A stretch of 64,000 nt of DNA, from NCBI RefSeq assembly GCF_029815055.1, contig NZ_JAPPWA010000002.1, positions 1,116,001-1,180,000 of the forward strand, in the 5' to 3' direction. Numbering within the stretch: position 1 is the first letter of the stretch; the number at the start of each line of letters is the position of its first letter. The position numbers and the translations under genes were made by a program. Positions 1 to 64,000 of this stretch are shown here, piece by piece. Below the pieces are notes generated by a model. It did not search any database and was not told the origin of the DNA. It saw only the letters and a list, made by a program, of their open reading frames with translations. This stretch comes from Ignatzschineria sp. RMDPL8A (lineage in GTDB: Bacteria > Pseudomonadota > Gammaproteobacteria > Cardiobacteriales > Wohlfahrtiimonadaceae).

Positions 1-234
1 AAGCATCACTAAATCCGCTTCTTTAGTCGCATCAGCGATCTCTTTTACATTGTGGCCAGCGTTTACAGCTTTATCCCAAGACGATCCGCCTTTACGAAGT
101 CCGACAATGACGTTGACTCCAGAATCTTTTAGGTTTTGAGCGTGGGCATGCCCTTGTGAACCATAACCAATGATCGCAACCGTTGTGCCTTTGATTAAGG
201 AGATATCTGCATCTTTATCGTAAAATACCTTCAT
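1..234 (-). CDS. ilvC: Ketol-acid reductoisomerase, N-terminal part (cut by window edge)
   Basis: The first 78 codons of ketol-acid reductoisomerase are present; the rest lies outside the window. The enzyme isomerises and reduces acetolactate or acetohydroxybutyrate with NADPH in valine/isoleucine synthesis, in the cytoplasm. The reading starts [16 protein letters not shown] and runs into the Rossmann motif [17 protein letters not shown] typical of class I IlvC. It is the last visible gene of a minus-strand run hom, ilvI, ilvH, ilvC, so it acts on the product of the two genes just upstream. Identification is secure from the motif and context. Confidence 0.93.
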
Positions 235-288
235 TTTGTAATCCTTATGTGTCACAGGATGATCGTTATTATCATCCTTAAAAAATAA

Positions 289-810
289 TTATAATGTTAA
301 ACCTTTTGCACCACGTACTAAGCCGAGTGCGCCTGAACGAACAATTTCGACAATCCCAAGCTCTTTAACCGCGCGGATAAAGGCGTTGAGTTTTTCTTGA
401 TCTCCCGTCATTTCGATGGTGAATGTTGAAGGGGTGACATCTAAGACGCGCCCTCTAAACATCTCATTGAGGCGGAAGAGTTCTGCTCGATTTTTCTCCG
501 ACTCAGCGGTGACTTTAATCAGCATCATCTCACGCTCAACGTGAGCCCCATCGGTAAGATCGGTAAGTTTGACAACATCAATCAGTTTATTGAGCTGTTT
601 GACGATCTGTTCGACGACTTGACCGTCCGCTATGGTGACGAGTGTGAGTCGAGAGAGCGATTTATCATCAGTAGGGGCTACTGACAAGCTCTCAATGTTA
701 TAGCCGCGTGCGGAAAACAGATTGACCACTTTCGACAAGGCTCCCGCCTCGTTTTCCATCAAGATAGAGATAATATGACGCGATTGATCGTTATTTAATA
801 CTGTAGCCAT
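289..810 (-). CDS. ilvH: Acetolactate synthase small (regulatory) subunit
   Basis: Regulatory subunit of acetohydroxyacid synthase; it binds the large subunit encoded directly upstream and in the family confers valine feedback inhibition. At 173 aa it is of the long IlvH type (about 163 aa in E. coli), not the short IlvN type. An N-terminal ACT domain (about residues 12-85, opening HIISILMENEAGALSKVVNL) is followed by the C-terminal small-subunit domain. It starts 14 bp after the ilvI stop, so the two are surely co-transcribed and probably translationally coupled. ilvC follows 54 bp downstream. Confidence 0.95.
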   Translation of the reverse strand: MATVLNNDQSRHIISILMENEAGALSKVVNLFSARGYNIESLSVAPTDDKSLSRLTLVTIADGQVVEQIVKQLNKLIDVVKLTDLTDGAHVEREMMLIKVTAESEKNRAELFRLNEMFRGRVLDVTPSTFTIEMTGDQEKLNAFIRAVKELGIVEIVRSGALGLVRGAKGLTL

Positions 811-824
811 TTTTTTACCTCCCT

Positions 825-2567
825 CTATACTTGGCTTAAGCCGTCTTTGCTGGTGTTTTCCATTTTATCGCGACCCGCTAAGATCATTTCGTGATGACCT
901 TTGCCCGCAGGAATCATTGGGTAAACGTTCTCGGTCGGATCGGTGATAAAGTCAAGCAAGATGGTTTTATCTTTTTGCTTGAACGCCTCTATAAGTGCAG
1001 GTTCAACATCACTTGGTTTGGTGACTTGAACACCGCTGTGCCCATACGCTTCTGCTAATTTAATAAAATCAGGCAGAGAGTCAAAATAACTCATGCAGTA
1101 CCGTTTTTGGAAGAAGAACTCTTGCCATTGACGGACCATTCCTAAATAACCATTATTTAGGTTAATAATTTTTACCGGAGTGTGATATTGGAGCATCGTC
1201 GACATCTCTTGAAGCATCATTTGGATACTTCCATCGCCGGTAATGCATGCAACATCGCGATCAGGAGCGGCTAATTTAGCCCCCATCGCCGCTGGGACCC
1301 CAAAGCCCATCGTACCAAGCCCGCCGGAATTGATCCACTGGCGCGGCTCGTCAAATTGATAATATTGTGCCGCCCACATCTGGTGCTGGCCCACGTCCGA
1401 GGTAACAATCGCACGGCCTTGAGTCACTTCAAAGAGTTTCTCTAGGACAAATTGCGGTTTGATGATCTCACTACTATTAACATAATCGAGCGACTTCATT
1501 TCGCGCCATTCGGCGATCTGATCCCACCATTTTTCAAGTGCTTTTTCATCAAGCGAGCGTTTCTCTTCATTGTGAATGGCTAAAAACTCACGGAGAACCG
1601 ATTTCGCTTCACCAACGATTGGAAGATCGGTTGGAACGTTTTTCGCAATGCTCGATGGATCGATATCCACATGAATCACTTTTGCATTGGGGCAGAAGTT
1701 ATTAAGAGTCCCGGTAATTCGGTCATCAAAACGGGCACCGATGGCAAATAGAACGTCACAATGGTGCATCGCCATATTCGATTCATAAGTACCATGCATA
1801 CCGAGCATTCCAAGGAATTGCTGATCCGTTCCCGGATAAGCACCAAGCCCCATCAGAGTACTGGTAATCGGTAAATTGAGCGCACGCACTAATTCACGAA
1901 GTTCCTCATGCGCATTGCCAATCACAACGCCGCCACCGGTATAGACCATTGGGCGCTTTGCTTTAGTTAACAGCTCATAGGCGCGCTTGATCTGTTTTGG
2001 GTGACCTTTGATGGTTGGATTGTACGAACGCATTGAGATCGATTCAGGATACTCAAATTTACACTCTTGTACGGTAATGTTTTTCGGCAAATCAATCACA
2101 ACCGGGCCAGGACGACCGGTCGTTGCAATATAAAATGCCTTCTTGATCGTTTTAGCAATATCTTTCACGTCTTTCACAAGGAAGTTGTGTTTTACGCAGG
2201 GAAGGGTGATTCCCACGGTATCGACTTCCTGGAAAGCATCATTTCCGATTAAGCTTGTTGCCACTTGGCCAGAAAAAACGATCATTGGAATGGAATCCAT
2301 ATGAGCCGTTGCAATTCCGGTAATGGCATTGGTTAGACCTGGACCTGAAGTGACCAGGACGACCCCTGGTTTGCCTGTGACGCGTGCATATCCGTCAGCG
2401 GCGTGCGTAGCTGCTTGCTCGTGACGGACCAGAATATGTTTAATTTTATCCTGTTTATAAATTTCATCATATAGAGGGAGAACGGCACCACCTGGGTAAC
2501 CGAAAATACACTCTACATTTTCCTCCACTAAGGAGCGAATTACGATTTCTGCACCACTTAATTTCAC
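825..2567 (-). CDS. ilvI: Acetolactate synthase large (catalytic) subunit
   Basis: Thiamine-diphosphate enzyme that condenses two pyruvates, or pyruvate and 2-ketobutyrate, in the first common step of branched-chain amino acid synthesis. Visible marks are the catalytic Glu in VRHEQAATHAADGYAR (about residue 50), the ThDP motif GDGSIQMM...NN in the C-terminal third, and IlvI-like stretches such as SGQVATSLIG. I chose the GTG at 2567 (580 aa) because AGGAG lies just before it and the protein then begins MKLSGAEIVIRSL like E. coli IlvI; a GTG four codons upstream would place that Shine-Dalgarno inside the gene. The AGGAG-GTG spacing is short (4 nt). Confidence 0.93.
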   Translation of the reverse strand: MKLSGAEIVIRSLVEENVECIFGYPGGAVLPLYDEIYKQDKIKHILVRHEQAATHAADGYARVTGKPGVVLVTSGPGLTNAITGIATAHMDSIPMIVFSGQVATSLIGNDAFQEVDTVGITLPCVKHNFLVKDVKDIAKTIKKAFYIATTGRPGPVVIDLPKNITVQECKFEYPESISMRSYNPTIKGHPKQIKRAYELLTKAKRPMVYTGGGVVIGNAHEELRELVRALNLPITSTLMGLGAYPGTDQQFLGMLGMHGTYESNMAMHHCDVLFAIGARFDDRITGTLNNFCPNAKVIHVDIDPSSIAKNVPTDLPIVGEAKSVLREFLAIHNEEKRSLDEKALEKWWDQIAEWREMKSLDYVNSSEIIKPQFVLEKLFEVTQGRAIVTSDVGQHQMWAAQYYQFDEPRQWINSGGLGTMGFGVPAAMGAKLAAPDRDVACITGDGSIQMMLQEMSTMLQYHTPVKIINLNNGYLGMVRQWQEFFFQKRYCMSYFDSLPDFIKLAEAYGHSGVQVTKPSDVEPALIEAFKQKDKTILLDFITDPTENVYPMIPAGKGHHEMILAGRDKMENTSKDGLSQV

Positions 2568-2607
2568 AGAACTCCTCACTTATTATTATCTCAGTTGAAC
2601 AGACATC

Positions 2608-2630
2608 AAAAAAGCCGTTGAACTCAACGG
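2608..2630 (-). terminator. Small hairpin plus T-run overlapping the hom stop codon
   Basis: On the minus strand CCGTTGA and TCAACGG form a 7-bp perfect inverted repeat followed by CTTTTTT. The hom stop codon (2624-2626) lies inside it. The loop is only 2 nt, so the usable stem is about 6 bp and the terminator would be weak. It sits between hom and ilvI, so it may reduce rather than stop read-through. Confidence 0.55.
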
Positions 2631-3898
2631 AACTCTTCGACGCGAATGAATGAACTATTTGAAACGTTATCCATTAACATAACATCATTTAAGAGTTTGT
2701 TAATAGCTATTTCTGCTATATTTTTAGTCACCATGATTAAACAATTGTTTGCGTTGTCAACTTTTGCTCGATCTAGGCTAATTCCATGTTTTGTAACGAG
2801 CTCTGTAATCGCCGACTCATGATCTGAATCGAGTCCTTCAATCACGATGAAATAAGCGCTTTCGATCTCTTCTTTTTTTGCAAAATTGGGCGCATCAAGG
2901 GTCTCTAATTGATGGCCAAGCATCGGTGCATAATGATTCACATCGCGGGCGCGGACAATGTCTAAAATATCGGCGCAAACGGCCGAGGCAGTAGCTAAAC
3001 TTCCCGCACCAGGGCCTGATGAAAAGATCGGGCCGCTTGAATTGCCGTGAACAAAGACCCCATTCATCACACTATTAACGTGGCTAAGAGGATGGCTCAT
3101 CGGTACAAGCGTTGGGTGAACCCGAAGTTCGACATGGTCGGTTGTTTTCTCAGCGATGCCAAGATGCTTAATGCTGTATCCCAGTTCTTTGGCGTAACCA
3201 ATTTGACGGGGTGTGACGCTATCAATGCCTTCAATAGTGAGTTTATCAAAGGAGAGGGGAATTCCAAATGCGAGCGACGCTAAAATGGTGAGCTTATGGG
3301 CGGCATCAATCCCTTTAATATCAAAGGTTGGATCGGCTTCGGCGTAACCCAATTTTTGTGCGGCGGTAAGCGCGGTTTCAAAGGCTTCATTTTTATCGCT
3401 CATCTCCGTTAAGATGTAGTTGCAGGTACCATTAATAATGCCCGCAACTTTGTCGATTTCATTCGCGGCTAGCCCTTCACGCACAGTTTTAAGGATCGGA
3501 ATCGCACCGGCAACCGCCGCTTCAAAGAGGAGGAAAACACCATTTTCTTGCGCCTTTTTAAAGAGTTCATTTCCATGAAGTGCAATGAGCTCTTTGTTCG
3601 CGGTGACCACATGTTTTTTCGCATCAAGCGCGGCATTAATCGCCTCAAGTGCGGTGGTGGTTCCGCCCATCAATTCAACTATAATATCTATATCAGGATT
3701 TTGGGTAATCGTTGTAATATCGGTGGTTAGCGGTAGGTTGTAAGGATTATCACGATCGAGCGATCGGACGTAGACAGATTCAATTTCAATGGGAGTATTT
3801 ATTCGGCGCGCAATCGCCTTCTTATTATTGTTAAGTGTTGCGACTACCCCAGACGCAACAGTGCCTAAACCCAAAATTCCTAACTTGAACGGTTTCAT
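2624..3898 (-). CDS. hom: Homoserine dehydrogenase (monofunctional)
   Basis: NAD(P)-dependent reduction of aspartate semialdehyde to homoserine for threonine, methionine and (via threonine) isoleucine. The 424 aa match the monofunctional form with no aspartokinase part: N-terminal Rossmann motif GLGTVASGVV, the catalytic-domain signature (ANKELIA, GIINGTCNYILTEM, YAEADPTFDIKGIDAAHK), and a C-terminal ACT domain (about 345-424) that in the family senses threonine. It lies 56 bp upstream of ilvI on the same strand, a sensible pairing since isoleucine needs both. A good promoter match is about 50 bp upstream. Confidence 0.95.
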   Translation of the reverse strand: MKPFKLGILGLGTVASGVVATLNNNKKAIARRINTPIEIESVYVRSLDRDNPYNLPLTTDITTITQNPDIDIIVELMGGTTTALEAINAALDAKKHVVTANKELIALHGNELFKKAQENGVFLLFEAAVAGAIPILKTVREGLAANEIDKVAGIINGTCNYILTEMSDKNEAFETALTAAQKLGYAEADPTFDIKGIDAAHKLTILASLAFGIPLSFDKLTIEGIDSVTPRQIGYAKELGYSIKHLGIAEKTTDHVELRVHPTLVPMSHPLSHVNSVMNGVFVHGNSSGPIFSSGPGAGSLATASAVCADILDIVRARDVNHYAPMLGHQLETLDAPNFAKKEEIESAYFIVIEGLDSDHESAITELVTKHGISLDRAKVDNANNCLIMVTKNIAEIAINKLLNDVMLMDNVSNSSFIRVEEFR

Positions 3899-3951
3899 AA
3901 ATCGATATATTCCTGATAGTAAATAAGTTAAATCGAAAAAATCAGTAAATC

Positions 3952-3980
3952 AGTATATAAGTAAAAAACAGTTTTGTCAG
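3952..3980 (-). promoter_or_regulatory. Sigma-70-like promoter for hom
   Basis: Reading on the minus strand, CTGACA and TATACT are separated by exactly 17 bp (5/6 match at each box). Transcription would start near 3945, leaving a leader of about 47 nt before the hom ATG at 3898. Confidence 0.6.
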
Positions 3981-4102
3981 GTATCGCTCAGGGCTCTAAA
4001 GATAATAAAGCCCATCTTTCCGTTGATCCATTGATCTGTAAATGAAAAGACGGGCGTAATATTGGGTAAAGCCTTTAAAAATGGGCTAGCGAAAAAAATG
4101 GG

Positions 4103-4786
4103 TTAGCGAATGAGCGAATTGAGGAGTTCAATCGCGTGGTAAGCCCCTTGGTAGATTAAATAGGGTTGCGAGTCGCCATACATATAAGCGCCCGAGGTGA
4201 TAAAGCGGTTTTGAGTATCAATATAGGCTTCATTCGGCGCGGTATTATGGTGACTGACGCCCCATTTTTCCGTCACATTTAAGAAATGCTGCGCGTTTTT
4301 CTCATCGCCAAAGGAGATCGATACATTCGAGAGACCAAAGGTTTTGGCCGTGAGTGCGAGCACAAGTGGGGCAGCGCAGATAGCGACAATTGGTTTTTTA
4401 AGTTCAATGGCAACGCGAAGCGGTTCAATTAGATCATCAGTGAGCGTTGCATTCTCGCCATCGCTTAAAAAGGTGGTGAAGTTTTTTACAACGCCAAAGC
4501 CACCAGGAAACGCGAGCGCATCATATTCACGAGGGTTAAGATCGGTTAAGGGTTTTACATTCCCACGAGCAATGCGGGCAGCTTCGACAAGGATATTGCG
4601 GGATTCAGCCACGACCTCATCGGTTTGATGGTTGACCACATCGAGCTGATTGCGATCGGGAGCATAGTAATCAATCTGATATTCACTTTGCGTAAGCGCA
4701 ATCATTAATGAGACCGCTTCAGTGATTTCTGCGCCATCAATATGACCCGAGCCTGAGAGGATTAGTGCGACACGATGTTGACTCAT
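4103..4786 (-). CDS. elbB: ElbB-family glyoxalase-like protein (isoprenoid biosynthesis associated)
   Basis: DJ-1/PfpI-superfamily protein of the ElbB (YhbL/SCRP-27A) type. E. coli ElbB has weak glyoxalase activity; its cellular role is unclear. Visible features are the N-terminal VALILSGSGHIDGAEITEAV, the block FPGGFGVVKNFTTFL, and the nucleophile-elbow Cys in KKPIVAICAAPLVLA. The length, 227 aa, fits the family (about 217). It stands alone between hom and a divergent TPR gene, with its own start about 155 bp from that neighbour. Name confident, function not. Confidence 0.9.
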   Translation of the reverse strand: MSQHRVALILSGSGHIDGAEITEAVSLMIALTQSEYQIDYYAPDRNQLDVVNHQTDEVVAESRNILVEAARIARGNVKPLTDLNPREYDALAFPGGFGVVKNFTTFLSDGENATLTDDLIEPLRVAIELKKPIVAICAAPLVLALTAKTFGLSNVSISFGDEKNAQHFLNVTEKWGVSHHNTAPNEAYIDTQNRFITSGAYMYGDSQPYLIYQGAYHAIELLNSLIR

Positions 4787-4941
4787 AAAAACTCCTTTTT
4801 GACTAAAAAGTTATCGGGTTTGATAACAAATTTCATGATTTTACGTTAGAATGTTAAACAGCTGTTATTTGCCACATAATAACATGGCTATTCAACTACT
4901 TGAATTTAATTAACAATCCTTAAATTGTAAAGAATAAAAAT

Positions 4942-6615
4942 ATGAAGCGATTATTAATCATAGTACTCTTTGGGTTTCTGGCAGGGCAGGCCTCTCAAGC
5001 TGAGACGGCAAACACGCCTGCTGATTCACCGCTTGTGGATCTAATGCTCGGAGAATTATCGGTAGCCCGCGAGGATTGGCAGGGCGCGGCGGAATATTTT
5101 GATCGCGTTTTACAAGTAGAAGAGACGCCATTTTTACTCGAAAGACGCATTGGGCTCGATGCGGCACAGCAAAATTTACAAAATGCACTTCCGTACGCAA
5201 AACGTCTTGTGTCACAAGATCCCACAAATATCATCGCGTGGAATACGCTTGGGGTGATCTATCTTGAAAATAATGAGATTGATCAAGCGGCGGACGCGTT
5301 TTTAGAAGTGGTTAAACTGATCAAACACGAGGGCGAAGATGGCTATATTTCGGTACTGCGCACGCTTCAGCTCTATGATGCGTTAAGTCAAGCGAAAGTG
5401 CTCATCAATATGAGTGATAAAGATCCTGAAGCGATTTCACCGCTTCTCTATGCGGCGGGAATTTTAATTGATCTTAAAGATTTTAATCGCGCGAAACCCT
5501 TACTTCTTCAAGCTTATTTAATTGATGATAAGAGCCTTATGCTCAACTCGCTCATTGCCTATATGTATTGGTATAGCGGGGAATTGGAGATGGCGGTCGA
5601 TTCGCTTAAAAAGGCCTACGAGCGCATCAATACCCCTGAAATTGCTAAAGAATATATCGCCATTTTAATGAACGATTTTCACTACCTTGAAGCGCTTGAA
5701 GTGGGTGAAAAGGTCCTTGCTGAGCATGAAACCATTCCAGCGCAACTCTATGGTACGTTAGCGGTTTTATATTATTCACTCAATGATCTGCCGAATGCGA
5801 AATTAATGCTCGATAAAATTGCCGACAATCAATTCTATTATGTGCAAACGGCCTTTTCGCTCTTTGATATGGCGGAGAAGAATCGGAATTACGATGGGCT
5901 TTTTACGCTGCTTCGCAATGATGAAGCGATGCCCAAAGAGTATTATATGCGCTATGAAGTCGCCCGTGCGGCCGCAGCGCTTAAAGTGAATAATTATCTC
6001 GAGTTTTTGACGATTTATGACGCTCTACGTGTTTACGCCCCTGAACAGGTGGCGTTTTTATATGTGATGGAGCTTGGCGAGCTTGAGAGTTTTAATGAGT
6101 ATGATCGGGTCGAGGCGCTCTTGACGCTTTTAGGGGATAATCCTCTTCTTGATGAGTCGCTTGTGACCTATTTAAAAGCGATGGTGGAGTACAATCGTGG
6201 GAATGTCGCAAAGATGGAGGCGATCTTAAAGGCGCGTGTTACCGATGATCCAGATGATGCGATCAATCTCAACGCGCTTGGGTATTCACTCCTTGAAACT
6301 GGCGATCAAGAGCGGTTTGATGAGGCGTTTAAATATATCCTTGAGGCGAATGGGGTGATGCCACAGCAAGATTTTATCGAAGATAGCATCGGTTGGGCCT
6401 TTTATCTTAAGGGCGATTATGAAAAAGCGCAGCGTTATTTAGCCCGAGCATTTAGTCAAAACAACTATCCTGAGATTATTGGGCACTATATTTTAGTCCT
6501 TGATAAACTGGGAGAAACAGAGCGAGTCGCGCGATTATTGGCGACATTTAAAGCGGTGTATGGAGATACGCCGGAGTATCAAACGCTTGTTGAAACATTA
6601 AAGATGGAAGAGTAG
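4942..6615 (+). CDS. Secreted tetratricopeptide-repeat protein
   Basis: A 557-aa protein with a likely Sec signal peptide (MKRLLIIVLFGFLAGQASQA, cleavage after about residue 20) and TPR repeats through the rest, probably periplasmic or bound to a membrane. The C-terminal part (NALGYSLLETGD...DSIGWAFYLKGDYEKA) resembles Pseudomonas PA4667-type TPR proteins. TPRs mediate protein-protein contacts and no enzymatic motif is visible. The next gene, a cell-wall amidase, begins 6 bp after its stop, so the two are co-transcribed and a role in envelope or septal assembly is a reasonable inference. The Shine-Dalgarno is weak (GTAAAG). Confidence 0.75.
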   Translation: MKRLLIIVLFGFLAGQASQAETANTPADSPLVDLMLGELSVAREDWQGAAEYFDRVLQVEETPFLLERRIGLDAAQQNLQNALPYAKRLVSQDPTNIIAWNTLGVIYLENNEIDQAADAFLEVVKLIKHEGEDGYISVLRTLQLYDALSQAKVLINMSDKDPEAISPLLYAAGILIDLKDFNRAKPLLLQAYLIDDKSLMLNSLIAYMYWYSGELEMAVDSLKKAYERINTPEIAKEYIAILMNDFHYLEALEVGEKVLAEHETIPAQLYGTLAVLYYSLNDLPNAKLMLDKIADNQFYYVQTAFSLFDMAEKNRNYDGLFTLLRNDEAMPKEYYMRYEVARAAAALKVNNYLEFLTIYDALRVYAPEQVAFLYVMELGELESFNEYDRVEALLTLLGDNPLLDESLVTYLKAMVEYNRGNVAKMEAILKARVTDDPDDAINLNALGYSLLETGDQERFDEAFKYILEANGVMPQQDFIEDSIGWAFYLKGDYEKAQRYLARAFSQNNYPEIIGHYILVLDKLGETERVARLLATFKAVYGDTPEYQTLVETLKMEE

Positions 6616-6621
6616 GGAATT

Positions 6622-8211
6622 ATGGTTACAACGCAACAACGACATCAATCTTTAATGCAGTGGTTTTTTGTGCTACTGCTTCTCTTTGTGGGAAATATGG
6701 CGTTCGCAAAGCAGGCATTAGTCGGTGAAGGGCGCGGAACGACCACGAATAAAGGTGAGCTGAGGATCGTCTTTCCCATTGATGAAAAGGTCTCCATTAA
6801 CTCGTTTCGGTTAGCGAGTCCTGCGCGTCTTGTAATCGATATTCCCAATGCGAAATTGCGCAAACAAGCGCGGTCACTGCCGATTTCAAATCGCTTTGTC
6901 ACCGGTGTTCGTTTAGGGACGCAACAAGGGACAGACCTTCGTATTGTGGTGGATTTAAAACAATCGATCCCGGCAAGTACGGCACTAATGAAGTCGCGTA
7001 ATGGGTATGAGCTCGTTATTTTATTAAGCGGTGATGGCCGTGATACGCCCCAATCGGATTTAGCGGTGGGTGATCAAACCATGGTATCGGCGCAAACGGA
7101 AATTCAAGTGGCCAAAACAGTGCCGAAGAAAAATATTTTAATTGTTCTCGACCCAGGTCACGGTGGTAAAGACCCAGGGGCGCTTGGGCGTGCGGGAACG
7201 CGAGAGAAAGATGTGGTGCTTGAAATTGGTAAAAAACTGCGCGATAAAATTAACCGTGAGCGCGGTATGCGTGCGGTAATGACCCGTGATCGCGATGTCT
7301 TTATTCCGCTTCGTGAGCGGGTATTAATTGCGCGTCGTCATAAGGCGGATATGTTCGTTTCGCTCCATGCCGATGCGGGCAGCAGTACAGCCGATGGGGC
7401 ATCGGTTTATATTTTATCAACAAGCGGTGCCTCGAGTGAAGCAGCGCGGATGCTCGCAAAAGCGGAAAACCGTTCGGATCTGATTGGTGGGGTAAAAATT
7501 TCTGATAAAGATGATGCGATTGCGTCAATGCTCCTCGATATCTCTCAGGATGCCACCATTGAGGCGTCAAACGCGCTTGGAAAGCATCTTTTGTCTCACT
7601 TAGGAAAGCATGCGAATCTGCATAAGAAAAATGTTGAGCGTGCAGGCTTTGCGGTCTTAAAAGCGCCGGATATTCCGTCAGTTTTAGTGGAAACGGGCTT
7701 TATCTCAAACCCTAATGAAGAGCGTAAATTAAAGAGTGCGCGTCATCAAAGTCAATTAGCCGATGATATTTTAGCGGGCATTAAGGCTTATTATCGTGAG
7801 CGTCCGGCGACTGAAATCGTCTATACCAAAGTGGCTCAAAAGCAACCGGCAGCGCAGCCTAAACCTCAAGTGGTAACCCCGCCGGTTCAAGTGGTGAAAA
7901 CGCCGCCTCCTGCGAAAACGCAAAAACTGCCTGAGATTAAGCCTCAAGCCAAACCGCAAGATAATGAGATTGTGTTCCCGTCGATTCAATTTACCTCAAC
8001 GGCGCAAGGTGGCAAACAAGTTGTGCCTCCTCCGGTTCAATTGGCTTCTAAACCCAATGGTTCGCAACGCTACATTACCCAAGAGGGCGATACAATTCGT
8101 GGCATCGCGAAAAAATTTGGTATCTTAGAGGGACAATTAAAACGAGCAAATCAATTGCCAAATAATCAGTTACGCGTTCCGATCGGTACCGAATTGGTGA
8201 TTCCCCGCTAA
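6622..8211 (+). CDS. amiC: N-acetylmuramoyl-L-alanine amidase (AmiB/AmiC type) with LysM
   Basis: Periplasmic zinc amidase that cuts the amide bond between MurNAc and the stem peptide, splitting septal peptidoglycan during division. Domain order over 529 aa: signal peptide to about residue 29 (VGNMAFA|K), AMIN domain about 45-135, Amidase_3 about 171-385, proline-rich linker about 405-480, LysM about 482-528 (YITQEGDTIRGIAKKFGI). Zinc ligands H180 (DPGHGG), E195 and H249 (SLHA), and the catalytic E357 (VETGF), are all present. The C-terminal LysM is an AmiB-like feature, so amiB is an equally fair name. No tsaE or mutL neighbours, unlike E. coli amiB; instead a TPR gene is coupled upstream. 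Confidence 0.92.
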   Translation: MVTTQQRHQSLMQWFFVLLLLFVGNMAFAKQALVGEGRGTTTNKGELRIVFPIDEKVSINSFRLASPARLVIDIPNAKLRKQARSLPISNRFVTGVRLGTQQGTDLRIVVDLKQSIPASTALMKSRNGYELVILLSGDGRDTPQSDLAVGDQTMVSAQTEIQVAKTVPKKNILIVLDPGHGGKDPGALGRAGTREKDVVLEIGKKLRDKINRERGMRAVMTRDRDVFIPLRERVLIARRHKADMFVSLHADAGSSTADGASVYILSTSGASSEAARMLAKAENRSDLIGGVKISDKDDAIASMLLDISQDATIEASNALGKHLLSHLGKHANLHKKNVERAGFAVLKAPDIPSVLVETGFISNPNEERKLKSARHQSQLADDILAGIKAYYRERPATEIVYTKVAQKQPAAQPKPQVVTPPVQVVKTPPPAKTQKLPEIKPQAKPQDNEIVFPSIQFTSTAQGGKQVVPPPVQLASKPNGSQRYITQEGDTIRGIAKKFGILEGQLKRANQLPNNQLRVPIGTELVIPR

Positions 8212-8271
8212 TCTCTAAAAGACGAGCATTCAAAGGGGCGCCGAGAGATCGAGCGGTCGCGAGGAGGGGGA

Positions 8272-8880
8272 ATGTTACTCTATTATGTAGACCTGTTTGG
8301 AACGGCGGTCTTTGCGCTTTCGGGCGTATTAGTGGCGGCGCGTAAGCAGATGGATTTTGTCGGCGTTGTAGTCTTAGCTGCGGCCGTTGCGATCGGTGGT
8401 GGAACGCTCCGCGATCTTATCTTAGGTGTCGATACGGTGTTTTGGGTGGCGGATAATCTCTATCTCTACGTCACCTTTTTTGCGGCGGTGATTGGCGTGA
8501 TTTTCCTGAAGATTTTTGATCATCTTGACCGCAGGCTCCTCCTTCCCGTCTGTGATGCGATTGGCGTTGCCGTCTTTTTAGGGATTGGGCTCACCAAATC
8601 GCTGGCCTACGGTACTTCCGATCTAGTGGCCATTATTTTAGGTACGGTAACCGCGGTGGGTGGCGGTATGCTGCGCGATCTTTTAGCTCGTGAAATCCCC
8701 TTTGTTCTTAAAAAAGAGATCTACGCCACCGCCTGTGTAATTGGTGGCGTGGTGATGGTTTCAGCCCTTCATTTAGGCCTTTCCGATACGCTTTCGCTGC
8801 TCCTTGGAATGGGGGTTACCTTGGCGATTCGCCTTATTTCTATTTTCTATTCATTACGATTACCGGAGTTTCGTCTATGA
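8272..8880 (+). CDS. TRIC-family (UPF0126, YicG-like) membrane protein
   Basis: A 202-aa inner-membrane protein with about seven hydrophobic segments and an internal duplication: GGGTLRDLILG in the first half and GGGMLRDLLAREIP in the second. This glycine-rich motif repeated twice marks the prokaryotic trimeric intracellular cation channel (TRIC) family, which includes E. coli YicG and YadS. Family members conduct monovalent cations in vitro; a physiological role is not established. The ATG is preceded by GGAGGGGG. Its stop overlaps the start of the next gene by 4 bp (ATGA), so the two are translationally coupled. Confidence 0.88.
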   Translation: MLLYYVDLFGTAVFALSGVLVAARKQMDFVGVVVLAAAVAIGGGTLRDLILGVDTVFWVADNLYLYVTFFAAVIGVIFLKIFDHLDRRLLLPVCDAIGVAVFLGIGLTKSLAYGTSDLVAIILGTVTAVGGGMLRDLLAREIPFVLKKEIYATACVIGGVVMVSALHLGLSDTLSLLLGMGVTLAIRLISIFYSLRLPEFRL

Positions 8881-9797
8881 CGCGTCTATTTACGTTATTT
8901 TTAACGTTTTCATTGGCTTTTTTCGGAATGTTTTCCGGGGCAAATGCCGCTTTAGTTGAGCCTCTTGATGGGCAAGATCAATCCTTTTTCTGGAAGATTG
9001 AGAAAGAGGGTACGGAGCCTTCCTATCTGCTTGGCTCAATGCATACGGGGTATAAAGATTCCGAGCTTCCGCTTGAGTATGTGGCGCACCTTGAAAAGAG
9101 TGATCGTTTAGTGCTTGAGATTTCGCCAGAAGATGAGGATCTGATGCCGTTTGTTTTTACTATGTACAATTTAGAGGGTACGACGCGAAAAGCACTCGGC
9201 GAAACGCGTTATCAAGCCCTTTTTAAAAAGTGGAGCGAGATCGGTCTTGAGCCACAATTGATCGAGAGTCTTAATCTTTGGGCGATTATGATGCTTTTTG
9301 AGATGGCGCTTCCTGAGCCATTATCTGCCGATTTTGGCGTGGATTTTCTACTAACGGAAAAGGCACGTGAACTTAATAAAGCAATGCATCCTCTTGAAGA
9401 TGTCAGTGTTTCAATTGAGAAATTTAGTTCAATTCCGACGGATCGATTACTTGAAGCGATCGATATTCGTATCGAACATTTTGATGCAATGCAGGCACAA
9501 ATCTCTGAACTCGCCCGCCGTTATTATGAAGGCGATACCGCAAGTGTTTTAGCCTATGCCAATGAAGATCAGCTCTCGGATTTTTATTCAGAAGAAGCGA
9601 AAGCTTATTGGGATGATTGGTTTGTTCGCCAAATTCTTACTGAGCGTAATCATCTCTGGATGCCCGAATTATTACCCCTTCTTGAGGCAGGCAATAGCTT
9701 TATTGCCGTCGGTGCACTCCATCTCTTTGGCGAAGAGGGGCTTCTTAATTTGTTAGAAAAAGAAGGCTATGAGCTCACGCCGATCATTTTAAAATAG
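8877..9797 (+). CDS. TraB/GumN-family protein, secreted
   Basis: A 306-aa protein with a signal peptide (cleavage near FSGANA|ALVE, residue 24) and the TraB/GumN fold. Family landmarks are the N-terminal YLLGSMHTGY, the middle DFGVDFLLTEKARE, and the C-terminal FIAVGALHLFGEEGLLNLL. The family is predicted to be related to metalloproteases because of conserved His/Glu residues, but enzymatic activity is poorly documented in bacteria. It overlaps the upstream TRIC gene by 4 bp and is followed by a terminator, so it closes a two-gene transcription unit. The periplasmic location is inferred from the signal peptide. Confidence 0.85.
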   Translation: MTRLFTLFLTFSLAFFGMFSGANAALVEPLDGQDQSFFWKIEKEGTEPSYLLGSMHTGYKDSELPLEYVAHLEKSDRLVLEISPEDEDLMPFVFTMYNLEGTTRKALGETRYQALFKKWSEIGLEPQLIESLNLWAIMMLFEMALPEPLSADFGVDFLLTEKARELNKAMHPLEDVSVSIEKFSSIPTDRLLEAIDIRIEHFDAMQAQISELARRYYEGDTASVLAYANEDQLSDFYSEEAKAYWDDWFVRQILTERNHLWMPELLPLLEAGNSFIAVGALHLFGEEGLLNLLEKEGYELTPIILK

Positions 9798-9824
9798 TTA
9801 CACGAAATGTTTTCTTAAACATAA

Positions 9825-9842
9825 GGTAATAGTGATATTACC
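9825..9842. repeat. Short perfect inverted repeat after the TraB gene
   Basis: GGTAATA-GTGA-TATTACC, a 7-bp stem with a 4-nt loop and no T-run on the plus strand. It lies between the TraB stop and the terminator at 9856, so it may protect the mRNA 3' end. Confidence 0.45.
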
Positions 9843-9855
9843 GCTTAAGATAAAG

Positions 9856-9880
9856 GCCCTCTAAACGAGGGCTTTTATTT
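9856..9880 (+). terminator. Rho-independent terminator
   Basis: GCCCTC-TAAAC-GAGGGC followed by TTTTATTT ends the TRIC/TraB unit. The opposite strand carries a weaker T-run, so it may also help end the oxoprolinase operon arriving from the right. Confidence 0.85.
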
Positions 9881-9910
9881 CATTTTGTAGATAGATAAGT
9901 AGGGGGGGGG

Positions 9911-11104
9911 TTACCCAATAAAATATTTATATAGTGTTTGAATGCTTAATGCAGTCATAATGGCTACAACAATGGCGCCAAAAATGGTTTGCCACATGGG
10001 ATGTTTGTAGTCACCGACGACTTCTTTTTTATATGCGGCGATTAAGATTGGGCCTAATGTGAGAGGTAAAATCAGGCCATTGAGTGCACCGACTAAGATT
10101 AATATCTCGACAGGACGACCAACGCTCACAAAGACTACCGTTGAAATGAAGATAAATGCAATGATAAAACGATTTTGATGTTGTGCGACTTTGGGGCTAA
10201 AGATACGCAGGAACGTTACCGAGGTATACGCCGCGCCAATCACAGAGGTAACTGCAGCTGCCCACATGATCACCCCAAAAATCAGATGACCTGTTTTTCC
10301 GGCGGCATGCTCAAATACTGAAGCGACAGGATTTCCTGCGGCAAGTTTATAGCCTTGTGATATAACGCCAAGCACTGCAAGGAATAAAATGACACGCATA
10401 ATGGCCGTAACGCCAATTCCCATCAAAGAGCTTTTAGAGACATCTGAAAGAGCTTCTTTACCATGAACACCTGCATCAAGCAATCGGTGTGCACCAGCAA
10501 AGGTGATATAGCCACCGACTGTTCCACCCACTAACGTGACAATTGCAAGGATTGTGCCTGAGTCAAAGGATTCAGGGATAAAAGAGCGATACGCAGCTTC
10601 TCCAACGGGGGGAGAGGATTTAAACACAACGTATAGCGTTAAAAAAATCATTAAGATTCCGGCATATTGAACAAATTTATCCATAATGCGTCCGGCTTCC
10701 TTAAACATAAAGATTCCAATTGCAATAGCGGCGCTAATCATAGCGCCTACCTCAACGGATACACCGGTAAATACATTAATTCCAAGGCCTGCCCCGGCGA
10801 CGTTACCAATATTAAAGGCTAATCCGCCAATCACCACTAAAAATGAGACAAAATAGCCAAGGCCAGGTATGACTTTATTGGCAATATCTTGGCCTCGCAT
10901 ATTGGAGACGGTAATAATACGCCAAATATTGAGCTGTGCGCCTAAATCCAAAATAATCGAGATAAGAATCACAAATGCGAAACTTGAACCTAATTGATCG
11001 GTGAAAGTAGTCGTTTGAGTTAAAAATCCGGGACCAATAGCAGATAACCCCATGAGGAATACCGCACCAATAATAGCACTCCGTCTCTCTTTAATCGTAT
11101 TCAT
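9911..11104 (-). CDS. NRAMP-related transporter without the metal-binding motif
   Basis: A 397-aa membrane protein with about eleven hydrophobic segments, of the NRAMP-related YcsG type found beside 5-oxoprolinase genes (B. subtilis ycsG lies next to ycsF). The first helix reads SAIGPGFLTQTTTFTDQ (residues 21-37); where metal-transporting NRAMPs have DPGN a few residues after GPGFL, this protein has none. The sixth-helix MPHN-type motif is also absent (GGTVGGYITFAGAHRLLD, 193-210). It is the last gene of the pxpB-pxpC-pxpA run, 53 bp after pxpA, with a good AGGAG. Transport of 5-oxoproline or a related solute is an inference from context; automated naming as a manganese transporter would be doubtful. 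Confidence 0.8.
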   Translation of the reverse strand: MNTIKERRSAIIGAVFLMGLSAIGPGFLTQTTTFTDQLGSSFAFVILISIILDLGAQLNIWRIITVSNMRGQDIANKVIPGLGYFVSFLVVIGGLAFNIGNVAGAGLGINVFTGVSVEVGAMISAAIAIGIFMFKEAGRIMDKFVQYAGILMIFLTLYVVFKSSPPVGEAAYRSFIPESFDSGTILAIVTLVGGTVGGYITFAGAHRLLDAGVHGKEALSDVSKSSLMGIGVTAIMRVILFLAVLGVISQGYKLAAGNPVASVFEHAAGKTGHLIFGVIMWAAAVTSVIGAAYTSVTFLRIFSPKVAQHQNRFIIAFIFISTVVFVSVGRPVEILILVGALNGLILPLTLGPILIAAYKKEVVGDYKHPMWQTIFGAIVVAIMTALSIQTLYKYFIG

Positions 11105-11157
11105 AAGAACTCCTTTTATGGTTATTGTTATTATTATGAGTTGAGAGTAAAGCTAAT

Positions 11158-11934
11158 TTAAATGGCAGATGTGATGGAAATATGGTGTGAATGAAGTGAT
11201 TTATGAATTGCTTTAGCAAACTCAAGAGCGGTTATGCCATCACCATGAATGCAAAGTGTATCGGCTTCTAGTGAAATGATTTCTCCACAGGTCGTTGTTA
11301 CACTTTTCTCTTGAATCATCTGTAAGACTTGTTTGAGCGCGATTTCAGGGTCAATAATCAATGCATTTGCTTCGCGTCTAGAGGTGAGATTACCATCTTT
11401 TTGATAGGTTCGATCCGCAAAGACCTCGCTTGCAACCGGAATATCTGCTTCACGGCCCGCCTCGATCATGCAACTTCCCGCTAAGCCGTAAAAAATAGCC
11501 TCTCCTTTTGAAATATCCGCAATAGCGTGTGCGATCGATAGGGCAAGCGTTTTATCGCGTGCCGCCATTTGATAGAGCGCACCATGAGGTTTAACATGAT
11601 GCAATTTTCCGCCGATTGCCTCTAAGAAACCTTTTAGCGCACCTACTTGGTAAATAATCAAGTCGTAAGCCTCCTCAGGGGTAATTGCAAGATTGCGACG
11701 TCCAAATCCTTGTAGATCAGGCAGAGAAGGGTGCGCGCCAATTGCCACATTATTTTCTAAAGCCAGTTTAACGGTTTGATGCATAATCGTCGGGTCACCA
11801 GCGTGAAAGCCACAGGCGATATTTGCAGAGCTGATCAGCGGTAAAATAGCTGCATCATTTCCCATCTTCCATGGGCCAAAGCTCTCTCCTAAATCGCAGT
11901 TTAAATCGATTTTAAGAGCGGATTGATTATTCAT
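11158..11934 (-). CDS. pxpA: 5-oxoprolinase subunit A (LamB/YcsF family)
   Basis: Part of the bacterial ATP-dependent 5-oxoprolinase PxpABC, which opens pyroglutamate to glutamate. The 258-aa protein shows the YcsF hallmarks IDLNCDLGESFGPWKMG, IACGFHAGDP, GAHPSLPDLQGFGRR and HVKPHGALYQM. I start it at the ATG at 11934: GGAGG lies 5 nt upstream and the protein then begins just before the conserved DLNCDLGE block. A start 34 codons further up would add non-homologous residues and overlap pxpC deeply. With this start the overlap with pxpC is 8 bp, consistent with coupled translation of a multi-subunit enzyme. Confidence 0.93.
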   Translation of the reverse strand: MNNQSALKIDLNCDLGESFGPWKMGNDAAILPLISSANIACGFHAGDPTIMHQTVKLALENNVAIGAHPSLPDLQGFGRRNLAITPEEAYDLIIYQVGALKGFLEAIGGKLHHVKPHGALYQMAARDKTLALSIAHAIADISKGEAIFYGLAGSCMIEAGREADIPVASEVFADRTYQKDGNLTSRREANALIIDPEIALKQVLQMIQEKSVTTTCGEIISLEADTLCIHGDGITALEFAKAIHKSLHSHHISITSAI

Positions 11935-12907
11935 AATATCCTCCAAAGGCTGTTTTTGAGAGTTGTAACATAGATTCAACAGTATTAAGGTATTGTTGTT
12001 GAACTTGCAAGCGACGATTTGCCTCAGCATCATCAATTAATTTAAAACGCACGCGTTGGCGCGTTGCAATGTAAGCGAGTTTCCAAAGTTCAGCTTGAGG
12101 GATGACAGCAATTCTAGGGTATCCACCGGTGCTTTGACACTCTGCAGCAAGAATGAGCGGTTGCCCATTTGGCGGAACTTGAATGACACCTTCAAAAACG
12201 CCTTGCGAGCGCATGTCAGTGGTGATATCTCGCGTAAGAATAGCGCCTTCTAATCGTGTCCCCATTCGATTGCTATTATTGCTAATACGCCATAGCTCTG
12301 CCCAAAATACTCGGCGAGAATCCTCTGAAAATTGATCATATTCAGGGCCTTTAAGTACTGAAATGGTTGTACTAATAAAGGTGCGATTAAATGCACGAAC
12401 CCCAATTGCGTGCGTAATAACGGGCTGCTCTTTTGCAATAGGAATCAAATCCCCATCACTTAATGTAGAACCATCTTTTTTGTGTCCGCCGAGGTGATTT
12501 TTAATATCGGTACTGTAAGAATCCATTATCCGTGGCGTATCAAATCCTCCAGAGACAGCGAGATAGCAATACATACCGGAATTATGCGTTGGTTTTAATT
12601 CAACGGTCTCTCCTTTTTTTATATGAATGCGCCATCCGTGCCACCCTTGTGCTCGATCATTGATATTAATGGCGCAGTTTGAGCCGGTTACGGCAATCCA
12701 GCAGTTGCGATGAAATCGAACCTTCACCGGCGTTAAAATAACCATTTCAAGGGCTGCAGTGTTTCCAGGGTTACCGACTAAACGATTGGCTAAATGCAGT
12801 GATACACCATCAATTGCGCCTGCTTTTCCAGCCCCTAGATGGGCGTGAGAAAAACGGCCATAATCTTGGATTGTGCTACTGAGTCCTGCTTTAATGACTT
12901 CCATCAT
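11927..12907 (-). CDS. pxpC: 5-oxoprolinase subunit C (KipA/biotin-dependent carboxyltransferase-like)
   Basis: The 326-aa PxpC/KipA-type subunit of 5-oxoprolinase, structurally related to one half of allophanate hydrolase. Family marks: IKAGLSSTIQDYGRFSHAHLGAGKAGAID at the N-terminus, LVGNPGNTAALEM, RMGTRLEGAIL, and ECQSTGGYPRIAVIPQAELWKLAY near the C-terminus. The start overlaps the pxpB stop by 4 bp (ATGA) and has AGGAG 8 nt upstream. With PxpA and PxpB it forms the pyroglutamate-hydrolysing complex. Confidence 0.92.
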   Translation of the reverse strand: MMEVIKAGLSSTIQDYGRFSHAHLGAGKAGAIDGVSLHLANRLVGNPGNTAALEMVILTPVKVRFHRNCWIAVTGSNCAININDRAQGWHGWRIHIKKGETVELKPTHNSGMYCYLAVSGGFDTPRIMDSYSTDIKNHLGGHKKDGSTLSDGDLIPIAKEQPVITHAIGVRAFNRTFISTTISVLKGPEYDQFSEDSRRVFWAELWRISNNSNRMGTRLEGAILTRDITTDMRSQGVFEGVIQVPPNGQPLILAAECQSTGGYPRIAVIPQAELWKLAYIATRQRVRFKLIDDAEANRRLQVQQQYLNTVESMLQLSKTAFGGYYE

Positions 12908-13575
12908 AAGAGAATCTCCTCGGCAATAAACTTCAGTTGATCGCCTGGTAAAAAGAGGGAAGGGTGTTCTCGTGTTGCATCAAAAAACGCAAGGCTTGTA
13001 TTTCCGATAATTTGCCACCCTCCTGGTGATTCAGCAGGGTAAACGCCGGTTTGCGCTCCACCAATGCCGACGCTTCCTGCTGGAATTTTGAGGCGTGGTT
13101 CTGCCCGGCGAGGGGTTTCTAACGAGCGATCTAGGCCACCTAAATAAACAAATCCTGGCATAAAGCCGATAAAATAAACGGTATAGAGTGGCGCTGTGTG
13201 GCGCTGAATAACCTCCATCGGGGTTAGGTTATGAATGGCCGCAACCTCTGATAGATCAGGGCCTTTTTCTCCACCATAAATCACAGGGACTTCAATGGTC
13301 TTTCCCTTGAAATGATTGCTTAAATCAATGGAGTTAGATTGATGCCACAATGACGTTAAACGAGTAATTAATGCTTGTTTATCACAATCTGCATAGGGAT
13401 TGAGTGTAAGCGTTAAACTATTCATCCCAGGAATAATATCAATAATTTGCCTATCTTCGGATGCAGTTAATTCTGTGCTAATCCACCAGATGCGTTGCTG
13501 AATGTCGAGCGTGACCGCTCCTTTTGTTGCAAGCGTAATTCCCCGATCGCCAACCGAATAAATTTCGATAGACAC
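12904..13575 (-). CDS. pxpB: 5-oxoprolinase subunit B (KipI/allophanate hydrolase subunit 1 family)
   Basis: The 223-aa PxpB/KipI-type subunit, with cyclophilin-like fold signatures IPVIYGGEKGPDLSEVAAI, YFIGFMPGFVYLGGLD, PRLKIPAGSVGIGGAQTGVYP and SPGGWQIIGNT. It is the first gene of the four-gene operon. The start is GTG at 13575 with AGGGG 6 nt upstream. In B. subtilis KipI was first described as an inhibitor of the sporulation kinase KinA, but in proteobacteria the oxoprolinase role is the established one. A promoter-like pair lies about 70 bp upstream. Confidence 0.92.
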   Translation of the reverse strand: MSIEIYSVGDRGITLATKGAVTLDIQQRIWWISTELTASEDRQIIDIIPGMNSLTLTLNPYADCDKQALITRLTSLWHQSNSIDLSNHFKGKTIEVPVIYGGEKGPDLSEVAAIHNLTPMEVIQRHTAPLYTVYFIGFMPGFVYLGGLDRSLETPRRAEPRLKIPAGSVGIGGAQTGVYPAESPGGWQIIGNTSLAFFDATREHPSLFLPGDQLKFIAEEILL

Positions 13576-13643
13576 ACTATTCCCCTTTGGTTATTAAATG
13601 CTAGTACGCGTTTTATTGAATAGCGTAATTTTAAATGGTTATT

Positions 13644-13672
13644 TTTATAGTATTTACACAATCAGAGTACAA
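13644..13672 (-). promoter_or_regulatory. Candidate promoter of the pxp operon
   Basis: On the minus strand TTGTAC and TATAAA are 17 bp apart. The -10 is good and the -35 mediocre. Transcription would start near 13637, about 62 nt before the pxpB GTG. Confidence 0.4.
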
Positions 13673-13992
13673 AATTTTTTGAGTCGCTGTCAATATTCGA
13701 TTAGGAAAGTAGGGCTTTCGCCGCATTTTAGAGCTTATATTTTTATGAAGATAAATTTGAGTAAAAACCATAATAAAAATCCAAAGAAAACTGTAAAGAC
13801 CCTTTAGTTAACTCATTGAAATATTTTTCGAACAACCATTTTTCACAATTTATTTTGTAAAGATAAGTAAAATGAGGTTGTCGACATGGTTTGGTGGGTG
13901 CTATAAGTTTCTATCGACAAAAAACGATACAACATCGATTGAAACGGAGGCTCATGGAGGGTTTTGAGCGCTAGTCAAAAGGAGTGACTGCT
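13673..13992. other. Divergent intergenic region between pxpB and gltP
   Basis: About 320 bp of AT-rich DNA without a credible gene, between the pxp promoter candidate and the symporter. It must hold the symporter promoter, but I see no clear -35/-10 pair. The last 60 bp are purine-rich and end with GGAG 8 nt before the ATG at 13993. Confidence 0.5.
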
Positions 13993-15378
13993 ATGAAAGG
14001 ATTTAAATTAACGCTCGCGTGGCAAATTTTAATTGCCTTAATTTTAGGGATCGCCGTGGGGACGGTGCTTCATAATCAACCGGAGACGGCCACCTGGGTC
14101 GATGGGTTGATTCAAAATGGATTTAAACCAGCGGGTGAGATCTTTATTCGCTTGATTAAAATGATTGTGGTGCCGATTGTCTTTGCGACGATTGTGGTCG
14201 GCGTTGCAGGTATGGGGGATTCGAAAAAGCTCGGTCGGATCGGCTTTAAATCGATTCTCTACTTTGAGATTATTACCACCATTGCGATTGTGGTCGGGAT
14301 TACGGCGGCGAATCTCTTTCATCCGGGAACGGGGATTGATGTGTCGGCGTTAACGCAAAGTGATATCTCCCAGTACGCGCAAGGGGCGGTGTCGGTTCAG
14401 CATGATAATCACTTTGTGAAAACGCTGTTAGGCCTCATTCCAACCAATATTGTGGACTCGATGGCAAAAGGAGATATGCTTGCGATTATCTTCTTTGCGG
14501 TGATCTTTGGCGTCTCTCTAGCCGGTCTTTCGAGCGATAAACGCAATCCGTTAATTAATGTGTTAAATAGCGTTGCGGAGACGATGTTTCGGGTGACCAA
14601 TTTGATTATGCGTTACGCGCCGATTGGGGTGTTTGCTCTCATTGCTGTCACGGTGACGCAATTTGGATTTGAGTCGCTGATTCCGCTCTTAAAACTAGTG
14701 GTCCTTGTGTATGCGGCGATTATCTTCTTTGCGATTGTGGTCTTAGGGGGAGTGGCGAAACTCTTTGGGCTCAATATCTTTAAGTTGATGGCGATTTTAA
14801 AAGATGAATTGATTCTTGCTTATTCAACCTCAAGCTCTGAAAGTGTGCTTCCGCGCATTATGCAAAAGATGGAAGCCTATGGCGCACCGAAAGCGATTAC
14901 GGGGTTTGTGATTCCAACAGGATATTCCTTTAACCTCGATGGCTCGACGCTCTACCAGAGCATTGCGGCGATCTTCGTGGCGCAATTATTTGGCATTGAT
15001 CTCTCGATTTGGCAGGAGATTACTCTTGTTTTAACGCTGATGATTACCTCAAAAGGGATTGCGGGCGTTCCAGGCGTGTCGTTTGTGGTATTACTTGCAA
15101 CCTTAGGCAGCGTTATGCCGATGGAGCAAGCAACTTTAGGACTTGCCTTTATTGCCGGTGTCGACCGCATTATGGATATGGCGCGTACCGCGTTAAATGT
15201 GGTGGGGAACTCTCTTGCTGCACTTGTAATTGCGAAATGGGAAGGGCAGTTTGATGAGGATAAAGCTCGCCGTTATGAAGCTGAAATGTTAGGGATCGAG
15301 GAGGATCAAAACCGAGAGGTTTTGGACGATCAAGCGTTACAGGTGCCGCTCGTTTTATCAAAGGCAGAGCAGGATTAA
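13993..15378 (+). CDS. gltP: Glutamate/aspartate:cation symporter (DAACS family)
   Basis: A 461-aa inner-membrane symporter for acidic amino acids or C4-dicarboxylates. The diagnostic substrate-site motifs are present in order: serine-rich loop STSSSESVLPRIMQKME, the TM7 block GFVIPTGYSFNLDGSTLYQS, the re-entrant loop TSKGIAGVPGVSFVVL, and the TM8 block DRIMDMARTALNVVGN. These resemble GltP/GltT more than DctA. I start at the ATG at 13993, with GGAG 8 nt before it; a GTG three codons upstream overlaps that ribosome-binding site. It is divergent from the 5-oxoprolinase operon, whose product is glutamate. Confidence 0.88.
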   Translation: MKGFKLTLAWQILIALILGIAVGTVLHNQPETATWVDGLIQNGFKPAGEIFIRLIKMIVVPIVFATIVVGVAGMGDSKKLGRIGFKSILYFEIITTIAIVVGITAANLFHPGTGIDVSALTQSDISQYAQGAVSVQHDNHFVKTLLGLIPTNIVDSMAKGDMLAIIFFAVIFGVSLAGLSSDKRNPLINVLNSVAETMFRVTNLIMRYAPIGVFALIAVTVTQFGFESLIPLLKLVVLVYAAIIFFAIVVLGGVAKLFGLNIFKLMAILKDELILAYSTSSSESVLPRIMQKMEAYGAPKAITGFVIPTGYSFNLDGSTLYQSIAAIFVAQLFGIDLSIWQEITLVLTLMITSKGIAGVPGVSFVVLLATLGSVMPMEQATLGLAFIAGVDRIMDMARTALNVVGNSLAALVIAKWEGQFDEDKARRYEAEMLGIEEDQNREVLDDQALQVPLVLSKAEQD

Positions 15379-15412
15379 AACTACGATAACCTGAGTAATA
15401 AAAGCGGACAAT

Positions 15413-15465
15413 AAAAAACCTCTTAAGCGCCGATTTATTTGAAAGGCATGCTTAAGAGGTTTTTG
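15413..15465. terminator. Bidirectional terminator between gltP and argG
   Basis: ACCTCTTAAGC (15418-15428) pairs perfectly with GCTTAAGAGGT (15450-15460), an 11-bp stem. It is flanked by an A-run on the left and a T-run on the right, so it can stop transcription of both convergent genes. Confidence 0.88.
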
Positions 15466-15501
15466 CGTTTTAGCCTTGATGGTTAATGTCTAAATCGACA
15501 A

Positions 15502-16707
15502 TTAACGATTACGTTTTGCTGCGATACGCATTCTAAGCGCGTTGAGCTTGATGAAGCCTTCCGCGTCTTTTTGGTTGTATGCGCCTTCGTCATCTTCAAA
15601 CGTTGCGATTGATTCATCAAAGAGAGAATCGTCTGATTTACGGCCAACAACAATGACGTTGCCTTTGTAGAGTTTAAGGCGAACTACACCGTTCACATAT
15701 TCTTGTGATTTGTCGATCATGGTTTGAAGCATTTCACGCTCAGGGCTCCACCAGTAACCGTTATAGATGAGGCTTGCGTAACGTGGCATTAATTCATCTT
15801 TAAGGTGTGCAACTTCACGGTCTAAGGTGATTGATTCGATCGCGCGGTGTGCTTTAAGCATGATGGTGCCAGCTGGGGTTTCGTAGCATCCGCGAGCTTT
15901 CATACCCACGTAACGGTTTTCTACGATGTCCACACGGCCAATTCCGTTGTCGCCTGCGAGTTTGTTAAGGCGTGCCATCACCGTTGCAGGTGATAAACGC
16001 TCGCCATCGATCGCAACGATGTCCCCTTTTTCATAGGTTAATTCTAAGTAAGTTGGGGTGTTTGGAGCCTCTTCAGGAGAAACCGTCCAGCGCCACATGT
16101 CCGCTTCTGGCTCTGCCCATGGATCTTCCAAGAGGAGACCTTCATAGGAGATATGAAGTAAGTTAGCATCCATTGAATAAGGTGATTTTTTACCGTGACG
16201 GTCGATCACGATGTTGTTTTTCTCAGCATAATTGAGGAGCTTTTCACGTGACATTAAGTCCCACTCACGCCATGGTGCGATCACTTTAACGTCGGGTTTA
16301 AGTGCATAAGCACCCAGCTCGAAACGTACTTGGTCGTTTCCTTTACCGGTTGCGCCGTGTGAGATCGCATCTGCGTTGGTTTCATTGGCGATTTCGATTA
16401 AGCGTTTTGAGATTAACGGACGCGCGATTGAAGTCCCTAAAAGGTATTCGCCTTCATAAATTGCATTGGCACGGAACATTGGAAAGATAAAGTCACGAGC
16501 AAACTCTTCGCGTAGATCGTCGATATAGATCTCTTTAACCCCTAATGCTTGCGCTTTTTCGCGTGCAGGTTCAACTTCTTCGCCTTGTCCGATATCAGCG
16601 GTAAAGGTTACCACTTCACAGTTATACTCATCTTGTAGCCATTTTAAGATCACAGAGGTGTCCAGGCCGCCAGAGTAGGCGAGGACGACTTTGTTTACTT
16701 TATCCAT
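15502..16707 (-). CDS. argG: Argininosuccinate synthase
   Basis: Joins citrulline and aspartate with ATP to form argininosuccinate, the penultimate step of arginine synthesis, in the cytoplasm. The 401-aa protein shows the PP-loop [10 protein letters not shown] (about residues 9-18), the family signature [11 protein letters not shown], and substrate-site blocks [25 protein letters not shown] and [11 protein letters not shown]. It lies 24 bp downstream of trkA on the same strand and ends at a shared bidirectional terminator. No other arg genes are in the window. Confidence 0.97.
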
Positions 16708-16731
16708 TAGTGTCTCCTGTTGTACTAATTG

Positions 16732-18114
16732 CTAATTATTGATTTTGAAAAGTTCTTCAATTTCAGGGATGCTATCTTTATTGTTGATATAAAGAATTAT
16801 GTGGTCATCATCTTCGATTAACGTTTCATCGTTGATGATGAGGACGTTACCTTTCCGTATGATACCAGATAAAATGGTTCCCTCGGGCCATTTTATGTCA
16901 CATATATGTTTGCCGATGAGCTTCGAGCTCTCTTCTGTACCATGGGCGACAATTTCAATCGCTTCCGCGCTGCCAAGTCCAAGTGAATAGACCTGCACCA
17001 CATCGCCTTTACGGATGTAGGTCAGGAGCGTACTTAAGGTGACTTGTTGCGGTGAAAAGGCAAGGTCAATCTTCGATTCTTCTTGAATCAATTCCAAAAA
17101 GGAGGAACGATTAATCAGCGTCATCGCATATTTTGCTCCAAGCCGTTTTGCGAGCATGCTCGATAAGATATTGGTCTGATCGTCGTTCGTTACCGCGCAG
17201 AAAATATCGGTGGTTTCGATATTCTCTTCAAAGAGAAGGTTTTCATCGGTACAGTCGCCTTGAAGCACTAGGCTATTATTGAGATTGGAGCTTAAGCGGT
17301 GCGCCCGATCGGAATCGGTTTCAATCACTTTAACTTGCGCAAAGGTTTCGAGTGTTTCCGCCAGTTGCGCGCCGATATTCCCGCCACCTGCGATAATAAT
17401 TTTCTTCGCCGTTTTATTGGTGGGATTGAGCTTTTCAATGAGATGTCGGGCTTGATGACGCGCCGTTAAAAAGTAGAGATAATCCCCCGGAAGAAGTACG
17501 GTTTCACCATTTGGGAAAAATTCCTCCCCATCGCGAAAGAGTACGGTGAAATTAACATTAATATGGGGCAGTTTCTCGCGGATCTCAGCAATGGAGCGAT
17601 AGGCAAAGGGTGCGCCTTCTTGAATGTCGGTAGAGATCATCAGCGCTTTCCCTTTGGCAAAACGTAGCACATCGTGCGCGCCGGGAAGCTCGATAATATT
17701 TTTAATCTGATCGGTTACTAAAATTTCCGGGCTGATCACCACGTCAATATTAAATGCTGAATTGATCTTATAACCAAAGATATTGTCGGAATGCTCGATA
17801 TAGGCTTGGGAGCGCAGACGGGCAATTTTGAGTTTGACATTAAAGAGAGAATAGGCAAGCTGACAGGCCACAATATTGACCTCATCACTTGATGTAACGG
17901 CAATTATAATATCGGCACTGGCAGCATCCGCTTCCTCTAAAACGGTGGGATGCGCCGCGTTACCACGAATGGTACGGATATCATATTGCTCTTTAAGGGC
18001 CGCTAACGGTTCGTAGTGACTATCGATAATCGTAATCTCATTTTGCGCCTCTTTCGAAAAGACGTGCGCAACCGTGGAGCCAACCTGACCTGCGCCTAAA
18101 ATTAAAATCTTCAT
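16732..18114 (-). CDS. trkA: Trk potassium uptake regulator TrkA
   Basis: Peripheral cytoplasmic NAD(H)-binding protein that gates the TrkH/TrkG potassium channels. The 460 aa hold two copies of RCK_N plus RCK_C: the first Rossmann motif GAGQVGSTVA is at the N-terminus and the second, GGGNIGAQLAETLE, near residue 240, giving the full-length duplicated TrkA layout. The acidic residue that follows each motif (IIDSHYEPL and VIETDSDRA) fits NAD binding. No trkH or trkG is nearby. It is divergent from the magnesium-controlled mgtE region, so two cation-uptake loci share this intergenic stretch. Confidence 0.94.
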   Translation of the reverse strand: MKILILGAGQVGSTVAHVFSKEAQNEITIIDSHYEPLAALKEQYDIRTIRGNAAHPTVLEEADAASADIIIAVTSSDEVNIVACQLAYSLFNVKLKIARLRSQAYIEHSDNIFGYKINSAFNIDVVISPEILVTDQIKNIIELPGAHDVLRFAKGKALMISTDIQEGAPFAYRSIAEIREKLPHINVNFTVLFRDGEEFFPNGETVLLPGDYLYFLTARHQARHLIEKLNPTNKTAKKIIIAGGGNIGAQLAETLETFAQVKVIETDSDRAHRLSSNLNNSLVLQGDCTDENLLFEENIETTDIFCAVTNDDQTNILSSMLAKRLGAKYAMTLINRSSFLELIQEESKIDLAFSPQQVTLSTLLTYIRKGDVVQVYSLGLGSAEAIEIVAHGTEESSKLIGKHICDIKWPEGTILSGIIRKGNVLIINDETLIEDDDHIILYINNKDSIPEIEELFKINN

Positions 18115-18233
18115 GACAAATTTGCTTATGGAATAATCGCACTCAATTATAGCCCATTTAAAAGGGGATTGATACGAGGCTTCACAACAAACGCTAAGTT
18201 TTTTATAAAATGCAACTGATTACTGAAAATGAT

Positions 18234-18262
18234 TTGAAAAGAAGAATGATTTTCGTTAGTAT
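18234..18262 (+). promoter_or_regulatory. Promoter of the M-box/mgtE transcript
   Basis: TTGAAA and TAGTAT with a 17-bp spacer. Transcription would begin near 18269, just before the conserved M-box sequence, which is the expected arrangement for a leader riboswitch. Confidence 0.5.
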
Positions 18263-18299
18263 GCGCACTTACAAGTAAGTTTGAGTTGCTTGATTATTA

Positions 18300-18470
18300 A
18301 GGCGACAAACCTCGTTAGGTGAGGCTCCTATAGGGAGATACGTTACTGCCCAGAAACGTCGAGAGACACCAATGGGTTAGCAGAGAAAATCGAATTAAGG
18401 TTTCTTTAATGTAACTGGTTAAATGGAGCATTAACCGGCCCTATAGTGCTAAAACTTTACGAAGGGGGAT
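18300..18470 (+). ncRNA. M-box (ykoK) magnesium riboswitch
   Basis: The leader contains the conserved M-box blocks in order: TTAGGTGAGGCTCCTATA and GGGAGATACG (from 18315), CTGCCCAGAAACGTC, GACACCAATGGGTTAGCAGA, AATGTAACTGG, and the closing GTGCTAAAACTTTACGAAGG (to about 18466). These match the ykoK-leader consensus I know from B. subtilis. M-boxes fold around Mg2+ and turn off Mg transporters when magnesium is plentiful, and the next gene is an MgtE-type transporter. Edges are approximate. Confidence 0.92.
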
Positions 18471-18700
18471 CCTTCAAACATCGACTTTGAGCGTCTCATG
18501 TTGAGGCGACTCAGCCATCGTTGCGTCAATTTTGGTAAAACCTCCATCGCTATCGAATAAATATGCGAAAATAGAGCCCATTGTGAACGGCATCTATTTT
18601 TAGTCATTATTGATATCAAATTTATTGAGCTTTATTGATAATCAAGCTGCGCTCGAATTGTATAATTATATATTCGTGCTAAAAGATGAGGGAGTATCCT
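18471..18700 (+). other. Long leader between the M-box and mgtE
   Basis: About 230 nt of untranslated leader. A short GAAGG-GGGAT-CCTTC hairpin (18461-18475) and an imperfect GAGCGTCTC/GAGGCGACTC pairing (about 18491-18514) are seen, but no hairpin followed by a T-run. Control may therefore use Rho or translation rather than an intrinsic terminator. A 20-codon frame from the ATG near 18499 has no ribosome-binding site. Confidence 0.45.
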
Positions 18701-19732
18701 ATGGTCATTCAAGATCTCAAGATGAGCTTTGCAGAAGATACCGTCGGTTCGTTAATGAGCCACGAGTTTATCCGCATTCCTGAAGATTATACCGCTGATG
18801 AAGCGATTGTATATCTGCGCCAAAATGTGCGTGGAAAGGCCAATATTCACTATATCTATGTGGTCGATAGCACCGAAAAGATTAAGGGCGTACTCTCACT
18901 TCGCGAGCTCTTAGGCGCAAAAGGCGACCTTATTTTAAAAGAGTTTATGAAAAAAGAGCTCATTGTGCTCGATTCAAATCTCGACCAAGAACTTGCCGCG
19001 CGAATCTTCCAAGATACCGACCTTGTCACCATTCCCGTTGTGGATGAAGAGCGTCATATGATTGGGGTAATCCACGTCGATGCGATGATGGACGTTATGC
19101 AGGAAGAGGCTACCGAAGATATTCATAAAATGGCGTCGATCTCGGTGGACGATGAGAAAATTGAGGGTGGGCTATTAAAAGCGCCATCGCTCTGGCTCTA
19201 CGTTAAACGGATGCCGTGGCTGGTAATTTTAGTCTTTGTGAATCTATTATCCGGCGCGGGGATTGCCAATTATGAAGAATTAATTGGGCAATACGTTCAC
19301 GTGGTATTCTTCTTACCGCTTTTGATTGCAAGTGGTGGAAATACCGGATCGCAATCGACGACGCTGGTGATTCGTTCGATGGCAGTCGGTGATGTTAAAG
19401 CGCAAGATTGGTTTAAAGTGATAATGAAAGAGCTTTCCGTTGCGATCCTCCTTGGGCTGACGATGGCGATTGCGATCGCAGGGATTGGTTATTATCGTGG
19501 CGTGCATAGTGCGATGGGGAATGTGGGGCTAGAAACAGCGATTGCGGTCGGTTCATCGATGGTGATTGTTGTGCTTTTCGGAGGCCTCCTCGGGGCGATT
19601 CTCCCCTTTATCTTCCGTTGGTTTAAACTTGACCCGGCAACGGCGAGCACACCGCTTGTCACCTCAATTTGTGATATCGCAGGGGTCTTTATCTATTTTG
19701 GCATTGCGAGCATGTTTTTAAATATTGGTTAA
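18701..19732 (+). CDS. mgtE: MgtE-type magnesium transporter lacking the N domain
   Basis: Inner-membrane Mg2+ channel/transporter. Over 343 aa there is a CBS pair (about residues 14-75 and 76-135), then a linker and five membrane segments from about residue 173. The transport-domain signatures ASGGNTGSQSTTLVIRSMA and LVTSICDIAGVFIYF (with the Asp that binds Mg in the pore) are present. MgtE proteins are usually about 450 aa, with an extra N-terminal superhelical domain; here the CBS domain begins almost at once and the upstream DNA is riboswitch leader, so the domain is truly absent. I chose the ATG at 18701, which has GGGAG 6 nt upstream, over one five codons earlier. Confidence 0.88.
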   Translation: MVIQDLKMSFAEDTVGSLMSHEFIRIPEDYTADEAIVYLRQNVRGKANIHYIYVVDSTEKIKGVLSLRELLGAKGDLILKEFMKKELIVLDSNLDQELAARIFQDTDLVTIPVVDEERHMIGVIHVDAMMDVMQEEATEDIHKMASISVDDEKIEGGLLKAPSLWLYVKRMPWLVILVFVNLLSGAGIANYEELIGQYVHVVFFLPLLIASGGNTGSQSTTLVIRSMAVGDVKAQDWFKVIMKELSVAILLGLTMAIAIAGIGYYRGVHSAMGNVGLETAIAVGSSMVIVVLFGGLLGAILPFIFRWFKLDPATASTPLVTSICDIAGVFIYFGIASMFLNIG

Positions 19733-19773
19733 TTTAATTGCCGATTTTGATAAAAACGTGATAAAAGATCTGA

Positions 19774-19803
19774 AAGGGCGAGTGTTGGACTTGCCCTTTT
19801 GTT
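19774..19803 (+). terminator. Terminator after mgtE
   Basis: AAGGGCGAGT-GTTGG-ACTTGCCCTT, a 10-bp stem with one G-T pair, followed by TTGTT. It ends the mgtE transcript 42 bp after the stop codon. Confidence 0.78.
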
Positions 19804-19837
19804 ATGGTAAAGGGAATTACATAAGGGAGCGTAACGC

Positions 19838-21142
19838 ATGTTAAAACGACTGGAATCGATGATTGAATCCTTCGAGCCGTATCTTAAACGGCAAAATTTA
19901 GCGGTAGCGCTATTTGGATTCTCCTCCGGGCTTCCGATTATGATGACGTTGATGACGCTCACCTATTGGCTCTCAAGCCACGGCGTCAAAAAAGAGATGA
20001 TCGGACTTGCCTCGCTTTTAGGATTACCATATGCCTTTAAATTCCTGTGGGCACCACTTCTTGATCAATATCGCTTGCCGCTATTTGGATTATTTGGGCG
20101 CCGTAAAGGTTGGATTCTCTTTTTTCAGCTCGGTTTAGCACTCGTTTTTGTCGGATTATCGTTTATCGATCCGAAATCCTCGCCGATATTAACGGGGTTA
20201 TTGATCTTTATTCTCGCCTTTTTCTCTGCAAGCCAAGACATTGTGATTGACGCTTATCGCATTGACTATTTAACGCCGGAAGAGCAGTCTTATGGCAGCA
20301 GTAGCTCGCTGATGACCTATCGTTTAGGGATGCTCGTCATGGGTGCAGGTGTGCTCAGTCTTTCGGACTATTTAAGTTGGGGAATTATCTTTATGCTACT
20401 CGCGGGGCTTTTTATGACGCTCGCGATTGCTACGCTATTTATCACGGAGCCCGAGATCATGCTTGAAGCGGATAAGAGCGAAGAACATGATGCGCCAAAA
20501 ACGATTAAAGGCCATCTGCGTAATCTTTTTAAGAGTACGATGCTTACCTTTAAGCAATTTTTTATCCGCGATAAATCTCTGATAATCCTATTTTTTATTA
20601 TCTGTTATAAATTGCCCGATGCGATTTCTGGCGTAATGGTGGCAGATTTTTATACCGATATGGGCTATAACGGCACTCAAATTGGGGTGGTTACTAAAGT
20701 TTACGGGCTTATTGCAACGCTCATAGGCGCGTTTGTGGCGGGAAGTGTGATCCGTACGATCGGAATTTATAAAAGCCTCCTCTATTCGGCGGTTGCGATC
20801 GGGGTGACGAATTTAGGCTATCTATTAATTTTGCATTATCCGACGATCCATTCATTAGTGATTGCGATCACGTTAGAGAATTTTGTCTCTGGGTTTGCGA
20901 GCGCGCTCTTTATTATGTTTTTAAGCTTGCTTTGCGACCGGAATTATTCGGCGACGCAATATGCGCTATTAAGTTCCCTTTCGGCGGTTGGGCTTCGTCT
21001 TCTTGGAGGGAGTTCGGGGTTTTTAGTGGCGGAATATGGTTGGTATGATTTCTTTATCGGCACGGCATTTCTCTTTATTCCGGGGGTGATTCTGCTCTTT
21101 GTGATTCGCCGAGAAGTCAAACCGTTAACGCCGATGGAATAA
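19838..21142 (+). CDS. ampG: AmpG-like major facilitator permease
   Basis: A 434-aa inner-membrane MFS protein of the AmpG (muropeptide permease) group, which in other gammaproteobacteria imports anhydromuropeptides for wall recycling. Typical stretches are ALFGFSSGLPIMMTLMTLTYWL, GLPYAFKFLWAPLLDQ, FGRRKGWILFFQ and ASQDIVIDAYRIDYL, with roughly twelve hydrophobic segments. It is a single gene between terminators, not beside ampC or other wall genes, so the substrate is inferred from family likeness only. The amidase at 6.6 kb belongs to the same broad pathway. Confidence 0.85.
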   Translation: MLKRLESMIESFEPYLKRQNLAVALFGFSSGLPIMMTLMTLTYWLSSHGVKKEMIGLASLLGLPYAFKFLWAPLLDQYRLPLFGLFGRRKGWILFFQLGLALVFVGLSFIDPKSSPILTGLLIFILAFFSASQDIVIDAYRIDYLTPEEQSYGSSSSLMTYRLGMLVMGAGVLSLSDYLSWGIIFMLLAGLFMTLAIATLFITEPEIMLEADKSEEHDAPKTIKGHLRNLFKSTMLTFKQFFIRDKSLIILFFIICYKLPDAISGVMVADFYTDMGYNGTQIGVVTKVYGLIATLIGAFVAGSVIRTIGIYKSLLYSAVAIGVTNLGYLLILHYPTIHSLVIAITLENFVSGFASALFIMFLSLLCDRNYSATQYALLSSLSAVGLRLLGGSSGFLVAEYGWYDFFIGTAFLFIPGVILLFVIRREVKPLTPME

Positions 21143-21193
21143 AAAAGCACTGCGGATTTTAAGGGCAGGAACCCTGTCATCGCGTCAGTGCTT
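21141..21193 (-). terminator. Terminator for the FAH-family gene
   Basis: On the minus strand AAGCACTG (21186-21193) pairs with CAGTGCTT (21145-21152), followed by TTTTTT. An inner AGGG/CCCT hairpin adds to the structure. It lies between convergent genes. Confidence 0.75.
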
Positions 21194-21226
21194 AGATCTT
21201 CAATTACACAATGTTAATTGAACGAA

Positions 21227-21913
21227 TTATGCAACGGTAAATTCAGCAGTAACGATCTCATTGGCCGTGGGGTTGTCTGGGTCAATTGACGTGGTAAGTT
21301 TAAGACTCATCTCATCGCCAGTCTTCATTTTGGCAACGCCTTTGGGTGTACCGGTAAAGACTAAATCCCCTTTCTGAAGACCGTAGATGGAATTTAAATG
21401 CTCCAAAAGCGTGGGGATATCAAAAATCAGCTCAGAGAGATGCCCGGTTTGACGGCGCTCACCATTGACATCGAGTGAAAAACGAATCTGTCCAAGCGGC
21501 ATTGCGGCCTCTGAAAAGGGAATGAATTTTGAGATTGGCGCTGCGCCTTTAAAGCCTTTACTGCGCGACCAAGGATGCCCTTTTGATTTTTCAATTGATT
21601 GAATATCTCGCGCGGTGAGATCAAGCCCAAGTCCGATTGCCCCAATAAAATTGAGCGCATTCTCTTTGGTGAGTCCTTCGGCATCTTTATTGATGAAAAG
21701 TACCAGTTCCGCCTCGTGATGCACATCCTCAGAATAGACAGGAAGAGGAATCTGAGACCCTTCATGAAGAAGCGTGCCGGTGGGCTTAAAAAATACAAGT
21801 GGGGCTTCGGGAACCGGATTATTAAGCTCGTGGGCGTGCTCAATATAGTTGCGTCCAATGCAAAAAATGTTACGAACCGGTTCTTTATCATGGCGAATAA
21901 CAATGTAACTCAT
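21227..21913 (-). CDS. Fumarylacetoacetate hydrolase family protein
   Basis: A 228-aa member of the FAH superfamily in the short FAHD1/YcgM subgroup, whose members hydrolyse acylpyruvates or decarboxylate oxaloacetate with Mg2+. Visible are IFCIGRNYIEHAHELNNPVP, the metal-site acidic block VHHEAELVLFIN, DLTARDIQS, the loop HPWSRSKGFKGAAPIS, and FTGTPKGVAKMKTGDEM. It is transcribed alone and ends at its own terminator. The exact substrate cannot be read from sequence, and no catabolic operon surrounds it. Confidence 0.88.
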   Translation of the reverse strand: MSYIVIRHDKEPVRNIFCIGRNYIEHAHELNNPVPEAPLVFFKPTGTLLHEGSQIPLPVYSEDVHHEAELVLFINKDAEGLTKENALNFIGAIGLGLDLTARDIQSIEKSKGHPWSRSKGFKGAAPISKFIPFSEAAMPLGQIRFSLDVNGERRQTGHLSELIFDIPTLLEHLNSIYGLQKGDLVFTGTPKGVAKMKTGDEMSLKLTTSIDPDNPTANEIVTAEFTVA

Positions 21914-22028
21914 ACTAATCTCCTCGTTGTTTTTATCTGAAGATAATCCACTCTTCTCCCATCATTTGTACCATGCTTAACCCGCTTTGAGAAGATTTTT
22001 CTTGTGCGTAAATGGAGAGGGGCGGAAG

Positions 22029-22059
22029 AAAAAAGGGAAAGAGTGTGATGCTCTTTCCC
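22029..22059 (-). terminator. Terminator after the Cys-rich lipoprotein
   Basis: On the minus strand GGGAAAGAG-CATCACA-CTCTTTCCC, a perfect 9-bp stem, is followed by TTTTTT. It lies about 50 bp after the lipoprotein stop. Confidence 0.85.
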
Positions 22060-22109
22060 GCGGGTTATATCATGGGAGATCTTAAATGGATAGAATAATC
22101 AAAAGATCA

Positions 22110-23042
22110 CTATTGTGCGATGTAGCGTTTATATGGGTCATATCCCATGCCGCGGCGGGTATAAGCGCGTTCTGCCTGTAGACAGGGGCTGTTTGTTCGA
22201 ATGGTTGATTCTCCCTGATGTCTTTCGTCCCAGCTACCATTTGATTGACGGATTTTATCAATTTCAGTTAGGCAGCTATTATAGGTTTGGACGAAAATTT
22301 CATCCTCATTTAAGAAGTGTTTGATTAGCTCTTCACTTTTTTGATTCCACTCATTTGTCCAAACACGGCAGTTTGTTGAGTAGCTACCATCTTTACAGTA
22401 ATCGGCTTTTTTAGTCTCTATTGCAGAGAGATCTAAACCGTCCAATTCGGCCTTGCCTTGTTCGCTTGTAGCCATTTCCCATACAGAACAGACAGATCCA
22501 CTGCGTTTATCAAGATTACAAAACTCATTTTCTTTCTCTTTTAATTCAAGGAATGAAAATTGTAACAGTTCTGTTTTTCCAGAGGTGACCGCCTCATCAT
22601 AGATCTCTTTCCAAGCGGCGCAAGAGGGGCTGGGGGCTTGCAAAAATCCTTGGTTACACTCTACTTTGAGGTATTCAGAGATTGTGGTTTGCCAGGTGGC
22701 ATTTTTATGTTGCTCAAGAATCGCTGCTTTTTCAGTTGCGATCTCTTTTAAGCGTGCCTCTTCTTCACGTTGTTTTTTAAGCTCTCGCTCCGCAACTTCT
22801 TTCTCATAATCGAGTTGGCGCTGTTTTTTTAGGGCAGCATCGGCTGCATGGCACTCTTTGTCGTTGAATGCTTTTTCGTACGCTTTTTCATCATTTTTTT
22901 CGATAGCAGCGTAGATCTTTTCTTCACAGGACTTTAGTTTAGTTTCAGCCTTATCTTGATGTTTAAAGAAGTACTCTTCATCGTGTTCGCCACATCCTAC
23001 TAATAGGACGCTTAGAAGTCCCGCCGCAATGATTTTTTTCAT
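22110..23042 (-). CDS. Cys-rich lipoprotein with an EexN-like N-terminus
   Basis: A 310-aa predicted lipoprotein: signal peptide ending in the lipobox LLVGC (Cys17). After it comes EEYFFKHQDKAETKLKSCEE...NDKECHAADAA (about residues 22-70), which resembles the motif of EexN-family entry-exclusion lipoproteins (an aromatic E-Y-hydrophobic start, then two Cys near positions 39 and 64). A Lys/Glu-rich, probably coiled-coil segment follows (about 70-112), and the remainder has many spaced cysteines. I do not recognise the C-terminal two-thirds. Known EexN proteins are short and plasmid-borne; this one is long and chromosomal with no conjugation genes nearby, so an entry-exclusion role is only a possibility. 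It sits downstream of the autotransporter but has a terminator between. Confidence 0.65.
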   Translation of the reverse strand: MKKIIAAGLLSVLLVGCGEHDEEYFFKHQDKAETKLKSCEEKIYAAIEKNDEKAYEKAFNDKECHAADAALKKQRQLDYEKEVAERELKKQREEEARLKEIATEKAAILEQHKNATWQTTISEYLKVECNQGFLQAPSPSCAAWKEIYDEAVTSGKTELLQFSFLELKEKENEFCNLDKRSGSVCSVWEMATSEQGKAELDGLDLSAIETKKADYCKDGSYSTNCRVWTNEWNQKSEELIKHFLNEDEIFVQTYNSCLTEIDKIRQSNGSWDERHQGESTIRTNSPCLQAERAYTRRGMGYDPYKRYIAQ

Positions 23043-23173
23043 ATCATATCCTCATTTTTTGCAATAAATTGATTTGTAGTTTTAAAAACATCGTGACATA
23101 TTATCACTAAACGCATTTTTATATAATGATTTATTATTTTCAATAAGCAATTGATAATAATAGTGGTTGGTAA

Positions 23174-23202
23174 TAAAAAGCCCCAACATTAAAAGTCGGG
23201 GC
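23174..23202 (-). terminator. Terminator after the autotransporter
   Basis: On the minus strand GCCCCGAC and GTTGGGGC form an 8-bp stem with a single G-T pair, then TTTTTATT. It separates the autotransporter from the downstream lipoprotein gene. Confidence 0.88.
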
Positions 23203-23238
23203 ATGGATGATTGAATGATTGCGTTTTATGATGGCGCG

Positions 23239-25659
23239 TTAGAAGTTATAACGGATTCCAAAGTTCGCTTGGACGGAGTCGTCGATATAACTACCTGAAC
23301 GATAATTTACTTCACCAAAAAGGGATAAATCATCTTGGATTTTTGCGTTAAAACCGACGCCGGCTTTGATGTGATCGCCTGAGAAATCATTGACGAAATT
23401 GTGGCGATTATTAATGCGGACTTTATTGTCATCAATAAATTCGTGATTCCACGCAAATTTCACATAGGGTGAGAAAATGGTGCTATTTTCGAGATTAAAA
23501 TCTTTCCCGAAGCTAAAGCCCAGTTCACTTGTGAGGGAATCGTGTGAGCTGATATGCGCTTCCATGCCATTGCTGAGTTTAATGTCTTTACTATTGACGC
23601 TGATATAGCTGAGTTTCCCGTAGGGTTCGATCCAGAGATTATTACCTAAATCCCAATCGTATCCGGCTTCAAGCGAGAGTCCATACCCGTGTTGCGAATA
23701 GTCACTTGAGACGATATCGCCTTGGGTTGATCGGGCGCGAAGTTCATTATCAAAATGGTTATATTTTAAAACCCCATCAAGATAAAATCCGTTGTCAAAA
23801 AAGTAGGTTGCATAAAGCCCTAATGAATAACTATCGACCTTACTTTTGCCGCCACGATGATGTTTCACATCGGACCAGCTGTAGTTCGCCATTCCTCCAA
23901 GAAGAAGTGATCCAGAATCGAGCGTTAACACGGTATCTGCCCCAATCTCTAAGCCCATTTGTTCAAGGTCAAAGTGGGCAGGGCCTTCCTTAATTTTAGT
24001 GGAATCCCCAATAACACGCCCCCAAACGCCGGCGCTTTCTGCATTGGCTTTTACGCTCCCTTTACGAAAGCGAAGATTATTCATCTCGTTTGCCATAATC
24101 AGTTGTGGCGCGCTCGCTAAACTAATCACTGCATCCGTTGATGGCGTTGTTTCGAGGATTGGTGGAGTTGGATCGATCGGATTTGGATCCGTTGGATCGG
24201 GATCGATCTGTTTTTCAGCACTTAAATACCAAACTTTTTTGTTGTTTTCATCACGATTATGAAGATAAAAGAGGTAGGTACCGCCATCGATCGCATTGAT
24301 GTTTGTCCCATCTACTTTCGTGAGAGCAAAATGGGTATTACCACTTTCATCCGTTACAAGAGGAAATTCTATTTCATCTGGTTTAGTGATCTCAACACCG
24401 GAGTCTTTTACGCCAAGCTTATGGCTTCCACTCCCGTTTATAATGTAGAGGTAATCCCCATCATCTTCTGCAATGGAGGAGCGGAGATTAAAAAGCCCGC
24501 CATTACCAGTGAGGTTCTCAATTTCAAGCGTGGTATATTCGTTACCCACAAAATTAATGACTGAATCATCATCGCTAAAGGTGAGATTGTTGATATTAGA
24601 ATATTCAGTGATATTCCAGGTTGTACCCTTTAGGTCGAAGTTGATTTCGCTCCCATCGCTGTAATAAGAGTTTCCGGTAATAGTCGAACCTGGATCAAAT
24701 GTCATATCGATATAAGCATCACCCTTTTCGCCAGAAAAAGCAGCAATACGACCATTTAAAGTATATTTCCCTGATTTACCTATGATGTTTCCACCATTCC
24801 ATACATATAGGGAATATGCACTTTTTGAAGGATCATCTGATCGTGCTTGCATCGTGCCCCCATTTAAAATAACTTTAGAGTGGTGCATGTCTTGAATATT
24901 ATTGGGATGCCACGCATAGATAGCATATGCATTGCCAGCGGTGGATTCTGCTAGGAGGTTTAATCCTTTCTTTGCAATTACAGTTCCTCCATAGCTTGAC
25001 CCCAATGCCTCACTATCTCCTTTATTAGTAGAGGTATGAATCCTAGAGTTTTCTCCAAGATTGATAGTGGCACCTGTATTATGTGCCTGTATGCCTTGCG
25101 CTTTGCCTTTGCCCAAGTTTTTGATGCTAAATGTAGAGTTGTCTCCAACATTAGCCTCAAAAATGCTTCCGATTCCAGCATTATAGAGCTCAGTCGCGCC
25201 TAAAACTTGCAGTCCAATAACCCACTCACCAGCATTTCCTGTGATGTTAACTGTCGAGTTTTCACCGATGGTTATACGAGAGCCATTAAATGAATTATCC
25301 TTAAGAGTTCCGGTTTCAACATAAATACCATCAATAGCTTCGTCCGTTGATGTGCCGTTGTCATCCACTGTATAAATCAATTGCTTAAAATTGGCATCTG
25401 AGTTTTTTACAATTAAACTTTCGATTCCGTAATTAAGGTAGTTCTGAAGTGTATGCGTGATATCGACAACGCCATCATACTTAAATAATTTCGTATCTGA
25501 AATGCGTAAAGCAGTAGTATCAGATGTCTTAATCACGCCTCCAGCATCAATTAACTCCTGCAGATTTGTGACGGTTGACGTTGCAGGAGCTGCGTAGATG
25601 ATTCCACCGGCGAGAATCGCGCTCACAAGTAGATATAAGCGTTTTTTGTTATGGTTCAT
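23239..25659 (-). CDS. Type Va autotransporter
   Basis: An 806-aa surface protein: signal peptide (to about residue 24, IIYAAPATS), a passenger of about 450 residues rich in N, G, S and T with beta-helix character (repeated INLGENS/ITIGENS-type turns and pertactin-like NLRS blocks), a proline/aspartate linker DPDPTDPNPIDPTPP (about 483-498), and a C-terminal autotransporter beta-barrel (about 540-806) ending in the aromatic residue of GIRYNF. The barrel starts AGVWGRVIGDST and contains the usual GYDWDLGNNLWIEPYGKL. No protease catalytic triad is evident, so an adhesin role is likelier; the ligand is unknown. A 500-bp AT-rich region lies upstream. Confidence 0.9.
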   Translation of the reverse strand: MNHNKKRLYLLVSAILAGGIIYAAPATSTVTNLQELIDAGGVIKTSDTTALRISDTKLFKYDGVVDITHTLQNYLNYGIESLIVKNSDANFKQLIYTVDDNGTSTDEAIDGIYVETGTLKDNSFNGSRITIGENSTVNITGNAGEWVIGLQVLGATELYNAGIGSIFEANVGDNSTFSIKNLGKGKAQGIQAHNTGATINLGENSRIHTSTNKGDSEALGSSYGGTVIAKKGLNLLAESTAGNAYAIYAWHPNNIQDMHHSKVILNGGTMQARSDDPSKSAYSLYVWNGGNIIGKSGKYTLNGRIAAFSGEKGDAYIDMTFDPGSTITGNSYYSDGSEINFDLKGTTWNITEYSNINNLTFSDDDSVINFVGNEYTTLEIENLTGNGGLFNLRSSIAEDDGDYLYIINGSGSHKLGVKDSGVEITKPDEIEFPLVTDESGNTHFALTKVDGTNINAIDGGTYLFYLHNRDENNKKVWYLSAEKQIDPDPTDPNPIDPTPPILETTPSTDAVISLASAPQLIMANEMNNLRFRKGSVKANAESAGVWGRVIGDSTKIKEGPAHFDLEQMGLEIGADTVLTLDSGSLLLGGMANYSWSDVKHHRGGKSKVDSYSLGLYATYFFDNGFYLDGVLKYNHFDNELRARSTQGDIVSSDYSQHGYGLSLEAGYDWDLGNNLWIEPYGKLSYISVNSKDIKLSNGMEAHISSHDSLTSELGFSFGKDFNLENSTIFSPYVKFAWNHEFIDDNKVRINNRHNFVNDFSGDHIKAGVGFNAKIQDDLSLFGEVNYRSGSYIDDSVQANFGIRYNF

Positions 25660-25899
25660 AGTTGTTTGTCTTCCTTTATCTTACGTTGCATAAGATGTAA
25701 CCAAAATGATATCTCTACTTCATGTTAACAATTAAAATAATGTAATTAAATGTAAGTTTTTGTTTTTAATTGTTGGCATGTTAATTATATAAATTGATAG
25801 ATTGTTACGCAACTATGCAAAGGATGGGAGATAATGATGAGAGAGGTATGGAGAAAAAGGAGGGGGATGTATAAAGGGAAGGGCATAAAAAACAGTTAT
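25660..25899. other. AT-rich region upstream of the autotransporter
   Basis: No convincing gene. On the minus strand it must hold the autotransporter promoter; several TTACATT-like repeats lie at about 25735-25760. On the plus strand a purine-rich stretch contains a 27-codon frame (25834-25917) encoding a very basic peptide with GGGAG 6 nt before its second ATG. Confidence 0.4.
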
Positions 25900-25957
25900 A
25901 AAAAAAAGACCTCTTAAATAACATATTTTTATTTAAATACAGTTAGATAGAGGTCTT
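25900..25957 (-). terminator. Terminator downstream of fdhE
   Basis: On the minus strand AAGACCTCT (25949-25957) pairs with AGAGGTCTT (25906-25914), followed by a run of T. An inner TAAATA/TATTTA pairing extends the fold. It is 230 bp after the fdhE stop and no closer terminator is seen. Confidence 0.7.
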
Positions 25958-26187
25958 GATAAAGGTGTTTGAAAGTGCCGCATTGAGCGGGCCAATCATA
26001 CCGATTATTGAAATTAACCATCGATTTATGTTTGCATCATTTAATCAAGTTTTTCTCATAAGAGGGCAGATTGATCGCACAATGCGGACAAATTAAATCA
26101 TGGGACTCAAATAAAAGAATCGAGCTTAGTTGATCTATATTACCTTATCCACGGATGGATTTTTATCATGTGAATGATCTTGGCGAA
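25958..26187. other. Unassigned stretch after fdhE
   Basis: 230 bp of 3' untranslated DNA between the fdhE stop and its terminator. I see no gene or strong structure in it. Confidence 0.4.
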
Positions 26188-27042
26188 CTAGCCTAAATAG
26201 GGGTTGACCGTTAAGCGTTGGAAATTCTCTTCATTGAGCGCAAGGTCTAAGGCGAGCGTTAAAAGATCTTCAATAAAGGGGTCTTTTGAACGATCATCTT
26301 TTTTGGTGCGATCAATGTGTTTGAGGTAAACGTTGCATTCGCCGCACGTCTCGGCAGTCGCTTTAAGATCTTCCTCATCAATTGAGATGAGCTGAATATC
26401 TTTTGAGCTTTTGCAATGGGTGCATTGGCTGCGCACGTGGTGCCATTTGGTTTCGCACAGTGAACAGACAAGGTAGCGTAGGCCATTATCGTCGGCATCA
26501 ATCACGCTGCTAATCGCAGGGCTTTGGCAACAAGGGCAGAGCGATTTATCTAGTAAAAGATAATCGTCCGACACCTTGAGTGTCGTTGCAATTTTGTATA
26601 ACACTGTATGCAGCGCGCTAAAAATAAAGAGGCGATACTCCGCTGGAACGTCGTCCATATTGAGCTCATGGGCTGCTTTAAAATAGTTTAAACGGGTTGC
26701 ATTATCGAGTGATAACAGCGTATCGATGGCGGCTTTCACCTTATCGTTAATGAGATCGGCTTGCAAAAAACGTGCCGTGGTCTCTAAGGCGATATTGAGC
26801 GCCTCTTCGTAATGATCAAGTGACTTAAAGAAGGGCACTTTTTCATTGGTTTCAAAGGTGAATTGATCCATTTTGCGGAAACTATTTTGTTCCGCTTCCA
26901 CGAGCGTTTTTAAGAAGATCAGATTCGGTTCGCCAGGGTGCGCTTTAAGGGCCTTTTCAAGCTCTGAAATGCGATTGGCAAAGTGCTGATCACGCGGTGG
27001 CATGACGGGAATAATGGCTTCAATTTTACCTGTAGGTATCAT
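26188..27042 (-). CDS. fdhE: Formate dehydrogenase accessory protein FdhE
   Basis: Cytoplasmic factor needed for maturation or quality control of Tat-exported respiratory formate dehydrogenases; family members bind iron through zinc-ribbon-like CxxC motifs. The 284-aa protein has the four expected pairs: CPCC (C169-C172), CSLC (C193-C196), CTHC (C207-C210) and CGEC (C233-C236). It follows fdoI by 84 bp with a strong hairpin between, and has AAGGA 6 nt before the ATG. Its place at the end of the fdo cluster matches its role. Confidence 0.94.
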   Translation of the reverse strand: MIPTGKIEAIIPVMPPRDQHFANRISELEKALKAHPGEPNLIFLKTLVEAEQNSFRKMDQFTFETNEKVPFFKSLDHYEEALNIALETTARFLQADLINDKVKAAIDTLLSLDNATRLNYFKAAHELNMDDVPAEYRLFIFSALHTVLYKIATTLKVSDDYLLLDKSLCPCCQSPAISSVIDADDNGLRYLVCSLCETKWHHVRSQCTHCKSSKDIQLISIDEEDLKATAETCGECNVYLKHIDRTKKDDRSKDPFIEDLLTLALDLALNEENFQRLTVNPYLG

Positions 27043-27056
27043 AGTCTATCCTTGTT

Positions 27057-27093
27057 AAAAAATAATAAGCGCAATCTCGCGAGAGCGCTTATT
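27057..27093 (-). terminator. Intercistronic hairpin between fdoI and fdhE
   Basis: On the minus strand AATAAGCGC and GCGCTTATT form a perfect 9-bp stem enclosing a second palindrome TCTCGCGAGA, followed by ATTTTTT. It looks like an intrinsic terminator and probably lowers fdhE expression relative to the enzyme subunits, or protects the upstream mRNA. Confidence 0.7.
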
Positions 27094-27126
27094 AGATTTG
27101 TTCGATTCACTTCAATGACGAGTGCG

Positions 27127-27765
27127 TTACTTTTCGCTAGCTTTTGCGTGATTTTCCATCACTTCAGCATGCCATTTAGGATGATGTTTTTTCGCCCATG
27201 TTTCAGTAACGACGCCTTCGGTCATTGCGCGAATGGTTCCTTTAACCCAGATTGCCGCATATACGTGAACGATGATCGATGCGATTAAGATTAACGCTGA
27301 CCATGCGTGCAGTAAGATTGCGATACGGCGTGCAGGCACTGAGAAGTTGTTCGCAAAGTAGGGTTGCCACATCATCACGCCTGTAATAACAAGAACGATC
27401 AGACATACAGTCATTGCCCAGAACATCACTTTTTGCCCACCGTTGTATTTCCCAACGTTTGGCATGTGATCACCGCGAATCACTTTCTTCACAGAAAGTG
27501 CCCATTTTACGTCGTCCATATCTGGCACGTTACGAGTAACGTAACGGAAGAATTGGCGTGCAAAGCCTAAGAACATGATGACTCCTACGAAAGGATGCAC
27601 GATTCTTGCCATTTGTGGCGTACCGAATACTTGTGTTAACCAGAAGAAGCTTGGGTAGAAAAACGCAAGTCCTGATAAGGCTAACAAAATAAAACATGCA
27701 GCGACAATCCAATGGTTAATGCGCTCTGCTGCATTATAGCGCTGAATTAGACGTTGTGGTTTCAT
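27127..27765 (-). CDS. fdoI: Formate dehydrogenase gamma subunit (cytochrome b556)
   Basis: Di-heme membrane anchor that passes electrons from the periplasmic iron-sulfur subunit to quinone. The 212-aa protein has four hydrophobic helices with His residues for heme in NHWIVAACFIL, RIVHPFVGVIMF, ILLHAWSALILIASIIVHVYAAI, and a FdoI/FdnI-like C-terminal helix block. It starts 3 bp after the fdoH stop, so it is translationally coupled. Confidence 0.94.
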   Translation of the reverse strand: MKPQRLIQRYNAAERINHWIVAACFILLALSGLAFFYPSFFWLTQVFGTPQMARIVHPFVGVIMFLGFARQFFRYVTRNVPDMDDVKWALSVKKVIRGDHMPNVGKYNGGQKVMFWAMTVCLIVLVITGVMMWQPYFANNFSVPARRIAILLHAWSALILIASIIVHVYAAIWVKGTIRAMTEGVVTETWAKKHHPKWHAEVMENHAKASEK

Positions 27766-27768
27766 GGA

Positions 27769-28707
27769 TTATTTCTCCTTGTTTAACTGCTTGATTACTT
27801 TGTTATCAGCTTTAGGATCAACTTTTACCGCATCCTCTTCATCGTCATCTGCACGGCTTGGGCCGACAGTGATGTAGTGAAGGAATCCAGTAAAGATCGA
27901 CGCCGCGATACCAAAGGTCGAAAGCGGTTTGAGGAAGCCTTTCCAAAGTTTGGTAAGAGGACTGATCTGTGGTTTATCTGGCAGACCGCTATAAAGGCTT
28001 GGCTTATCGTTGTGATGAAGAACGTACATTACGTGCGTTCCGCCGACGCCTTCAGGGTCATAAAGACCGGCATTGTCATATCCACGATTGGTCAAGTCTT
28101 TAATACGCGTTTGCGCGTACTCTTTCATATCCTCTTTAGAACCGAATTGAATCGCACCCGTTGGGCATGATTTCACACACGCAGGCTCTTGGCCTACGGA
28201 TACACGGTCCGAACAGAGCGTACATTTATACGCTTTGTTATCTTTTTTACTAATGCGAGGAATATTGAAAGGACAACCGGTCACACAGTATCCACATCCA
28301 ATACAGTTTTCTTGATGGAAATCCACAATACCGTTTGAGTATTGAATGATTGCGCCCGGTGAAGGACAAGCTTTTAAACAGCCCGGATCTTCACAGTGCA
28401 TACAGCCATCTTTACGGATTAACCACTCAAGGGTAGTATCACCCTCATCATCTACAGTTTCATGCTCAGCAAAGCGCATGACCGTCCAGGATTGGTCAGA
28501 TAAGTCGATTGGGTTATCGTAAACCCCAACACATTCGCCCACTTCATCTTGCAGGTCGTTCCACTCGGAACAGGCTACCTGACACGCTTTACACCCGATA
28601 CAAACCGTGGTGTCGATCAGTTTTGCAACTTCAAGAGTTTCACGAGCTTGAGGTGAGGGCGTCGATGTCGCAGAGCGACGTTTAATGTCTAATGATTGTA
28701 GTGCCAT
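27769..28707 (-). CDS. fdoH: Formate dehydrogenase beta subunit (iron-sulfur)
   Basis: Electron-transfer subunit with four [4Fe-4S] clusters. Over 312 aa the cysteine groups are [35 protein letters not shown] and [20 protein letters not shown], the set known from FdnH/FdoH. A single C-terminal helix (about 245-268) anchors it to the membrane. It starts 16 bp after the fdoG stop. The protein has no signal peptide of its own, as expected for export together with the Tat-targeted alpha subunit. Confidence 0.95.
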
Positions 28708-28723
28708 TTTTGTCTATCCCTCC

Positions 28724-31700
28724 TTATGCTGAGATCTTTTCAATGTTCACTAAGAATGTTTTGTATTCAGGCGTTTGGGTATTGGCATCCCCAACAGCAA
28801 CTGGAAGGTGGTTCGCTAAGAATCCTTTTCTAGCAACCCCGACAAAGCCCCAGTGAAGTGGAATACCGACGTGATGAATCGTACGTCCGTCCACTTGGAG
28901 AGCTTTAATACGTTTTGTAACAACGGCTTTCGCTTTGATGTAACCGCGGTTTGAAGAGACTTTAACCCAGTCTCCTTTTGCGATGCCTTTTTCAGCTGCG
29001 AGCTCTTCGCTGATCTCAACGAATTGTTCAGGCTGAGTGATGGCGGCCGCATACGCACCTTTGGTCCAGAATTGGAAGTGCTCGGTTAAGCGATAGGTTG
29101 TTCCAACATAAGGGAAATCTTTATTTGATCCTAATAGCTCGCGGTCACGATCGAAGATACGCGCAGCGGGGCTATTTTTGGTTTTAGGATAGATCGGGTT
29201 TTCATCGAGGGGGCTTTCCATCGGCTCATAATGCGTTGGGAAAGGTCCATCAACGAGTTTATCCGCTGAGAAGAGACGGCCAACACCCTCTGGGTTCATG
29301 ATAAATGGACTCATCTCTGATCCAACCGGCTCGTCGACTTTAAAGTCAGGCGTGTCGAATCCAGTCCATTTTTTACCATTCCAGCGGTAGAGAACGCGTT
29401 TGTCATCCCATGGATTACCGTAACGGTCTAATGAAGCGCGGTTATAGAGAACACGGCGGTTTGCAGGCCATGCCCACGCCCAGCCTAAGGTGTTGCCTAA
29501 GCCTGATGGATCGCTGTTATCGCGGTTGGCCATCTGGTTGCCTTCTTCCGTCCAAGAACCGGCATAGATCCAGCATCCTGACGCAGTTGAGCCATCGGCG
29601 CGAAGTTCAGCAAAGCTGCTAAGTAACTCGCCTTTTTTACGGATTAATTTACCGTTTGCATCGTAAAGATCTTCAAGCGCGTATCCATTTTGCTCTTTTG
29701 TGATCTCTTCAGGGCTTGGTTTGGTGGGCTGATCATAATCCCAAGAGATGTTAAGCACAGGTTCTGGGCATGCACCGCCTTCTTCTTTATAAAGACGACG
29801 TAATTCAAAGAGAAGAAGCGATAAGATTTCCGCATCCCCTTTTGATTCGCCAGGACCATCAGCGCCTTTTTCATGCCATTGTAACCAGCGGCCTGAGTTT
29901 ACGATTGAACCGTATCCTTCTGCGAACGCGTGAGCGGGCAGGCGATATACTACGGTATCGATATTTTCAGGTTTAGTGTGAACGTTATGTTCGCCATGAT
30001 CTTGCCAGAATACTGAGGTTTCAGTCTCTTGTGGGTCGATCACCACCATATATTTAAGTTTCGCAAACGCTTCGCGGGTTTTGTTACTGTCTGGAACCGC
30101 CGCAAGAGGGTTAAATCCTTGACAGATATAGCCGGTCATTTTGCCTTGACGCATCAATTCAATGGTTTGGATAATGTCGTATGATTTATCCCATTTTGGT
30201 AACCACTCAAAGCCCCAATCGTTCTCTTTAGTTGCATGTTTGCCGTAGAAGGTTTTCATCATGCTGATAAAGAATTTAGGTGTATTACCCCAATAGTTCA
30301 GCTCGCCTGGGCGAAGCGCTTTTGGCGTTGTTTCCGCTAAATATTTCTCAAGAGAATCTTGGCTATCTTTTGGAAGATTTAAGTAGCCGGGAAGTTGGGT
30401 CGACAGAAGACCTAAGTCCGTTAACCCTTGAATGTTTGAGTGACCGCGAAGTGCGTTAACTCCGCCGCCTGGCATACCGATGTTACCAAGCAGTAATTGG
30501 ATCATCGCCATGGTACGAATGGTTTGCGTTCCGGTGGTGTGTTGCGTCCAACCAAGTGCGTATAAAATCGTTGAGACTTTATCGGGTTTAGAATGTTCAC
30601 CGAGTTTTGCTGCCACTTTAAGGAAGGCTTTTTTCGGCGTTCCAGTGACGCGTTCAACCATCTCAGGGGTGTATTGCGCATAATGTTTTTTCATCATTTG
30701 GAATACACAGCGAGGATGCTGAAGGGTTTTGTCGATTTTCGCATGACCATTTTCGTCGAGGTCATAGCTCCAAGAGGACATATCGGTATATTTTTGAGCT
30801 TTATCGTCCCAACCGGAGAAGTAACCCTCTTCGAAGTCAAAATCAGGGTGAACGATAAAGGCAGCGTTCGTATATTCGCGAACGTATTCCCAGTTGATCT
30901 TATCGTTTTCGATTAACCATGTGATTACACCGCCTAAGAATGCGATGTCACTGCCTGAACGGATCGGTGCATAATAATCCGCAACGGCCGCAGAACGGTT
31001 AAAACGGGGGTCAACTACATAGATCTCAGCGCCTTTTTTCTTCGCTTCGATCGCCCACTTAAATCCAACTGGATGCGCCTCAGCAGCGTTCCCACCCATG
31101 ATTAGGATAAAGTCGGTGTTTTTAATGTCACACCAGTGGTTTGTCATTGCACCACGTCCGTAAGATGCCGCTAAACTCGCAACCGTTGAACCGTGACAAA
31201 CACGGGCTTGGTTATCGATAGCGATCATACCGAGTGAGCGGAGGAATTTACCGGTAACAAATCCGTTTTCGTTCGTTCCGGCAGAGGTGACTAATGCCCC
31301 TGTTGAAACCCAGCGATTTACCGTTGTGCCTTGTTCATTTTTCTCGATGAAATTGGCATCACGGTCATCTTTCATTAAGCGCGCAATATCGCGAATCGCT
31401 TCATCCCATGAAATGCGTTCCCATTTGTCAGAACCAGGGCGACGTACTTCAGGATATTTAAGACGTTTCGGGCTGTGAATATAATCTTTCACACCGGCAC
31501 CTTTCGGGCAGAGTGAACCGCGGCTTACTGGGTGATCTGGGTCACCTTCCACGTGAATGATTTCAGCTTTTGAGTTTTTCGGCTTTCCACCCATTGAGTA
31601 GAAGAGCATTCCACATCCTACTGAACAGTAGGTACAGACACTGCGGGTCTCTTTTGCGCGAAGGAGCTTATAGGTTCTCACCTCAGCTTTTGCAATATTT

Positions 31701-31783
31701 GGCGTCATGCCCAATGCTGCAAGACCTGTTCCTCCTAGAGTACCGGCAGATACTTTAAAAAATTGTCGTCTTGATAAACGCAT
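28724..31783 (-). CDS. fdoG: Formate dehydrogenase alpha subunit, cysteine form
   Basis: Catalytic molybdopterin subunit that oxidises formate to CO2 on the periplasmic side. The 1019-aa protein carries a Tat signal (SRRQFFK, residues 4-10), one [4Fe-4S] site (C50, C53, C57, C92), and bis-MGD domains including HVGIPLHWGF near the C-terminus. E. coli FdnG/FdoG use selenocysteine at residue 196 (RVUHG); here residue 196 is Cys, codon TGT at 31196-31198 (NQARVCHGSTVASL). The frame is therefore uninterrupted and no selenocysteine machinery is needed. fdoH, fdoI and fdhE follow. Confidence 0.95.
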   Translation of the reverse strand: MRLSRRQFFKVSAGTLGGTGLAALGMTPNIAKAEVRTYKLLRAKETRSVCTYCSVGCGMLFYSMGGKPKNSKAEIIHVEGDPDHPVSRGSLCPKGAGVKDYIHSPKRLKYPEVRRPGSDKWERISWDEAIRDIARLMKDDRDANFIEKNEQGTTVNRWVSTGALVTSAGTNENGFVTGKFLRSLGMIAIDNQARVCHGSTVASLAASYGRGAMTNHWCDIKNTDFILIMGGNAAEAHPVGFKWAIEAKKKGAEIYVVDPRFNRSAAVADYYAPIRSGSDIAFLGGVITWLIENDKINWEYVREYTNAAFIVHPDFDFEEGYFSGWDDKAQKYTDMSSWSYDLDENGHAKIDKTLQHPRCVFQMMKKHYAQYTPEMVERVTGTPKKAFLKVAAKLGEHSKPDKVSTILYALGWTQHTTGTQTIRTMAMIQLLLGNIGMPGGGVNALRGHSNIQGLTDLGLLSTQLPGYLNLPKDSQDSLEKYLAETTPKALRPGELNYWGNTPKFFISMMKTFYGKHATKENDWGFEWLPKWDKSYDIIQTIELMRQGKMTGYICQGFNPLAAVPDSNKTREAFAKLKYMVVIDPQETETSVFWQDHGEHNVHTKPENIDTVVYRLPAHAFAEGYGSIVNSGRWLQWHEKGADGPGESKGDAEILSLLLFELRRLYKEEGGACPEPVLNISWDYDQPTKPSPEEITKEQNGYALEDLYDANGKLIRKKGELLSSFAELRADGSTASGCWIYAGSWTEEGNQMANRDNSDPSGLGNTLGWAWAWPANRRVLYNRASLDRYGNPWDDKRVLYRWNGKKWTGFDTPDFKVDEPVGSEMSPFIMNPEGVGRLFSADKLVDGPFPTHYEPMESPLDENPIYPKTKNSPAARIFDRDRELLGSNKDFPYVGTTYRLTEHFQFWTKGAYAAAITQPEQFVEISEELAAEKGIAKGDWVKVSSNRGYIKAKAVVTKRIKALQVDGRTIHHVGIPLHWGFVGVARKGFLANHLPVAVGDANTQTPEYKTFLVNIEKISA

Positions 31784-31820
31784 AATCCATTAACCTCTCG
31801 TTGCGGGAAAAATATAATAG

Positions 31821-31854
31821 CTTTGGTTGACGACTACACTCGATCGAACCAAAG
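31821..31854. promoter_or_regulatory. Inverted repeat in the fdoG leader
   Basis: CTTTGGTT (31821-31828) and AACCAAAG (31847-31854) are a perfect 8-bp dyad 18 nt apart, 38-71 bp upstream of the fdoG ATG. It could be a regulator site or an RNA hairpin; I do not recognise the binding protein. Confidence 0.4.
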
Positions 31855-32047
31855 GTTAAATTATATAAAGTATTCAATTATAGATTGCTTAAATAGTAGA
31901 CTTCCCGTTACCCACTTTTAAGCTAGAGATAGATTATAGACCTTTTTCTGAATAATCAAAGATATCAGCTAATATCTCGATTCGGACTAAGGTATACTGT
32001 ATATTTTAGCTTGTCTGCCGATGAATAGATAATAAAAATATTAAAAG

Positions 32048-32806
32048 ATGAATAAATTTGAATTAGAACGCCTACTTAATCAAAAACTCAATTCACTATC
32101 GATCAAAGATTATGTCGAAAATGGGCTCCAAATTGAGGGGAAAAGCGATATTTCCCGCATAATCACGGGAGTAACCGCTTCAAAAGATTTAATAGATCGC
32201 GCCATTACCCATAAAGCCGATGCAATTTTGGTGCATCACGGCTACTTTTGGAAGAATGAATCGCCTCTATTGCGCGGGATGAAATATCGCCGGATCAAAG
32301 CGCTCATCGAACATGATATTAATCTCTTTGCCTATCATCTCCCCCTTGATCTGCACCCAATGCTTGGTAATAATGCGATGCTCGGAAAGCTCTGGAATGT
32401 CGAAAATATTCGTCCCTTAGATGAAGAGGATGCGATGCCGCTCGTGGTGCAAGGGGAGTTAACTGCGCCGATGAGTGGAGAGCAATTTAGAGCGCTCCTT
32501 GAAACGACGCTTTCGCGTAAACCGCTTCACATCGGCGATAATGCGCCCGATCAAATTCATCGCATTGCTTGGTGCAGTGGGGCAGCGCAAGATTATCTCG
32601 AGCGTGCAGCAGAATATGGCGTGGATGCCTTTATTACCGGCGAGGTGTCAGAACGTACGACCTATATCGCCCGTGAGATGGGGATTCACTTTTATGCCGC
32701 CGGACATCACGCGACTGAGCGTTACGGTGTGAAGGCGCTTGGCGAGTGGCTTGCGGACGAACATCAGCTCGATGTTACCTTTATTGATATCGATAATCCC
32801 GTATAG
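32048..32806 (+). CDS. Nif3-like dinuclear metal center protein (YbgI type)
   Basis: A 252-aa member of the Nif3/YbgI family, often auto-named GTP cyclohydrolase 1 type 2; true activity in most bacteria is unproven. Family marks are DYVENGLQIEGKSDISRIITGVTAS, the metal-binding LVHHGYFWK (two adjacent His), AYHLPLDLHP, ITGEVSERT and FYAAGHHATERYG, which hold the two-metal site. It is divergent from fdoG and followed by tamB on the same strand, 56 bp away. Identification by family is firm; function is open. Confidence 0.9.
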   Translation: MNKFELERLLNQKLNSLSIKDYVENGLQIEGKSDISRIITGVTASKDLIDRAITHKADAILVHHGYFWKNESPLLRGMKYRRIKALIEHDINLFAYHLPLDLHPMLGNNAMLGKLWNVENIRPLDEEDAMPLVVQGELTAPMSGEQFRALLETTLSRKPLHIGDNAPDQIHRIAWCSGAAQDYLERAAEYGVDAFITGEVSERTTYIAREMGIHFYAAGHHATERYGVKALGEWLADEHQLDVTFIDIDNPV

Positions 32807-32862
32807 CCCTTGGAAATTCGCTATAATTGCCCGTAGACAAGTCAAGCACGATCAAAGAGCCC

Positions 32863-35800
32863 ATGAGTGACACGAGAATGAGTAACGACAAGACGCCTTT
32901 AGAGATTTCGCAACCGCCCGAGCAAGATTCGACAAAATCTGCGCCGGGAAAATCAAATGCCACCCAGCCTGGAAAAAAGCCGGCTAAAAAACGCCGTTCT
33001 TGGTGGGTGCGACTCTTAAAATGGATCGGGCTATTGATCCTGCTTATTCTTATTGCGCTCGCGGGCGTGCTCTATTTTGTGCTCGGTACGGAAAAAGGGC
33101 TCCAAGTTACGACCGATAAACTCAATCAATATCTGCCTGAATATGTCTCAATTGGCGAGTCGAAAGGGCGCTTATCCGATCGATTTGAGATTCATAATTT
33201 AGAGATTTATCTACCGACACAAGAAATTCCACTCACCATCGATTATCTTCATCTTGATTGGAAATTGGCCGATCTTTTTAAACGCCGCCTTAAAATTCAT
33301 GAGCTGGTGATCGATTCGGCGGATCTCCCCATTCTTCCAAGCGGTGAAGAGTCGCCTAAAGAAGAGAGTGCAGAGAGTGATTTTTATCCCTTCTCATTTG
33401 CTAAAATTGCCTATCCCTTTATCGTCGAGATCGACCGGATTCGCGGGAATGATATCTATTTAGCGATTGGCGAGGAGCTCACTGTTGCGTCGCCTTATCT
33501 GATTGCTAATGACCTTCATTACAATGAGAAAGCGATCGAAATTGGCGGGCTTGGGCTTCGAAGCGATATTTTTGTCGGCGATTCTATTTTCCCCCTTGAG
33601 ATTAATGCAAATGGCGATGTCAATATGCAGACCGATGAGATTCAGCTCAATCTCAGTGCGATCGCCATGAATTCGAAAGTCGAGGGCAATGACTTTAACT
33701 TTGCCATGGTTTCAGACCTGCACGGGCCGATTAATCAGCTCGGATTTCGCATGAATAGCCGCGTCGATTGGCTTGAGATTATTCACGACCCGGTGCTTCA
33801 AGATGTGACGCTGAAAATCATCAATCAAGAGGCGCTTTCAGGCAATGTGAAGATTAAAAACTTAAGCAATCATATTGATCTAAAGGCTGCGTGGTCGCTG
33901 CAACATCCGCTCGAACTTTACGCTGAATTGCTCCTTGATGCGCCCAATTTAAACGAGATTAATCCGCGCATTGAGGGAAGTGCCCATGGCGATTTTGAGG
34001 TAAAAGGTTATCTGCTTCGCCCCCTTGTGAAAAGTGATCTCACCATTGATAAATTTGCCGGATTTGGCGCGTCGCTCGATCATCTAAAACTGAACGCGAC
34101 CCACGATGAAGAGAAGATGCTCACCGCGTTTATCGATCTGGATACCATTAAAGTTGCCGCTGAAGAGGGTGATCCACTGGTGGTTAAATCGGTTAAACTC
34201 GATGCGCTTGGGGACATTGAGCATCAGCTCGATAGTGTCCTGACTGTGAGCGATATCTCAAAAGGGCGGAAGTTTGTGGATGAGATTAAACTCACCTTTG
34301 ATGGCGCGCTCACGAATCACAAAATTAATCTAACGACGCAAAGTGAATTTGGAACGCTCGATTTTGGTGGGATTGCGCGTCTGCTTAAAGAAAATGATGC
34401 GCGTAAATGGACATTTTATATCGATAAAACGGAGATTCGCTCCAACTATGCTGGCAATTACAGCCTCAAAAAGCCTACCTATCTCTATGCAGATCGCAAT
34501 GAACTCTATTTAAGTAGTTACTGTTTAACCGAGCTTCCGTTTAGTTTCTGTATGGAGGGCTCGCACCGGCCTGAAAATAGTGTTGGCGTGCTCACCATTC
34601 GCAACATGTCCTCGGCGTTTTTAAAACAATATCTCCCGGAAAATATTGAGGTGGATACCCGTCTCAATGCGGTGATTACCGGTCAATATAAAACGGCAGA
34701 GGATTTTAAAGGGATTGCCGATATCTTCCTTGATAAGGGAACCGTGGGCATTATGCTCGAAGGGCGAAAAGTCGATATTCCGCTTAAATTGAGCAATATT
34801 CACGTAAGCGCAAATCCCGATCTTGTGGATGGAGCGATCAATTTTGATTGGGGCAGTTATCTTAAAATTGATGGGGGCGCGAAAATTAAGAGTGTCATGA
34901 AGGAGAATAACTCACTTCAAGGCCAAGTTGTTGCGCATATTCCGAATTTTGAGTGGCTCGGGCCGATCGTGCCTTACCTGCAAGATCTGAAAGGAAAAGT
35001 CTATACCGAAGGGCGTCTCTATGGCTCGCTGAAAGACCCGAAACTCTACGCGTGGGTGGGGATTAGCGATGGCGCGCTTTATCTGCCGAAATTTAATACT
35101 AAAGTGCATCGCGTGAACGTGGTGGGCGTCTTAAAAGATGATAAGCCTGAGGTGGAATTGCAAGGATCTCTGTACGCGGGCGATGGAAAATTGAGCTTAA
35201 AAGGCAATCTCGATTATCAAAAACTCTATGCAACCGCGGAAGCGTCAGGGAAAAACTTAGAGCTTGCCAATACCGGTAATATCAAAGCTTACGTCTCGCC
35301 GAATGTCCGTTTTAGAATGGAAAATGAGCGTTATTATGTGACGGGTAATGTTGAGATTCCAAAGTTTATCTACGCCCATGAAAGCTCTGAAAGTTCAGGG
35401 CGCGGATCGATTATTTCAGCCTCGCCGGATGTGGTCATTATCTCGAAAAATGGGGCAAAACGCGGCAGCTCCTTTATGGATGCGCTCAAGATGGATGTTA
35501 AAGTCGATCTTGGGGATGAGATCGCCGTTGGAATGGGACGATTCTTAGGTTATTTAAGTGGCGATATTCGCATTTTAAAAGAGTTCTTTAACCCAATTTC
35601 CGCAGAAGGGATGGTCACGGTGGGAAGCGGTGAATACTCCATCTATGGCCAGCGTTTAACTCTCGATAAAGGGCACGTGCAATTTTCAGGCGGAATTATT
35701 ACCAATCCCGGGATTGATTTCCAAGCCTCGCGTGAAATGGAAGTCGATCGCACAGGGCGTAAAACCCGCGTCGGGGTACGGGTCACGGGGACGGCAAAAC

Positions 35801-36204
35801 GCCCACGTTTAACGCTCTTTTCATCGCCGACGATGCAAGATTTGGCCATTGTCTCCTATCTCTTTTTAGGGCGTGAGCCAAACTTTGAGTCGCCGACGGA
35901 AAATCTTATGCTGCTTAATATGCTCCGTAAAATTGCCTCAGGGGAAGACCCGGCAGCGGAAACCATGGCAGAAAAAGTGGGCTTGACCGATCTTGGATTA
36001 ACGCAAGATTACATGGGCAACATGGCCTTTGGACTTGGAAAGCAGTTTAATGAAAAACTCTATCTCGGCCTTGGAATGGGCATCGAAGAAGAGGGCGCCT
36101 ACGGAACCGCGCGCTATCGCTTTGGTAAATACTTCAGCCTCGATGGGCAATTTACCACCGACAACGGCACAAGTGTGAACTTAATTTATAGTCGCGATTT
36201 TTAG
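32863..36204 (+). CDS. tamB: Translocation and assembly module subunit TamB (AsmA-like, DUF490)
   Basis: Large envelope-spanning protein thought to carry lipids between membranes and, with TamA, to help outer-membrane protein assembly. Of 1113 aa, a basic cytoplasmic head is followed by one membrane helix (about residues 52-75), a long beta-rich repetitive body, and the C-terminal DUF490 domain (NPGIDFQASREMEVDRTGRKTR, LTLFSSPTMQDLAIVSYLFLGREP, closing with YSRDF). The start is uncertain: I took the ATG at 32863; an in-frame ATG at 32878 and a TTG at 32827 are alternatives. A -10-like TATAAT lies at 32822. tamA is not adjacent. Confidence 0.9.
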   Translation: MSDTRMSNDKTPLEISQPPEQDSTKSAPGKSNATQPGKKPAKKRRSWWVRLLKWIGLLILLILIALAGVLYFVLGTEKGLQVTTDKLNQYLPEYVSIGESKGRLSDRFEIHNLEIYLPTQEIPLTIDYLHLDWKLADLFKRRLKIHELVIDSADLPILPSGEESPKEESAESDFYPFSFAKIAYPFIVEIDRIRGNDIYLAIGEELTVASPYLIANDLHYNEKAIEIGGLGLRSDIFVGDSIFPLEINANGDVNMQTDEIQLNLSAIAMNSKVEGNDFNFAMVSDLHGPINQLGFRMNSRVDWLEIIHDPVLQDVTLKIINQEALSGNVKIKNLSNHIDLKAAWSLQHPLELYAELLLDAPNLNEINPRIEGSAHGDFEVKGYLLRPLVKSDLTIDKFAGFGASLDHLKLNATHDEEKMLTAFIDLDTIKVAAEEGDPLVVKSVKLDALGDIEHQLDSVLTVSDISKGRKFVDEIKLTFDGALTNHKINLTTQSEFGTLDFGGIARLLKENDARKWTFYIDKTEIRSNYAGNYSLKKPTYLYADRNELYLSSYCLTELPFSFCMEGSHRPENSVGVLTIRNMSSAFLKQYLPENIEVDTRLNAVITGQYKTAEDFKGIADIFLDKGTVGIMLEGRKVDIPLKLSNIHVSANPDLVDGAINFDWGSYLKIDGGAKIKSVMKENNSLQGQVVAHIPNFEWLGPIVPYLQDLKGKVYTEGRLYGSLKDPKLYAWVGISDGALYLPKFNTKVHRVNVVGVLKDDKPEVELQGSLYAGDGKLSLKGNLDYQKLYATAEASGKNLELANTGNIKAYVSPNVRFRMENERYYVTGNVEIPKFIYAHESSESSGRGSIISASPDVVIISKNGAKRGSSFMDALKMDVKVDLGDEIAVGMGRFLGYLSGDIRILKEFFNPISAEGMVTVGSGEYSIYGQRLTLDKGHVQFSGGIITNPGIDFQASREMEVDRTGRKTRVGVRVTGTAKRPRLTLFSSPTMQDLAIVSYLFLGREPNFESPTENLMLLNMLRKIASGEDPAAETMAEKVGLTDLGLTQDYMGNMAFGLGKQFNEKLYLGLGMGIEEEGAYGTARYRFGKYFSLDGQFTTDNGTSVNLIYSRDF

Positions 36205-36230
36205 TGGGTTAATAACTCATTAAATAATTT

Positions 36231-36282
36231 AAAAGCCTTAACGGGGAATCATGTTTTTGATTTTGGCGTTAAGGCTTTTTTT
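36231..36282 (+). terminator. Terminator after tamB
   Basis: AAAAGCCTTAACG (36231-36243) and CGTTAAGGCTTTT (36267-36279) form a perfect 13-bp stem, followed by T residues. A strong intrinsic terminator. Confidence 0.92.
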
Positions 36283-36331
36283 CGTCTTAAAAATGCTTTC
36301 GCTCCCTTTAAAAGGTGTGCTAGATTAAATG

Positions 36332-36359
36332 CTAACAAGTTAGTAAAAAGCGCTAGCGC
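36332..36359. promoter_or_regulatory. Two palindromes upstream of the GMC oxidoreductase gene
   Basis: CTAAC-AA-GTTAG (36332-36343) and the perfect palindrome GCGCTAGCGC (36350-36359) lie 41-68 bp before the ATG at 36400. Their position suggests operators for a dimeric repressor. No regulator gene is adjacent, so the protein is unknown. Confidence 0.45.
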
Positions 36360-36399
36360 AATTAAAAAAATAATAACAACAGACGAGAAGGAGAGAGGA

Positions 36400-38022
36400 A
36401 TGAGTACGAATCAGACGTATGATTATATTATTGTTGGAGCAGGATCGGCGGGATGTGTGATCGCGACGACACTGATTGAGAAAAATCCCGATATTACGGT
36501 GTTACTGCTCGAGGCGGGGCCAAAAGATAAGACGCTCTTTGCCAAAATTCCTGCCGGAATGCCCCATATGATGATGAATCACACGTGGCGCTATGAAACG
36601 GAGCCCGAGCCCTTCATGAATCAGCGCCGTATGGAGGTGCCCCAAGGGAAGATTCTTGGCGGTGGAAGTACCGTTAATGGTATGGCTTACGTGCGCGGCA
36701 TTGCCGAGGATTATAATGATTGGGAGGCGCGTTATGGCTGTAAAGGCTGGAATTATGAGAGTGTTTTGCCGGATTTTATTGAGTCTGAAAATAATGAGTC
36801 GTTAGCGGGTCCCTATCATGGAAATGAGGGCAATCAATATGTTTCGGAAAATCGCTATCGCCATCCGTTAAGTTTAGCGTTTATTAGGGCGGGGCAAGAG
36901 CTTGGCTACCCGTATACGAACGATTTTAATGGTAAAGATGAGGATGCGGTGGGCTTTTTCCAAACCACCACGCATAAAGGCCGCCGCGCGAGCACCAGCT
37001 ATGCATGGTTAAATCGGGTGAAAAACAATCGCCGATTAACCTTAATTACCGAGTGCATGACTGAAAAAATCATCATTGAAGATGGACATGCAAAAGGTGT
37101 GATTTTTGAAGAAAATGGCTCTCGCAAAACAGTCTACGCGACACGGGAAGTGATCGTATCAAGCGGTGCTATTGGCTCGCCAAAACTGCTCTTATTATCG
37201 GGGGTTGGACCGAAAGAGGATCTAGAAAAGTTAGGGATTAACGTGGTGGTTGATTCTCCGAAGGTGGGCCATGGATTTCAGGACCATCTGCACGTCAATT
37301 TACGCGGATTACTCAAAGAGCCGATCAGCATTATTACCGAAAGTTTAGGGCTTAAAAAGATTAAAAATGGGCTTGAATGGTTATTGACGAAACGGGGCAT
37401 TGCCTCTTCAAATATCTTAGAGGGTTGCGGATTTTTTGATCTTGATGGTGACGGTCGCCGCGAGACGCAAATTCACTCCTTTCCCTTAATTGAGAGCTTT
37501 GGTATGAGTGAGGGCGATGCCGATCAGCTTCTTGAAGGATTTACCCTTAAACTTGGGCATCTCTATCCGGAGTCTCGTGGAAAAGTGACTTTACGCAGCA
37601 GTAAACCGAGTGACCTGCCGGTGATTTATGGTAATTATCTATCCGAGCCATCGGATCTTAAGGCGATGGTTGAGAGTGTGAAGTTTGGCATGCGTTTTTT
37701 TGAAACGCCAGCGATGAAGGCGATTATCAGTGAGGTGGTGATGCCGACCGCGGAGGATCTGAAAGATGATGACGCGATTGCCGAATTTGTGAAAAATCAA
37801 TCGCTCACCGTTTTCCATCCTGTGGGTACTTGCGCTATGGGTGGTGATGATCAGGCGGTGTTAGATGAGCGCTTACGCGTGCGGGGCGTTCAAGGATTGC
37901 GGGTGATTGACGCATCGAGCTTTCCTCATATTGTCAGCGGAAATACCAATGCACCCACCATTATGCTTGCGTATCGCGGGGCTAAATATCTGCTTGAAGC
38001 GTGTGAGAAAAGCCATGGATAA
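36400..38022 (+). CDS. GMC-family FAD oxidoreductase (choline/alcohol dehydrogenase-like)
   Basis: A 540-aa flavoprotein that by family oxidises an alcohol to an aldehyde. The FAD-binding motif VGAGSAGCVIA is at the N-terminus, GMC signature 1 in GKILGGGSTVNGMAYVRG, signature 2 in GAIGSPKLLLLSGVGP, and the C-terminal active-site His and Asn in FHPVGTCAMGG and SGNTNAPT. It resembles BetA, but betB, betI and bet transporters are absent, so choline is only one candidate substrate; other family members act on polyethylene glycol or aromatic and long-chain alcohols. Possible operators lie just upstream. Confidence 0.88.
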   Translation: MSTNQTYDYIIVGAGSAGCVIATTLIEKNPDITVLLLEAGPKDKTLFAKIPAGMPHMMMNHTWRYETEPEPFMNQRRMEVPQGKILGGGSTVNGMAYVRGIAEDYNDWEARYGCKGWNYESVLPDFIESENNESLAGPYHGNEGNQYVSENRYRHPLSLAFIRAGQELGYPYTNDFNGKDEDAVGFFQTTTHKGRRASTSYAWLNRVKNNRRLTLITECMTEKIIIEDGHAKGVIFEENGSRKTVYATREVIVSSGAIGSPKLLLLSGVGPKEDLEKLGINVVVDSPKVGHGFQDHLHVNLRGLLKEPISIITESLGLKKIKNGLEWLLTKRGIASSNILEGCGFFDLDGDGRRETQIHSFPLIESFGMSEGDADQLLEGFTLKLGHLYPESRGKVTLRSSKPSDLPVIYGNYLSEPSDLKAMVESVKFGMRFFETPAMKAIISEVVMPTAEDLKDDDAIAEFVKNQSLTVFHPVGTCAMGGDDQAVLDERLRVRGVQGLRVIDASSFPHIVSGNTNAPTIMLAYRGAKYLLEACEKSHG

Positions 38023-38181
38023 AGGTAAATCCAAAAACAATAATTATTCGCATCTGCACTTCATTCCTTGAAATAACGTTTTTTATACCCATATTGTTTA
38101 AGTAGGCCGATCGGGGATTAAGCTTTCTCGGTCGGCATCAATATTAGAAAATATAAAGAGTTAAGAACGAAGGACCCATAC

Positions 38182-38829
38182 ATGATTAATATTGCAGAGA
38201 TTGCAAAAAAGCGTCACACCTGTAAAGCGTACGATAAATCGAAAAAGATCCCGAAAGAGGTGATCGATCAACTGCTTGATGTGCTTCACAATAGCCCCTC
38301 ATCGGTGAATTCACAGCCGTGGCATTTTATCGTTGCGGAATCCGATGAAGCGAAGGAGCGAATTTTACCGGGCATTTCAGAATTTAATCATCCGCGCGTG
38401 CGTGATGCTTCGCATGTGGTGATTTTCTGCGCGAAAAATGAGATGAACGATGATCACTTAGCAGCGATTATTGAGCAAGAAGATGCGGACAGACGTTTCC
38501 CCGAACCTGAGATGAAAACTGCGAACGATCAAGGACGTAAATTCTTTGTGGGGCTCAATCGCACAACGAAAGAGGCGCTCTATGAGTGGGAAGAAAAGCA
38601 AGTTTATATCGCGCTTGGCAATCTACTTTTAGCAGCGGCTGCACTTGAGCTGGATTCAACGCCGATTGAAGGTTTTATTCCCGAGAAACTCGATGAGGTC
38701 TTAGGGCTTAAAGAGAAGGGCTATCACAGCGTCGTAGTGGCATCGCTTGGCTATCGTAGCGAAGAGGATTTCAACGCAGATCTCCCTAAATCACGTCTCC
38801 CATTTGACGACCTTTTCACGATTTTATAA
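38182..38829 (+). CDS. NfsB-type oxygen-insensitive nitroreductase
   Basis: A 215-aa FMN-dependent NAD(P)H reductase of nitroaromatics or quinones. It aligns with NfsB by length (217 aa in E. coli) and by the N-terminal KKRHTCKAYDKSKKIPKEV, the FMN-site SPSSVNSQPWHFIV, and the central YIALGNLLLAAAALELDSTPIEGF. It is monocistronic: 159 bp separate it from the GMC gene and a bidirectional terminator follows. The physiological substrate is not known for this family. Confidence 0.9.
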   Translation: MINIAEIAKKRHTCKAYDKSKKIPKEVIDQLLDVLHNSPSSVNSQPWHFIVAESDEAKERILPGISEFNHPRVRDASHVVIFCAKNEMNDDHLAAIIEQEDADRRFPEPEMKTANDQGRKFFVGLNRTTKEALYEWEEKQVYIALGNLLLAAAALELDSTPIEGFIPEKLDEVLGLKEKGYHSVVVASLGYRSEEDFNADLPKSRLPFDDLFTIL

Positions 38830-38851
38830 TCCGGTCGATTCGATAAACGAT

Positions 38852-38895
38852 AAAAAACTCAAAGTGGCATTTTCTGCAATCACTTTGAGTTTTTT
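38852..38895. terminator. Bidirectional terminator between nitroreductase and YeeE/YedE genes
   Basis: ACTCAAAGTG (38857-38866) pairs perfectly with CACTTTGAGT (38881-38890), with A-run and T-run on opposite sides. It serves the two convergent units. Confidence 0.88.
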
Positions 38896-38931
38896 GTTTT
38901 TAGAGTTTTGAAAACGCTTCCCTAAGAATCA

Positions 38932-39348
38932 TTAACATTTATTGGCAGGGAGCAGTCGAGCAAGGAGCATACCGGCAATCATAGCCGCGCCAAAAATTAA
39001 CCCTTCGGGAATGCCTTGCCCAACGAGAACAAGCGCGGGAGCAGGGCAGATGCCAACAAGTCCCCAGCCGGCACCAAAGGTGAGTCCACCAATCACTAAA
39101 CGGCGATTAATTGGGGTATTAGTTGGAAGATGGTGCGGTTCATTTAAGAGGGTTTTGCCACGTTTTTTCACGAGGGTTACCGCGATAAAACTCACTAAGA
39201 GGGCGCCTACCATCACCCACATGAGCGCCGGATTCCATGCGTCAAAAATATCTAAAAAGCCTTGTACGACCGCAGGATTGGCCATACCGGAAAGCAGTAG
39301 TCCAAGTCCAAATAAAATGCCTGAAATAAGCGAAATAAATGCATACAT
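38932..39348 (-). CDS. Half-size YeeE/YedE protein (DUF6691 type)
   Basis: A 138-aa membrane protein with about four helices, the second half of a two-gene YeeE/YedE pair. The motif FGAGWGLVGICPAPALVLVG holds the single conserved Cys of this subgroup; the start, SGILFGLGLLLSGMANPA, is typical. The family moves thiosulfate or other sulfur compounds; this split form is usually linked to sulfur or sulfide handling. The gene starts 11 bp after its partner's stop. Confidence 0.88.
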   Translation of the reverse strand: MYAFISLISGILFGLGLLLSGMANPAVVQGFLDIFDAWNPALMWVMVGALLVSFIAVTLVKKRGKTLLNEPHHLPTNTPINRRLVIGGLTFGAGWGLVGICPAPALVLVGQGIPEGLIFGAAMIAGMLLARLLPANKC

Positions 39349-39359
39349 GGTAGAGCCTC

Positions 39360-39779
39360 CTACAGTCCCAAGAGATGTTTAATCACAAAAACAGCCATCC
39401 CGCCGGCCACCATAAAGATGATGGTCACTAACACCGAGCTTGGCGAAAGACGTGAAATTCCGCAGATTGAATGTCCACTTGTACAGCCAGAACTCATGGC
39501 AGAGCCAAGGCCGACGAGTAATCCACCAATGATAAGTACCCAGCGGTTATCGGTAATTTCAGCGACGGGCACTTCGGTAATCATGCCGTAAATCCAAGGG
39601 GATGCGAGAAGGCCTACTACAAAGAGTAAGCGCCAAAGGGTAAATCCGCAGCGGCTTAAGAGATTACCAATAATGCCACTCACACCCATGACGCGACCTA
39701 AAAAGAGAAAATAGAGCGCTGCCGCAAGCCCGATGACGAGCCCGCCGAGTAGCGCTGGAAGCGAAAAAATCGAATCCAT
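39360..39779 (-). CDS. Half-size YeeE/YedE sulfur-transport protein
   Basis: A 139-aa membrane protein, the first of the pair. It has the sulfur-transport signature GLGSAMSSGCTSGHSICGISRLSPSS, with the Cys residues used in thiosulfate relay in the family, plus an N-terminal GGLVIGLAAALYFLFLGRVMGVSG. Start chosen at the ATG 39779; a TTG two codons upstream is also possible, and AGGA is near both. No rhodanese, persulfide dioxygenase or sulfur-sensing ArsR gene is beside it. Confidence 0.88.
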   Translation of the reverse strand: MDSIFSLPALLGGLVIGLAAALYFLFLGRVMGVSGIIGNLLSRCGFTLWRLLFVVGLLASPWIYGMITEVPVAEITDNRWVLIIGGLLVGLGSAMSSGCTSGHSICGISRLSPSSVLVTIIFMVAGGMAVFVIKHLLGL

Positions 39780-40134
39780 GTCCAATCAGTCCTTTATCGT
39801 TTAAATTATTATGTTCAAATCGTGGTTTGCGGCGTTTTTATCCTGAATTACCGCAGTTATATTATAAAACTTAATCAGTATATATTATATTTTAAACGAT
39901 ATCGAAAATAGTGATTAAAATCCCTAAAAGTCCTGCTAAATTACTGAAAATTTTTAAAGTTGATGTCAATATAAGATTGATATAGATCTAAGAGCCTTGA
40001 ATGATGCATTTATTTAGAAAAAGATCGTCGCTTTTCGCATGGATGTCAGAACTTTTTTTTCTAAATATCGTAAAATAATGAACTTTATTTTATGAGTTCG
40101 TTCATGCCTTGAATGCCTTAAGGAGAAACTATTG
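39780..40134. other. AT-rich divergent region between YeeE/YedE and Na/Pi genes
   Basis: 355 bp with no gene. It contains many TA-rich -10-like strings (about 39880-39900 for the minus strand) but no pair I can call. AAGGAG is 9 nt before the plus-strand start at 40135. Confidence 0.45.
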
Positions 40135-41769
40135 ATGGATTGGCAGCAGATACTCTTTCACTTTTTGGGAGGACTCGGTCTGTTCCTCTTTTCGATTAAA
40201 TTTATGGGAGACGGGCTGCAAAAGTCCGCAGGCAATAAACTCCGCTCCATTCTCGACCGCTTCACAACCAATCCGCTCATGGGCGTTTTAGTCGGGATTA
40301 TCGTCACGGTTTTAATTCAATCAAGCTCGGGCACAACGGTGATTACCGTCGGCCTTGTGGGTGCGGGACTCATGACGCTTCGCCAAGCGATCGGCGTGAT
40401 TATGGGCGCCAATATCGGAACAACGGTGACCGCTTTTATTATCGGGATCGACATTGGTGAATATGCCTATCCGATTCTACTTATGGGCTCGATTTTACTC
40501 TTCTTCTTTAAGCGCAAATCCTTTCAAAATGTGGGGCAGATCCTCTTTGGTTTCGGGGGATTATTTATCGGGCTTGACCTCATGAGTAGTGGACTTGCGC
40601 CACTTCGTCATCTTCCAGTATTTACCGATTTAATGCTCGAGATGAGCCATAGCCCGGTGATTAGTGTGCTCGTTGGGACGATTTTTACGCTCATTGTGCA
40701 ATCATCGAGTGCGACGATCGGGATTTTACAAGGGCTCTATGCGGAAAACCTGATCGATCTAAATGCGGCGCTTCCAGTGCTGTTTGGGGATAATATCGGG
40801 ACGACGGTAACGGCGATTTTAGCGGCGATTGGGGCAAGTGTGGTAGCCCGTCGAGCGGCGGCAGTCCACGTGCTTTTTAACGTGCTCGGTACCGTGATCT
40901 TTATGATTTTCCTCCTTCCCTTTACCCATTTTATGATCTGGCTTGCGGAGAGTTTATCCCTTGAGCCGAAGATGCAGATCGCCTTTGCGCACGGAACCTT
41001 TAACGTCATCAATACATTGATTCAGCTCCCCTTTGTGGGCGTTTGGGCTTATCTTGTGACCCGCTTAATTCCTGAGGCGAAAGAGAAACCTTCGTCAAAA
41101 CAATCGCTCTATTTAGATGAGGCGATGATTACTAAATCGCCAGCCATTGCGATCGGGCAGGCGCGTAAAGAGGTGATCCATATGGGAGAGCTCAGCATTG
41201 CGGGCTTAAAAGAATCACTCCTTTATCTTAAAACCGAAGGAATCGATCATGCCGATGCGGCGCGTAAACTGGAGTCGGTGATCAATTCACTCGATGAAGA
41301 GATTACCCATTATCTTGTGGAAATTTTCCCCAATTCGGTCTCGTTAAGGGATTCCAATCATCTTCAAGCGCTCCTTAATTTGGTGTGCGATTTAGAGCGA
41401 ATTGGCGATCACTTTGAGAACATTGTCGAGCAGGTCGATTACATGATTAATCGCAATGCGCTCCTAAGTGATGAGGCGAAAGAGGAGCTCTACCAGATGT
41501 TTGAGCTCACCATTCAATCAGTCGAACTTGCGGTGCTTGCGCTTCGCAATAAAGATCTCAATGTGGCGCGTCGGGTCTATGAGCTTGAGGTGTCGATTGA
41601 TGAGATGGAACGCGAGCTTCGTAAACGCCATATTCATCGCCTCAATCATGGGGAATGTACGCCAAAATCGGGGCTTGTATTTACCGATATGATCTCAAAT
41701 CTTGAACGCATTGGGGATCATGCCCATAACATTGCCGAAATGCTTTTTGAGAAACATCAGGATCGATGA
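40135..41769 (+). CDS. Na+/phosphate cotransporter (NptA/YjbB-like) with PhoU-like tail
   Basis: A 544-aa protein. The N-terminal two-thirds hold two Na_Pi_cotrans repeats with the hallmark QSSSGTTVITVGLVGAG and QSSSATIGILQGLY, each followed by a GANIGTTVTA / GDNIGTTVTAIL motif. The C-terminal third (about 345-544) is helical and PhoU-like (NLVCDLERIGDHFENI and NLERIGDHAHNIAE, two repeats of the E-R-I-G-D-H motif). This matches E. coli YjbB, implicated in phosphate export. Direction of transport cannot be read from sequence. A monocistronic unit ending at a terminator 150 bp on. Confidence 0.9.
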   Translation: MDWQQILFHFLGGLGLFLFSIKFMGDGLQKSAGNKLRSILDRFTTNPLMGVLVGIIVTVLIQSSSGTTVITVGLVGAGLMTLRQAIGVIMGANIGTTVTAFIIGIDIGEYAYPILLMGSILLFFFKRKSFQNVGQILFGFGGLFIGLDLMSSGLAPLRHLPVFTDLMLEMSHSPVISVLVGTIFTLIVQSSSATIGILQGLYAENLIDLNAALPVLFGDNIGTTVTAILAAIGASVVARRAAAVHVLFNVLGTVIFMIFLLPFTHFMIWLAESLSLEPKMQIAFAHGTFNVINTLIQLPFVGVWAYLVTRLIPEAKEKPSSKQSLYLDEAMITKSPAIAIGQARKEVIHMGELSIAGLKESLLYLKTEGIDHADAARKLESVINSLDEEITHYLVEIFPNSVSLRDSNHLQALLNLVCDLERIGDHFENIVEQVDYMINRNALLSDEAKEELYQMFELTIQSVELAVLALRNKDLNVARRVYELEVSIDEMERELRKRHIHRLNHGECTPKSGLVFTDMISNLERIGDHAHNIAEMLFEKHQDR

Positions 41770-41869
41770 ATAAACGATAAAGTAAGCGAGCGCCCGCGGA
41801 AATGATTAAAGATTAATCAGCGGCGACAATAGTTGCGATTTTTCTTAATTGTTCGCTACACTTGATTCT

Positions 41870-41887
41870 TGATCGACTGCTCGATCA
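41870..41887. repeat. Inverted repeat in the Na/Pi 3' region
   Basis: TGATCGA-CTGC-TCGATCA, a perfect 7-bp dyad without a T-run. It is 100 bp downstream of the Na/Pi stop and may act with the terminator that follows, or be an operator-like site. Confidence 0.4.
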
Positions 41888-41915
41888 TAGATCATGCTCC
41901 TTATATGATCATTTT

Positions 41916-41942
41916 GCCCGTACCCTGAGTGCGGGCTTTTTT
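41916..41942 (+). terminator. Terminator after the Na/Pi gene
   Basis: GCCCGTAC-CCTGA-GTGCGGGC, an 8-bp stem with one wobble pair, then TTTTTT. The region from here to 42084 shows nothing else I can name. Confidence 0.88.
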
Positions 41943-42096
41943 ATGCGCATAAATTGATGAAGCGCCGAATTAATTAAGATAATCCAAGATTAGCGAAGTT
42001 TAAGAAAGGCTTTGTTATTGCCGTTAGTGTGAAGTTATCCCATAATAAGGCGATGAACGGACGATTTTAGTCATCTTAAATCATAAGGAGCGGACG

Positions 42097-43980
42097 GTGA
42101 AAAAGAGTAAGGAATCGAACAATCGTGGAAAGGGGCAGCCTAACAGAGGATTGACGTTGCCACTAGCGATGGAGTTTTCCATTTTAGAGAAAGATAATCC
42201 TGAATTTGGCCGTCATGTGGAAATTCCTAAAAATGGTTTTTTAACCTTTGTTGGCCCGAATGGCTCGGGGAAAAGTCATCTACTTCGCGGGCTTTTTGCA
42301 GCCTTTATGGAGAAAAAACGCAGCGGTGAGATGGGGCGGAAAAAGGTGCGCTTTCTCTCATCGGGGCGACTGATGGAAGATGATATTATCAAGCGTCGCG
42401 GACTGCTCGAAGAGTATCGAACCCTTCAAGAGCGGGCCGATGTACAGCTTAAAGTGCGGGCGCGTCTTCGTGAGAGTTTTAAGCGCGATATTAATCTGCA
42501 TTGGGGCATTAATGGACTAGAGGTTAATTTTGAGCATGAGATTCACCTCGATAAGCCGGAAAAACGCCTCGGGTATACCATCGGGCAGGAAGCCTCGGGG
42601 CTGGTGCACCTTGTCGGGCTTTTAACCGCGCTCTATAACGATGAGATCGGGGTACTGATTATTGACGAGCCGGAGATTTCACTCCATCCGCAATATCAAA
42701 ATTTTATTCTCCAAGAGATGCGCTCGGTGTGCGGTGAGCCCCGTTCGAACAATAATAAAAAGATTATTATTTTGGCCACCCATTCGCCAGAATTTTTAGA
42801 GCTTAAATATTTAGAAGAGGATATTTCTTCTTTTTGCGTTTGTGAAAATATTGCCAAAGGGCCGATCCAGATCACTGAGATGAAACCTGAATTTGAAGGC
42901 AGTACCTTTCTCTACCGCATCAGTTATCAGTATAAAAAAGCGCTCTTTGCGAAGACGATACTGCTAGTGGAAGGGGATACTGATGAGCTCATTTTACGCG
43001 GGCTTGCGGAAAAGCTTGAATATGACCTTGAATCCCGCGGGATTGAGATTGTTGCCGTGGGCAGTAAAGAGGATTTTCGCGCGGCGATGGCCTTTTTTAG
43101 AGAGATCAATAAAGAGGTGCAACTCCTTGCAGATATCGACTGGTTGGTGGACAAACCGAGCCAAATTGATGAGGTCTTTGGCTGGGATTTAGGCTTTCGT
43201 AAATCGGTCGAGGTGCTGTTATCCGAGCCGTGGCCCGATAATTACCGCATGCGCAACGCGCTCCGCAATCACTCGTATAGCTTTGGGCGCTATCGGGCCA
43301 TTTTAAATTATCTTAAACCCAAATTTGATCAAGAGCGGCTCAATACCCTAGAGGTAATCGCGTTTTTAGAGAAATCGGACTTTGATTATAACGAGCTAAA
43401 AAGTTTTGAAACGGCGCTTCGTCGCGTCTCATTTTGTGAATTATTACGGGATTCAACGGAGATGCAAGAACGTATGGATCGGCTTGAATCACGCGGGGCA
43501 TTTTTAATTCGTGTGGGTGAGATTGAGTCCTGTTATCTCTCGGATAGGGTACAGAAAAAGCGGCTCTGGGCCCATCAAGAATATCGCCTTATTCAGACGC
43601 TTCCGGTCAATCGCTTAGAGAAAAACTATGGTGATCTCATTCGTTGCCTGCAATATTGTGGCGATGAGCCTGAAAATATTGAGCTCCATATGCTGCACAA
43701 TCGCCTCAATTTGCTACTGATGAGCCTTAGTAATGATTATCAAAAAGGGCAAGATCTCTCCTTAAAACGCCATGTCTTTCAAGCCAATGAAGAGGGCATT
43801 TTTGAGGTGAAATCTTTGGGGGATGAAGGGGAAAAGGTGCGCATTGCGCTGCGTAAATCGATGTTCCCCGAGCTCTATTTTAGTTTAGTGTTTGCACTCA
43901 CCGATTCGCCCGTTGAGATTAAAAATAAAATTGATGACATTTTCCACCGCATGGGATTGCAGGTCACGCGGGGCAGGTAA
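42097..43980 (+). CDS. Orphan OLD-family AAA ATPase with TOPRIM nuclease domain
   Basis: A 627-aa protein. The N-terminal SMC/ABC-type ATPase has Walker A GPNGSGKS (53-60), a signature-like EASGLVHLVGLL (165-176), Walker B VLIIDEPEISLHP (186-198) and the H-loop ATHSPE (227-232). It is followed by a TOPRIM-like domain: ILLVEGDTDELILRGL (288-303, with the metal-binding Glu) and LLADID (343-348, the DxD motif). This is the OLD-endonuclease layout. A C-terminal half (about 360-627) is unrecognised. Start is GTG with AAGGAG 6 nt upstream. It stands alone, with no GajB-like helicase, methylase or second defence gene adjacent. Codon use looks like its neighbours'. A role in DNA repair or phage defence is inferred. 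Confidence 0.8.
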   Translation: MKKSKESNNRGKGQPNRGLTLPLAMEFSILEKDNPEFGRHVEIPKNGFLTFVGPNGSGKSHLLRGLFAAFMEKKRSGEMGRKKVRFLSSGRLMEDDIIKRRGLLEEYRTLQERADVQLKVRARLRESFKRDINLHWGINGLEVNFEHEIHLDKPEKRLGYTIGQEASGLVHLVGLLTALYNDEIGVLIIDEPEISLHPQYQNFILQEMRSVCGEPRSNNNKKIIILATHSPEFLELKYLEEDISSFCVCENIAKGPIQITEMKPEFEGSTFLYRISYQYKKALFAKTILLVEGDTDELILRGLAEKLEYDLESRGIEIVAVGSKEDFRAAMAFFREINKEVQLLADIDWLVDKPSQIDEVFGWDLGFRKSVEVLLSEPWPDNYRMRNALRNHSYSFGRYRAILNYLKPKFDQERLNTLEVIAFLEKSDFDYNELKSFETALRRVSFCELLRDSTEMQERMDRLESRGAFLIRVGEIESCYLSDRVQKKRLWAHQEYRLIQTLPVNRLEKNYGDLIRCLQYCGDEPENIELHMLHNRLNLLLMSLSNDYQKGQDLSLKRHVFQANEEGIFEVKSLGDEGEKVRIALRKSMFPELYFSLVFALTDSPVEIKNKIDDIFHRMGLQVTRGR

Positions 43981-44164
43981 CACGAGGATAATCGTCCATC
44001 GTGGTATTTAATGCGATCGATAACCATTCTTAAACAATAATCTTTTAAGGAAATTTATCCTTTTTTACACCATAAAATAAGGAATTGACATTGAATGGGG
44101 TTAAATAGAGACATACCAAAAATAAATGAAATTAATTATTTGGCAGTCGACAAAGGATCTTATT

Positions 44165-45514
44165 ATGAAAACTCGGAATGTGTTAGTTGGAATTGGTCTG
44201 CTCTCTGTGGGAGTGTGGCTAATTAATTTATGGCTTTACCCCTATGGGCAGATGAATGTATGGAATATGCGCAATGAGCTCGTTTTTTTAACGGGGATTT
44301 TGGCCTATTCGATGATGGGGCTCATTATGGTGTTGGCGCTTCGCCCCAAACTACTCGAGCCGATGTTTGATGGACTCGATAAGATGTATCACCTCCATAA
44401 ATGGGCGGGAATCTGGGCGATTATTTTTGCGATCGCGCACTATTTAATTCGTGAAAGTAAAGGCATTTTGCTCCTCTTTTTTGAGAAAGGCGGTAAAAAA
44501 GGTGCCGGCGGTAATATCGATCTTCCTTGGTTTTTTGAGTGGTTACGCTCGTTTAAAGGTGACGCAAAAGATATCGGGGAGATTATGGTTTGGGTGCTTG
44601 CAGCGGTTCTTGTGATCACGCTCTGCCGTAAAATTCCCTATCATATCTGGCGCTATACTCATAAATTGATGGGCGTTATTTTCATCGCCATCGCGTTTCA
44701 TACCATTGTGCTCTCACCGCCAACCTTTTGGACACAACCGGTGGGCTGGCTCTTTGCGGTGATTACTGTTGTGGGTGTAGTGGCTTCAGTGATTTCACTC
44801 TTTGGCTGGATCGGTAAAAAACATCAACATGCAGGAAAAATCTTAAATATTACCCGTCATGAAAATGATCTGATTGAGATCGATTGTGAACTTAAAGGCG
44901 AGTGGCATCATAAAGCAGGGCAATACGCATTCTTAAATCACCGTTATTTTAGTGGCGCGCACCCCTTTACCATCTCATCGGCGGATTGTGGCAACGATTG
45001 CGTACGCTTCTCGATTAAAGATTTAGGCGATGGCACTCATAGACTCTTTACCCATGCGAAAGTGGGCGATCCGATCCGTGTGGAAGGGCCTTATGGGGAA
45101 TTTATTTTAGAAAATGCGTCGAGCCCTCATCAAGTGTGGATCGGCGGCGGAATTGGTTGTACGCCCTTTACCGCATGGCTTGAGCAGTTAAGTCGTGAAG
45201 TGGAAGGAAAAACGGAATATCACGCGCCAAAAGTAGACTTTTACTACTGCATTAAAAATGAATCAGAAGCCCATCTTTTACCCCGATTAGAAGCGCTGTG
45301 TGATTCGCTTCCGAATGTAACGCTTCACCCGCATTTAAGCGATGAAATGGGTTATCTCACCGCAGATAAACTACCGATTAAAACCGGCAAAGAGGATGTT
45401 GAAGTGTGGTTTTGTGGCCCGGTTGGGTTTGCTAATGCCCTTAAACAAGGTTTGAAAGGTAAAGGCTTTAATACGGAAAAACGCTTCCATCAAGAAAACT
45501 TCGCGATGCGATAA
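44165..45514 (+). CDS. Ferric-reductase-like transmembrane flavocytochrome
   Basis: A 449-aa protein joining an N-terminal ferric-reductase transmembrane domain (about 1-215, six helices, heme-binding His in YHLHKWAGIWAIIFAIAHYL and WRYTHKLMGVIFIAIAFH) to a C-terminal FAD/NAD(P)H module (about 220-449: HPFTISSADC for FAD, GGGIGCTPFTAW for NAD, FCGPVGFANALK near the end). It should move electrons from NAD(P)H across the inner membrane to ferric iron or another acceptor. Start taken at the ATG 44165, with AAGGA 7 nt upstream; the ATG 13 codons earlier has no ribosome site. hemB follows after a terminator. Confidence 0.88.
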   Translation: MKTRNVLVGIGLLSVGVWLINLWLYPYGQMNVWNMRNELVFLTGILAYSMMGLIMVLALRPKLLEPMFDGLDKMYHLHKWAGIWAIIFAIAHYLIRESKGILLLFFEKGGKKGAGGNIDLPWFFEWLRSFKGDAKDIGEIMVWVLAAVLVITLCRKIPYHIWRYTHKLMGVIFIAIAFHTIVLSPPTFWTQPVGWLFAVITVVGVVASVISLFGWIGKKHQHAGKILNITRHENDLIEIDCELKGEWHHKAGQYAFLNHRYFSGAHPFTISSADCGNDCVRFSIKDLGDGTHRLFTHAKVGDPIRVEGPYGEFILENASSPHQVWIGGGIGCTPFTAWLEQLSREVEGKTEYHAPKVDFYYCIKNESEAHLLPRLEALCDSLPNVTLHPHLSDEMGYLTADKLPIKTGKEDVEVWFCGPVGFANALKQGLKGKGFNTEKRFHQENFAMR

Positions 45515-45561
45515 GATCAATAGAGATGAGTCTTTAAATGTGAAGAATTAAAAACGAAGAT

Positions 45562-45598
45562 AAGGGACGGTAAGTGCGAAGAGCGTTACCGTCCCTTT
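45562..45598 (+). terminator. Terminator between the flavocytochrome gene and hemB
   Basis: AAGGGACGGTAA (45562-45573) pairs perfectly with TTACCGTCCCTT (45586-45597). The T-run is short (TTT), but the 12-bp stem is strong. Confidence 0.72.
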
Positions 45599-45609
45599 GC
45601 GTTATCGGG

Positions 45610-45615
45610 TATAAT
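45610..45615 (+). promoter_or_regulatory. -10 box for hemB
   Basis: A consensus TATAAT sits 42 bp before the hemB ATG, just after the terminator. The -35 is poor (TTACCG at 18 bp, overlapping the hairpin). Confidence 0.5.
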
Positions 45616-45656
45616 AGAGGGGTTATTTTTTATCGCGAACTTTATGGGAGAATACT

Positions 45657-46661
45657 ATGAGTGAAACCATCACCCCGTTACATCGTCCTCGTCGCATGCG
45701 TCGTAATACGGCGATTCGTCAATTGGTGCAAGAAAACTTTTTTGATCTCAACGACCTCATCGCTCCGATCTTTATCGAAGAGAATTTAGAGGAAAAGGTC
45801 GCGATTCAAACGCTTCCGGGCATCTATCGTTATCCTGAAACCGATCTTGCCAAAGAGATTTTAGAGCTGAAAGCGCTCGGCATTCGTTACGTTATGCCTT
45901 TTGGAATTTCGCATCATAAAGATGATGAGGGCAGTGATACGTGGAATGATGATGGCCTACTTGCGCGCATGATCCGTACTATCCGTGAAACGGCGCCTGA
46001 AATGGTGATTATCCCTGATATCTGTTTCTGTGAATATACCTCGCATGGCCATTGCGGTATCGTGCATGAGGGTTGCGTGGATAATGATAAAACCATCGCC
46101 AATTTAGCCAAACAAGCGGTCACAGCAGCGAAAGCGGGCGCGGATATTTTAGCTCCTTCAGCGATGATGGATGGGCAGGTTGCCGCCATTCGTGAAGCAC
46201 TTGATGAAGCGGGTTACGAGCACGTGGGCATTTTAGCGCACGCCATTAAATTCTCATCGGCATTTTACGGGCCTTTCCGTGAAGCGGTCAACTCAGAGCT
46301 TAGCGGCAATCGTAACGGCTACCAAGCGGATTATGCAAACGGTCGTCAAGCGATGATTGAAGCGGAACTTGATGAAGCGGAAGGCGCGGATATCTTAATG
46401 GTTAAACCGGGCACGCCGTACCTTGATCTCTTAGCACGTCTTCGTGAGCGTACCGATCTTCCCCTTGCCTCTTACCAAGTCGGCGGTGAGTATGCTGCGA
46501 TTAAATTTGCCGCACAAGCCGGTGCTCTCAATGAGAAACAGATTGTGGTGGAGACCTTAATTGGGTTTAAACGTGCGGGCGCGGATATGATTGTGAGCTA
46601 CTACACCAAAGAAGTGGCAGAATGGCTTAAAAATGGCGAGATCGATAGCTTGAGTCACTAA
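45657..46661 (+). CDS. hemB: Delta-aminolevulinic acid dehydratase (porphobilinogen synthase)
   Basis: Condenses two 5-aminolevulinate molecules to porphobilinogen in heme synthesis. The 334-aa protein has both Schiff-base lysines, K198 (AHAIKFSS) and K250 (LMVKPG), and a zinc-type active site with three cysteines C123, C125 and C133 in DICFCEYTSHGHCG. It is therefore the Zn-dependent form rather than the Mg-only form that has Asp/Ala there. It is monocistronic with its own -10 box. Confidence 0.97.
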   Translation: MSETITPLHRPRRMRRNTAIRQLVQENFFDLNDLIAPIFIEENLEEKVAIQTLPGIYRYPETDLAKEILELKALGIRYVMPFGISHHKDDEGSDTWNDDGLLARMIRTIRETAPEMVIIPDICFCEYTSHGHCGIVHEGCVDNDKTIANLAKQAVTAAKAGADILAPSAMMDGQVAAIREALDEAGYEHVGILAHAIKFSSAFYGPFREAVNSELSGNRNGYQADYANGRQAMIEAELDEAEGADILMVKPGTPYLDLLARLRERTDLPLASYQVGGEYAAIKFAAQAGALNEKQIVVETLIGFKRAGADMIVSYYTKEVAEWLKNGEIDSLSH

Positions 46662-46697
46662 GCTGAATCATAATCAGATATTCGATTGTATGAATCA

Positions 46698-46735
46698 TAA
46701 AAAAGCTAAGTCTTTCAAAGAGGCTTAGCTTTTTC
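46698..46735. terminator. Bidirectional terminator between hemB and the DAO-family gene
   Basis: AAAAGCTAAG (46701-46710) and CTTAGCTTTT (46724-46733) form a 10-bp stem with A- and T-runs on both sides. Confidence 0.88.
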
Positions 46736-46759
46736 TTTTGTCCGTTTAAATGGAAATCG

Positions 46760-48097
46760 TTAAATGTCCCCTTGAGCGCTGTATTCTTCATAAAAAAAGC
46801 GAAGATTGGCACCAATGGAGGTAAGCGGTTTAATGGGGATCGGTTTTCGTTTCCCTTCATTCATTAAAAAGCGCAGTTCGGGGCTCTCAATATTGTGTAA
46901 AAGATCGGCCATATAGTAGCCAAGATAGGTCCCCCGTGCGACGCCGACGCCATTACAGCTCATAATGGCATACACGTTGTCATCGAGCTTGGTAAAGAGC
47001 GGGGTAAGGTCGCGAGTCAGCGTTACCTGTCCGCCCCAAGTGTAATCAAAATCAGGGTTACCTAAAAAAGGAAAGCGGGCTTTAAAACTTTTTATGTGCA
47101 TGTGGCGTGCATATTTTAAAAACTCTCGGCTGCTGCGCATTTTTGGCTCATAATCAAATTTATTGCGGATAAAAATCCGATCATCGTGGGTAAACCGAAC
47201 GGTAGTACCCGCAGGATGCGCGGAGGTAATTCCCCAAGGTTTGATCGCGTTAAAATAGTGCTCTTTGACGCTTTTAGGCAGCGGTTTTGTCAGGCTCGCA
47301 TAGGTAAAGCAGGGGACGAGCGTATTTTTGAGTTTGCCGAGCTCCTCAATATAGCCGCTATTGGTTTGGATCATCACATGGGCGCAAAAGCGTCCCGCGC
47401 GAGTATAGAGCGTATGGGGTGAATTATATTCGATCTCCGTTACCGGCGTCTCTTCAAACAGATGCACATTCTCCGGTAAGAGCGTTGCAATGCCACGAAT
47501 GAGCGCCGCAGGGTTAACTAAAATATTATCCGGCGTATAGACGGCGGAGCGATAATAGCTCGTGCCGAGCCGCTGATTGAGTCTGTTGCCCTCAATATAT
47601 TCAAATGGAAGATTGAGCTTTTCGAGCATTGTCATAAAGGGGCGAAGACGAGGTTCATTTTTTTCTTCATGGGCCGCGAGATATTTCCCGGCTTGTTGCC
47701 AGCCACATTCGATCTTGCCAAGATTTTTATAATATTCGAGCCGTTTAATCGCAAAGAGATTTAAGCGGTGAATCATCGAGCTCTTTTCAAGCGCTTTTTG
47801 ATCGAGCTTTAAGGTATGCGGTACATCGATGATAAACCCTGCATTTCGCCCAGAACTCCCCTCACCAACGCGAAGCGCATCCAGCAGTAAAATCGACGCT
47901 TCCGGCTCACGTTTCGCAAGCTCAATGGCGAGCGATATCCCGGTAAATCCCGCGCCAATAATCGCATAATCGTACGGCGATTTAAGGCCTTTGGGCTTCT
48001 CAAATCGAGCGGTTTGACTGTTGCGATTGTGATAGGGCGAGGTGCGAACCCAGCCAATTTTTCCATCGAGGCGAGGCAAGCGCTTAATGGTCTTCAT
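46760..48097 (-). CDS. DAO-family FAD-dependent oxidoreductase
   Basis: A 445-aa flavoprotein of the D-amino-acid-oxidase (DadA/PuuB/glycine oxidase) type. The FAD-binding motif YAIIGAGFTGISLAIELAKR begins near residue 44 and is followed by the GEGSSGRNAGFI stretch seen in PuuB-like amine oxidases; a C-terminal YAIMSCNGVGVARGTYLG binds the flavin. The N-terminal 40 residues (YHNRNSQTARF) are an extension often seen in this group. The substrate is probably an amine or amino acid. A LeuE-like exporter lies 146 bp upstream on the same strand. Confidence 0.85.
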   Translation of the reverse strand: MKTIKRLPRLDGKIGWVRTSPYHNRNSQTARFEKPKGLKSPYDYAIIGAGFTGISLAIELAKREPEASILLLDALRVGEGSSGRNAGFIIDVPHTLKLDQKALEKSSMIHRLNLFAIKRLEYYKNLGKIECGWQQAGKYLAAHEEKNEPRLRPFMTMLEKLNLPFEYIEGNRLNQRLGTSYYRSAVYTPDNILVNPAALIRGIATLLPENVHLFEETPVTEIEYNSPHTLYTRAGRFCAHVMIQTNSGYIEELGKLKNTLVPCFTYASLTKPLPKSVKEHYFNAIKPWGITSAHPAGTTVRFTHDDRIFIRNKFDYEPKMRSSREFLKYARHMHIKSFKARFPFLGNPDFDYTWGGQVTLTRDLTPLFTKLDDNVYAIMSCNGVGVARGTYLGYYMADLLHNIESPELRFLMNEGKRKPIPIKPLTSIGANLRFFYEEYSAQGDI

Positions 48098-48243
48098 GAA
48101 TCATTCCTTTTACGCGGGTGAATGGGAGCGGTAAGGATTCATTATATTCACGTTTAGGAAGGTTTGTCATTAAAGAGTGCGAGATGCGTCAAGTTTTGCG
48201 CAAATAGACTATCTTGATGATTTTTAATAAAATTTAATCCCGT

Positions 48244-48969
48244 TTACACAACTAGATGAGTCGTTAAAATTTGATACGAAAAGAGCAAGAAAATGAGCGC
48301 TACTAGCGTATTGCCAACAGTTCCAAGCCACGCGTGTCCCTTAACAAATTGCATTAATGCCGAGCCACCAAAAATAAGTGCTGAGAGATAGCTTACGCTA
48401 ATGAGCATCAAGATCGACGCTAAAATAAGAAAGGGCAGATAGGTTGGGGTGAAACTGGGGTCGATAAATTTATGGAAAAAGACAAAGAAAAAGAGCAGTG
48501 CTTTGGGATTAGTCAGGCTCAGTAATACCGCTTTTAGAAAGGGGTTGCGTTCTTTGTTAAGGGTTTTAAATTGCAGTTCTGAGCGATTATCAGGATTACT
48601 AGGATTGTCAGCGGGAATCTCAGTTGACGGGATTTTTGCGCTGTTACGGCGCTCTAAGAAAGATTTTCCATAGGTGCCATAGAGAATTTGCGCGGCTAAA
48701 AAGAAGAGAAAGCCGGCACTAAAGTAGCGCATCGGCGTTAGCATGAGCTCAGGGTGTTCATTGATAAAGGCAGCAATGCCGATATAGACCGCAAGCATAA
48801 TGAGCGAATCCCCAAAAAAGACGCCCAGAGCGGCTTGATAGCCCTTTTTAACCCCTTTTTTTATCGCGGTGGTGAGAACGAAAATCGAATTGGGGCCGGG
48901 GACTAAAATAATCGCAAGGGCGGCTAAAACGTAATGCTCAATATCAAAAATGCCTAAATTTTCAAACAT
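48244..48969 (-). CDS. leuE: LysE-family amino acid exporter (LeuE-like)
   Basis: A 241-aa inner-membrane exporter with six hydrophobic segments. It resembles E. coli LeuE (YeaS): LAIILVPGPNSIFVLTTAI, GYQAALGVFFGDSLIMLA, MRYFSAGFLFFLAAQILYGTYG, SLTNPKALLFFFVFFHKFID. The loop between helices 3 and 4 (about residues 102-140) is longer and more polar than in LeuE. The start is uncertain: I took the ATG at 48969; the GTG at 48987 is possible, and neither has a well-spaced Shine-Dalgarno. Leucine as substrate is a family guess. Confidence 0.8.
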   Translation of the reverse strand: MFENLGIFDIEHYVLAALAIILVPGPNSIFVLTTAIKKGVKKGYQAALGVFFGDSLIMLAVYIGIAAFINEHPELMLTPMRYFSAGFLFFLAAQILYGTYGKSFLERRNSAKIPSTEIPADNPSNPDNRSELQFKTLNKERNPFLKAVLLSLTNPKALLFFFVFFHKFIDPSFTPTYLPFLILASILMLISVSYLSALIFGGSALMQFVKGHAWLGTVGNTLVALIFLLFSYQILTTHLVV

Positions 48970-49021
48970 AATTTGCGGAATGCTCACCTAATGACAAGAT
49001 TTAATAGAATAAATCGAAGAT

Positions 49022-49053
49022 AAAAAAGAGGAGAGCGGATTAGGGCTCTCCTC
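49022..49053 (-). terminator. Terminator after folD
   Basis: On the minus strand GAGGAGAGC-CCTAATCC-GCTCTCCTC, a perfect 9-bp GC-rich stem, followed by TTTTTT. It ends the rapZ-folD unit. Confidence 0.92.
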
Positions 49054-49108
49054 GGTATTTTGTAATCGTTATAACGGCTATTTTAGCAAACTTTTTTGAA
49101 AATAAGGG

Positions 49109-49996
49109 TTAAAGTTTGTTAGGATCGTCGATCTTATTTTGCATGCACATCGCGGTGACGGTATTGCGAAGGAGACACGCGATTGTCATCGGGCCAACGC
49201 CGCCGGGAACAGGAGTGATAAATTCTGCATTTTCACTTGCGCCTGCAAATTCAACGTCACCCACTAAACGAGTTTTTCCTTCAGCGGTTTCAATGCGGTT
49301 AATGCCCACATCAATGACGGTTGCGCCTTTTTTGATCCAGTCGCCTTTAATGAGTTCCGGCACGCCGACAGCCGCCACGACGATATCCGCCGCTTGGCAG
49401 AGCTCTTTGGTATTTTTGGTGCGTGAGTGCGCTACGGTTACCGTACAGTTTTGCGACAGTAATAGCTGCATCATTGGTTTGCCGACGATGTTTGAACGCC
49501 CAACGATCACCGCATGTTTGCCAGAAAGATCTTTACCTAATTTATCTTGCAGTAACAGAAGTGAGCCAAGTGGGGTGCAGGGAATTAAATTGGGTTTACC
49601 GATGGAGAGCTGGCCGATATTGATCGGGTGGAAGCCATCGACATCTTTAAGTGGATCGATACTGTTTAACACGCGCTCTTCATTGAGGTGTTTTGAGATC
49701 GGAAGCTGCACTAAAATCCCGTGAACGCTCGGATCATTATTGAGATCATCGATCAAGCTTAAGAGCTCTTCTTCGGTGATATCCGCTGGTTTACGATAGG
49801 TGACTGAATTGAAGCCACACTCTTTGGCAAATTTCTCTTTATTGCGTACATAGACCTGGCTCGCAGGGTCTTCGCCCACTAAAATCACCGATAGACCGGG
49901 CGTGATCGAGTGCTTTGCTTCAAGCTCGGCCACTTGGGTTTTAAGGGTTTCACGAAGATCAGCTGCAAAGGCTTTTCCATCAATAATTGTCGCCAT
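49109..49996 (-). CDS. folD: Methylenetetrahydrofolate dehydrogenase / cyclohydrolase
   Basis: Bifunctional cytoplasmic enzyme interconverting 5,10-methylene- and 10-formyl-tetrahydrofolate with NADP. The 295-aa protein carries the FolD signatures [22 protein letters not shown] (with the catalytic Lys), [38 protein letters not shown] and [18 protein letters not shown]. It begins 21 bp after the rapZ stop on the same strand and is followed by a strong terminator. Confidence 0.97.
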
Positions 49997-50017
49997 GGGG
50001 GTTCCTTCCTATATAGT

Positions 50018-50875
50018 TTAACGGGAGAGCTCTCGGTGTTTGAGAGTGACTAAATAATCGTGTTCGCTTAGCTCATCATGCAGGCGTTTTGCGAGATAGA
50101 CGGAGCGATGTTGCCCGCCGGTACAGCCGATGGCAATGGAGAGATAAGCGCGCGTGCCTTTCTCAATGGTGGGAATCCATTTGAAAAAGAACTGGCGAAT
50201 GTCTTGGTAATAATCGAGGATATCCGCTTTGGTGTTAAAAAATTCGATGACCGGCTCATCAAGCCCAGTAAAATCCCGAAGTTCACGATTCCAATGGGGA
50301 TTGGTGAGGCATCGCGCATCAAACATAAAATCCGCATCTAAAGGCGGACCATTTTTAAACCCAAAGGATTGAATCTGAATAATGAGGCGATTGCGCTGAT
50401 TTAATAGCTGAGAAATCAGGGTGCTGCGAAGCTCGTGAACATTTAAAAACGAGGTGTCGAGAATGACATCGGCGCGTTTTAAAATCGGTTCTAAAAAGGT
50501 GCGTTCATAGAGAATTGCATCGAGGAGCGCTTGGCGTTTATTGGCAAGCGGATGTTTTCGCCGGGTTGCACCATATCGTTTTAATAAAACCTCATTGGAG
50601 GCTTGCAAAAAGAGCAGTTTGACGGCGAAATTGGGATTATCGCGAATGCGATTGAGAATATCATCCGAGCCCTCGAGATCTTCCGGAAAACCGCGAGCAT
50701 CAAGCCCAATTGCGAGTTTACGCATATTGTGATTTTCGGTGATCTTATCTAAAAAAAGCTCCAAAAAACTTAAGGGCAGGTTATCGACACAGTAAAACCC
50801 TTCGTCTTCGAGCGTTTGCAGAGCGATCGATTTTCCTGAACCTGAAAGACCGCTGACAATCAACAATTGAATCAT
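50018..50875 (-). CDS. rapZ: RNase adapter / nucleotide-binding protein RapZ
   Basis: In enterobacteria RapZ binds small RNA GlmZ and presents it to RNase E, adjusting GlmS production; it also binds nucleotides. The 285-aa protein has Walker A GLSGSGKS (9-16), the VDNLP block (32-36), and the C-terminal RNA-binding domain (FKNGPPLDADFMFDARCLTNPHW, IAIGCTGGQHRSVYLA). The usual neighbours (rpoN, hpf, ptsN, npr) are absent; here it is joined to folD. Whether the GlmZ circuit exists in this organism cannot be seen. Confidence 0.94.
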   Translation of the reverse strand: MIQLLIVSGLSGSGKSIALQTLEDEGFYCVDNLPLSFLELFLDKITENHNMRKLAIGLDARGFPEDLEGSDDILNRIRDNPNFAVKLLFLQASNEVLLKRYGATRRKHPLANKRQALLDAILYERTFLEPILKRADVILDTSFLNVHELRSTLISQLLNQRNRLIIQIQSFGFKNGPPLDADFMFDARCLTNPHWNRELRDFTGLDEPVIEFFNTKADILDYYQDIRQFFFKWIPTIEKGTRAYLSIAIGCTGGQHRSVYLAKRLHDELSEHDYLVTLKHRELSR

Positions 50876-51005
50876 GGTATTGGGATATCAGTTAGAGATG
50901 CGTTGATTATTAAAGCGTTCATCATACCAACTTTCGCCTTAAAGGGTAAGTCGCCGAAGATTTATTTTATCTTAAGATTAAGAGAGTTAAATGATGGAAA
51001 TTTGA

Positions 51006-51386
51006 CTATTTTTTAGCGCGCGACGAGCGTTTTTTCGGGGATGCCTTTTTTAAGATCTCTTTTGCTGAAACCCGCTTTTTCCCGCGCTTTCCGCGAGAAC
51101 GTAACCCTTCTTTTTCCATCGTGTAGCTCAATAACGCCGTGAGCGCACACATGAGCGATAAGGTGAGCGCAATCCAAACGGCATACTCTTTATAAAAGGC
51201 ATTTAGATGGGCTTTGCCAAAGGGGAAGGTGGGAAACAGCCAGAGAAAAAATGGCCACGCAAGGACCGCAAGGCCGAGATGAAATTGCCACGGAAACCAG
51301 ACCCATTGCCCAAAAATCCCGTCATAATCATAATGATTTTTCGGTTGTGCCAAGAGCTGTTTATTTGGATTCGGTTCGGTGGCCAT
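51006..51386 (-). CDS. Small membrane protein of unknown function with basic tail
   Basis: I do not recognise this 126-aa protein. It has an acidic/aromatic N-terminal region (HYDYDGIFGQWVWFPWQ), two hydrophobic helices (about residues 37-56 and 70-92), and a strongly basic C-terminal tail (KRGKKRVSAKEILKKASPKK...RAKK) that would face the cytoplasm and could touch nucleic acid or phospholipid headgroups. Start taken at the ATG 51386, about 12 nt after AAGGAG; the ATG four codons earlier directly abuts that site. It lies downstream of recC and upstream of rapZ on the same strand. Confidence 0.7.
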   Translation of the reverse strand: MATEPNPNKQLLAQPKNHYDYDGIFGQWVWFPWQFHLGLAVLAWPFFLWLFPTFPFGKAHLNAFYKEYAVWIALTLSLMCALTALLSYTMEKEGLRSRGKRGKKRVSAKEILKKASPKKRSSRAKK

Positions 51387-51520
51387 GCCCTGTTTCATCT
51401 CCTTGAGGTTATCTTATAAATAGTATTGCAGATCGTGTTACGGATCGAAAATCCTCTCGATCATATCGGGTTTTAAAAATCTCTGCGAATCATTGATGGA
51501 TTTATTGACAGTCAGTGTCT

Positions 51521-54500
51521 TTATTTATCTTCGTTAATCGCCTCTTCAATTGGAATCATGTAGTGCTGATAGAAGAGAATGTAGCGCAGTAGCGCCCGTG
51601 GATCATCATCGGAATAGAGTCTGCGCTCAAGTCCTTCGTAGCTAAAAAGATTTTTCAGCAGGCGAAACGCTTCAAAGAGCGTCGGATGTTGACTGAATAG
51701 GTCTGTTATATCATCTTTTGTGAGAGGATTAATCGCTTTAAAATCAGTGAGCTGATTCTCATCAAGTAGGAGATAAATATTTTTGATACGCTCAAGGTCC
51801 TTTGCGGTGGGCGAAAGGCTTGGAATTGGCGAGCTCATGCCAAGATAATAGCCCTCAATAAAATGCTCAAGCGTCTCATGGGGAAGCTCTAGGGGCATTA
51901 GCGAATGGGATTTCACCTGATTGCGGCTTAAAGTGTAGATCGTTGTCATGCAATCGGGCTCAAAAAGCGATTGAGCAAGGTGATAAAAGTAGGCGCGGAT
52001 TGAACGCTTTAGACTCATTTCACCGACGTCCCATAAAATCTCCCGCTTTTGATTAAGTTCTGGAAGCGGCAGTAAAAGCGTAATCTCAGAGGGTTTCGGG
52101 AGAGTATCGGGATGGAGTTTTTCGCGCGCTTCCCGCATTGAGATCATCGGTGAGGGCGGCGTTAATTGATAGCGCATCTCTTTTTCGGTGATGATGGGAT
52201 TGGTGCTCTTTTTGATGGTGAGCGCAAGCTCTAAAAGGGGCGCAATCAGCTCGTTCCACGCAAAATCTTCAAAGGCATATTTTGGCAGATAGCCCTTATG
52301 ATGATAATAGTGTTTCAGCTCGCCGTAGGCATATTCCTTTAGCTCAATATCGTCAAAAGGCGCAGCAAGAAGGCGGTCGAGCACTTCTCGGCGATAGAGA
52401 TAGCGGGTTAATCCCGTTGGCGCGGTGAAGTTTTCATCATCGCTTGGCAAAATAGAACGTTCACGCAATGAGCGAAGTTCTAGGCGTTTTTGCGCAAAAT
52501 GCGCGGTGGGATCTTGGTAAAAGTGAATAAGTTCCCCAAGCGTTAAATGTTCAAAATCATAGGGCGGAAATTCCGTCGGCGTTAAAAATGAGCGCTCCGC
52601 ATGCTGGATCCAACGATCTTGGAAACTTTGATTGCGCGCGCCTTCTTGGTAGAGCTCGGGATTATAAGGTGCCATCGGGTGATGGGTAATGAGCAGTTCA
52701 TCGAGGGTTTTTCCTTCCGGCAAAATGGTCACCGCTTTGAGATAATTAAAAAGATCATCAATTAAAAGCGAGGGCAGACGCTCGCTATTGTCTTGGATGG
52801 AGTGGCCGATGTAGCTTAAATAGAGCTTTTCCGAGGCCGACATCATCGCTTCCAAAAAGAGATAGCGGTCATCGCTGTGGCGCGTCCGGTCGCCGGGATA
52901 GGGCTTAAATTGAATAAGATCAAAATCGTGATAGAGCGTCGATTTCGGGAAATCTTCCTGGTTGAGCCCAATCATCGCCACCACTTTAAAGGGGATCGCG
53001 CGCATCGGCACAAAGGAGCAGAAGGTCACCTTCCCTTGGATAAAGTTTTGAATCGGTTTTTCATCAATTAATCGCTCTTCGAGAAGCCTGCGGAGGGTCT
53101 CAATCTCAAAGGTTTCCTCAATACCACTTTTAATGCCGGCCTCAATAATGTCATTCCACGCATTTAAGATAAAGGTGAGTTTTTGGTCGCTACTGCCACT
53201 TTGTTGCGGATCAGGATCGGCGAAAAAATCATTCCAGAGCGGGGCAATAATCGTCTGCCACTCAATGAGCGGACGGGGCGCTTCCAGCGCTTCACGCCAT
53301 TTAATGAGGTGATCAATAAAGGCGGTGAGCTTCCCAAGGAGCAGCGCGTCCATTCCCTTAATATCGAGATAGGGAAGATGCCCGTGAATGAGCGTCTCAT
53401 CGTGGGTTGCGTAGCCAAGGAGCATCCGTTTTAAGCCCCAGAGCCAAGTGTGGCGTGGATCATCGCCAAATCCGAGGGTTTCAAGGTGGTGATGATCAAT
53501 GCCAAAGCGAATAAACGCCTCTTCAATCCAATAACTAATAAGATCAAAATCCCGTTCGGTAAAGCCATATTTTTCCATCACCTCGGGCAGTTTAAGCAGC
53601 GGTAAAATTTCGCTAGTTTTAAAGGTGAGCGTCGGTAGGGTGAGCAGCGTTAAAAATCCATCGAGTAGCGGTTCACTATGGCGAAGGCTAATGTCGGAGA
53701 TGGAGTAGGGAATTGCGTTATGGCGATTGGCCATCCCTTCACCAAATACGGCCTCAATGAGTGGCGCGTATTTTTCGATATCTGGCGTCATTACCACAAT
53801 TTCACTCGGTTTAAGTGTCGGGTCTTGATTAAATAGATGAAGGAGTTGATCGTAGAGCGCCTCAATTTCACGGAGCGGACTATAGGCGGTGTGAATTTCA
53901 AGGGAGCGATCGCTCAGATCAAAGGTCCATTTATCGGTTTCGTGAGGCGGCAGTAGATTGAAAATCGTATATTGCAGATGATGCAGGAGCGATGAGGGCT
54001 CGGGCTCACTAAAGGCTTCAATCTCACGCTGTTCAGGATATTGTTGCAAGATTTTAAGATGATCGCGCCCGACTTTCCCAAGGGAGGCAAGGAGCGGATG
54101 GCCGGCAAACTCTTGCCAATGTTCATCGGGCTCTTCTGGGGTAAACGGGGAGAGAATATCGTCGTTGACGCTCTCATCGAAGAAATTTTCACGCCCAAGC
54201 GACAGCTCGGTGTAATACTTCGTTACATCGCCCCAATAAAATTGCGACGGATTATTAAAAAAGAGATGGATATCGATATACTCTTTAAAGCACATTAAAA
54301 GGTCTAAAAAGAGCGGCGGTAGCGAGGTAAGTCCAATAATAAAGAGGCGTTTAGGGAGCTTTGTTTTAAGCGGCTCCATATAGATAGGATCATCAAGGCG
54401 CGCTTCAAGGAGCGGTTTAATGTTTCCAAAGTGGGTCGGATAATTGAGAAAACGCATCACCTCACGCCAGAGCTTTTGTTGCCAAATGGCATGGAGAGGG

Positions 54501-54994
54501 GGCAGTTCATCCACCGTTTCACCTCGATCCCACGCGGCAATCCAATCGGGACGATAGACAATATATTTATCAAATACAGCGGAGATCTCTTTTGCGAGTG
54601 AGACCGATTTTTTTAAGCGAAGTGTGGGATCGTCACAGCGAATATAACTGGAAATTGCATCGAAATCGGGATCATTTTGATCAATATTAAAAATAATGGA
54701 CACTAACGGCCAAAATAGTTTATCTTGAGAGAGATTCTGACGGAAATGTTCGCTGTTTTCGAGAAGTTCGTCACAGAGATTACTGAGCATTTTAGACGGA
54801 AGCAAAAACTCACATTGCGTCAAAATTCCAAGTTCAGAGGCGATCTCAGTCTGCAACCATTTTGCCATCCCAAAGTTCTGGATTAAGAGGTATTCTTTCT
54901 CAAAAGGACTCTCAAGCGGATCGTTCATCATAATATGTCCGACGATCGATTTTAAGATATCAAGATGATTGGAATGGTAGACGGTAAGACTCAT
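51521..54994 (-). CDS. recC: Exodeoxyribonuclease V gamma subunit RecC
   Basis: Chi-recognising scaffold subunit of RecBCD, which resects double-strand breaks for recombination and degrades foreign linear DNA. The 1157-aa protein begins SLTVYHSNHLDILKSIV and continues LIQNFGMAKWLQTEIASELG, the RecC N-terminal signature; later blocks include IALVVMTPDIEKYAPLIEAVFG-like helicase motifs (IVVMTPDIEKY), IPYSISD, and FCSFVPMRAIPFKVVAMIGLN. Length matches E. coli RecC (1122). recB, recD and ptrA, which usually neighbour recC, are not in the window. An extended -10 box lies about 46 bp upstream. Confidence 0.92.
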   Translation of the reverse strand: MSLTVYHSNHLDILKSIVGHIMMNDPLESPFEKEYLLIQNFGMAKWLQTEIASELGILTQCEFLLPSKMLSNLCDELLENSEHFRQNLSQDKLFWPLVSIIFNIDQNDPDFDAISSYIRCDDPTLRLKKSVSLAKEISAVFDKYIVYRPDWIAAWDRGETVDELPPLHAIWQQKLWREVMRFLNYPTHFGNIKPLLEARLDDPIYMEPLKTKLPKRLFIIGLTSLPPLFLDLLMCFKEYIDIHLFFNNPSQFYWGDVTKYYTELSLGRENFFDESVNDDILSPFTPEEPDEHWQEFAGHPLLASLGKVGRDHLKILQQYPEQREIEAFSEPEPSSLLHHLQYTIFNLLPPHETDKWTFDLSDRSLEIHTAYSPLREIEALYDQLLHLFNQDPTLKPSEIVVMTPDIEKYAPLIEAVFGEGMANRHNAIPYSISDISLRHSEPLLDGFLTLLTLPTLTFKTSEILPLLKLPEVMEKYGFTERDFDLISYWIEEAFIRFGIDHHHLETLGFGDDPRHTWLWGLKRMLLGYATHDETLIHGHLPYLDIKGMDALLLGKLTAFIDHLIKWREALEAPRPLIEWQTIIAPLWNDFFADPDPQQSGSSDQKLTFILNAWNDIIEAGIKSGIEETFEIETLRRLLEERLIDEKPIQNFIQGKVTFCSFVPMRAIPFKVVAMIGLNQEDFPKSTLYHDFDLIQFKPYPGDRTRHSDDRYLFLEAMMSASEKLYLSYIGHSIQDNSERLPSLLIDDLFNYLKAVTILPEGKTLDELLITHHPMAPYNPELYQEGARNQSFQDRWIQHAERSFLTPTEFPPYDFEHLTLGELIHFYQDPTAHFAQKRLELRSLRERSILPSDDENFTAPTGLTRYLYRREVLDRLLAAPFDDIELKEYAYGELKHYYHHKGYLPKYAFEDFAWNELIAPLLELALTIKKSTNPIITEKEMRYQLTPPSPMISMREAREKLHPDTLPKPSEITLLLPLPELNQKREILWDVGEMSLKRSIRAYFYHLAQSLFEPDCMTTIYTLSRNQVKSHSLMPLELPHETLEHFIEGYYLGMSSPIPSLSPTAKDLERIKNIYLLLDENQLTDFKAINPLTKDDITDLFSQHPTLFEAFRLLKNLFSYEGLERRLYSDDDPRALLRYILFYQHYMIPIEEAINEDK

Positions 54995-55039
54995 AGATCA
55001 CCTATTTGGCGCAATGGAACACAATAAAGAGTAAAAGCG

Positions 55040-55048
55040 ATTATACCA
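55040..55048 (-). promoter_or_regulatory. Extended -10 promoter for recC
   Basis: On the minus strand TGG-TATAAT is a consensus extended -10. Transcription would start near 55033, about 39 nt before the recC ATG. No good -35 is seen, as is common for such promoters. Confidence 0.45.
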
Positions 55049-55104
55049 AAGCCGAGTTTTGGGCACTGATGCCGGGCTCGATTTTGTGTGGTAATCCTTA
55101 ATAG

Positions 55105-55110
55105 TATAAC
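55105..55110 (+). promoter_or_regulatory. -10-like box for the aminotransferase gene
   Basis: TATAAC, 28 bp before the ATG at 55138, with a weak TTTTGT 17 bp upstream. Confidence 0.35.
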
Positions 55111-55137
55111 GATATGAATAAAATGTAAGGAAATAAA

Positions 55138-56340
55138 ATGGAAGGTTTAGACGCGCTTTTTGCTGATCGTGTTGTAGGGACTCAAAGCTCAATCGTTCGT
55201 GAGCTTCTGGCATTTAGTAAAATGCCACACATTATCTCGCTCGCAGGGGGGATTCCCGCGGCAGATATGTTTGACCTAGAGGGCATTAATGAAGCGCTCA
55301 AAGTCGCGACAGCGTCAGGCGTAGCAGCCTATCAATATAGCGTCACCGACGGGGAGCCTGAGCTTCGTTCAGGCATTGCAGAACTTGTGAAAAAACGCGG
55401 TATCAAAACCGATGCCGATCACGTTGTGGTGACAAGCGGTTCTCAGCAAGGACTCGACCTCGTTGCGCGTACCTTTTTAAATGAAGGCGATACAATTTTA
55501 GTTGAAAAACCCACCTATTTAGCGGCGATCCAGGTCTTTAAAATGGTTGGAGCGAACGTGGTGGATGTAGAAGGGTCGGACGAAGGACTCGATCTTGACG
55601 CCCTTGAGAAAACCTTGCAAACGGCGAAAAATGTGAAGGCGCTCTATATCGTGCCCACCTTTGCAAATCCATCGGGTTCAACGATGAGTGAGGCCAATCG
55701 TAAACGTCTTTTAGCGCTTGCGATCGAGTATAATTTCGTAATTTTAGAAGATGACCCGTACGGCGAAATCCGGTTTGAGGGCGAGCGTGTTCCATCACTC
55801 TACAAAATCGCGCAAGCAGAAGGTAAGGGCGAGGAGAATGTGGTCTATCTCTCTTCATTCTCGAAAATTTTAGTCCCCGGCCTTCGTCTTGGATTTATTA
55901 TTGCCGCGCCGAAAACTCGCGAGAAAATCGTGTTGGTAAAACAATCGGTGGATCTGCATACGCCGGTTTTATCGCAATTGATCGTATCGGCGTATCTAGA
56001 GAGTGGCCGTTTGGATGATCGTATTCCGGCGATTTCTAAAGCCTATGGCGAGCGTTGCGGCGCGTTGATGAAAGCGCTTGATACGCATTTAGGCGAGCAC
56101 ATTACCTATAATAAACCGGTAGGCGGGATGTTCCTCTGGGCAAAACTTAAAAATGGTATGAGCGCCACAAAACTTCTTAAAATCGCCATTGATGAAGGCG
56201 TTGTGTTTGTTCCTGGAGCGGCGTTTTATGTGAACGATCCCGATGATTCAACGCTTCGCTTATCCTTTGCAACGATCGATGCGGCGGGTGCTGATGAAGC
56301 GGCGAAACGCCTTGCCAATGCGATTGCAAAATACGCATAA
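55138..56340 (+). CDS. PLP-dependent class I/II aminotransferase (2-aminoadipate type)
   Basis: A 400-aa fold-type I aminotransferase related to LysN/2-aminoadipate and MocR-like aminotransferases, without a DNA-binding domain. The PLP-binding Lys is in YLSSFSKILVPGLRLGF, with FANPSGSTMS and DDPYGEIRFE (the Asp contacting the PLP nitrogen) upstream and LRLSFAT (substrate carboxylate Arg) near the end. AAGGA precedes the ATG. The amino donor is uncertain; branched-chain or aromatic amino acids and aminoadipate are all possible. It is divergent from recC and ends in a terminator. Confidence 0.9.
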   Translation: MEGLDALFADRVVGTQSSIVRELLAFSKMPHIISLAGGIPAADMFDLEGINEALKVATASGVAAYQYSVTDGEPELRSGIAELVKKRGIKTDADHVVVTSGSQQGLDLVARTFLNEGDTILVEKPTYLAAIQVFKMVGANVVDVEGSDEGLDLDALEKTLQTAKNVKALYIVPTFANPSGSTMSEANRKRLLALAIEYNFVILEDDPYGEIRFEGERVPSLYKIAQAEGKGEENVVYLSSFSKILVPGLRLGFIIAAPKTREKIVLVKQSVDLHTPVLSQLIVSAYLESGRLDDRIPAISKAYGERCGALMKALDTHLGEHITYNKPVGGMFLWAKLKNGMSATKLLKIAIDEGVVFVPGAAFYVNDPDDSTLRLSFATIDAAGADEAAKRLANAIAKYA

Positions 56341-56456
56341 ACCGAAATCAACTCGGCTGAAACCAATCTAAAATAGGAAAAGTTGCATCGGTGAGTCTTG
56401 ATAAACTTTGATAAAGGATTCATCATGCCGTTTTTAGATTAAGCCGTTATAATAAG

Positions 56457-56496
56457 AAGCTCTTACGCCTTGTAACTAAAGGGGTAAGAGCTTTTT
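56457..56496 (+). terminator. Terminator after the aminotransferase gene
   Basis: AAGCTCTTAC (56457-56466) pairs with GTAAGAGCTT (56484-56493), with inner CCTT/AAGG pairing, followed by TTT. Confidence 0.85.
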
Positions 56497-56529
56497 AATG
56501 GGCGTTTGATGAAATGAGGAAGGCAGAGC

Positions 56530-57150
56530 GTGATAAAAGATACCTATAAGACAATTGCAGGCATGGCGGAAGCGGAATTTGTGGAGCAGCGAAGCCGATT
56601 TATCAGTTTTGCCCATTTTGTGGATTCTGAAGCGGCGGCGCTTGAGCTTGTGGAGCATTATCGCAAAGAGTACAACGATTCACGCCATGTCTGCTGGGCC
56701 TATATGCTTGGGGAATCCTATGATAATTATCGCGCCAATGATGATGGAGAGCCGTCCGGCACGGCAGGAAGACCGATCTTAGGGCAGATCAATTCCCATG
56801 AATTAACCAATATTATTGTGCTTGTGGTGCGCTATTTTGGCGGGATTAAACTTGGCACCGGCGGGCTTGTCTCAGCCTATCAAGAAGGGGCGGCAAAAGC
56901 GATCGAAAATGCGAAAATCGTGACCAAAATTATTGGCAAGCCGCTGATCTTTCGTTATGGCTACGATGCAACCAATGAGGTTAATCAGGCGCTGCATGGG
57001 CTTGAATTTAACAAGGTTCGCGAAGAATTTACCGATATCTGCCTTGTGGAATTGAGCGTTCGGGCGCGAGATTATGAGGCGCTTTTCGGCAGGCTCGAGG
57101 CACTCCCGAGTGTGGAGATTTTATCGGAAAAAGAATTGCTCAATGGCTAG
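56530..57150 (+). CDS. yigZ: YigZ / IMPACT-family protein
   Basis: A 206-aa member of the UPF0029/IMPACT family. Residues about 17-125 hold the IMPACT domain with VEQRSRFISFAHFVDS, HVCWAYMLG, DDGEPSGTAGRPILGQI and VVRYFGGIKLGTGGLVSAYQ; a DUF1949-type C-terminal domain follows. The eukaryotic relative modulates Gcn2; the bacterial role is unknown. The start is GTG with AAGG 6 nt upstream. The next gene, a lipoprotein protease, begins 62 bp later on the same strand. Confidence 0.92.
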   Translation: MIKDTYKTIAGMAEAEFVEQRSRFISFAHFVDSEAAALELVEHYRKEYNDSRHVCWAYMLGESYDNYRANDDGEPSGTAGRPILGQINSHELTNIIVLVVRYFGGIKLGTGGLVSAYQEGAAKAIENAKIVTKIIGKPLIFRYGYDATNEVNQALHGLEFNKVREEFTDICLVELSVRARDYEALFGRLEALPSVEILSEKELLNG

Positions 57151-57212
57151 CTGGAATATGTGATAATCAAGCCATTGCGAATATTTAAATGAGTTAAGAG
57201 TAGGAGAGAGCT

Positions 57213-57986
57213 ATGAAAAAGGGGATCATCGCCACGCTATTGGCGGGATTGGTGCTGGCGGGGTGTGCAAGTACGACATCGGGCGGATTAGTCGGTGTGA
57301 ATCGCGCGCAATTTACCATGGTGCCGGAAGCAGCGGTCAATCAATCGGCGGCAGAAGGGTATGCGCAGCTGATTACCGCATCAAAGCAGGAGCGTAAACT
57401 TGATCAATCGGCGCAAGCAAAGCGGGTCAATCGTATTTTCAATCGTCTCTTACCGCATACCACGAAATTTAGAAGCGATGCGCTTAAATATGACTGGGAA
57501 ATTAACGTCATTAAAAGCGATGATGTGAACGCCTTTGCCATGCCCGGCGGGAAAATGGTGGTCTATACCGGTATTATTGATCAGTTAAAACTGACCGATG
57601 ATGAGCTTGCCGCAATTATTGGTCATGAGATGGCGCATGTTCTGCGCGAGCATAGCCGTGAAAAGGTCTCCCAAGAGATGGCAAAAAGTACTGGAATTAC
57701 TCTGATCGCCGCCATTGTGGGCTTAGATCAAGGGGCGGAAGATTTGATCCAACAGGCAGGGCAAGTAGCATTCTCACTCCCATTTTCACGCAAGATGGAA
57801 ACAGAGGCGGACTTGATTGGTCTAGAGCTGATGGCCAATGCTGGTTATAATCCGGAAGCGGCGGTCACGCTCTGGAAGAAGATGGCGCAACTGAGCGGCA
57901 GTTCCAATGTGGATTTCCTCTCAACGCATCCGGCGAGCACCAAACGGATTTCATCGCTTGAAGCTCAATTATCGAAGTTTCGTTAA
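57213..57986 (+). CDS. M48-family metalloprotease lipoprotein (LoiP/YggG-like)
   Basis: A 257-aa periplasmic protease anchored by a lipid: signal peptide with lipobox LVLAGC (Cys18). The zinc motif HEMAH gives H138, E139 and H142, and the third ligand is E198 in ETEADLIG. VNAFAMPGGKMVVYTG precedes it as in LoiP and BepA. By size it is LoiP-like, with no TPR domain as in BepA. The family degrades misfolded outer-membrane proteins or cuts porins at low osmolarity. A terminator follows 145 bp on. Confidence 0.9.
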   Translation: MKKGIIATLLAGLVLAGCASTTSGGLVGVNRAQFTMVPEAAVNQSAAEGYAQLITASKQERKLDQSAQAKRVNRIFNRLLPHTTKFRSDALKYDWEINVIKSDDVNAFAMPGGKMVVYTGIIDQLKLTDDELAAIIGHEMAHVLREHSREKVSQEMAKSTGITLIAAIVGLDQGAEDLIQQAGQVAFSLPFSRKMETEADLIGLELMANAGYNPEAAVTLWKKMAQLSGSSNVDFLSTHPASTKRISSLEAQLSKFR

Positions 57987-58131
57987 GATGAGTGTCATTT
58001 AAATATAGAAAAGATTAATAGATAAAATTAAAGACTCTGAACGATGAAGCGAATGCACACAAATCTATAAAAGTTGAGCAAATATAGGATTTATTGCAAA
58101 CAAAAAGAGTTTGAATCTGTTTTGAGTCAAT

Positions 58132-58184
58132 AAAATAGAGTGTCGATTTAAGGGAGTAACCCGATAAATTGATGCTCTATTTTT
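58132..58184 (+). terminator. Terminator after the M48 protease gene
   Basis: AAAATAGAG (58132-58140) pairs with CTCTATTTT (58175-58183), extended by an inner TCGATTTA/TAAATTGA pairing, then TTT. Confidence 0.78.
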
Positions 58185-58437
58185 GTTTTAGGATTCATTA
58201 ATGTGATGATTTTACAGGATTAAGCGGGATTGATAGGTGTCGATCGAGTAAATATTATCCAATTCTGAGCCATTGCAGATAATTCGAATTGAGCTGTGAA
58301 GAGTTTTGAAAGTCGTTTCTCACTCTGATAGTCTGATGATAGCTATAGAAAAAATGGGACGAAGAAGCCTACTGTGGCCAATAACATGGAACGATATTTG
58401 TGATGTGGGTAATTTTTGATCGTTGCATTAAAGTTAA
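58185..58437. other. Unassigned intergenic stretch before the DASS gene
   Basis: About 250 bp with no credible gene. It should contain the promoter of the DASS transporter gene, but I find no clear box pair. Confidence 0.4.
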
Positions 58438-58482
58438 AAATCCCTTATAACTGACTACTTTTGTTGAATGAATAAGGGATTT
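58438..58482. promoter_or_regulatory. Long-loop inverted repeat in the DASS leader
   Basis: AAATCCCTTA (58438-58447) and TAAGGGATTT (58473-58482) form a perfect 10-bp stem around 25 nt, ending 54 bp before the ATG. It could be an operator pair or a leader hairpin; the T-run that follows is only 3 nt. Confidence 0.45.
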
Positions 58483-58535
58483 CCGTTCGTTCATTATTTG
58501 AATAATTATAACTACTTTTAGAAAGGGAGTTCATT

Positions 58536-59963
58536 ATGGCTGCGGTTGAAGCACAAAAAGAGCAAGTGACCGATAACCAGGGTGAAGTATCACCGAGCGG
58601 TGCATTGCGTGGCGTTATTTCGACGCTCGTAATCATTGCGATTTGCTTTGCGATTTACCATTATGTTTTGCCTGATTCGTATCCTACAAAAGAGAAGAAA
58701 GGGCTTATTCTGCTTGTATTTATCGGAGCGCTTTGGTTGACGGAAGTGGTTCACGTCACGATTACGGCGCTCATTGTACCGGTGGCAGCAGTGGTATTAT
58801 TTAGTGGGGATGGATTTACCACCAAGGTTGCATTATCTCGGTTTGCAGATCCGATTATTTTCCTCTTCTTTGGAGGATTTGCGCTCGCGACAGCGCTTCA
58901 TGTACAACGCCTTGACCGCAAAATTGCGCTCTTTATGATTAAGATTTCAGGCGGGCATTTAGGGGTTACTGTGACTTCGCTTTTCCTTGTGACAGCGGTG
59001 CTTTCTATGTGGATTAGTAATACGGCAACGGCGGCGATGATGCTTCCGCTTGCCCTTGGAATCATGAGTAATCTTGATTTCTCTAAAGACCGCGGTACCT
59101 TTATCTTTATCCTCTTAGGGATTGCCTATTCAGCGAGTATCGGTGGGCTTGGAACGCTCGTCGGTTCTCCACCAAACGCCATTGCGGCAAAAGAGTTAGG
59201 TTATAGCTTTAACGATTGGTTTAAAGTCGGTTTACCGATGATGATTTTATTGATGCCGGTAATGTTTGCTGTTCTCTATTTCGTCTTTAAACCGCGTCTT
59301 AACTATAAAGTTGAGATCACCGATGAGCAAATTCCATGGACGAGCGCGCGTGTTTTAGCGGCGATTGTATTCGTTGTAACGGCGGGAGCATGGATTGCAG
59401 GGGGCTGGATTAAAGATATTTTCGGCATCACCTCGCCCGATACTTTTGTAGCGGTAGCATGTGCGATTGCGGTGGCATTCTTAGGCCTAGCGTCATGGAA
59501 ACAAATTTCAGATAGCACCGATTGGGGCGTTCTTTTCCTCTTTGGTGGTGGATTAACCTTATCGGCAGTATTAGGAGAATCAGGCGCATCGAAGATTTTA
59601 GGTCAAACCGTTGCAGATATCTTTGGCGGTTCACCGAAACTTCTGGTGATTTTCATCGTAGTTGCGTTTATTATCGTATTAACGGAATTTACCAGTAATA
59701 CCGCATCGGCAGCGCTTTTAGTGCCTGTATTTGCCTCGATCGCCATTGAGATGAATATGCCACCTGAAGCGTTAGTATTGATGATTGGTCTTGGTGCATC
59801 GTGTGCGTTTATGCTCCCGATCGCAACGCCGCCGAACGCCATTGTGTTTGGTACAGGACACTTAAAACAGCGCGATATGATGAAAGCAGGGGGCGTATTA
59901 AACCTTCTCTGTATCTTAATCTTAACGGGCTACGGTGCATTCCTACTACAGTTTTTAGCGTAA
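58536..59963 (+). CDS. DASS-family sodium/dicarboxylate symporter
   Basis: A 475-aa inner-membrane transporter of the divalent anion:Na+ symporter (DASS/SLC13) family, such as VcINDY. The two signature Ser-Asn-Thr motifs that bind Na+ and substrate are ISNTATAAMMLP and TSNTASAALLVP, each with a downstream partner (GTLVGSPPNAIAA and PIATPPNAIVFGTG). About eleven hydrophobic segments are seen. Substrates in the family are succinate, malate, citrate or sulfate; this sequence does not decide. AGAAAGGGAG lies before the ATG. Monocistronic, ended by a strong terminator. Confidence 0.9.
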   Translation: MAAVEAQKEQVTDNQGEVSPSGALRGVISTLVIIAICFAIYHYVLPDSYPTKEKKGLILLVFIGALWLTEVVHVTITALIVPVAAVVLFSGDGFTTKVALSRFADPIIFLFFGGFALATALHVQRLDRKIALFMIKISGGHLGVTVTSLFLVTAVLSMWISNTATAAMMLPLALGIMSNLDFSKDRGTFIFILLGIAYSASIGGLGTLVGSPPNAIAAKELGYSFNDWFKVGLPMMILLMPVMFAVLYFVFKPRLNYKVEITDEQIPWTSARVLAAIVFVVTAGAWIAGGWIKDIFGITSPDTFVAVACAIAVAFLGLASWKQISDSTDWGVLFLFGGGLTLSAVLGESGASKILGQTVADIFGGSPKLLVIFIVVAFIIVLTEFTSNTASAALLVPVFASIAIEMNMPPEALVLMIGLGASCAFMLPIATPPNAIVFGTGHLKQRDMMKAGGVLNLLCILILTGYGAFLLQFLA

Positions 59964-59986
59964 TCGATCGTTAAAACTGACAAAAT

Positions 59987-60028
59987 AAGCAGACCTCATA
60001 TTGTTATGTTATGAGTGTCTGCTTTTTT
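59987..60028 (+). terminator. Terminator after the DASS gene
   Basis: AAGCAGAC (59987-59994) pairs with GTCTGCTT (60017-60024), inner CAT/ATG, followed by TTTT. Confidence 0.85.
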
Positions 60029-60040
60029 ATTGCCTCGAAT

Positions 60041-60083
60041 AAAAAGCCCAGAGGGATCAGTTAGATCGCATCTCTGGGCTTTT
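60041..60083 (-). terminator. Terminator after rsgA
   Basis: On the minus strand AAAAGCCCAGAG and CTCTGGGCTTTT form a perfect 12-bp stem followed by a T-run. Together with the preceding element it separates the convergent DASS and rsgA genes. Confidence 0.9.
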
Positions 60084-60131
60084 ATGTTTGGGATATCTTA
60101 TGAGATATTTAAGAAAGAGCCGTAGGGCGAT

Positions 60132-61088
60132 TTAAGCCTCTTTTAAGCTCGCTAGGATCTGCATATAGCTCTCTACACGGCGCTCGGTAATATCGCCTCG
60201 TTCGAGCGCATCTTTGACGGCGCAATGCGGGTCTTGCAGATGGCGACAATTACTAAATTTACATTGGCGTGTTAGCGGCGCAATTTCAGGAAAGCCATCA
60301 TCAATTGCTGAGACCGGCAGATGCTCAATATTAAAGCTGCGTACGCCCGGAGAATCGATTAAAAAGGTATTCTCTTTGGGTAGATGATAGAGCGTGGTGC
60401 TCGATGTGGTGTGATTGCCAAGTCCCGTGGACTCATTAATCTTTTGCGTCTGTAGATTAAGCTCGGGGATTAATTTATTGGTGAGTGAGGATTTTCCTAC
60501 GCCCGATTGCCCCACAAAGATGGAGGTTTTCTGGCTTAATCCCTCTCTTAGTATGGCGATGGATTCAGGATCGTGGATCGAGGTTTGATAGAGCGAGAGA
60601 TTAAGCCCGCGATAATCGTCCAAAAAGTCCCACTGATCGGGATTCTCGATCAGATCAAATTTATTCACCAGTAGATGGGTTTGAATGCCAAGATAGTGCG
60701 TTGCGATGAGATAGCGGTCAATCAAAGAAGGACTTGGCTCAGGTTCAGGCGCAAGCACAATAAAGATCTGATCTAAATTGGCAGCTAAAATCTTCTCTTT
60801 TCCTCCAAATCCGAGGCGTGAAAAGATGTTGGTGCGAGGAAGGCGAGTGGTAACCACCGGCTCCTCTTGTTCAAACTGATAATAGACAAAGTCCCCGCAC
60901 ACAATGGCGCCGAGACTTTGACGAAAACTGGCTTTATGAAGATTTCCGGCCTCATCTTCTAAGGTGACGTGCGCGCCATGCTGGGAGATGATGCGCCCTT
61001 TATATTGATGCTCGCAATCGGACGCGAGCTGCTCCTGGCGGCGTTCCTCTAAAATGCGTTGTTGTTGCTTTGTGAGTTTACGTCCCAT
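60132..61088 (-). CDS. rsgA: Small ribosomal subunit biogenesis GTPase RsgA
   Basis: Circularly permuted GTPase that checks late 30S ribosomal subunit assembly. The 318-aa protein has an N-terminal OB fold (about 28-90), then GTPase motifs in the permuted order G4 NKFD (142-145), G1 GQSGVGKS (193-200), G3 DSPG (245-248), and a C-terminal zinc knuckle with C276, C281, H283 and C289. Its usual partner orn is not adjacent; fdxA lies 42 bp upstream on the same strand. Confidence 0.95.
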   Translation of the reverse strand: MGRKLTKQQQRILEERRQEQLASDCEHQYKGRIISQHGAHVTLEDEAGNLHKASFRQSLGAIVCGDFVYYQFEQEEPVVTTRLPRTNIFSRLGFGGKEKILAANLDQIFIVLAPEPEPSPSLIDRYLIATHYLGIQTHLLVNKFDLIENPDQWDFLDDYRGLNLSLYQTSIHDPESIAILREGLSQKTSIFVGQSGVGKSSLTNKLIPELNLQTQKINESTGLGNHTTSSTTLYHLPKENTFLIDSPGVRSFNIEHLPVSAIDDGFPEIAPLTRQCKFSNCRHLQDPHCAVKDALERGDITERRVESYMQILASLKEA

Positions 61089-61130
61089 CTGGGCATGGTC
61101 TCCTTAGAATCGATAAAGGATGAGGGGGAT

Positions 61131-61454
61131 TTAACGCTCAAGATGCGGCAGTTTATTGGGAACACCGTCCCATTTTTCCGCATCGGGGAGAGGATCTTTC
61201 TTCTCGGATAATACCGGCCACGATTGGCTTAGCTCTGCATTGAGATCAAGAAAAATCATCTGCTCATCTGAGAGATCTTCTTCTGATAAGATCGCACCAG
61301 CCGGGCACTCAGGCTCGCATAGGGTGCAATCGATACACTCTTCAGGATTGATTACTAAAAAGTTCGGCCCTTCGTGAAAACAATCAACGGGGCAGACTTC
61401 GACGCAATCGGTGTATTTACATTGAATGCAGTTATCCGTTACAACAAAGGTCAT
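61131..61454 (-). CDS. fdxA: Seven-iron ferredoxin FdxA
   Basis: A 107-aa [3Fe-4S][4Fe-4S] ferredoxin nearly identical in pattern to Azotobacter FdI. C9, C17 and C50 should hold the 3Fe cluster; C21, C40, C43 and C46 the 4Fe cluster; C12 and C25 are the extra cysteines also seen in FdI. The C-terminal extension with [12 protein letters not shown]...LPHLER is typical. It lies 33 bp after tyrS on the same strand and just before rsgA. Redox partner unknown; in other bacteria it is linked to oxidative-stress responses. Confidence 0.95.
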
Positions 61455-61487
61455 CCTCTCTCCTTTTTTGAATGCGTTTTGTGTGAA

Positions 61488-62693
61488 CTATTTAACGGTC
61501 ACTTGAGCAATACGGCGTTTACCCACTTGGATAATAACGCTGGTACCGCGCGCTAACGTGATCGAACGGTCTTCAATACGCTCTTGATTGATGCGCACTG
61601 CGCCGCTTTGAATCATACGGTTACCTTCAGAATTTGACGCAACAAGTCCCGCTTCACGCATCGCTGCTGAAATTCCGATTGAACCGGTTTCATCGGCTTG
61701 TACGGTCACCTCTTCAATATTTTCAGGAAGGTTTCCTTTTTGGAAACGGTTGATGAAGTTTTCGTGTGCTTCGGTTGCCGCTTGTTTGCTGTGGTAGCGT
61801 TCGATGATCTCAAGGCAGAGCTCAAATTTTACGTCGCGTGGGTTTTTACCCGCTTTAACGTCGGCTTTAAGCTGCTCGATTTCGCTCATAGGACGGAAGC
61901 TTAACAGCTCAAAATAGTTCCACATGAGTTCATCTGAGATCGACATCAATTTACCGAACATGCTGTCCGGCGCTTCGTCAACGCCCACATAGTTACCAAG
62001 GGATTTAGACATTTTATTAACGCCATCTAAGCCCACAAGAAGTGGCATTGTGATCGCACATTGTGGCTTTTCAATGCCATAGGCGCGCTGTAAATCACGG
62101 CCCATTAAGACGTTAAAGCGTTGGTCGGTTCCGCCCATTTCAACGTCGGTTTTAAGATGTACTGAGTCATATCCTTGAAGAAGCGGATAGATAAATTCGT
62201 GCACCGCAATCGGTTGCTGGGATTTGTAGCGTTTTTCAAAGTCATCACGCTCAAGCATGCGCGCAACGGTGTAATGTGACGCTAATTGAATAAGCCCTGC
62301 TGACCCTAAATCCGTCAACCATTCTGAGTTAAAGACCACTTTTGTGAGCTCAGGATCGAGCACTTTAAAGATCTGCTCTTGATAGGTTTTGGCGTTTTCA
62401 AGTACCTGTTCGCGCGTTAACGGTTTACGGGTGACATCTTTTCCAGAGGGGTCGCCGATCATTCCGGTAAAGTCGCCGATCAGGAAGTTTACTTCATGGC
62501 CAAGATCTTGGAAATGGCGCATTTTGTTGATCACGACAGTATGCCCAAGGTGAAGGTCCGGGGCAGTGGGGTCAAATCCAACTTTAATCCGTAATTGTCT
62601 GTTCTCTTTGAGTTTTTCCGTAAGCATATCCACGGAGATAATCTCATCAACTCCGCGCTCAATTAACTTTAAACTCTCTTCTATGCTAGCCAT
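61488..62693 (-). CDS. tyrS: Tyrosyl-tRNA synthetase
   Basis: Charges tRNA-Tyr. The 401-aa class Ic synthetase has the HIGH-type motif [16 protein letters not shown] (about 47-62), the tyrosine-pocket block [16 protein letters not shown], the KMSKS loop [12 protein letters not shown], and a C-terminal S4-type RNA-binding domain (about 335-395). The Leu in HLGH puts it with the shorter group of bacterial TyrRS. Upstream, 320 bp separate it from a ferredoxin gene. Confidence 0.96.
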
Positions 62694-62742
62694 TTTTTCT
62701 CCAAATTAACTTGTGCTATGAGCGTTATTTTGTATCAAAATT

Positions 62743-62771
62743 AAAAAAAGTGAGGCAGATTTTCATCTGCC
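62743..62771 (-). terminator. Terminator after the YfhL-type ferredoxin gene
   Basis: On the minus strand GGCAGAT-GAAA-ATCTGCC, a perfect 7-bp stem, followed after TCAC by seven T. It sits 50 bp upstream of tyrS, so it should end the ferredoxin transcript and leaves room for a tyrS promoter. Confidence 0.7.
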
Positions 62772-63014
62772 ATCATCCATTATTGATTGGTTTAATTATC
62801 AATAAATCCATATCCGATCAATCGTGCAAAGGGTTAATGAATATCAGCGCGATCTAATGGGATATTGATCCATTGAGTGCTCTATCTGCTTGATTCGATG
62901 GTGATGCGTGCACCCTTAGCGCATGCGCGAAATCGTTTATTAGCTGGCGATCGCGCTCGCAGTATCGGGTGCGGCTCATTGAGCATCGATGCGAGGCATT
63001 ATCCCGCAAGGGCA
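62772..63014. other. 3' region of the ferredoxin gene
   Basis: 240 bp without a gene; the half nearest the ferredoxin is more GC-rich (about 62900-63000) and contains several short palindromes, but nothing I can name. Confidence 0.4.

Positions 63015-64000
<986 letters not shown>

Follow-up and report, generated by a model that had tools for sequence, protein, structure and literature searches.

The gene at positions 9911–11104 of the window (the whole 64,000-nucleotide stretch of Ignatzschineria sp. RMDPL8A that was analysed) very probably encodes a PxpT-type importer of 5-oxoproline (pyroglutamate), judging from its sequence, its gene context and the genetics of its orthologues. The idea of 5-oxoproline uptake is already in print for the orthologues of this protein (PMC13274462). 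What is added here, from sequence and gene context, is a corrected register for the metal-site motifs, the replacement of that site across the sampled clade, the placement of MumT of Acinetobacter baumannii and a candidate substrate for an orphan clade of the same Pfam family.

The transporter gene, its operon and its family

The earlier note placed a gene at these positions without naming its strand, and the gene is real: the ORF listing shows a minus-strand ORF of 397 aa that is open across the interval, where plus-strand frame 1 is stop-rich. That the transporter closes a pxpB-pxpC-pxpA operon, as was also claimed, agrees with the identification of its neighbours by Pfam and NCBIfam, which makes it the last gene of the following set.

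9911–11104, minus strand: pxpT/ycsG-type NRAMP-fold transporter, 397 aa, likely 5-oxoproline importer (PF01566, 77 bits; YcsG model 9a52_A, Z 50.6, 60% identity)
11158–11934, minus strand: pxpA, 5-oxoprolinase subunit A (LamB/YcsF family), 258 aa from ATG (Pfam LamB_YcsF, NCBIfam)
11927–12907, minus strand: pxpC, 5-oxoprolinase subunit C, CT_A_B domain (Pfam, NCBIfam)
12904–13575, minus strand: pxpB, 5-oxoprolinase subunit B, CT_C_D domain (Pfam, NCBIfam)
9848–9880, no strand assigned: hairpin resembling a terminator, in the gap towards which the pxp operon and the gene at 8877–9797 converge (pattern match only)

The genes pxpB and pxpC overlap by 4 bp and a gap of 53 bp separates pxpA from the transporter gene; a TTG at 12036 is an alternative start for pxpA and gives a longer ORF. 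The NCBIfam 5-oxoprolinase-subunit models match the pxp neighbours in part over and in part under their cut-offs. Promoter-like sites showed no excess in a pattern count (8 found vs 10.4 expected by chance). Divergent from the operon lies a gene for a GltP-type glutamate/aspartate:proton symporter (13984–15378, plus strand), whose product scores 719 bits, over the NCBIfam cut-off; no GltP was found in the sequenced stretches around five Ignatzschineria loci (L003–L007).

The PF01566 match of the window protein lies well over the Pfam cut-off of 29.8 bits, whereas its score with the NCBIfam MntH model NF001923 is 40.3 bits, below the cut-off of 430. An AlphaFold2 model made from 37 sequences (mean pLDDT 80.1, pTM 0.81) has as its best structure match the YcsG chain 9a52_A, with an rmsd of 3.2 over 394 aligned residues; entry 9a52 is an integrative model and not a crystal structure, and Foldseek puts the identity to it at 62%. 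The remaining structure matches are headed by DraNramp and EleNRMT (Z 37–40; 40.3 for DraNramp 6d91), and the APC amino-acid carriers ApcT and AdiC match the model with Z near 31. The nearest named relatives of the transporter are Ignatzschineria records (83–85%); by group codes, the window's genome shares their family but falls in another genus. The two characterized orthologues, YcsG of Bacillus subtilis and PxpT of Corynebacterium glutamicum, are reported to share 50% identity with each other (PMC13274462). By sequence, the window protein adds a new member to the PxpT/YcsG family. A 70% identical transporter is encoded on a contig binned as Bacteroidetes (L008), which is possibly misbinned.

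Replacement of the metal-binding site

In DraNramp, Mn2+ is held by D56, N59 and M230 together with the carbonyls of A53 and A227, and the D56A variant moves neither Mn2+ nor Cd2+, yet binds Mn2+ in vitro (PMC10185341). We matched these ligands to the columns of our own alignments, a correspondence made in this analysis, and the segments of the window gene that bear on them are the following.

11024–11035, minus strand: codons G24-P25-G26-F27 at the helix-1 break, in place of canonical DPGN (alignments, AlphaFold2 model)
10802–10804, minus strand: codon N101 (helix 3), in the column where Asp-bearing NRAMPs have their acid; the alternative register has N98 in that column (alignments)
10508–10516, minus strand: codons G197-G198-Y199 at the helix-6 break, in place of canonical MPH (alignment, AlphaFold2 model)

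The earlier note recorded GPGFL as present and DPGN and MPH as absent, and this part holds; a reading of GPGFL as a surviving upstream NRAMP motif does not. The segment IGPGF falls gap-free on DPGN both in a MAFFT alignment of 161 PF01566-type ORFs and in a profile-profile alignment with 12 canonical sequences, the position of the upstream GPG reads G13-A-V in the window protein, and in the AlphaFold2 model helix 1 is interrupted at residues 22–24 and helix 6 at 196–198. On these grounds we reject the upstream-motif reading, although an HMMER alignment of profile A2 (described below) with EleNRMT takes that register, with a 7-residue gap, and model confidence is low at the helix-1 site (pLDDT 52–55 for residues 21–40). 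By the alignments and the predicted model, GPGFL occupies the place of DPGN, with G24 for D and F27 for N, and G197-G-Y199 that of MPH.

The tests for DPGN and MPH thus returned GPGF and GGY, and the NRMT-like signature, a helix-1 Asp of the DAGG type with APW or TPW in helix 6, is absent as well. The helix-3 acid, which is E or D in all 74 Asp-bearing rows, is Asn in the window protein in either register (N101 or N98). In substance, the statement of the earlier note on the missing metal motifs is right.

The same replacements run through a whole class of proteins. Matches to PF01566 were drawn from 150 random Pseudomonadota and 119 random Bacillota genomes, from 40 relatives, from a similarity search that used the window protein as query and from plasmids, and the alignment set comprised 161 ORFs of at least 330 residues. 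Seven antisense ORFs, four duplicates and eight short fragments (including the broken loci L156, L157 and L047) were dropped before counting, one over-cut-off fragment (G158:C16) was left out of the set, and L002 was set aside in the helix-3 residue table. The GPGF/GGY class has 58 full-length rows, plus two GGY rows that lack helix 1; 36 of the 58 came from the similarity search and seven from plasmid matches, and only the count of the 12 random-draw members is free of this selection, though some of these 12 are close relatives too. Since related sequences are not independent, we quote counts and no probabilities. The class was read from the sampled rows, and the sequences of YcsG and C. glutamicum PxpT lie outside the sample.

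Seven motif columns define the class, so that identity in them is by construction, and two independent checks were available. In a tree built without the motif columns (a quick tree with a midpoint root only and no bootstrap), the GPGF/GGY rows, 20 after thinning, make up one side of a branch with an SH-aLRT value of 100, and all rows on that side carry the motif. Residues G24, P25, G26, F27, G197, G198 and Y199 are, moreover, invariant in all 37 rows of A2, which joins the window protein to 36 of the 37 similarity-found loci (the N-terminally truncated L034 was left out). Beyond the class-defining columns, all 58 rows differ from metal NRAMPs at five more positions: S21 stands where these have G/A, G194 where they have A, N101 at the helix-3 Glu, G204 at the second helix-6 His and G339 at the helix-10 Gln; the column of the helix-3 Asp has N in 57 rows and S in one. 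Cellier uses a helix-3 register in which the outgroup keeps Glu (PMC9606685, PMC10606218), and the two registers disagree: opposite the Glu of metal NRAMPs, our alignments have N101, and Cellier's description has the outgroup Glu.

A search of 229 gammaproteobacterial genomes with profile A1 gave a match only in the window's own genome, yet the random draw of Pseudomonadota genomes contained three members of the same class (L098, L099 and L100), and the family thus appears patchy in Gammaproteobacteria. A far branch of PF01566 has GGSH or GVSH in helix 1 (L102, L103, L104, L162 and L163, with a tandem in L104).

The protein would work as a secondary transporter of PxpT type, with the APC/LeuT fold, and bring in 5-oxoproline, which PxpABC from the same operon would open to glutamate with ATP. 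In the proposed binding mode, the carboxylate of 5-oxoproline would contact main-chain amides left free by the break in helix 1 (I23-G24-P25-G26-F27), and Y199, N101 and N342 would surround the lactam, in the pocket that in metal NRAMPs binds Mn2+ through Asp, Asn and Met; with its acids gone, the site would be suited to an anion. The pocket assignment draws on a model whose pLDDT is low (52–55) at residues 21–40. We infer the substrate of the window copy and its binding mode; the gene, its operon, the predicted fold, the family and the clade-wide site replacement are matters of observation.

Gene neighbourhoods and the second Asp-less clade

A gene for PxpA lies within 6 kb of 57 of the 58 GPGF/GGY rows, and over the same distance PxpB is encoded near 55, PxpC near 53, a D-glutamate cyclase-like protein near 37 and a biotin carboxylase near 15. 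Both truncated GGY rows also have PxpA, PxpB and PxpC beside them. No PxpA was found within 6 kb of any of the 74 Asp-bearing NRAMP rows. In the random draws alone, pxpA is near 12 of 12 GPGF/GGY members vs 0 of 73 Asp-bearing NRAMPs, and among the remaining rows it is near six of the nine with GPGT or GTGT and near none of the 14 others. The lone miss in the class, L105, has no pxpA in its 5.8-kb flank, and on its other side the contig begins 277 bp away. Hydantoinase-like genes occur at a distance of some 3 kb from two rows, the PxpT-type L024 and the EVGS row L090, with none beside the Asp-bearing rows. Three points slightly temper our confidence in 5-oxoproline as the substrate and in the wider proposal made further below: the doubtful register of helix 3, the short flank of L105 and these hydantoinase-like genes outside the second clade.

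The frequency of the cyclase-like genes (37/58), together with three loci of a second clade that carry a putative hydantoinase/oxoprolinase, would suit the import of some other compound of this kind, be it a lactam, an amino acid or an amide (D-5-oxoproline, D-glutamate or a hydantoin, for example), in place of L-5-oxoproline. We consider this unlikely: the reported phenotypes of PxpT and, as cited there, of YcsG concern 5-oxoproline (PMC13274462), and the ORFs starting at 5–16 kb of the window, around the transporter gene, yielded no D-glutamate cyclase.

The second clade consists of the rows with GPGT in helix 1, which form a separate branch of the motif-free tree (10 rows, SH-aLRT 89). Its T, V and Y in helix 6 and its aromatic residue and Asn in helix 3 resemble the substitutions that Cellier named for an orphan outgroup of PF01566 (PMC10606218). 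The GPGT/VPY clade is equated here with that outgroup, a matching of sequences made in this analysis. An E stands three positions before N101 in six of the 10 rows, and in Cellier's register the orphan clade may keep the helix-3 acid. A single joint clade of both Asp-less groups was not rejected (AU p 0.306), for which reason we claim no two origins for them.

A search of 348 Bacillota and 349 Pseudomonadota genomes added 10 loci to eight GPGT/VPY rows, which makes 18. PxpABC is encoded beside 10 of these, a fused hydantoinase/oxoprolinase beside three and neither beside five. In Bacillota, PxpA, PxpB and PxpC were present in all nine fetched stretches; the nine loci from Pseudomonadota comprise one with PxpABC, three with the fused protein and five with neither. 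In L071, L169 and L170, the transporter gene overlaps by 4 bp the gene of a fused hydantoinase A/B protein of 1194–1216 residues, with which no NCBIfam model scores over its cut-off. The loci with neither gene (L078 and L171–L174) belong to one family code, and their neighbours were Pfam-scanned for L171 and L172 only. No oxoprolinase or hydantoinase genes were found near the variants L142 (GTGT) and L106 (GPGT with IGI) or the far row L089 (GPGS), all of them outside the 18. L106 (5911–7140) is a second Asp-less PF01566 protein in a genome of the window's family, encoded between genes for an amidohydrolase and a TonB-dependent receptor.

Cellier reports that the metal-site residues were fixed before the oldest MntH group (PMC9606685). 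A gain of the metal site fits this early fixation, and a midpoint root cannot separate loss from late gain.

Manganese, 5-oxoproline and known systems

Two lines of research, on YcsG and on MumT, describe a manganese importer, and two others describe a 5-oxoproline importer. In C. glutamicum, deletion of pxpT abolished growth on 5-oxoproline and complementation restored it (PMC13274462); PxpABC, too, is reported to be needed for such growth in the hosts of orthologues. The 2026 paper on PxpT cites a B. subtilis ycsG deletion that made 5-oxoproline unusable as a nitrogen source (Niehaus 2017), infers uptake from growth and leaves metal transport by PxpT possible. As reported in PMC10448178, by contrast, overexpression of YcsG raised cell manganese, a triple mutant of mntH, mntA and ycsG was unobtainable, MntR binds the promoter of the ycsG operon, and the nitrogen phenotype of ycsG is perhaps partly polar on pxpBC. 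In A. baumannii, MumT was published as a manganese importer in a urea operon: its deletion lowered cell manganese as measured by ICP-MS, with complementation, and changed calprotectin sensitivity and manganese tolerance (PMC5050338). That work was continued in PMC11796373. These manganese data speak against a pure 5-oxoproline role, and with YcsG and MumT both reported as manganese importers the objection of metal uptake stays in play for the relatives.

The window protein could accordingly be a manganese importer of the MntG/MumT type that shares a 5-oxoprolinase operon and perhaps supplies manganese to enzymes, as the altered cell manganese upon YcsG overexpression and MumT deletion and the presence of MntR on the B. 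subtilis promoter would have it (PMC10448178, PMC5050338). We regard this as very unlikely. The side-chain metal ligands and the charged or His residues examined in helices 1, 3 and 6 are replaced in all 58 rows, pxpA is near none of the 74 Asp-bearing NRAMPs, PxpT is reported to be required for growth on 5-oxoproline (PMC13274462), and the genome has a separate metal importer. This is an ABC system with a metal-binding protein, an ATPase and two permeases encoded in a row; the ATPase scores 394.6 with the NCBIfam model of the manganese/iron type, whose cut-off is 393, whereas the metal-binding protein is under every NCBIfam cut-off. With this putative Mn/Fe-type importer, the host need not, by gene content, depend on the window protein for manganese. 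In this genome, which is 99% complete, no protein other than the window protein exceeds the PF01566 cut-off. One further match was considered as a second NRAMP and rejected, as its 25.2 bits are below the cut-off and it reads by eye as an aromatic amino-acid permease.

Both literature claims would be right if 5-oxoproline were carried together with a divalent metal or complexed to it, which would reconcile the manganese and the 5-oxoproline phenotypes. Metal-citrate carriers offer a comparison for such metal-complexed transport, but 5-oxoproline is a weak metal ligand and the aligned metal-site columns are devoid of any acid; we hold this reading to be highly improbable. The earlier note's preference for pyroglutamate uptake over a metal role is supported by the operon, the lost ligands and the published genetics of PxpT (PMC13274462). 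Its expectation that databases would call such a protein a divalent-metal transporter was borne out by plasmid relatives labelled 'NRAMP family divalent metal transporter', and that label covers a clade with no surviving side-chain metal ligand.

By its sequence, MumT is a member of the GPGF/GGY class. We took locus L040 as the A. baumannii mum locus from its organism, gene order and protein families. The products of L040 are a transporter with the GPGF and GGY motifs, PxpA, a protein of the D-glutamate cyclase family, a CT_C_D-CT_A_B fusion and a biotin carboxylase that carries a biotin domain. A domain scan found no amidase domain in the L040 protein at the place of MumH. Urea carboxylase has the same set of domains as L040 (matches to TIGR02712 stayed under the cut-off), and by this shared set the locus may have a role in urea use. 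The stretch 6700–14160 of L040 holds a gene that reads by eye as a LysR-type regulator, along with 5-oxoprolinase-type genes, against the published urea reading. A search of the open-access literature (titles and the starts of abstracts) found no paper linking MumT or the orphan outgroup to 5-oxoprolinase; PMC13274462 and PMC10448178 concern PxpT and YcsG, and PMC4072509, PMC5809530 and PMC12393781 added nothing decisive.

Operons of the form pxpT-pxpA-cyclase-PxpBC-biotin carboxylase are plasmid-borne in L041, L045 and L046, and Klebsiella accounts for 93 of the 168 plasmid records with a transporter match. On a Pseudomonas aeruginosa plasmid (L047, 4114–6732), a pxpT-type gene is split in two with an IS5-like element between the parts.

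A wider proposal, which we put forward tentatively and at somewhat less than even odds, is that those branches of PF01566 which lack the Asp and go with oxoprolinase genes, namely PxpT/YcsG/MumT and the orphan outgroup with which NRAMP trees are rooted, may all be importers of lactam carboxylates, that the DPGN site may have been gained within older organic-acid carriers and not lost from these branches, and that MumT would be a 5-oxoproline importer whose manganese and urea phenotypes are indirect. If this is true, a published virulence-linked manganese uptake system calls for rereading. The residue table and the link of the second clade to two unrelated kinds of oxoprolinase-type genes turn the conflict in the literature into a clear prediction, the orphan NRAMP outgroup gains a candidate substrate, and the question is raised whether metal transport is a derived trait in PF01566.

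Among known systems, the Slc11/NRAMP metal transporters (DraNramp, MntH and DMT1) share PF01566 and the fold with the window protein (Z about 29–40), but are only 12–18% identical to it, and the window protein replaces their Asp, Asn, Met, both helix-6 His residues, the helix-3 acid and the helix-10 Gln. The orphan outgroup is like it in its Asp-less helix 1, in the shared N342, T29, G100 and N101 (by our alignment) and, as for the PxpT class, in its association with oxoprolinase genes; it differs in forming a branch apart and, in Cellier's register, in keeping the helix-3 Glu. MumT, as represented by L040, has the same GPGF and GGY motifs at 41.9% identity and, beside it, genes of the PxpA, PxpB-PxpC, D-glutamate cyclase and biotin carboxylase families; the fusion of PxpB with PxpC and the presence of the biotin carboxylase set its locus apart, as does its published role as a manganese importer in a urea operon. 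The operons of PxpT (C. glutamicum, cg1142) and YcsG (B. subtilis) differ from that of the window in gene order, which here is pxpB-pxpC-pxpA-pxpT, and the window also differs in its gammaproteobacterial host and in that no D-glutamate cyclase was found nearby; the window protein nevertheless belongs to the same family, has the same partners, PxpABC, and is 60–62% identical to YcsG.

Follow-up and report, generated by a model that had tools for sequence, protein, structure and literature searches.

The window, by which we mean the whole 64,000-nucleotide stretch of Ignatzschineria sp. RMDPL8A DNA analysed here, carries at 42097-43980 a gene for an OLD-type protein that stands alone among metabolic genes. 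Its presence raises a simple question: does such a protein look after the DNA of its own cell, or does it protect the cell against phages? A sequence-only reading of the locus had left the choice between a repair nuclease and a single-gene defence.

A complete gene for an OLD-family ATPase-TOPRIM protein

The features on which the argument draws are the following (positions are those of the window).

41916..41936, + strand: terminator-like hairpin (8 pairs) with a T-run behind it, in the interval that separates the upstream and target genes; a consensus match only
42097..43980, + strand: complete CDS of the OLD-family ATPase-TOPRIM protein, GTG start, 627 aa
42253..42276, + strand: Walker A, GPNGSGKS, residues 53-60; K59 invariant in 15/15 aligned rows
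42589..42603, + strand: EASGL, residues 165-169, at the position of the ABC signature, its putative role; EASG invariant in 14/14 rows
42655..42675, + strand: Walker B, LIIDEPE, residues 187-193, with canonical Asp and Glu, 129 residues past Walker A
42970..42984, + strand: TOPRIM motif EGDTD, residues 292-296; E292 and D296 invariant in 15/15 rows
43132..43140, + strand: TOPRIM DxD, here DID (residues 346-348); D346 and D348 invariant in 15/15 rows
43159..43491, + strand: insertion within the TOPRIM domain, residues ~355-465; mostly helical in the models, with pLDDT <50 for much of it
43516..43560, + strand: GxIE (residues 474-477) and K488; G474, E477 and K488 invariant in 15/15 rows
43669..43977, + strand: C-terminal tail, residues ~525-627, kept in the family; no sequence match in Pfam or among solved structures

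The open reading frame is intact, with its stop codon at 43978-43980 and a Shine-Dalgarno-like AAGGAG a few bases 5′ of the GTG. The protein had been read as an OLD-type ATPase-TOPRIM protein with complete motifs, and this holds: Pfam recognizes AAA_21 (1.6e-18) and, at residues 283-348, OLD-like_TOPRIM (1.2e-15) in the 627-aa product, and both Walker motifs, EGDTD and DID are readable. It belongs to the OLD superfamily, with the motifs of an ABC ATPase in its N-terminal part and a C-terminal TOPRIM domain containing the glutamate, the DxD and further metal ligands. The canonical Walker B aspartate, D190, is found in 15/15 aligned rows. The acidic residues of the TOPRIM motifs are equally constant, which favours a nuclease.

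The order and invariance of these residues suggest how they may be used. E292, D346 and D348 would bind metal A, D296 and E477 would bind metal B, and K488 would be the counterpart of R487/K562 of the studied OLD enzymes. By analogy with those enzymes, E477 is a candidate second-metal glutamate and K488 a candidate catalytic lysine (PMC7049728, PMC6755086). An invariant counterpart of their Ser/Thr ligand (S478, T506) was not found in the alignment, where the residue two before E477 is E, A, S or T.

Most of the C-terminal half is the remainder of the TOPRIM domain

The C-terminal half had been described as unrecognized, with about 265 residues following the TOPRIM motifs; the count is in fact about 279 after the DxD. 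We compared solved structures with two fold models of middling quality, one of the whole protein (mean pLDDT 69.1) and one of residues 278-627 (63.4), built from 7 and 9 sequences, respectively. The best solved full-length match of the whole model was the Thermus scotoductus OLD protein (6p74), over residues 21-524 (Z 16.5, rmsd 4.8, 313 residues aligned); GajA also aligned (Z 14.9, rmsd 5.7, 361 residues). The model of residues 278-627 matched the C-terminal region of Xanthomonas campestris OLD (Z 13.7, rmsd 3.2, 158 residues), Burkholderia pseudomallei OLD (Z 13.2, rmsd 2.7, 149 residues) and Thermus OLD (Z 12.9, rmsd 2.6, 138 residues). These three TOPRIM matches are tied, and the best rows outside the OLD family lie far lower, at 7.3 or less. 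The retron Eco8 OLD protein (Z 7.3-8.5) and AriB (Z 6.3) rank below the OLD TOPRIMs, a ranking that is no proof of difference.

The models thus contain a TOPRIM domain, again favouring a nuclease, and nuclease activity of the 627-aa protein is predicted from this fold together with the invariant catalytic residues. Since the alignments with OLD nucleases run from residue 280 to ~534, most of the C-terminal part that could not be assigned at first is the remainder of the TOPRIM domain. The earlier description still fits the tail. Residues 525-627 gave no sequence match (the best, at E 0.46, was to a designed protein), and a Pfam scan of the tail across members produced a match in only 1/13, at 0.054.

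A rare clade that differs from the studied OLD classes

The family comprises 14 full-length lineages, including the window protein, to which a second copy from the same species (L010) can be added. Three lineages are plasmid-borne (Acinetobacter, Synechocystis pSYSM and Pseudosulfitobacter), eight lie on IMG/VR contigs (L017, L018, L019, L020, L021, L029, L030 and L031) and two further ones are in genomes G728 and G758. An Acinetobacter record (L016) has a shorter ORF. In a profile search of the collected loci, unsplit and uncut copies scored 589-972 bits and other AAA proteins at most 50 bits.

Four further copies are no longer intact: L014 (Vibrio plasmid), L015, L022 (prophage) and G025. 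L015 is interrupted by a frameshift, and in the G025 relative (L124:6508-9149), from another family of the same order, a transposase-like insertion interrupts the TOPRIM part. The copies at L014:4292-5781 and L022:7959-9844, although on different elements, both have a frameshift in the same short A-rich tract immediately ahead of the THS motif, which could reflect slippage, decay or a split of the product in two.

In a tree of 32 rows (14 family, 2 class 1, namely P2 and KS5 Old, 4 class 2 and 12 others), the 14 family rows form a single clade with 100/99 support, separate from P2/KS5 Old and from the four GajA-type proteins. It should be noted that the tree has long branches, including that of the window protein, whose position inside the clade is unsure. 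Within the clade the window protein has diverged furthest, at 26-31% identity over the two comparisons made (26-30% to the remaining lineages in one of them), and the region following its Walker A motif is shorter than that of its relatives, as might be seen in a degenerate relic under decay that has lost its nuclease function. A full ORF, the family residue at 21/21 tabulated motif positions and a dN/dS of ~0.02 (see below) leave this explanation with very little credibility.

The clade shares several features with class 1 OLD proteins (P2 Old, Thermus OLD, YbjD), namely a single isolated gene, an ABC ATPase followed by TOPRIM, and the succession of E, D, DxD, late E and then K/R. Its ATPase is different. 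The Thermus OLD ATPase contains an inserted four-helix dimerization domain, as described for class 1 (PMC7049728). Among the rows in which our script found both Walker motifs, the two are separated by 129 residues in the window protein and by 144-149 in the 13 remaining clade members (129-149 in 14/14), vs. 260 and 306 in P2 and KS5 Old, 258-275 in 3/4 class 2 proteins and 249-326 in 5/12 of the others. Judged by this length and by the fold model, the class 1 dimerization insert seems to be missing from the clade. Furthermore, Thermus OLD is reported to have a glutamate in Walker B, and the class 1 signature is called degenerate (PMC7049728), while the clade has the canonical aspartate and an invariant EASG.

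Further differences lie in the C-terminal half. By the residue numbers of the respective papers, the late glutamate lies 47 residues past D433 in Thermus OLD (E480) and 51 in B. pseudomallei OLD (D457-E508), compared to 129 past D348 for E477 of the window protein; the lysine or arginine follows 7 and 54 (E508-K562) residues later, respectively (PMC7049728, PMC6755086), compared to 11 for K488. The tail adds about 100 residues that class 1 proteins do not have. Class 1 has no helical domain in its TOPRIM region; the insertion of the window protein may be one, as it is mostly helical in the models, though with low confidence. Lastly, the clade does not group with class 1 in the tree, in which branches are long and class 1 is represented by two rows only.

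With class 2 (GajA of Gabija) the clade shares the TOPRIM fold and extra helices in the C-terminal half, but it differs in its compact ATPase and separate position in the tree. A UvrD-type helicase gene adjoins all four class 2 proteins of the tree, but none lies beside the target gene. The window protein misses at least one tested feature of class 1 and at least one of class 2.

PARIS (AriA-AriB) and the OLD effectors of retrons (Eco8, I-B) likewise have an ABC ATPase and a TOPRIM domain that work jointly. The two-gene form of class 4 (PARIS) does not apply, the window protein being encoded by one fused gene; since fused PARIS genes exist (PMC10568477), the one-gene state excludes the two-gene form only. 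As for class 3, the annotated and read neighbours include no reverse transcriptase and no Rfam ncRNA match was found near the gene, where an undescribed ncRNA may nevertheless lie. The AriA model of PADLOC matched the window protein with 74.6 bits (best stretch, residues 79-234). None of its Old, GajA or AriA models matched end to end, and among the 25 models listed the best stretches end by residue 353; the same kinds of model match 14/14 family members. The clade is a rare, mobile branch of the OLD superfamily with an architecture unlike those studied, combining a compact ATPase with a long insertion inside the TOPRIM domain.

Relatives are carried by plasmids and prophages

Four relatives are on plasmids, in Acinetobacter, Synechocystis (pSYSM), Pseudosulfitobacter and Vibrio. 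The Acinetobacter gene lies beside replication genes, and the broken copy on the Vibrio plasmid pVPH2 adjoins qnrVC6 and a DUF3265 gene. In two related prophages (L017 and L022), the gene is on the opposite strand between the genes for the head maturation protease and a neck protein; L029 is similarly placed between the head protease and major head protein genes. By eye, L018 adjoins tail and lysis-like genes. The neighbours of the L020 copy include genes for a phage-type primase and for an excisionase-type regulator, the copy of G728 has dus and an integrase gene within a few kb (the dus-integrase neighbourhood, L122), and an integrase gene is near L021. Some of these settings may be Mu-like, P4-like or an integron cassette.

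A recurring partner gene was sought in 18 neighbourhoods, and none appeared among the matches listed, apart from prophage or transposase genes in common and a small number of matches between two loci. Two neighbours, of ~243 and 240-251 aa, are common to the otherwise different loci L021:5504-7216 and L029:7174-8597 and may be shared cargo. Searches of phage records returned only distant Old matches (4 records), and none for L018. A DNA search of Escherichia coli genomes with the Vibrio copy as query gave no match.

The prophage protease-neck interval is a variable cargo site

We started from 77 loci with the prophage protease, of which 42 had a protease at least 60% identical and 39 of these also had the neck gene; the site is that of the IMG/VR prophages L127-L169. 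The gap between the two genes was short in 15/39 (209-257 bp, empty) and long in 24/39 (818-3707 bp, filled). Two of the 24 filled sites hold the family gene (L127 and L129, the contigs of L017 and L022).

Ten other cargo proteins from nine loci, picked by size and look, were scanned with PADLOC, whose PDC entries are candidate rather than proven systems. Six matched a model at E<=1e-4. For two the match spans almost the whole protein, namely PD-Lambda-2_C in L135 (residues 14-365 of 368) and PDC-S59 in L145 (residues 3-418 of 441). Partial matches were seen for an HNH protein like PDC-M68A (L134), AbiZ (L161, 5.7e-8) and PDC-M28C (L162). The sixth, at L128:4156-5967, is another AAA/OLD-like protein (604 aa) with weak matches to AriA, NsnB and GajA and no Pfam TOPRIM match. 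The remaining 4/10 scanned proteins had no PADLOC match, and some cargo, for example a ParA-like ATPase, is not defence-like. The interval is a variable cargo site for diverse genes, known or candidate defence families among them, and offers a further place to seek defence genes.

The plasmid copies, and in particular the one beside replication genes, could also be understood if the protein acted against plasmids or conjugation, or as an addiction-type toxin that stabilizes mobile elements, rather than against phages. We find this improbable, as no recurring antitoxin-like partner adjoins the gene among the matches listed, and several copies are in prophages, two of them in the cargo site that elsewhere holds known or candidate defence genes.

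A long-resident gene in a quiet chromosomal setting

The upstream gene (545 aa) presumably encodes a Na/phosphate cotransporter and the downstream gene (462 aa) a ferric-reductase-like protein. The hairpin at 41916-41936 would be consistent with the target gene being a separate transcription unit; promoter-like sites show no excess at the locus (3 vs. 4.9 in shuffled sequences). That the gene is solitary, with no helicase or defence gene adjacent, was confirmed by the neighbouring ORFs we read and by a PADLOC scan, in which 0/7 neighbouring proteins matched at E<=1e-5. No convincing repeats flank the gene, and a tRNA search of the 64-kb window found none, so that this mark of a mobile element is missing. 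Elsewhere in the window, at 18304-18474 (+ strand), is an M-box (magnesium) riboswitch, with 133.9 bits vs. a gathering score of 44.

The composition of the gene is host-like (GC 0.460, GC3 0.493), and its codon distance of 0.105 falls within the 0.066-0.177 of ten neighbouring genes, as the sequence-only reading had judged. The second copy in the species differs by 68 nucleotides but by only 4 residues, which shows that the ORF is real and not a chance one. The corresponding dN of 0.0034 and dS of 0.172 give a dN/dS of ~0.02 from two genomes, vs. 0.03-0.09 for three neighbours. The gene is thus under selection and long resident in the species.

Its distribution is very patchy nonetheless. Within the host's taxonomic family it is present in 2/2 genomes of the species (G000, G774) and in 0/16 other genomes, three of which have only weak, short ATPase matches (~1e-4). 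At the level of the order, a broken relative occurs in 1/14 genomes. At least 1/369 genomes of the class sample passes 1e-12, namely the window's own, and at least 3/398 of the phylum sample, window included; both counts are lower bounds, with 3 candidates scored per genome. In the 10/10 other family genomes that carry both flanking genes, these are on separate contigs or at least 776 kb apart, so no orthologous empty site is available and presence or absence was judged per genome. The gene is not universal, and this favours a mobile gene.

The lack of mobile-element marks, the host-like codons and the strong purifying selection suggest long retention of the gene and, possibly, a different role. 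One such role would be that of a stand-alone nuclease for upkeep of the cell's own DNA (repair, recombination or end processing), domesticated in the species. In addition to the codons and selection just described, its solitary position among metabolic genes and the alignment of the ABC part of the whole model with Rad50 and SMC heads (Z ~12) fit this explanation, and the archaeal OLD protein Cran1, described as a cell-cycle factor, provides a precedent for a cellular role (PMC12796447). On the other hand, the absence from 16/16 other family genomes, the very patchy presence elsewhere and the plasmid and prophage relatives speak against it, and the four broken copies (L014, L015, L022 and G025) are not what is expected of an upkeep gene. 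We consider the upkeep role unlikely, and between the two readings first proposed, defence is better supported than repair.

A probable single-gene defence

We therefore think it probable, with some reserve, that the target gene encodes an OLD-superfamily protein which by itself defends the cell against phages. The grounds are an OLD fold with an intact active site, no partner gene, a scattered distribution, and relatives found time and again in prophages and on plasmids, also at a site used by defence genes. Its quiet chromosomal setting in the host counts against this, as do the cargo genes that are not defence-like, the 4/10 scanned cargo proteins with no PADLOC match and the cellular role of Cran1.

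From these features we infer how defence might operate. The ABC ATPase would sense a state that arises upon infection and would gate a two-metal TOPRIM nuclease (metal A at E292, D346 and D348, metal B at D296 and E477, with K488 as the stabilizing lysine). Once released, the nuclease would cut nucleic acid, either DNA or tRNA, and the cutting would halt infection, probably through harm to the infected cell. For P2 Old, cleavage of host tRNA upon RecBC inhibition is reported (stated in PMC13261556, which cites earlier work), and DNA cleavage is also described for studied OLD enzymes (PMC7049728). Against the defence reading, the TOPRIM domain can be dispensable for phage effects, as described for YbjD (PMC13261556). 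Head-to-head pairing of the ATPases, as is usual for ABC proteins, is probable, given that the clade seems to have no large class 1 dimerizing insert and keeps the canonical Walker B aspartate and the SG of the signature. With the class 1 dimerizing domain apparently missing, the clade would be a natural experiment on ATP gating.

The locus had been put forward as something undescribed, but the kind is already known: single OLD-type proteins with an anti-phage effect have been published, namely P2 Old, IbfA and, when overexpressed, YbjD (PMC10568477, PMC12111858, PMC13261556). IbfA (518 aa) and HEC-04 are described as ATPase-TOPRIM fusions that act as single-protein defences, and the plasmid-borne IbfA alone gives a phage effect (PMC12111858). 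The likeness to IbfA, which is 109 aa shorter than the window protein, is one of domain make-up as described. Among the family plasmid matches listed (40 of 70 records), no plasmid named as coming from Salmonella or Escherichia appears.

In 2023 it was listed as an unanswered question whether one OLD protein can provide broad defence without a helicase, a retron or a second gene (PMC10568477). The clade offers small one-gene test cases for this, from several phyla and with all catalytic residues intact. It is conceivable, though on present evidence we would lean against it, that the clade represents an additional OLD immunity class in its own right, with one gene, a compact and canonically pairing ABC ATPase free of the dimerization insert, a newly placed TOPRIM insertion and an extra C-terminal domain that possibly senses phage, and that it moves as exchangeable cargo on plasmids, prophages and satellites. 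The phylogeny of Yang et al. 2025 includes 11 uncharacterized OLD clades (U1-U11), of which U5, U6, U7, U9 and U10 are described as mainly bacterial (PMC12796447), and the clade may be one of these 11.
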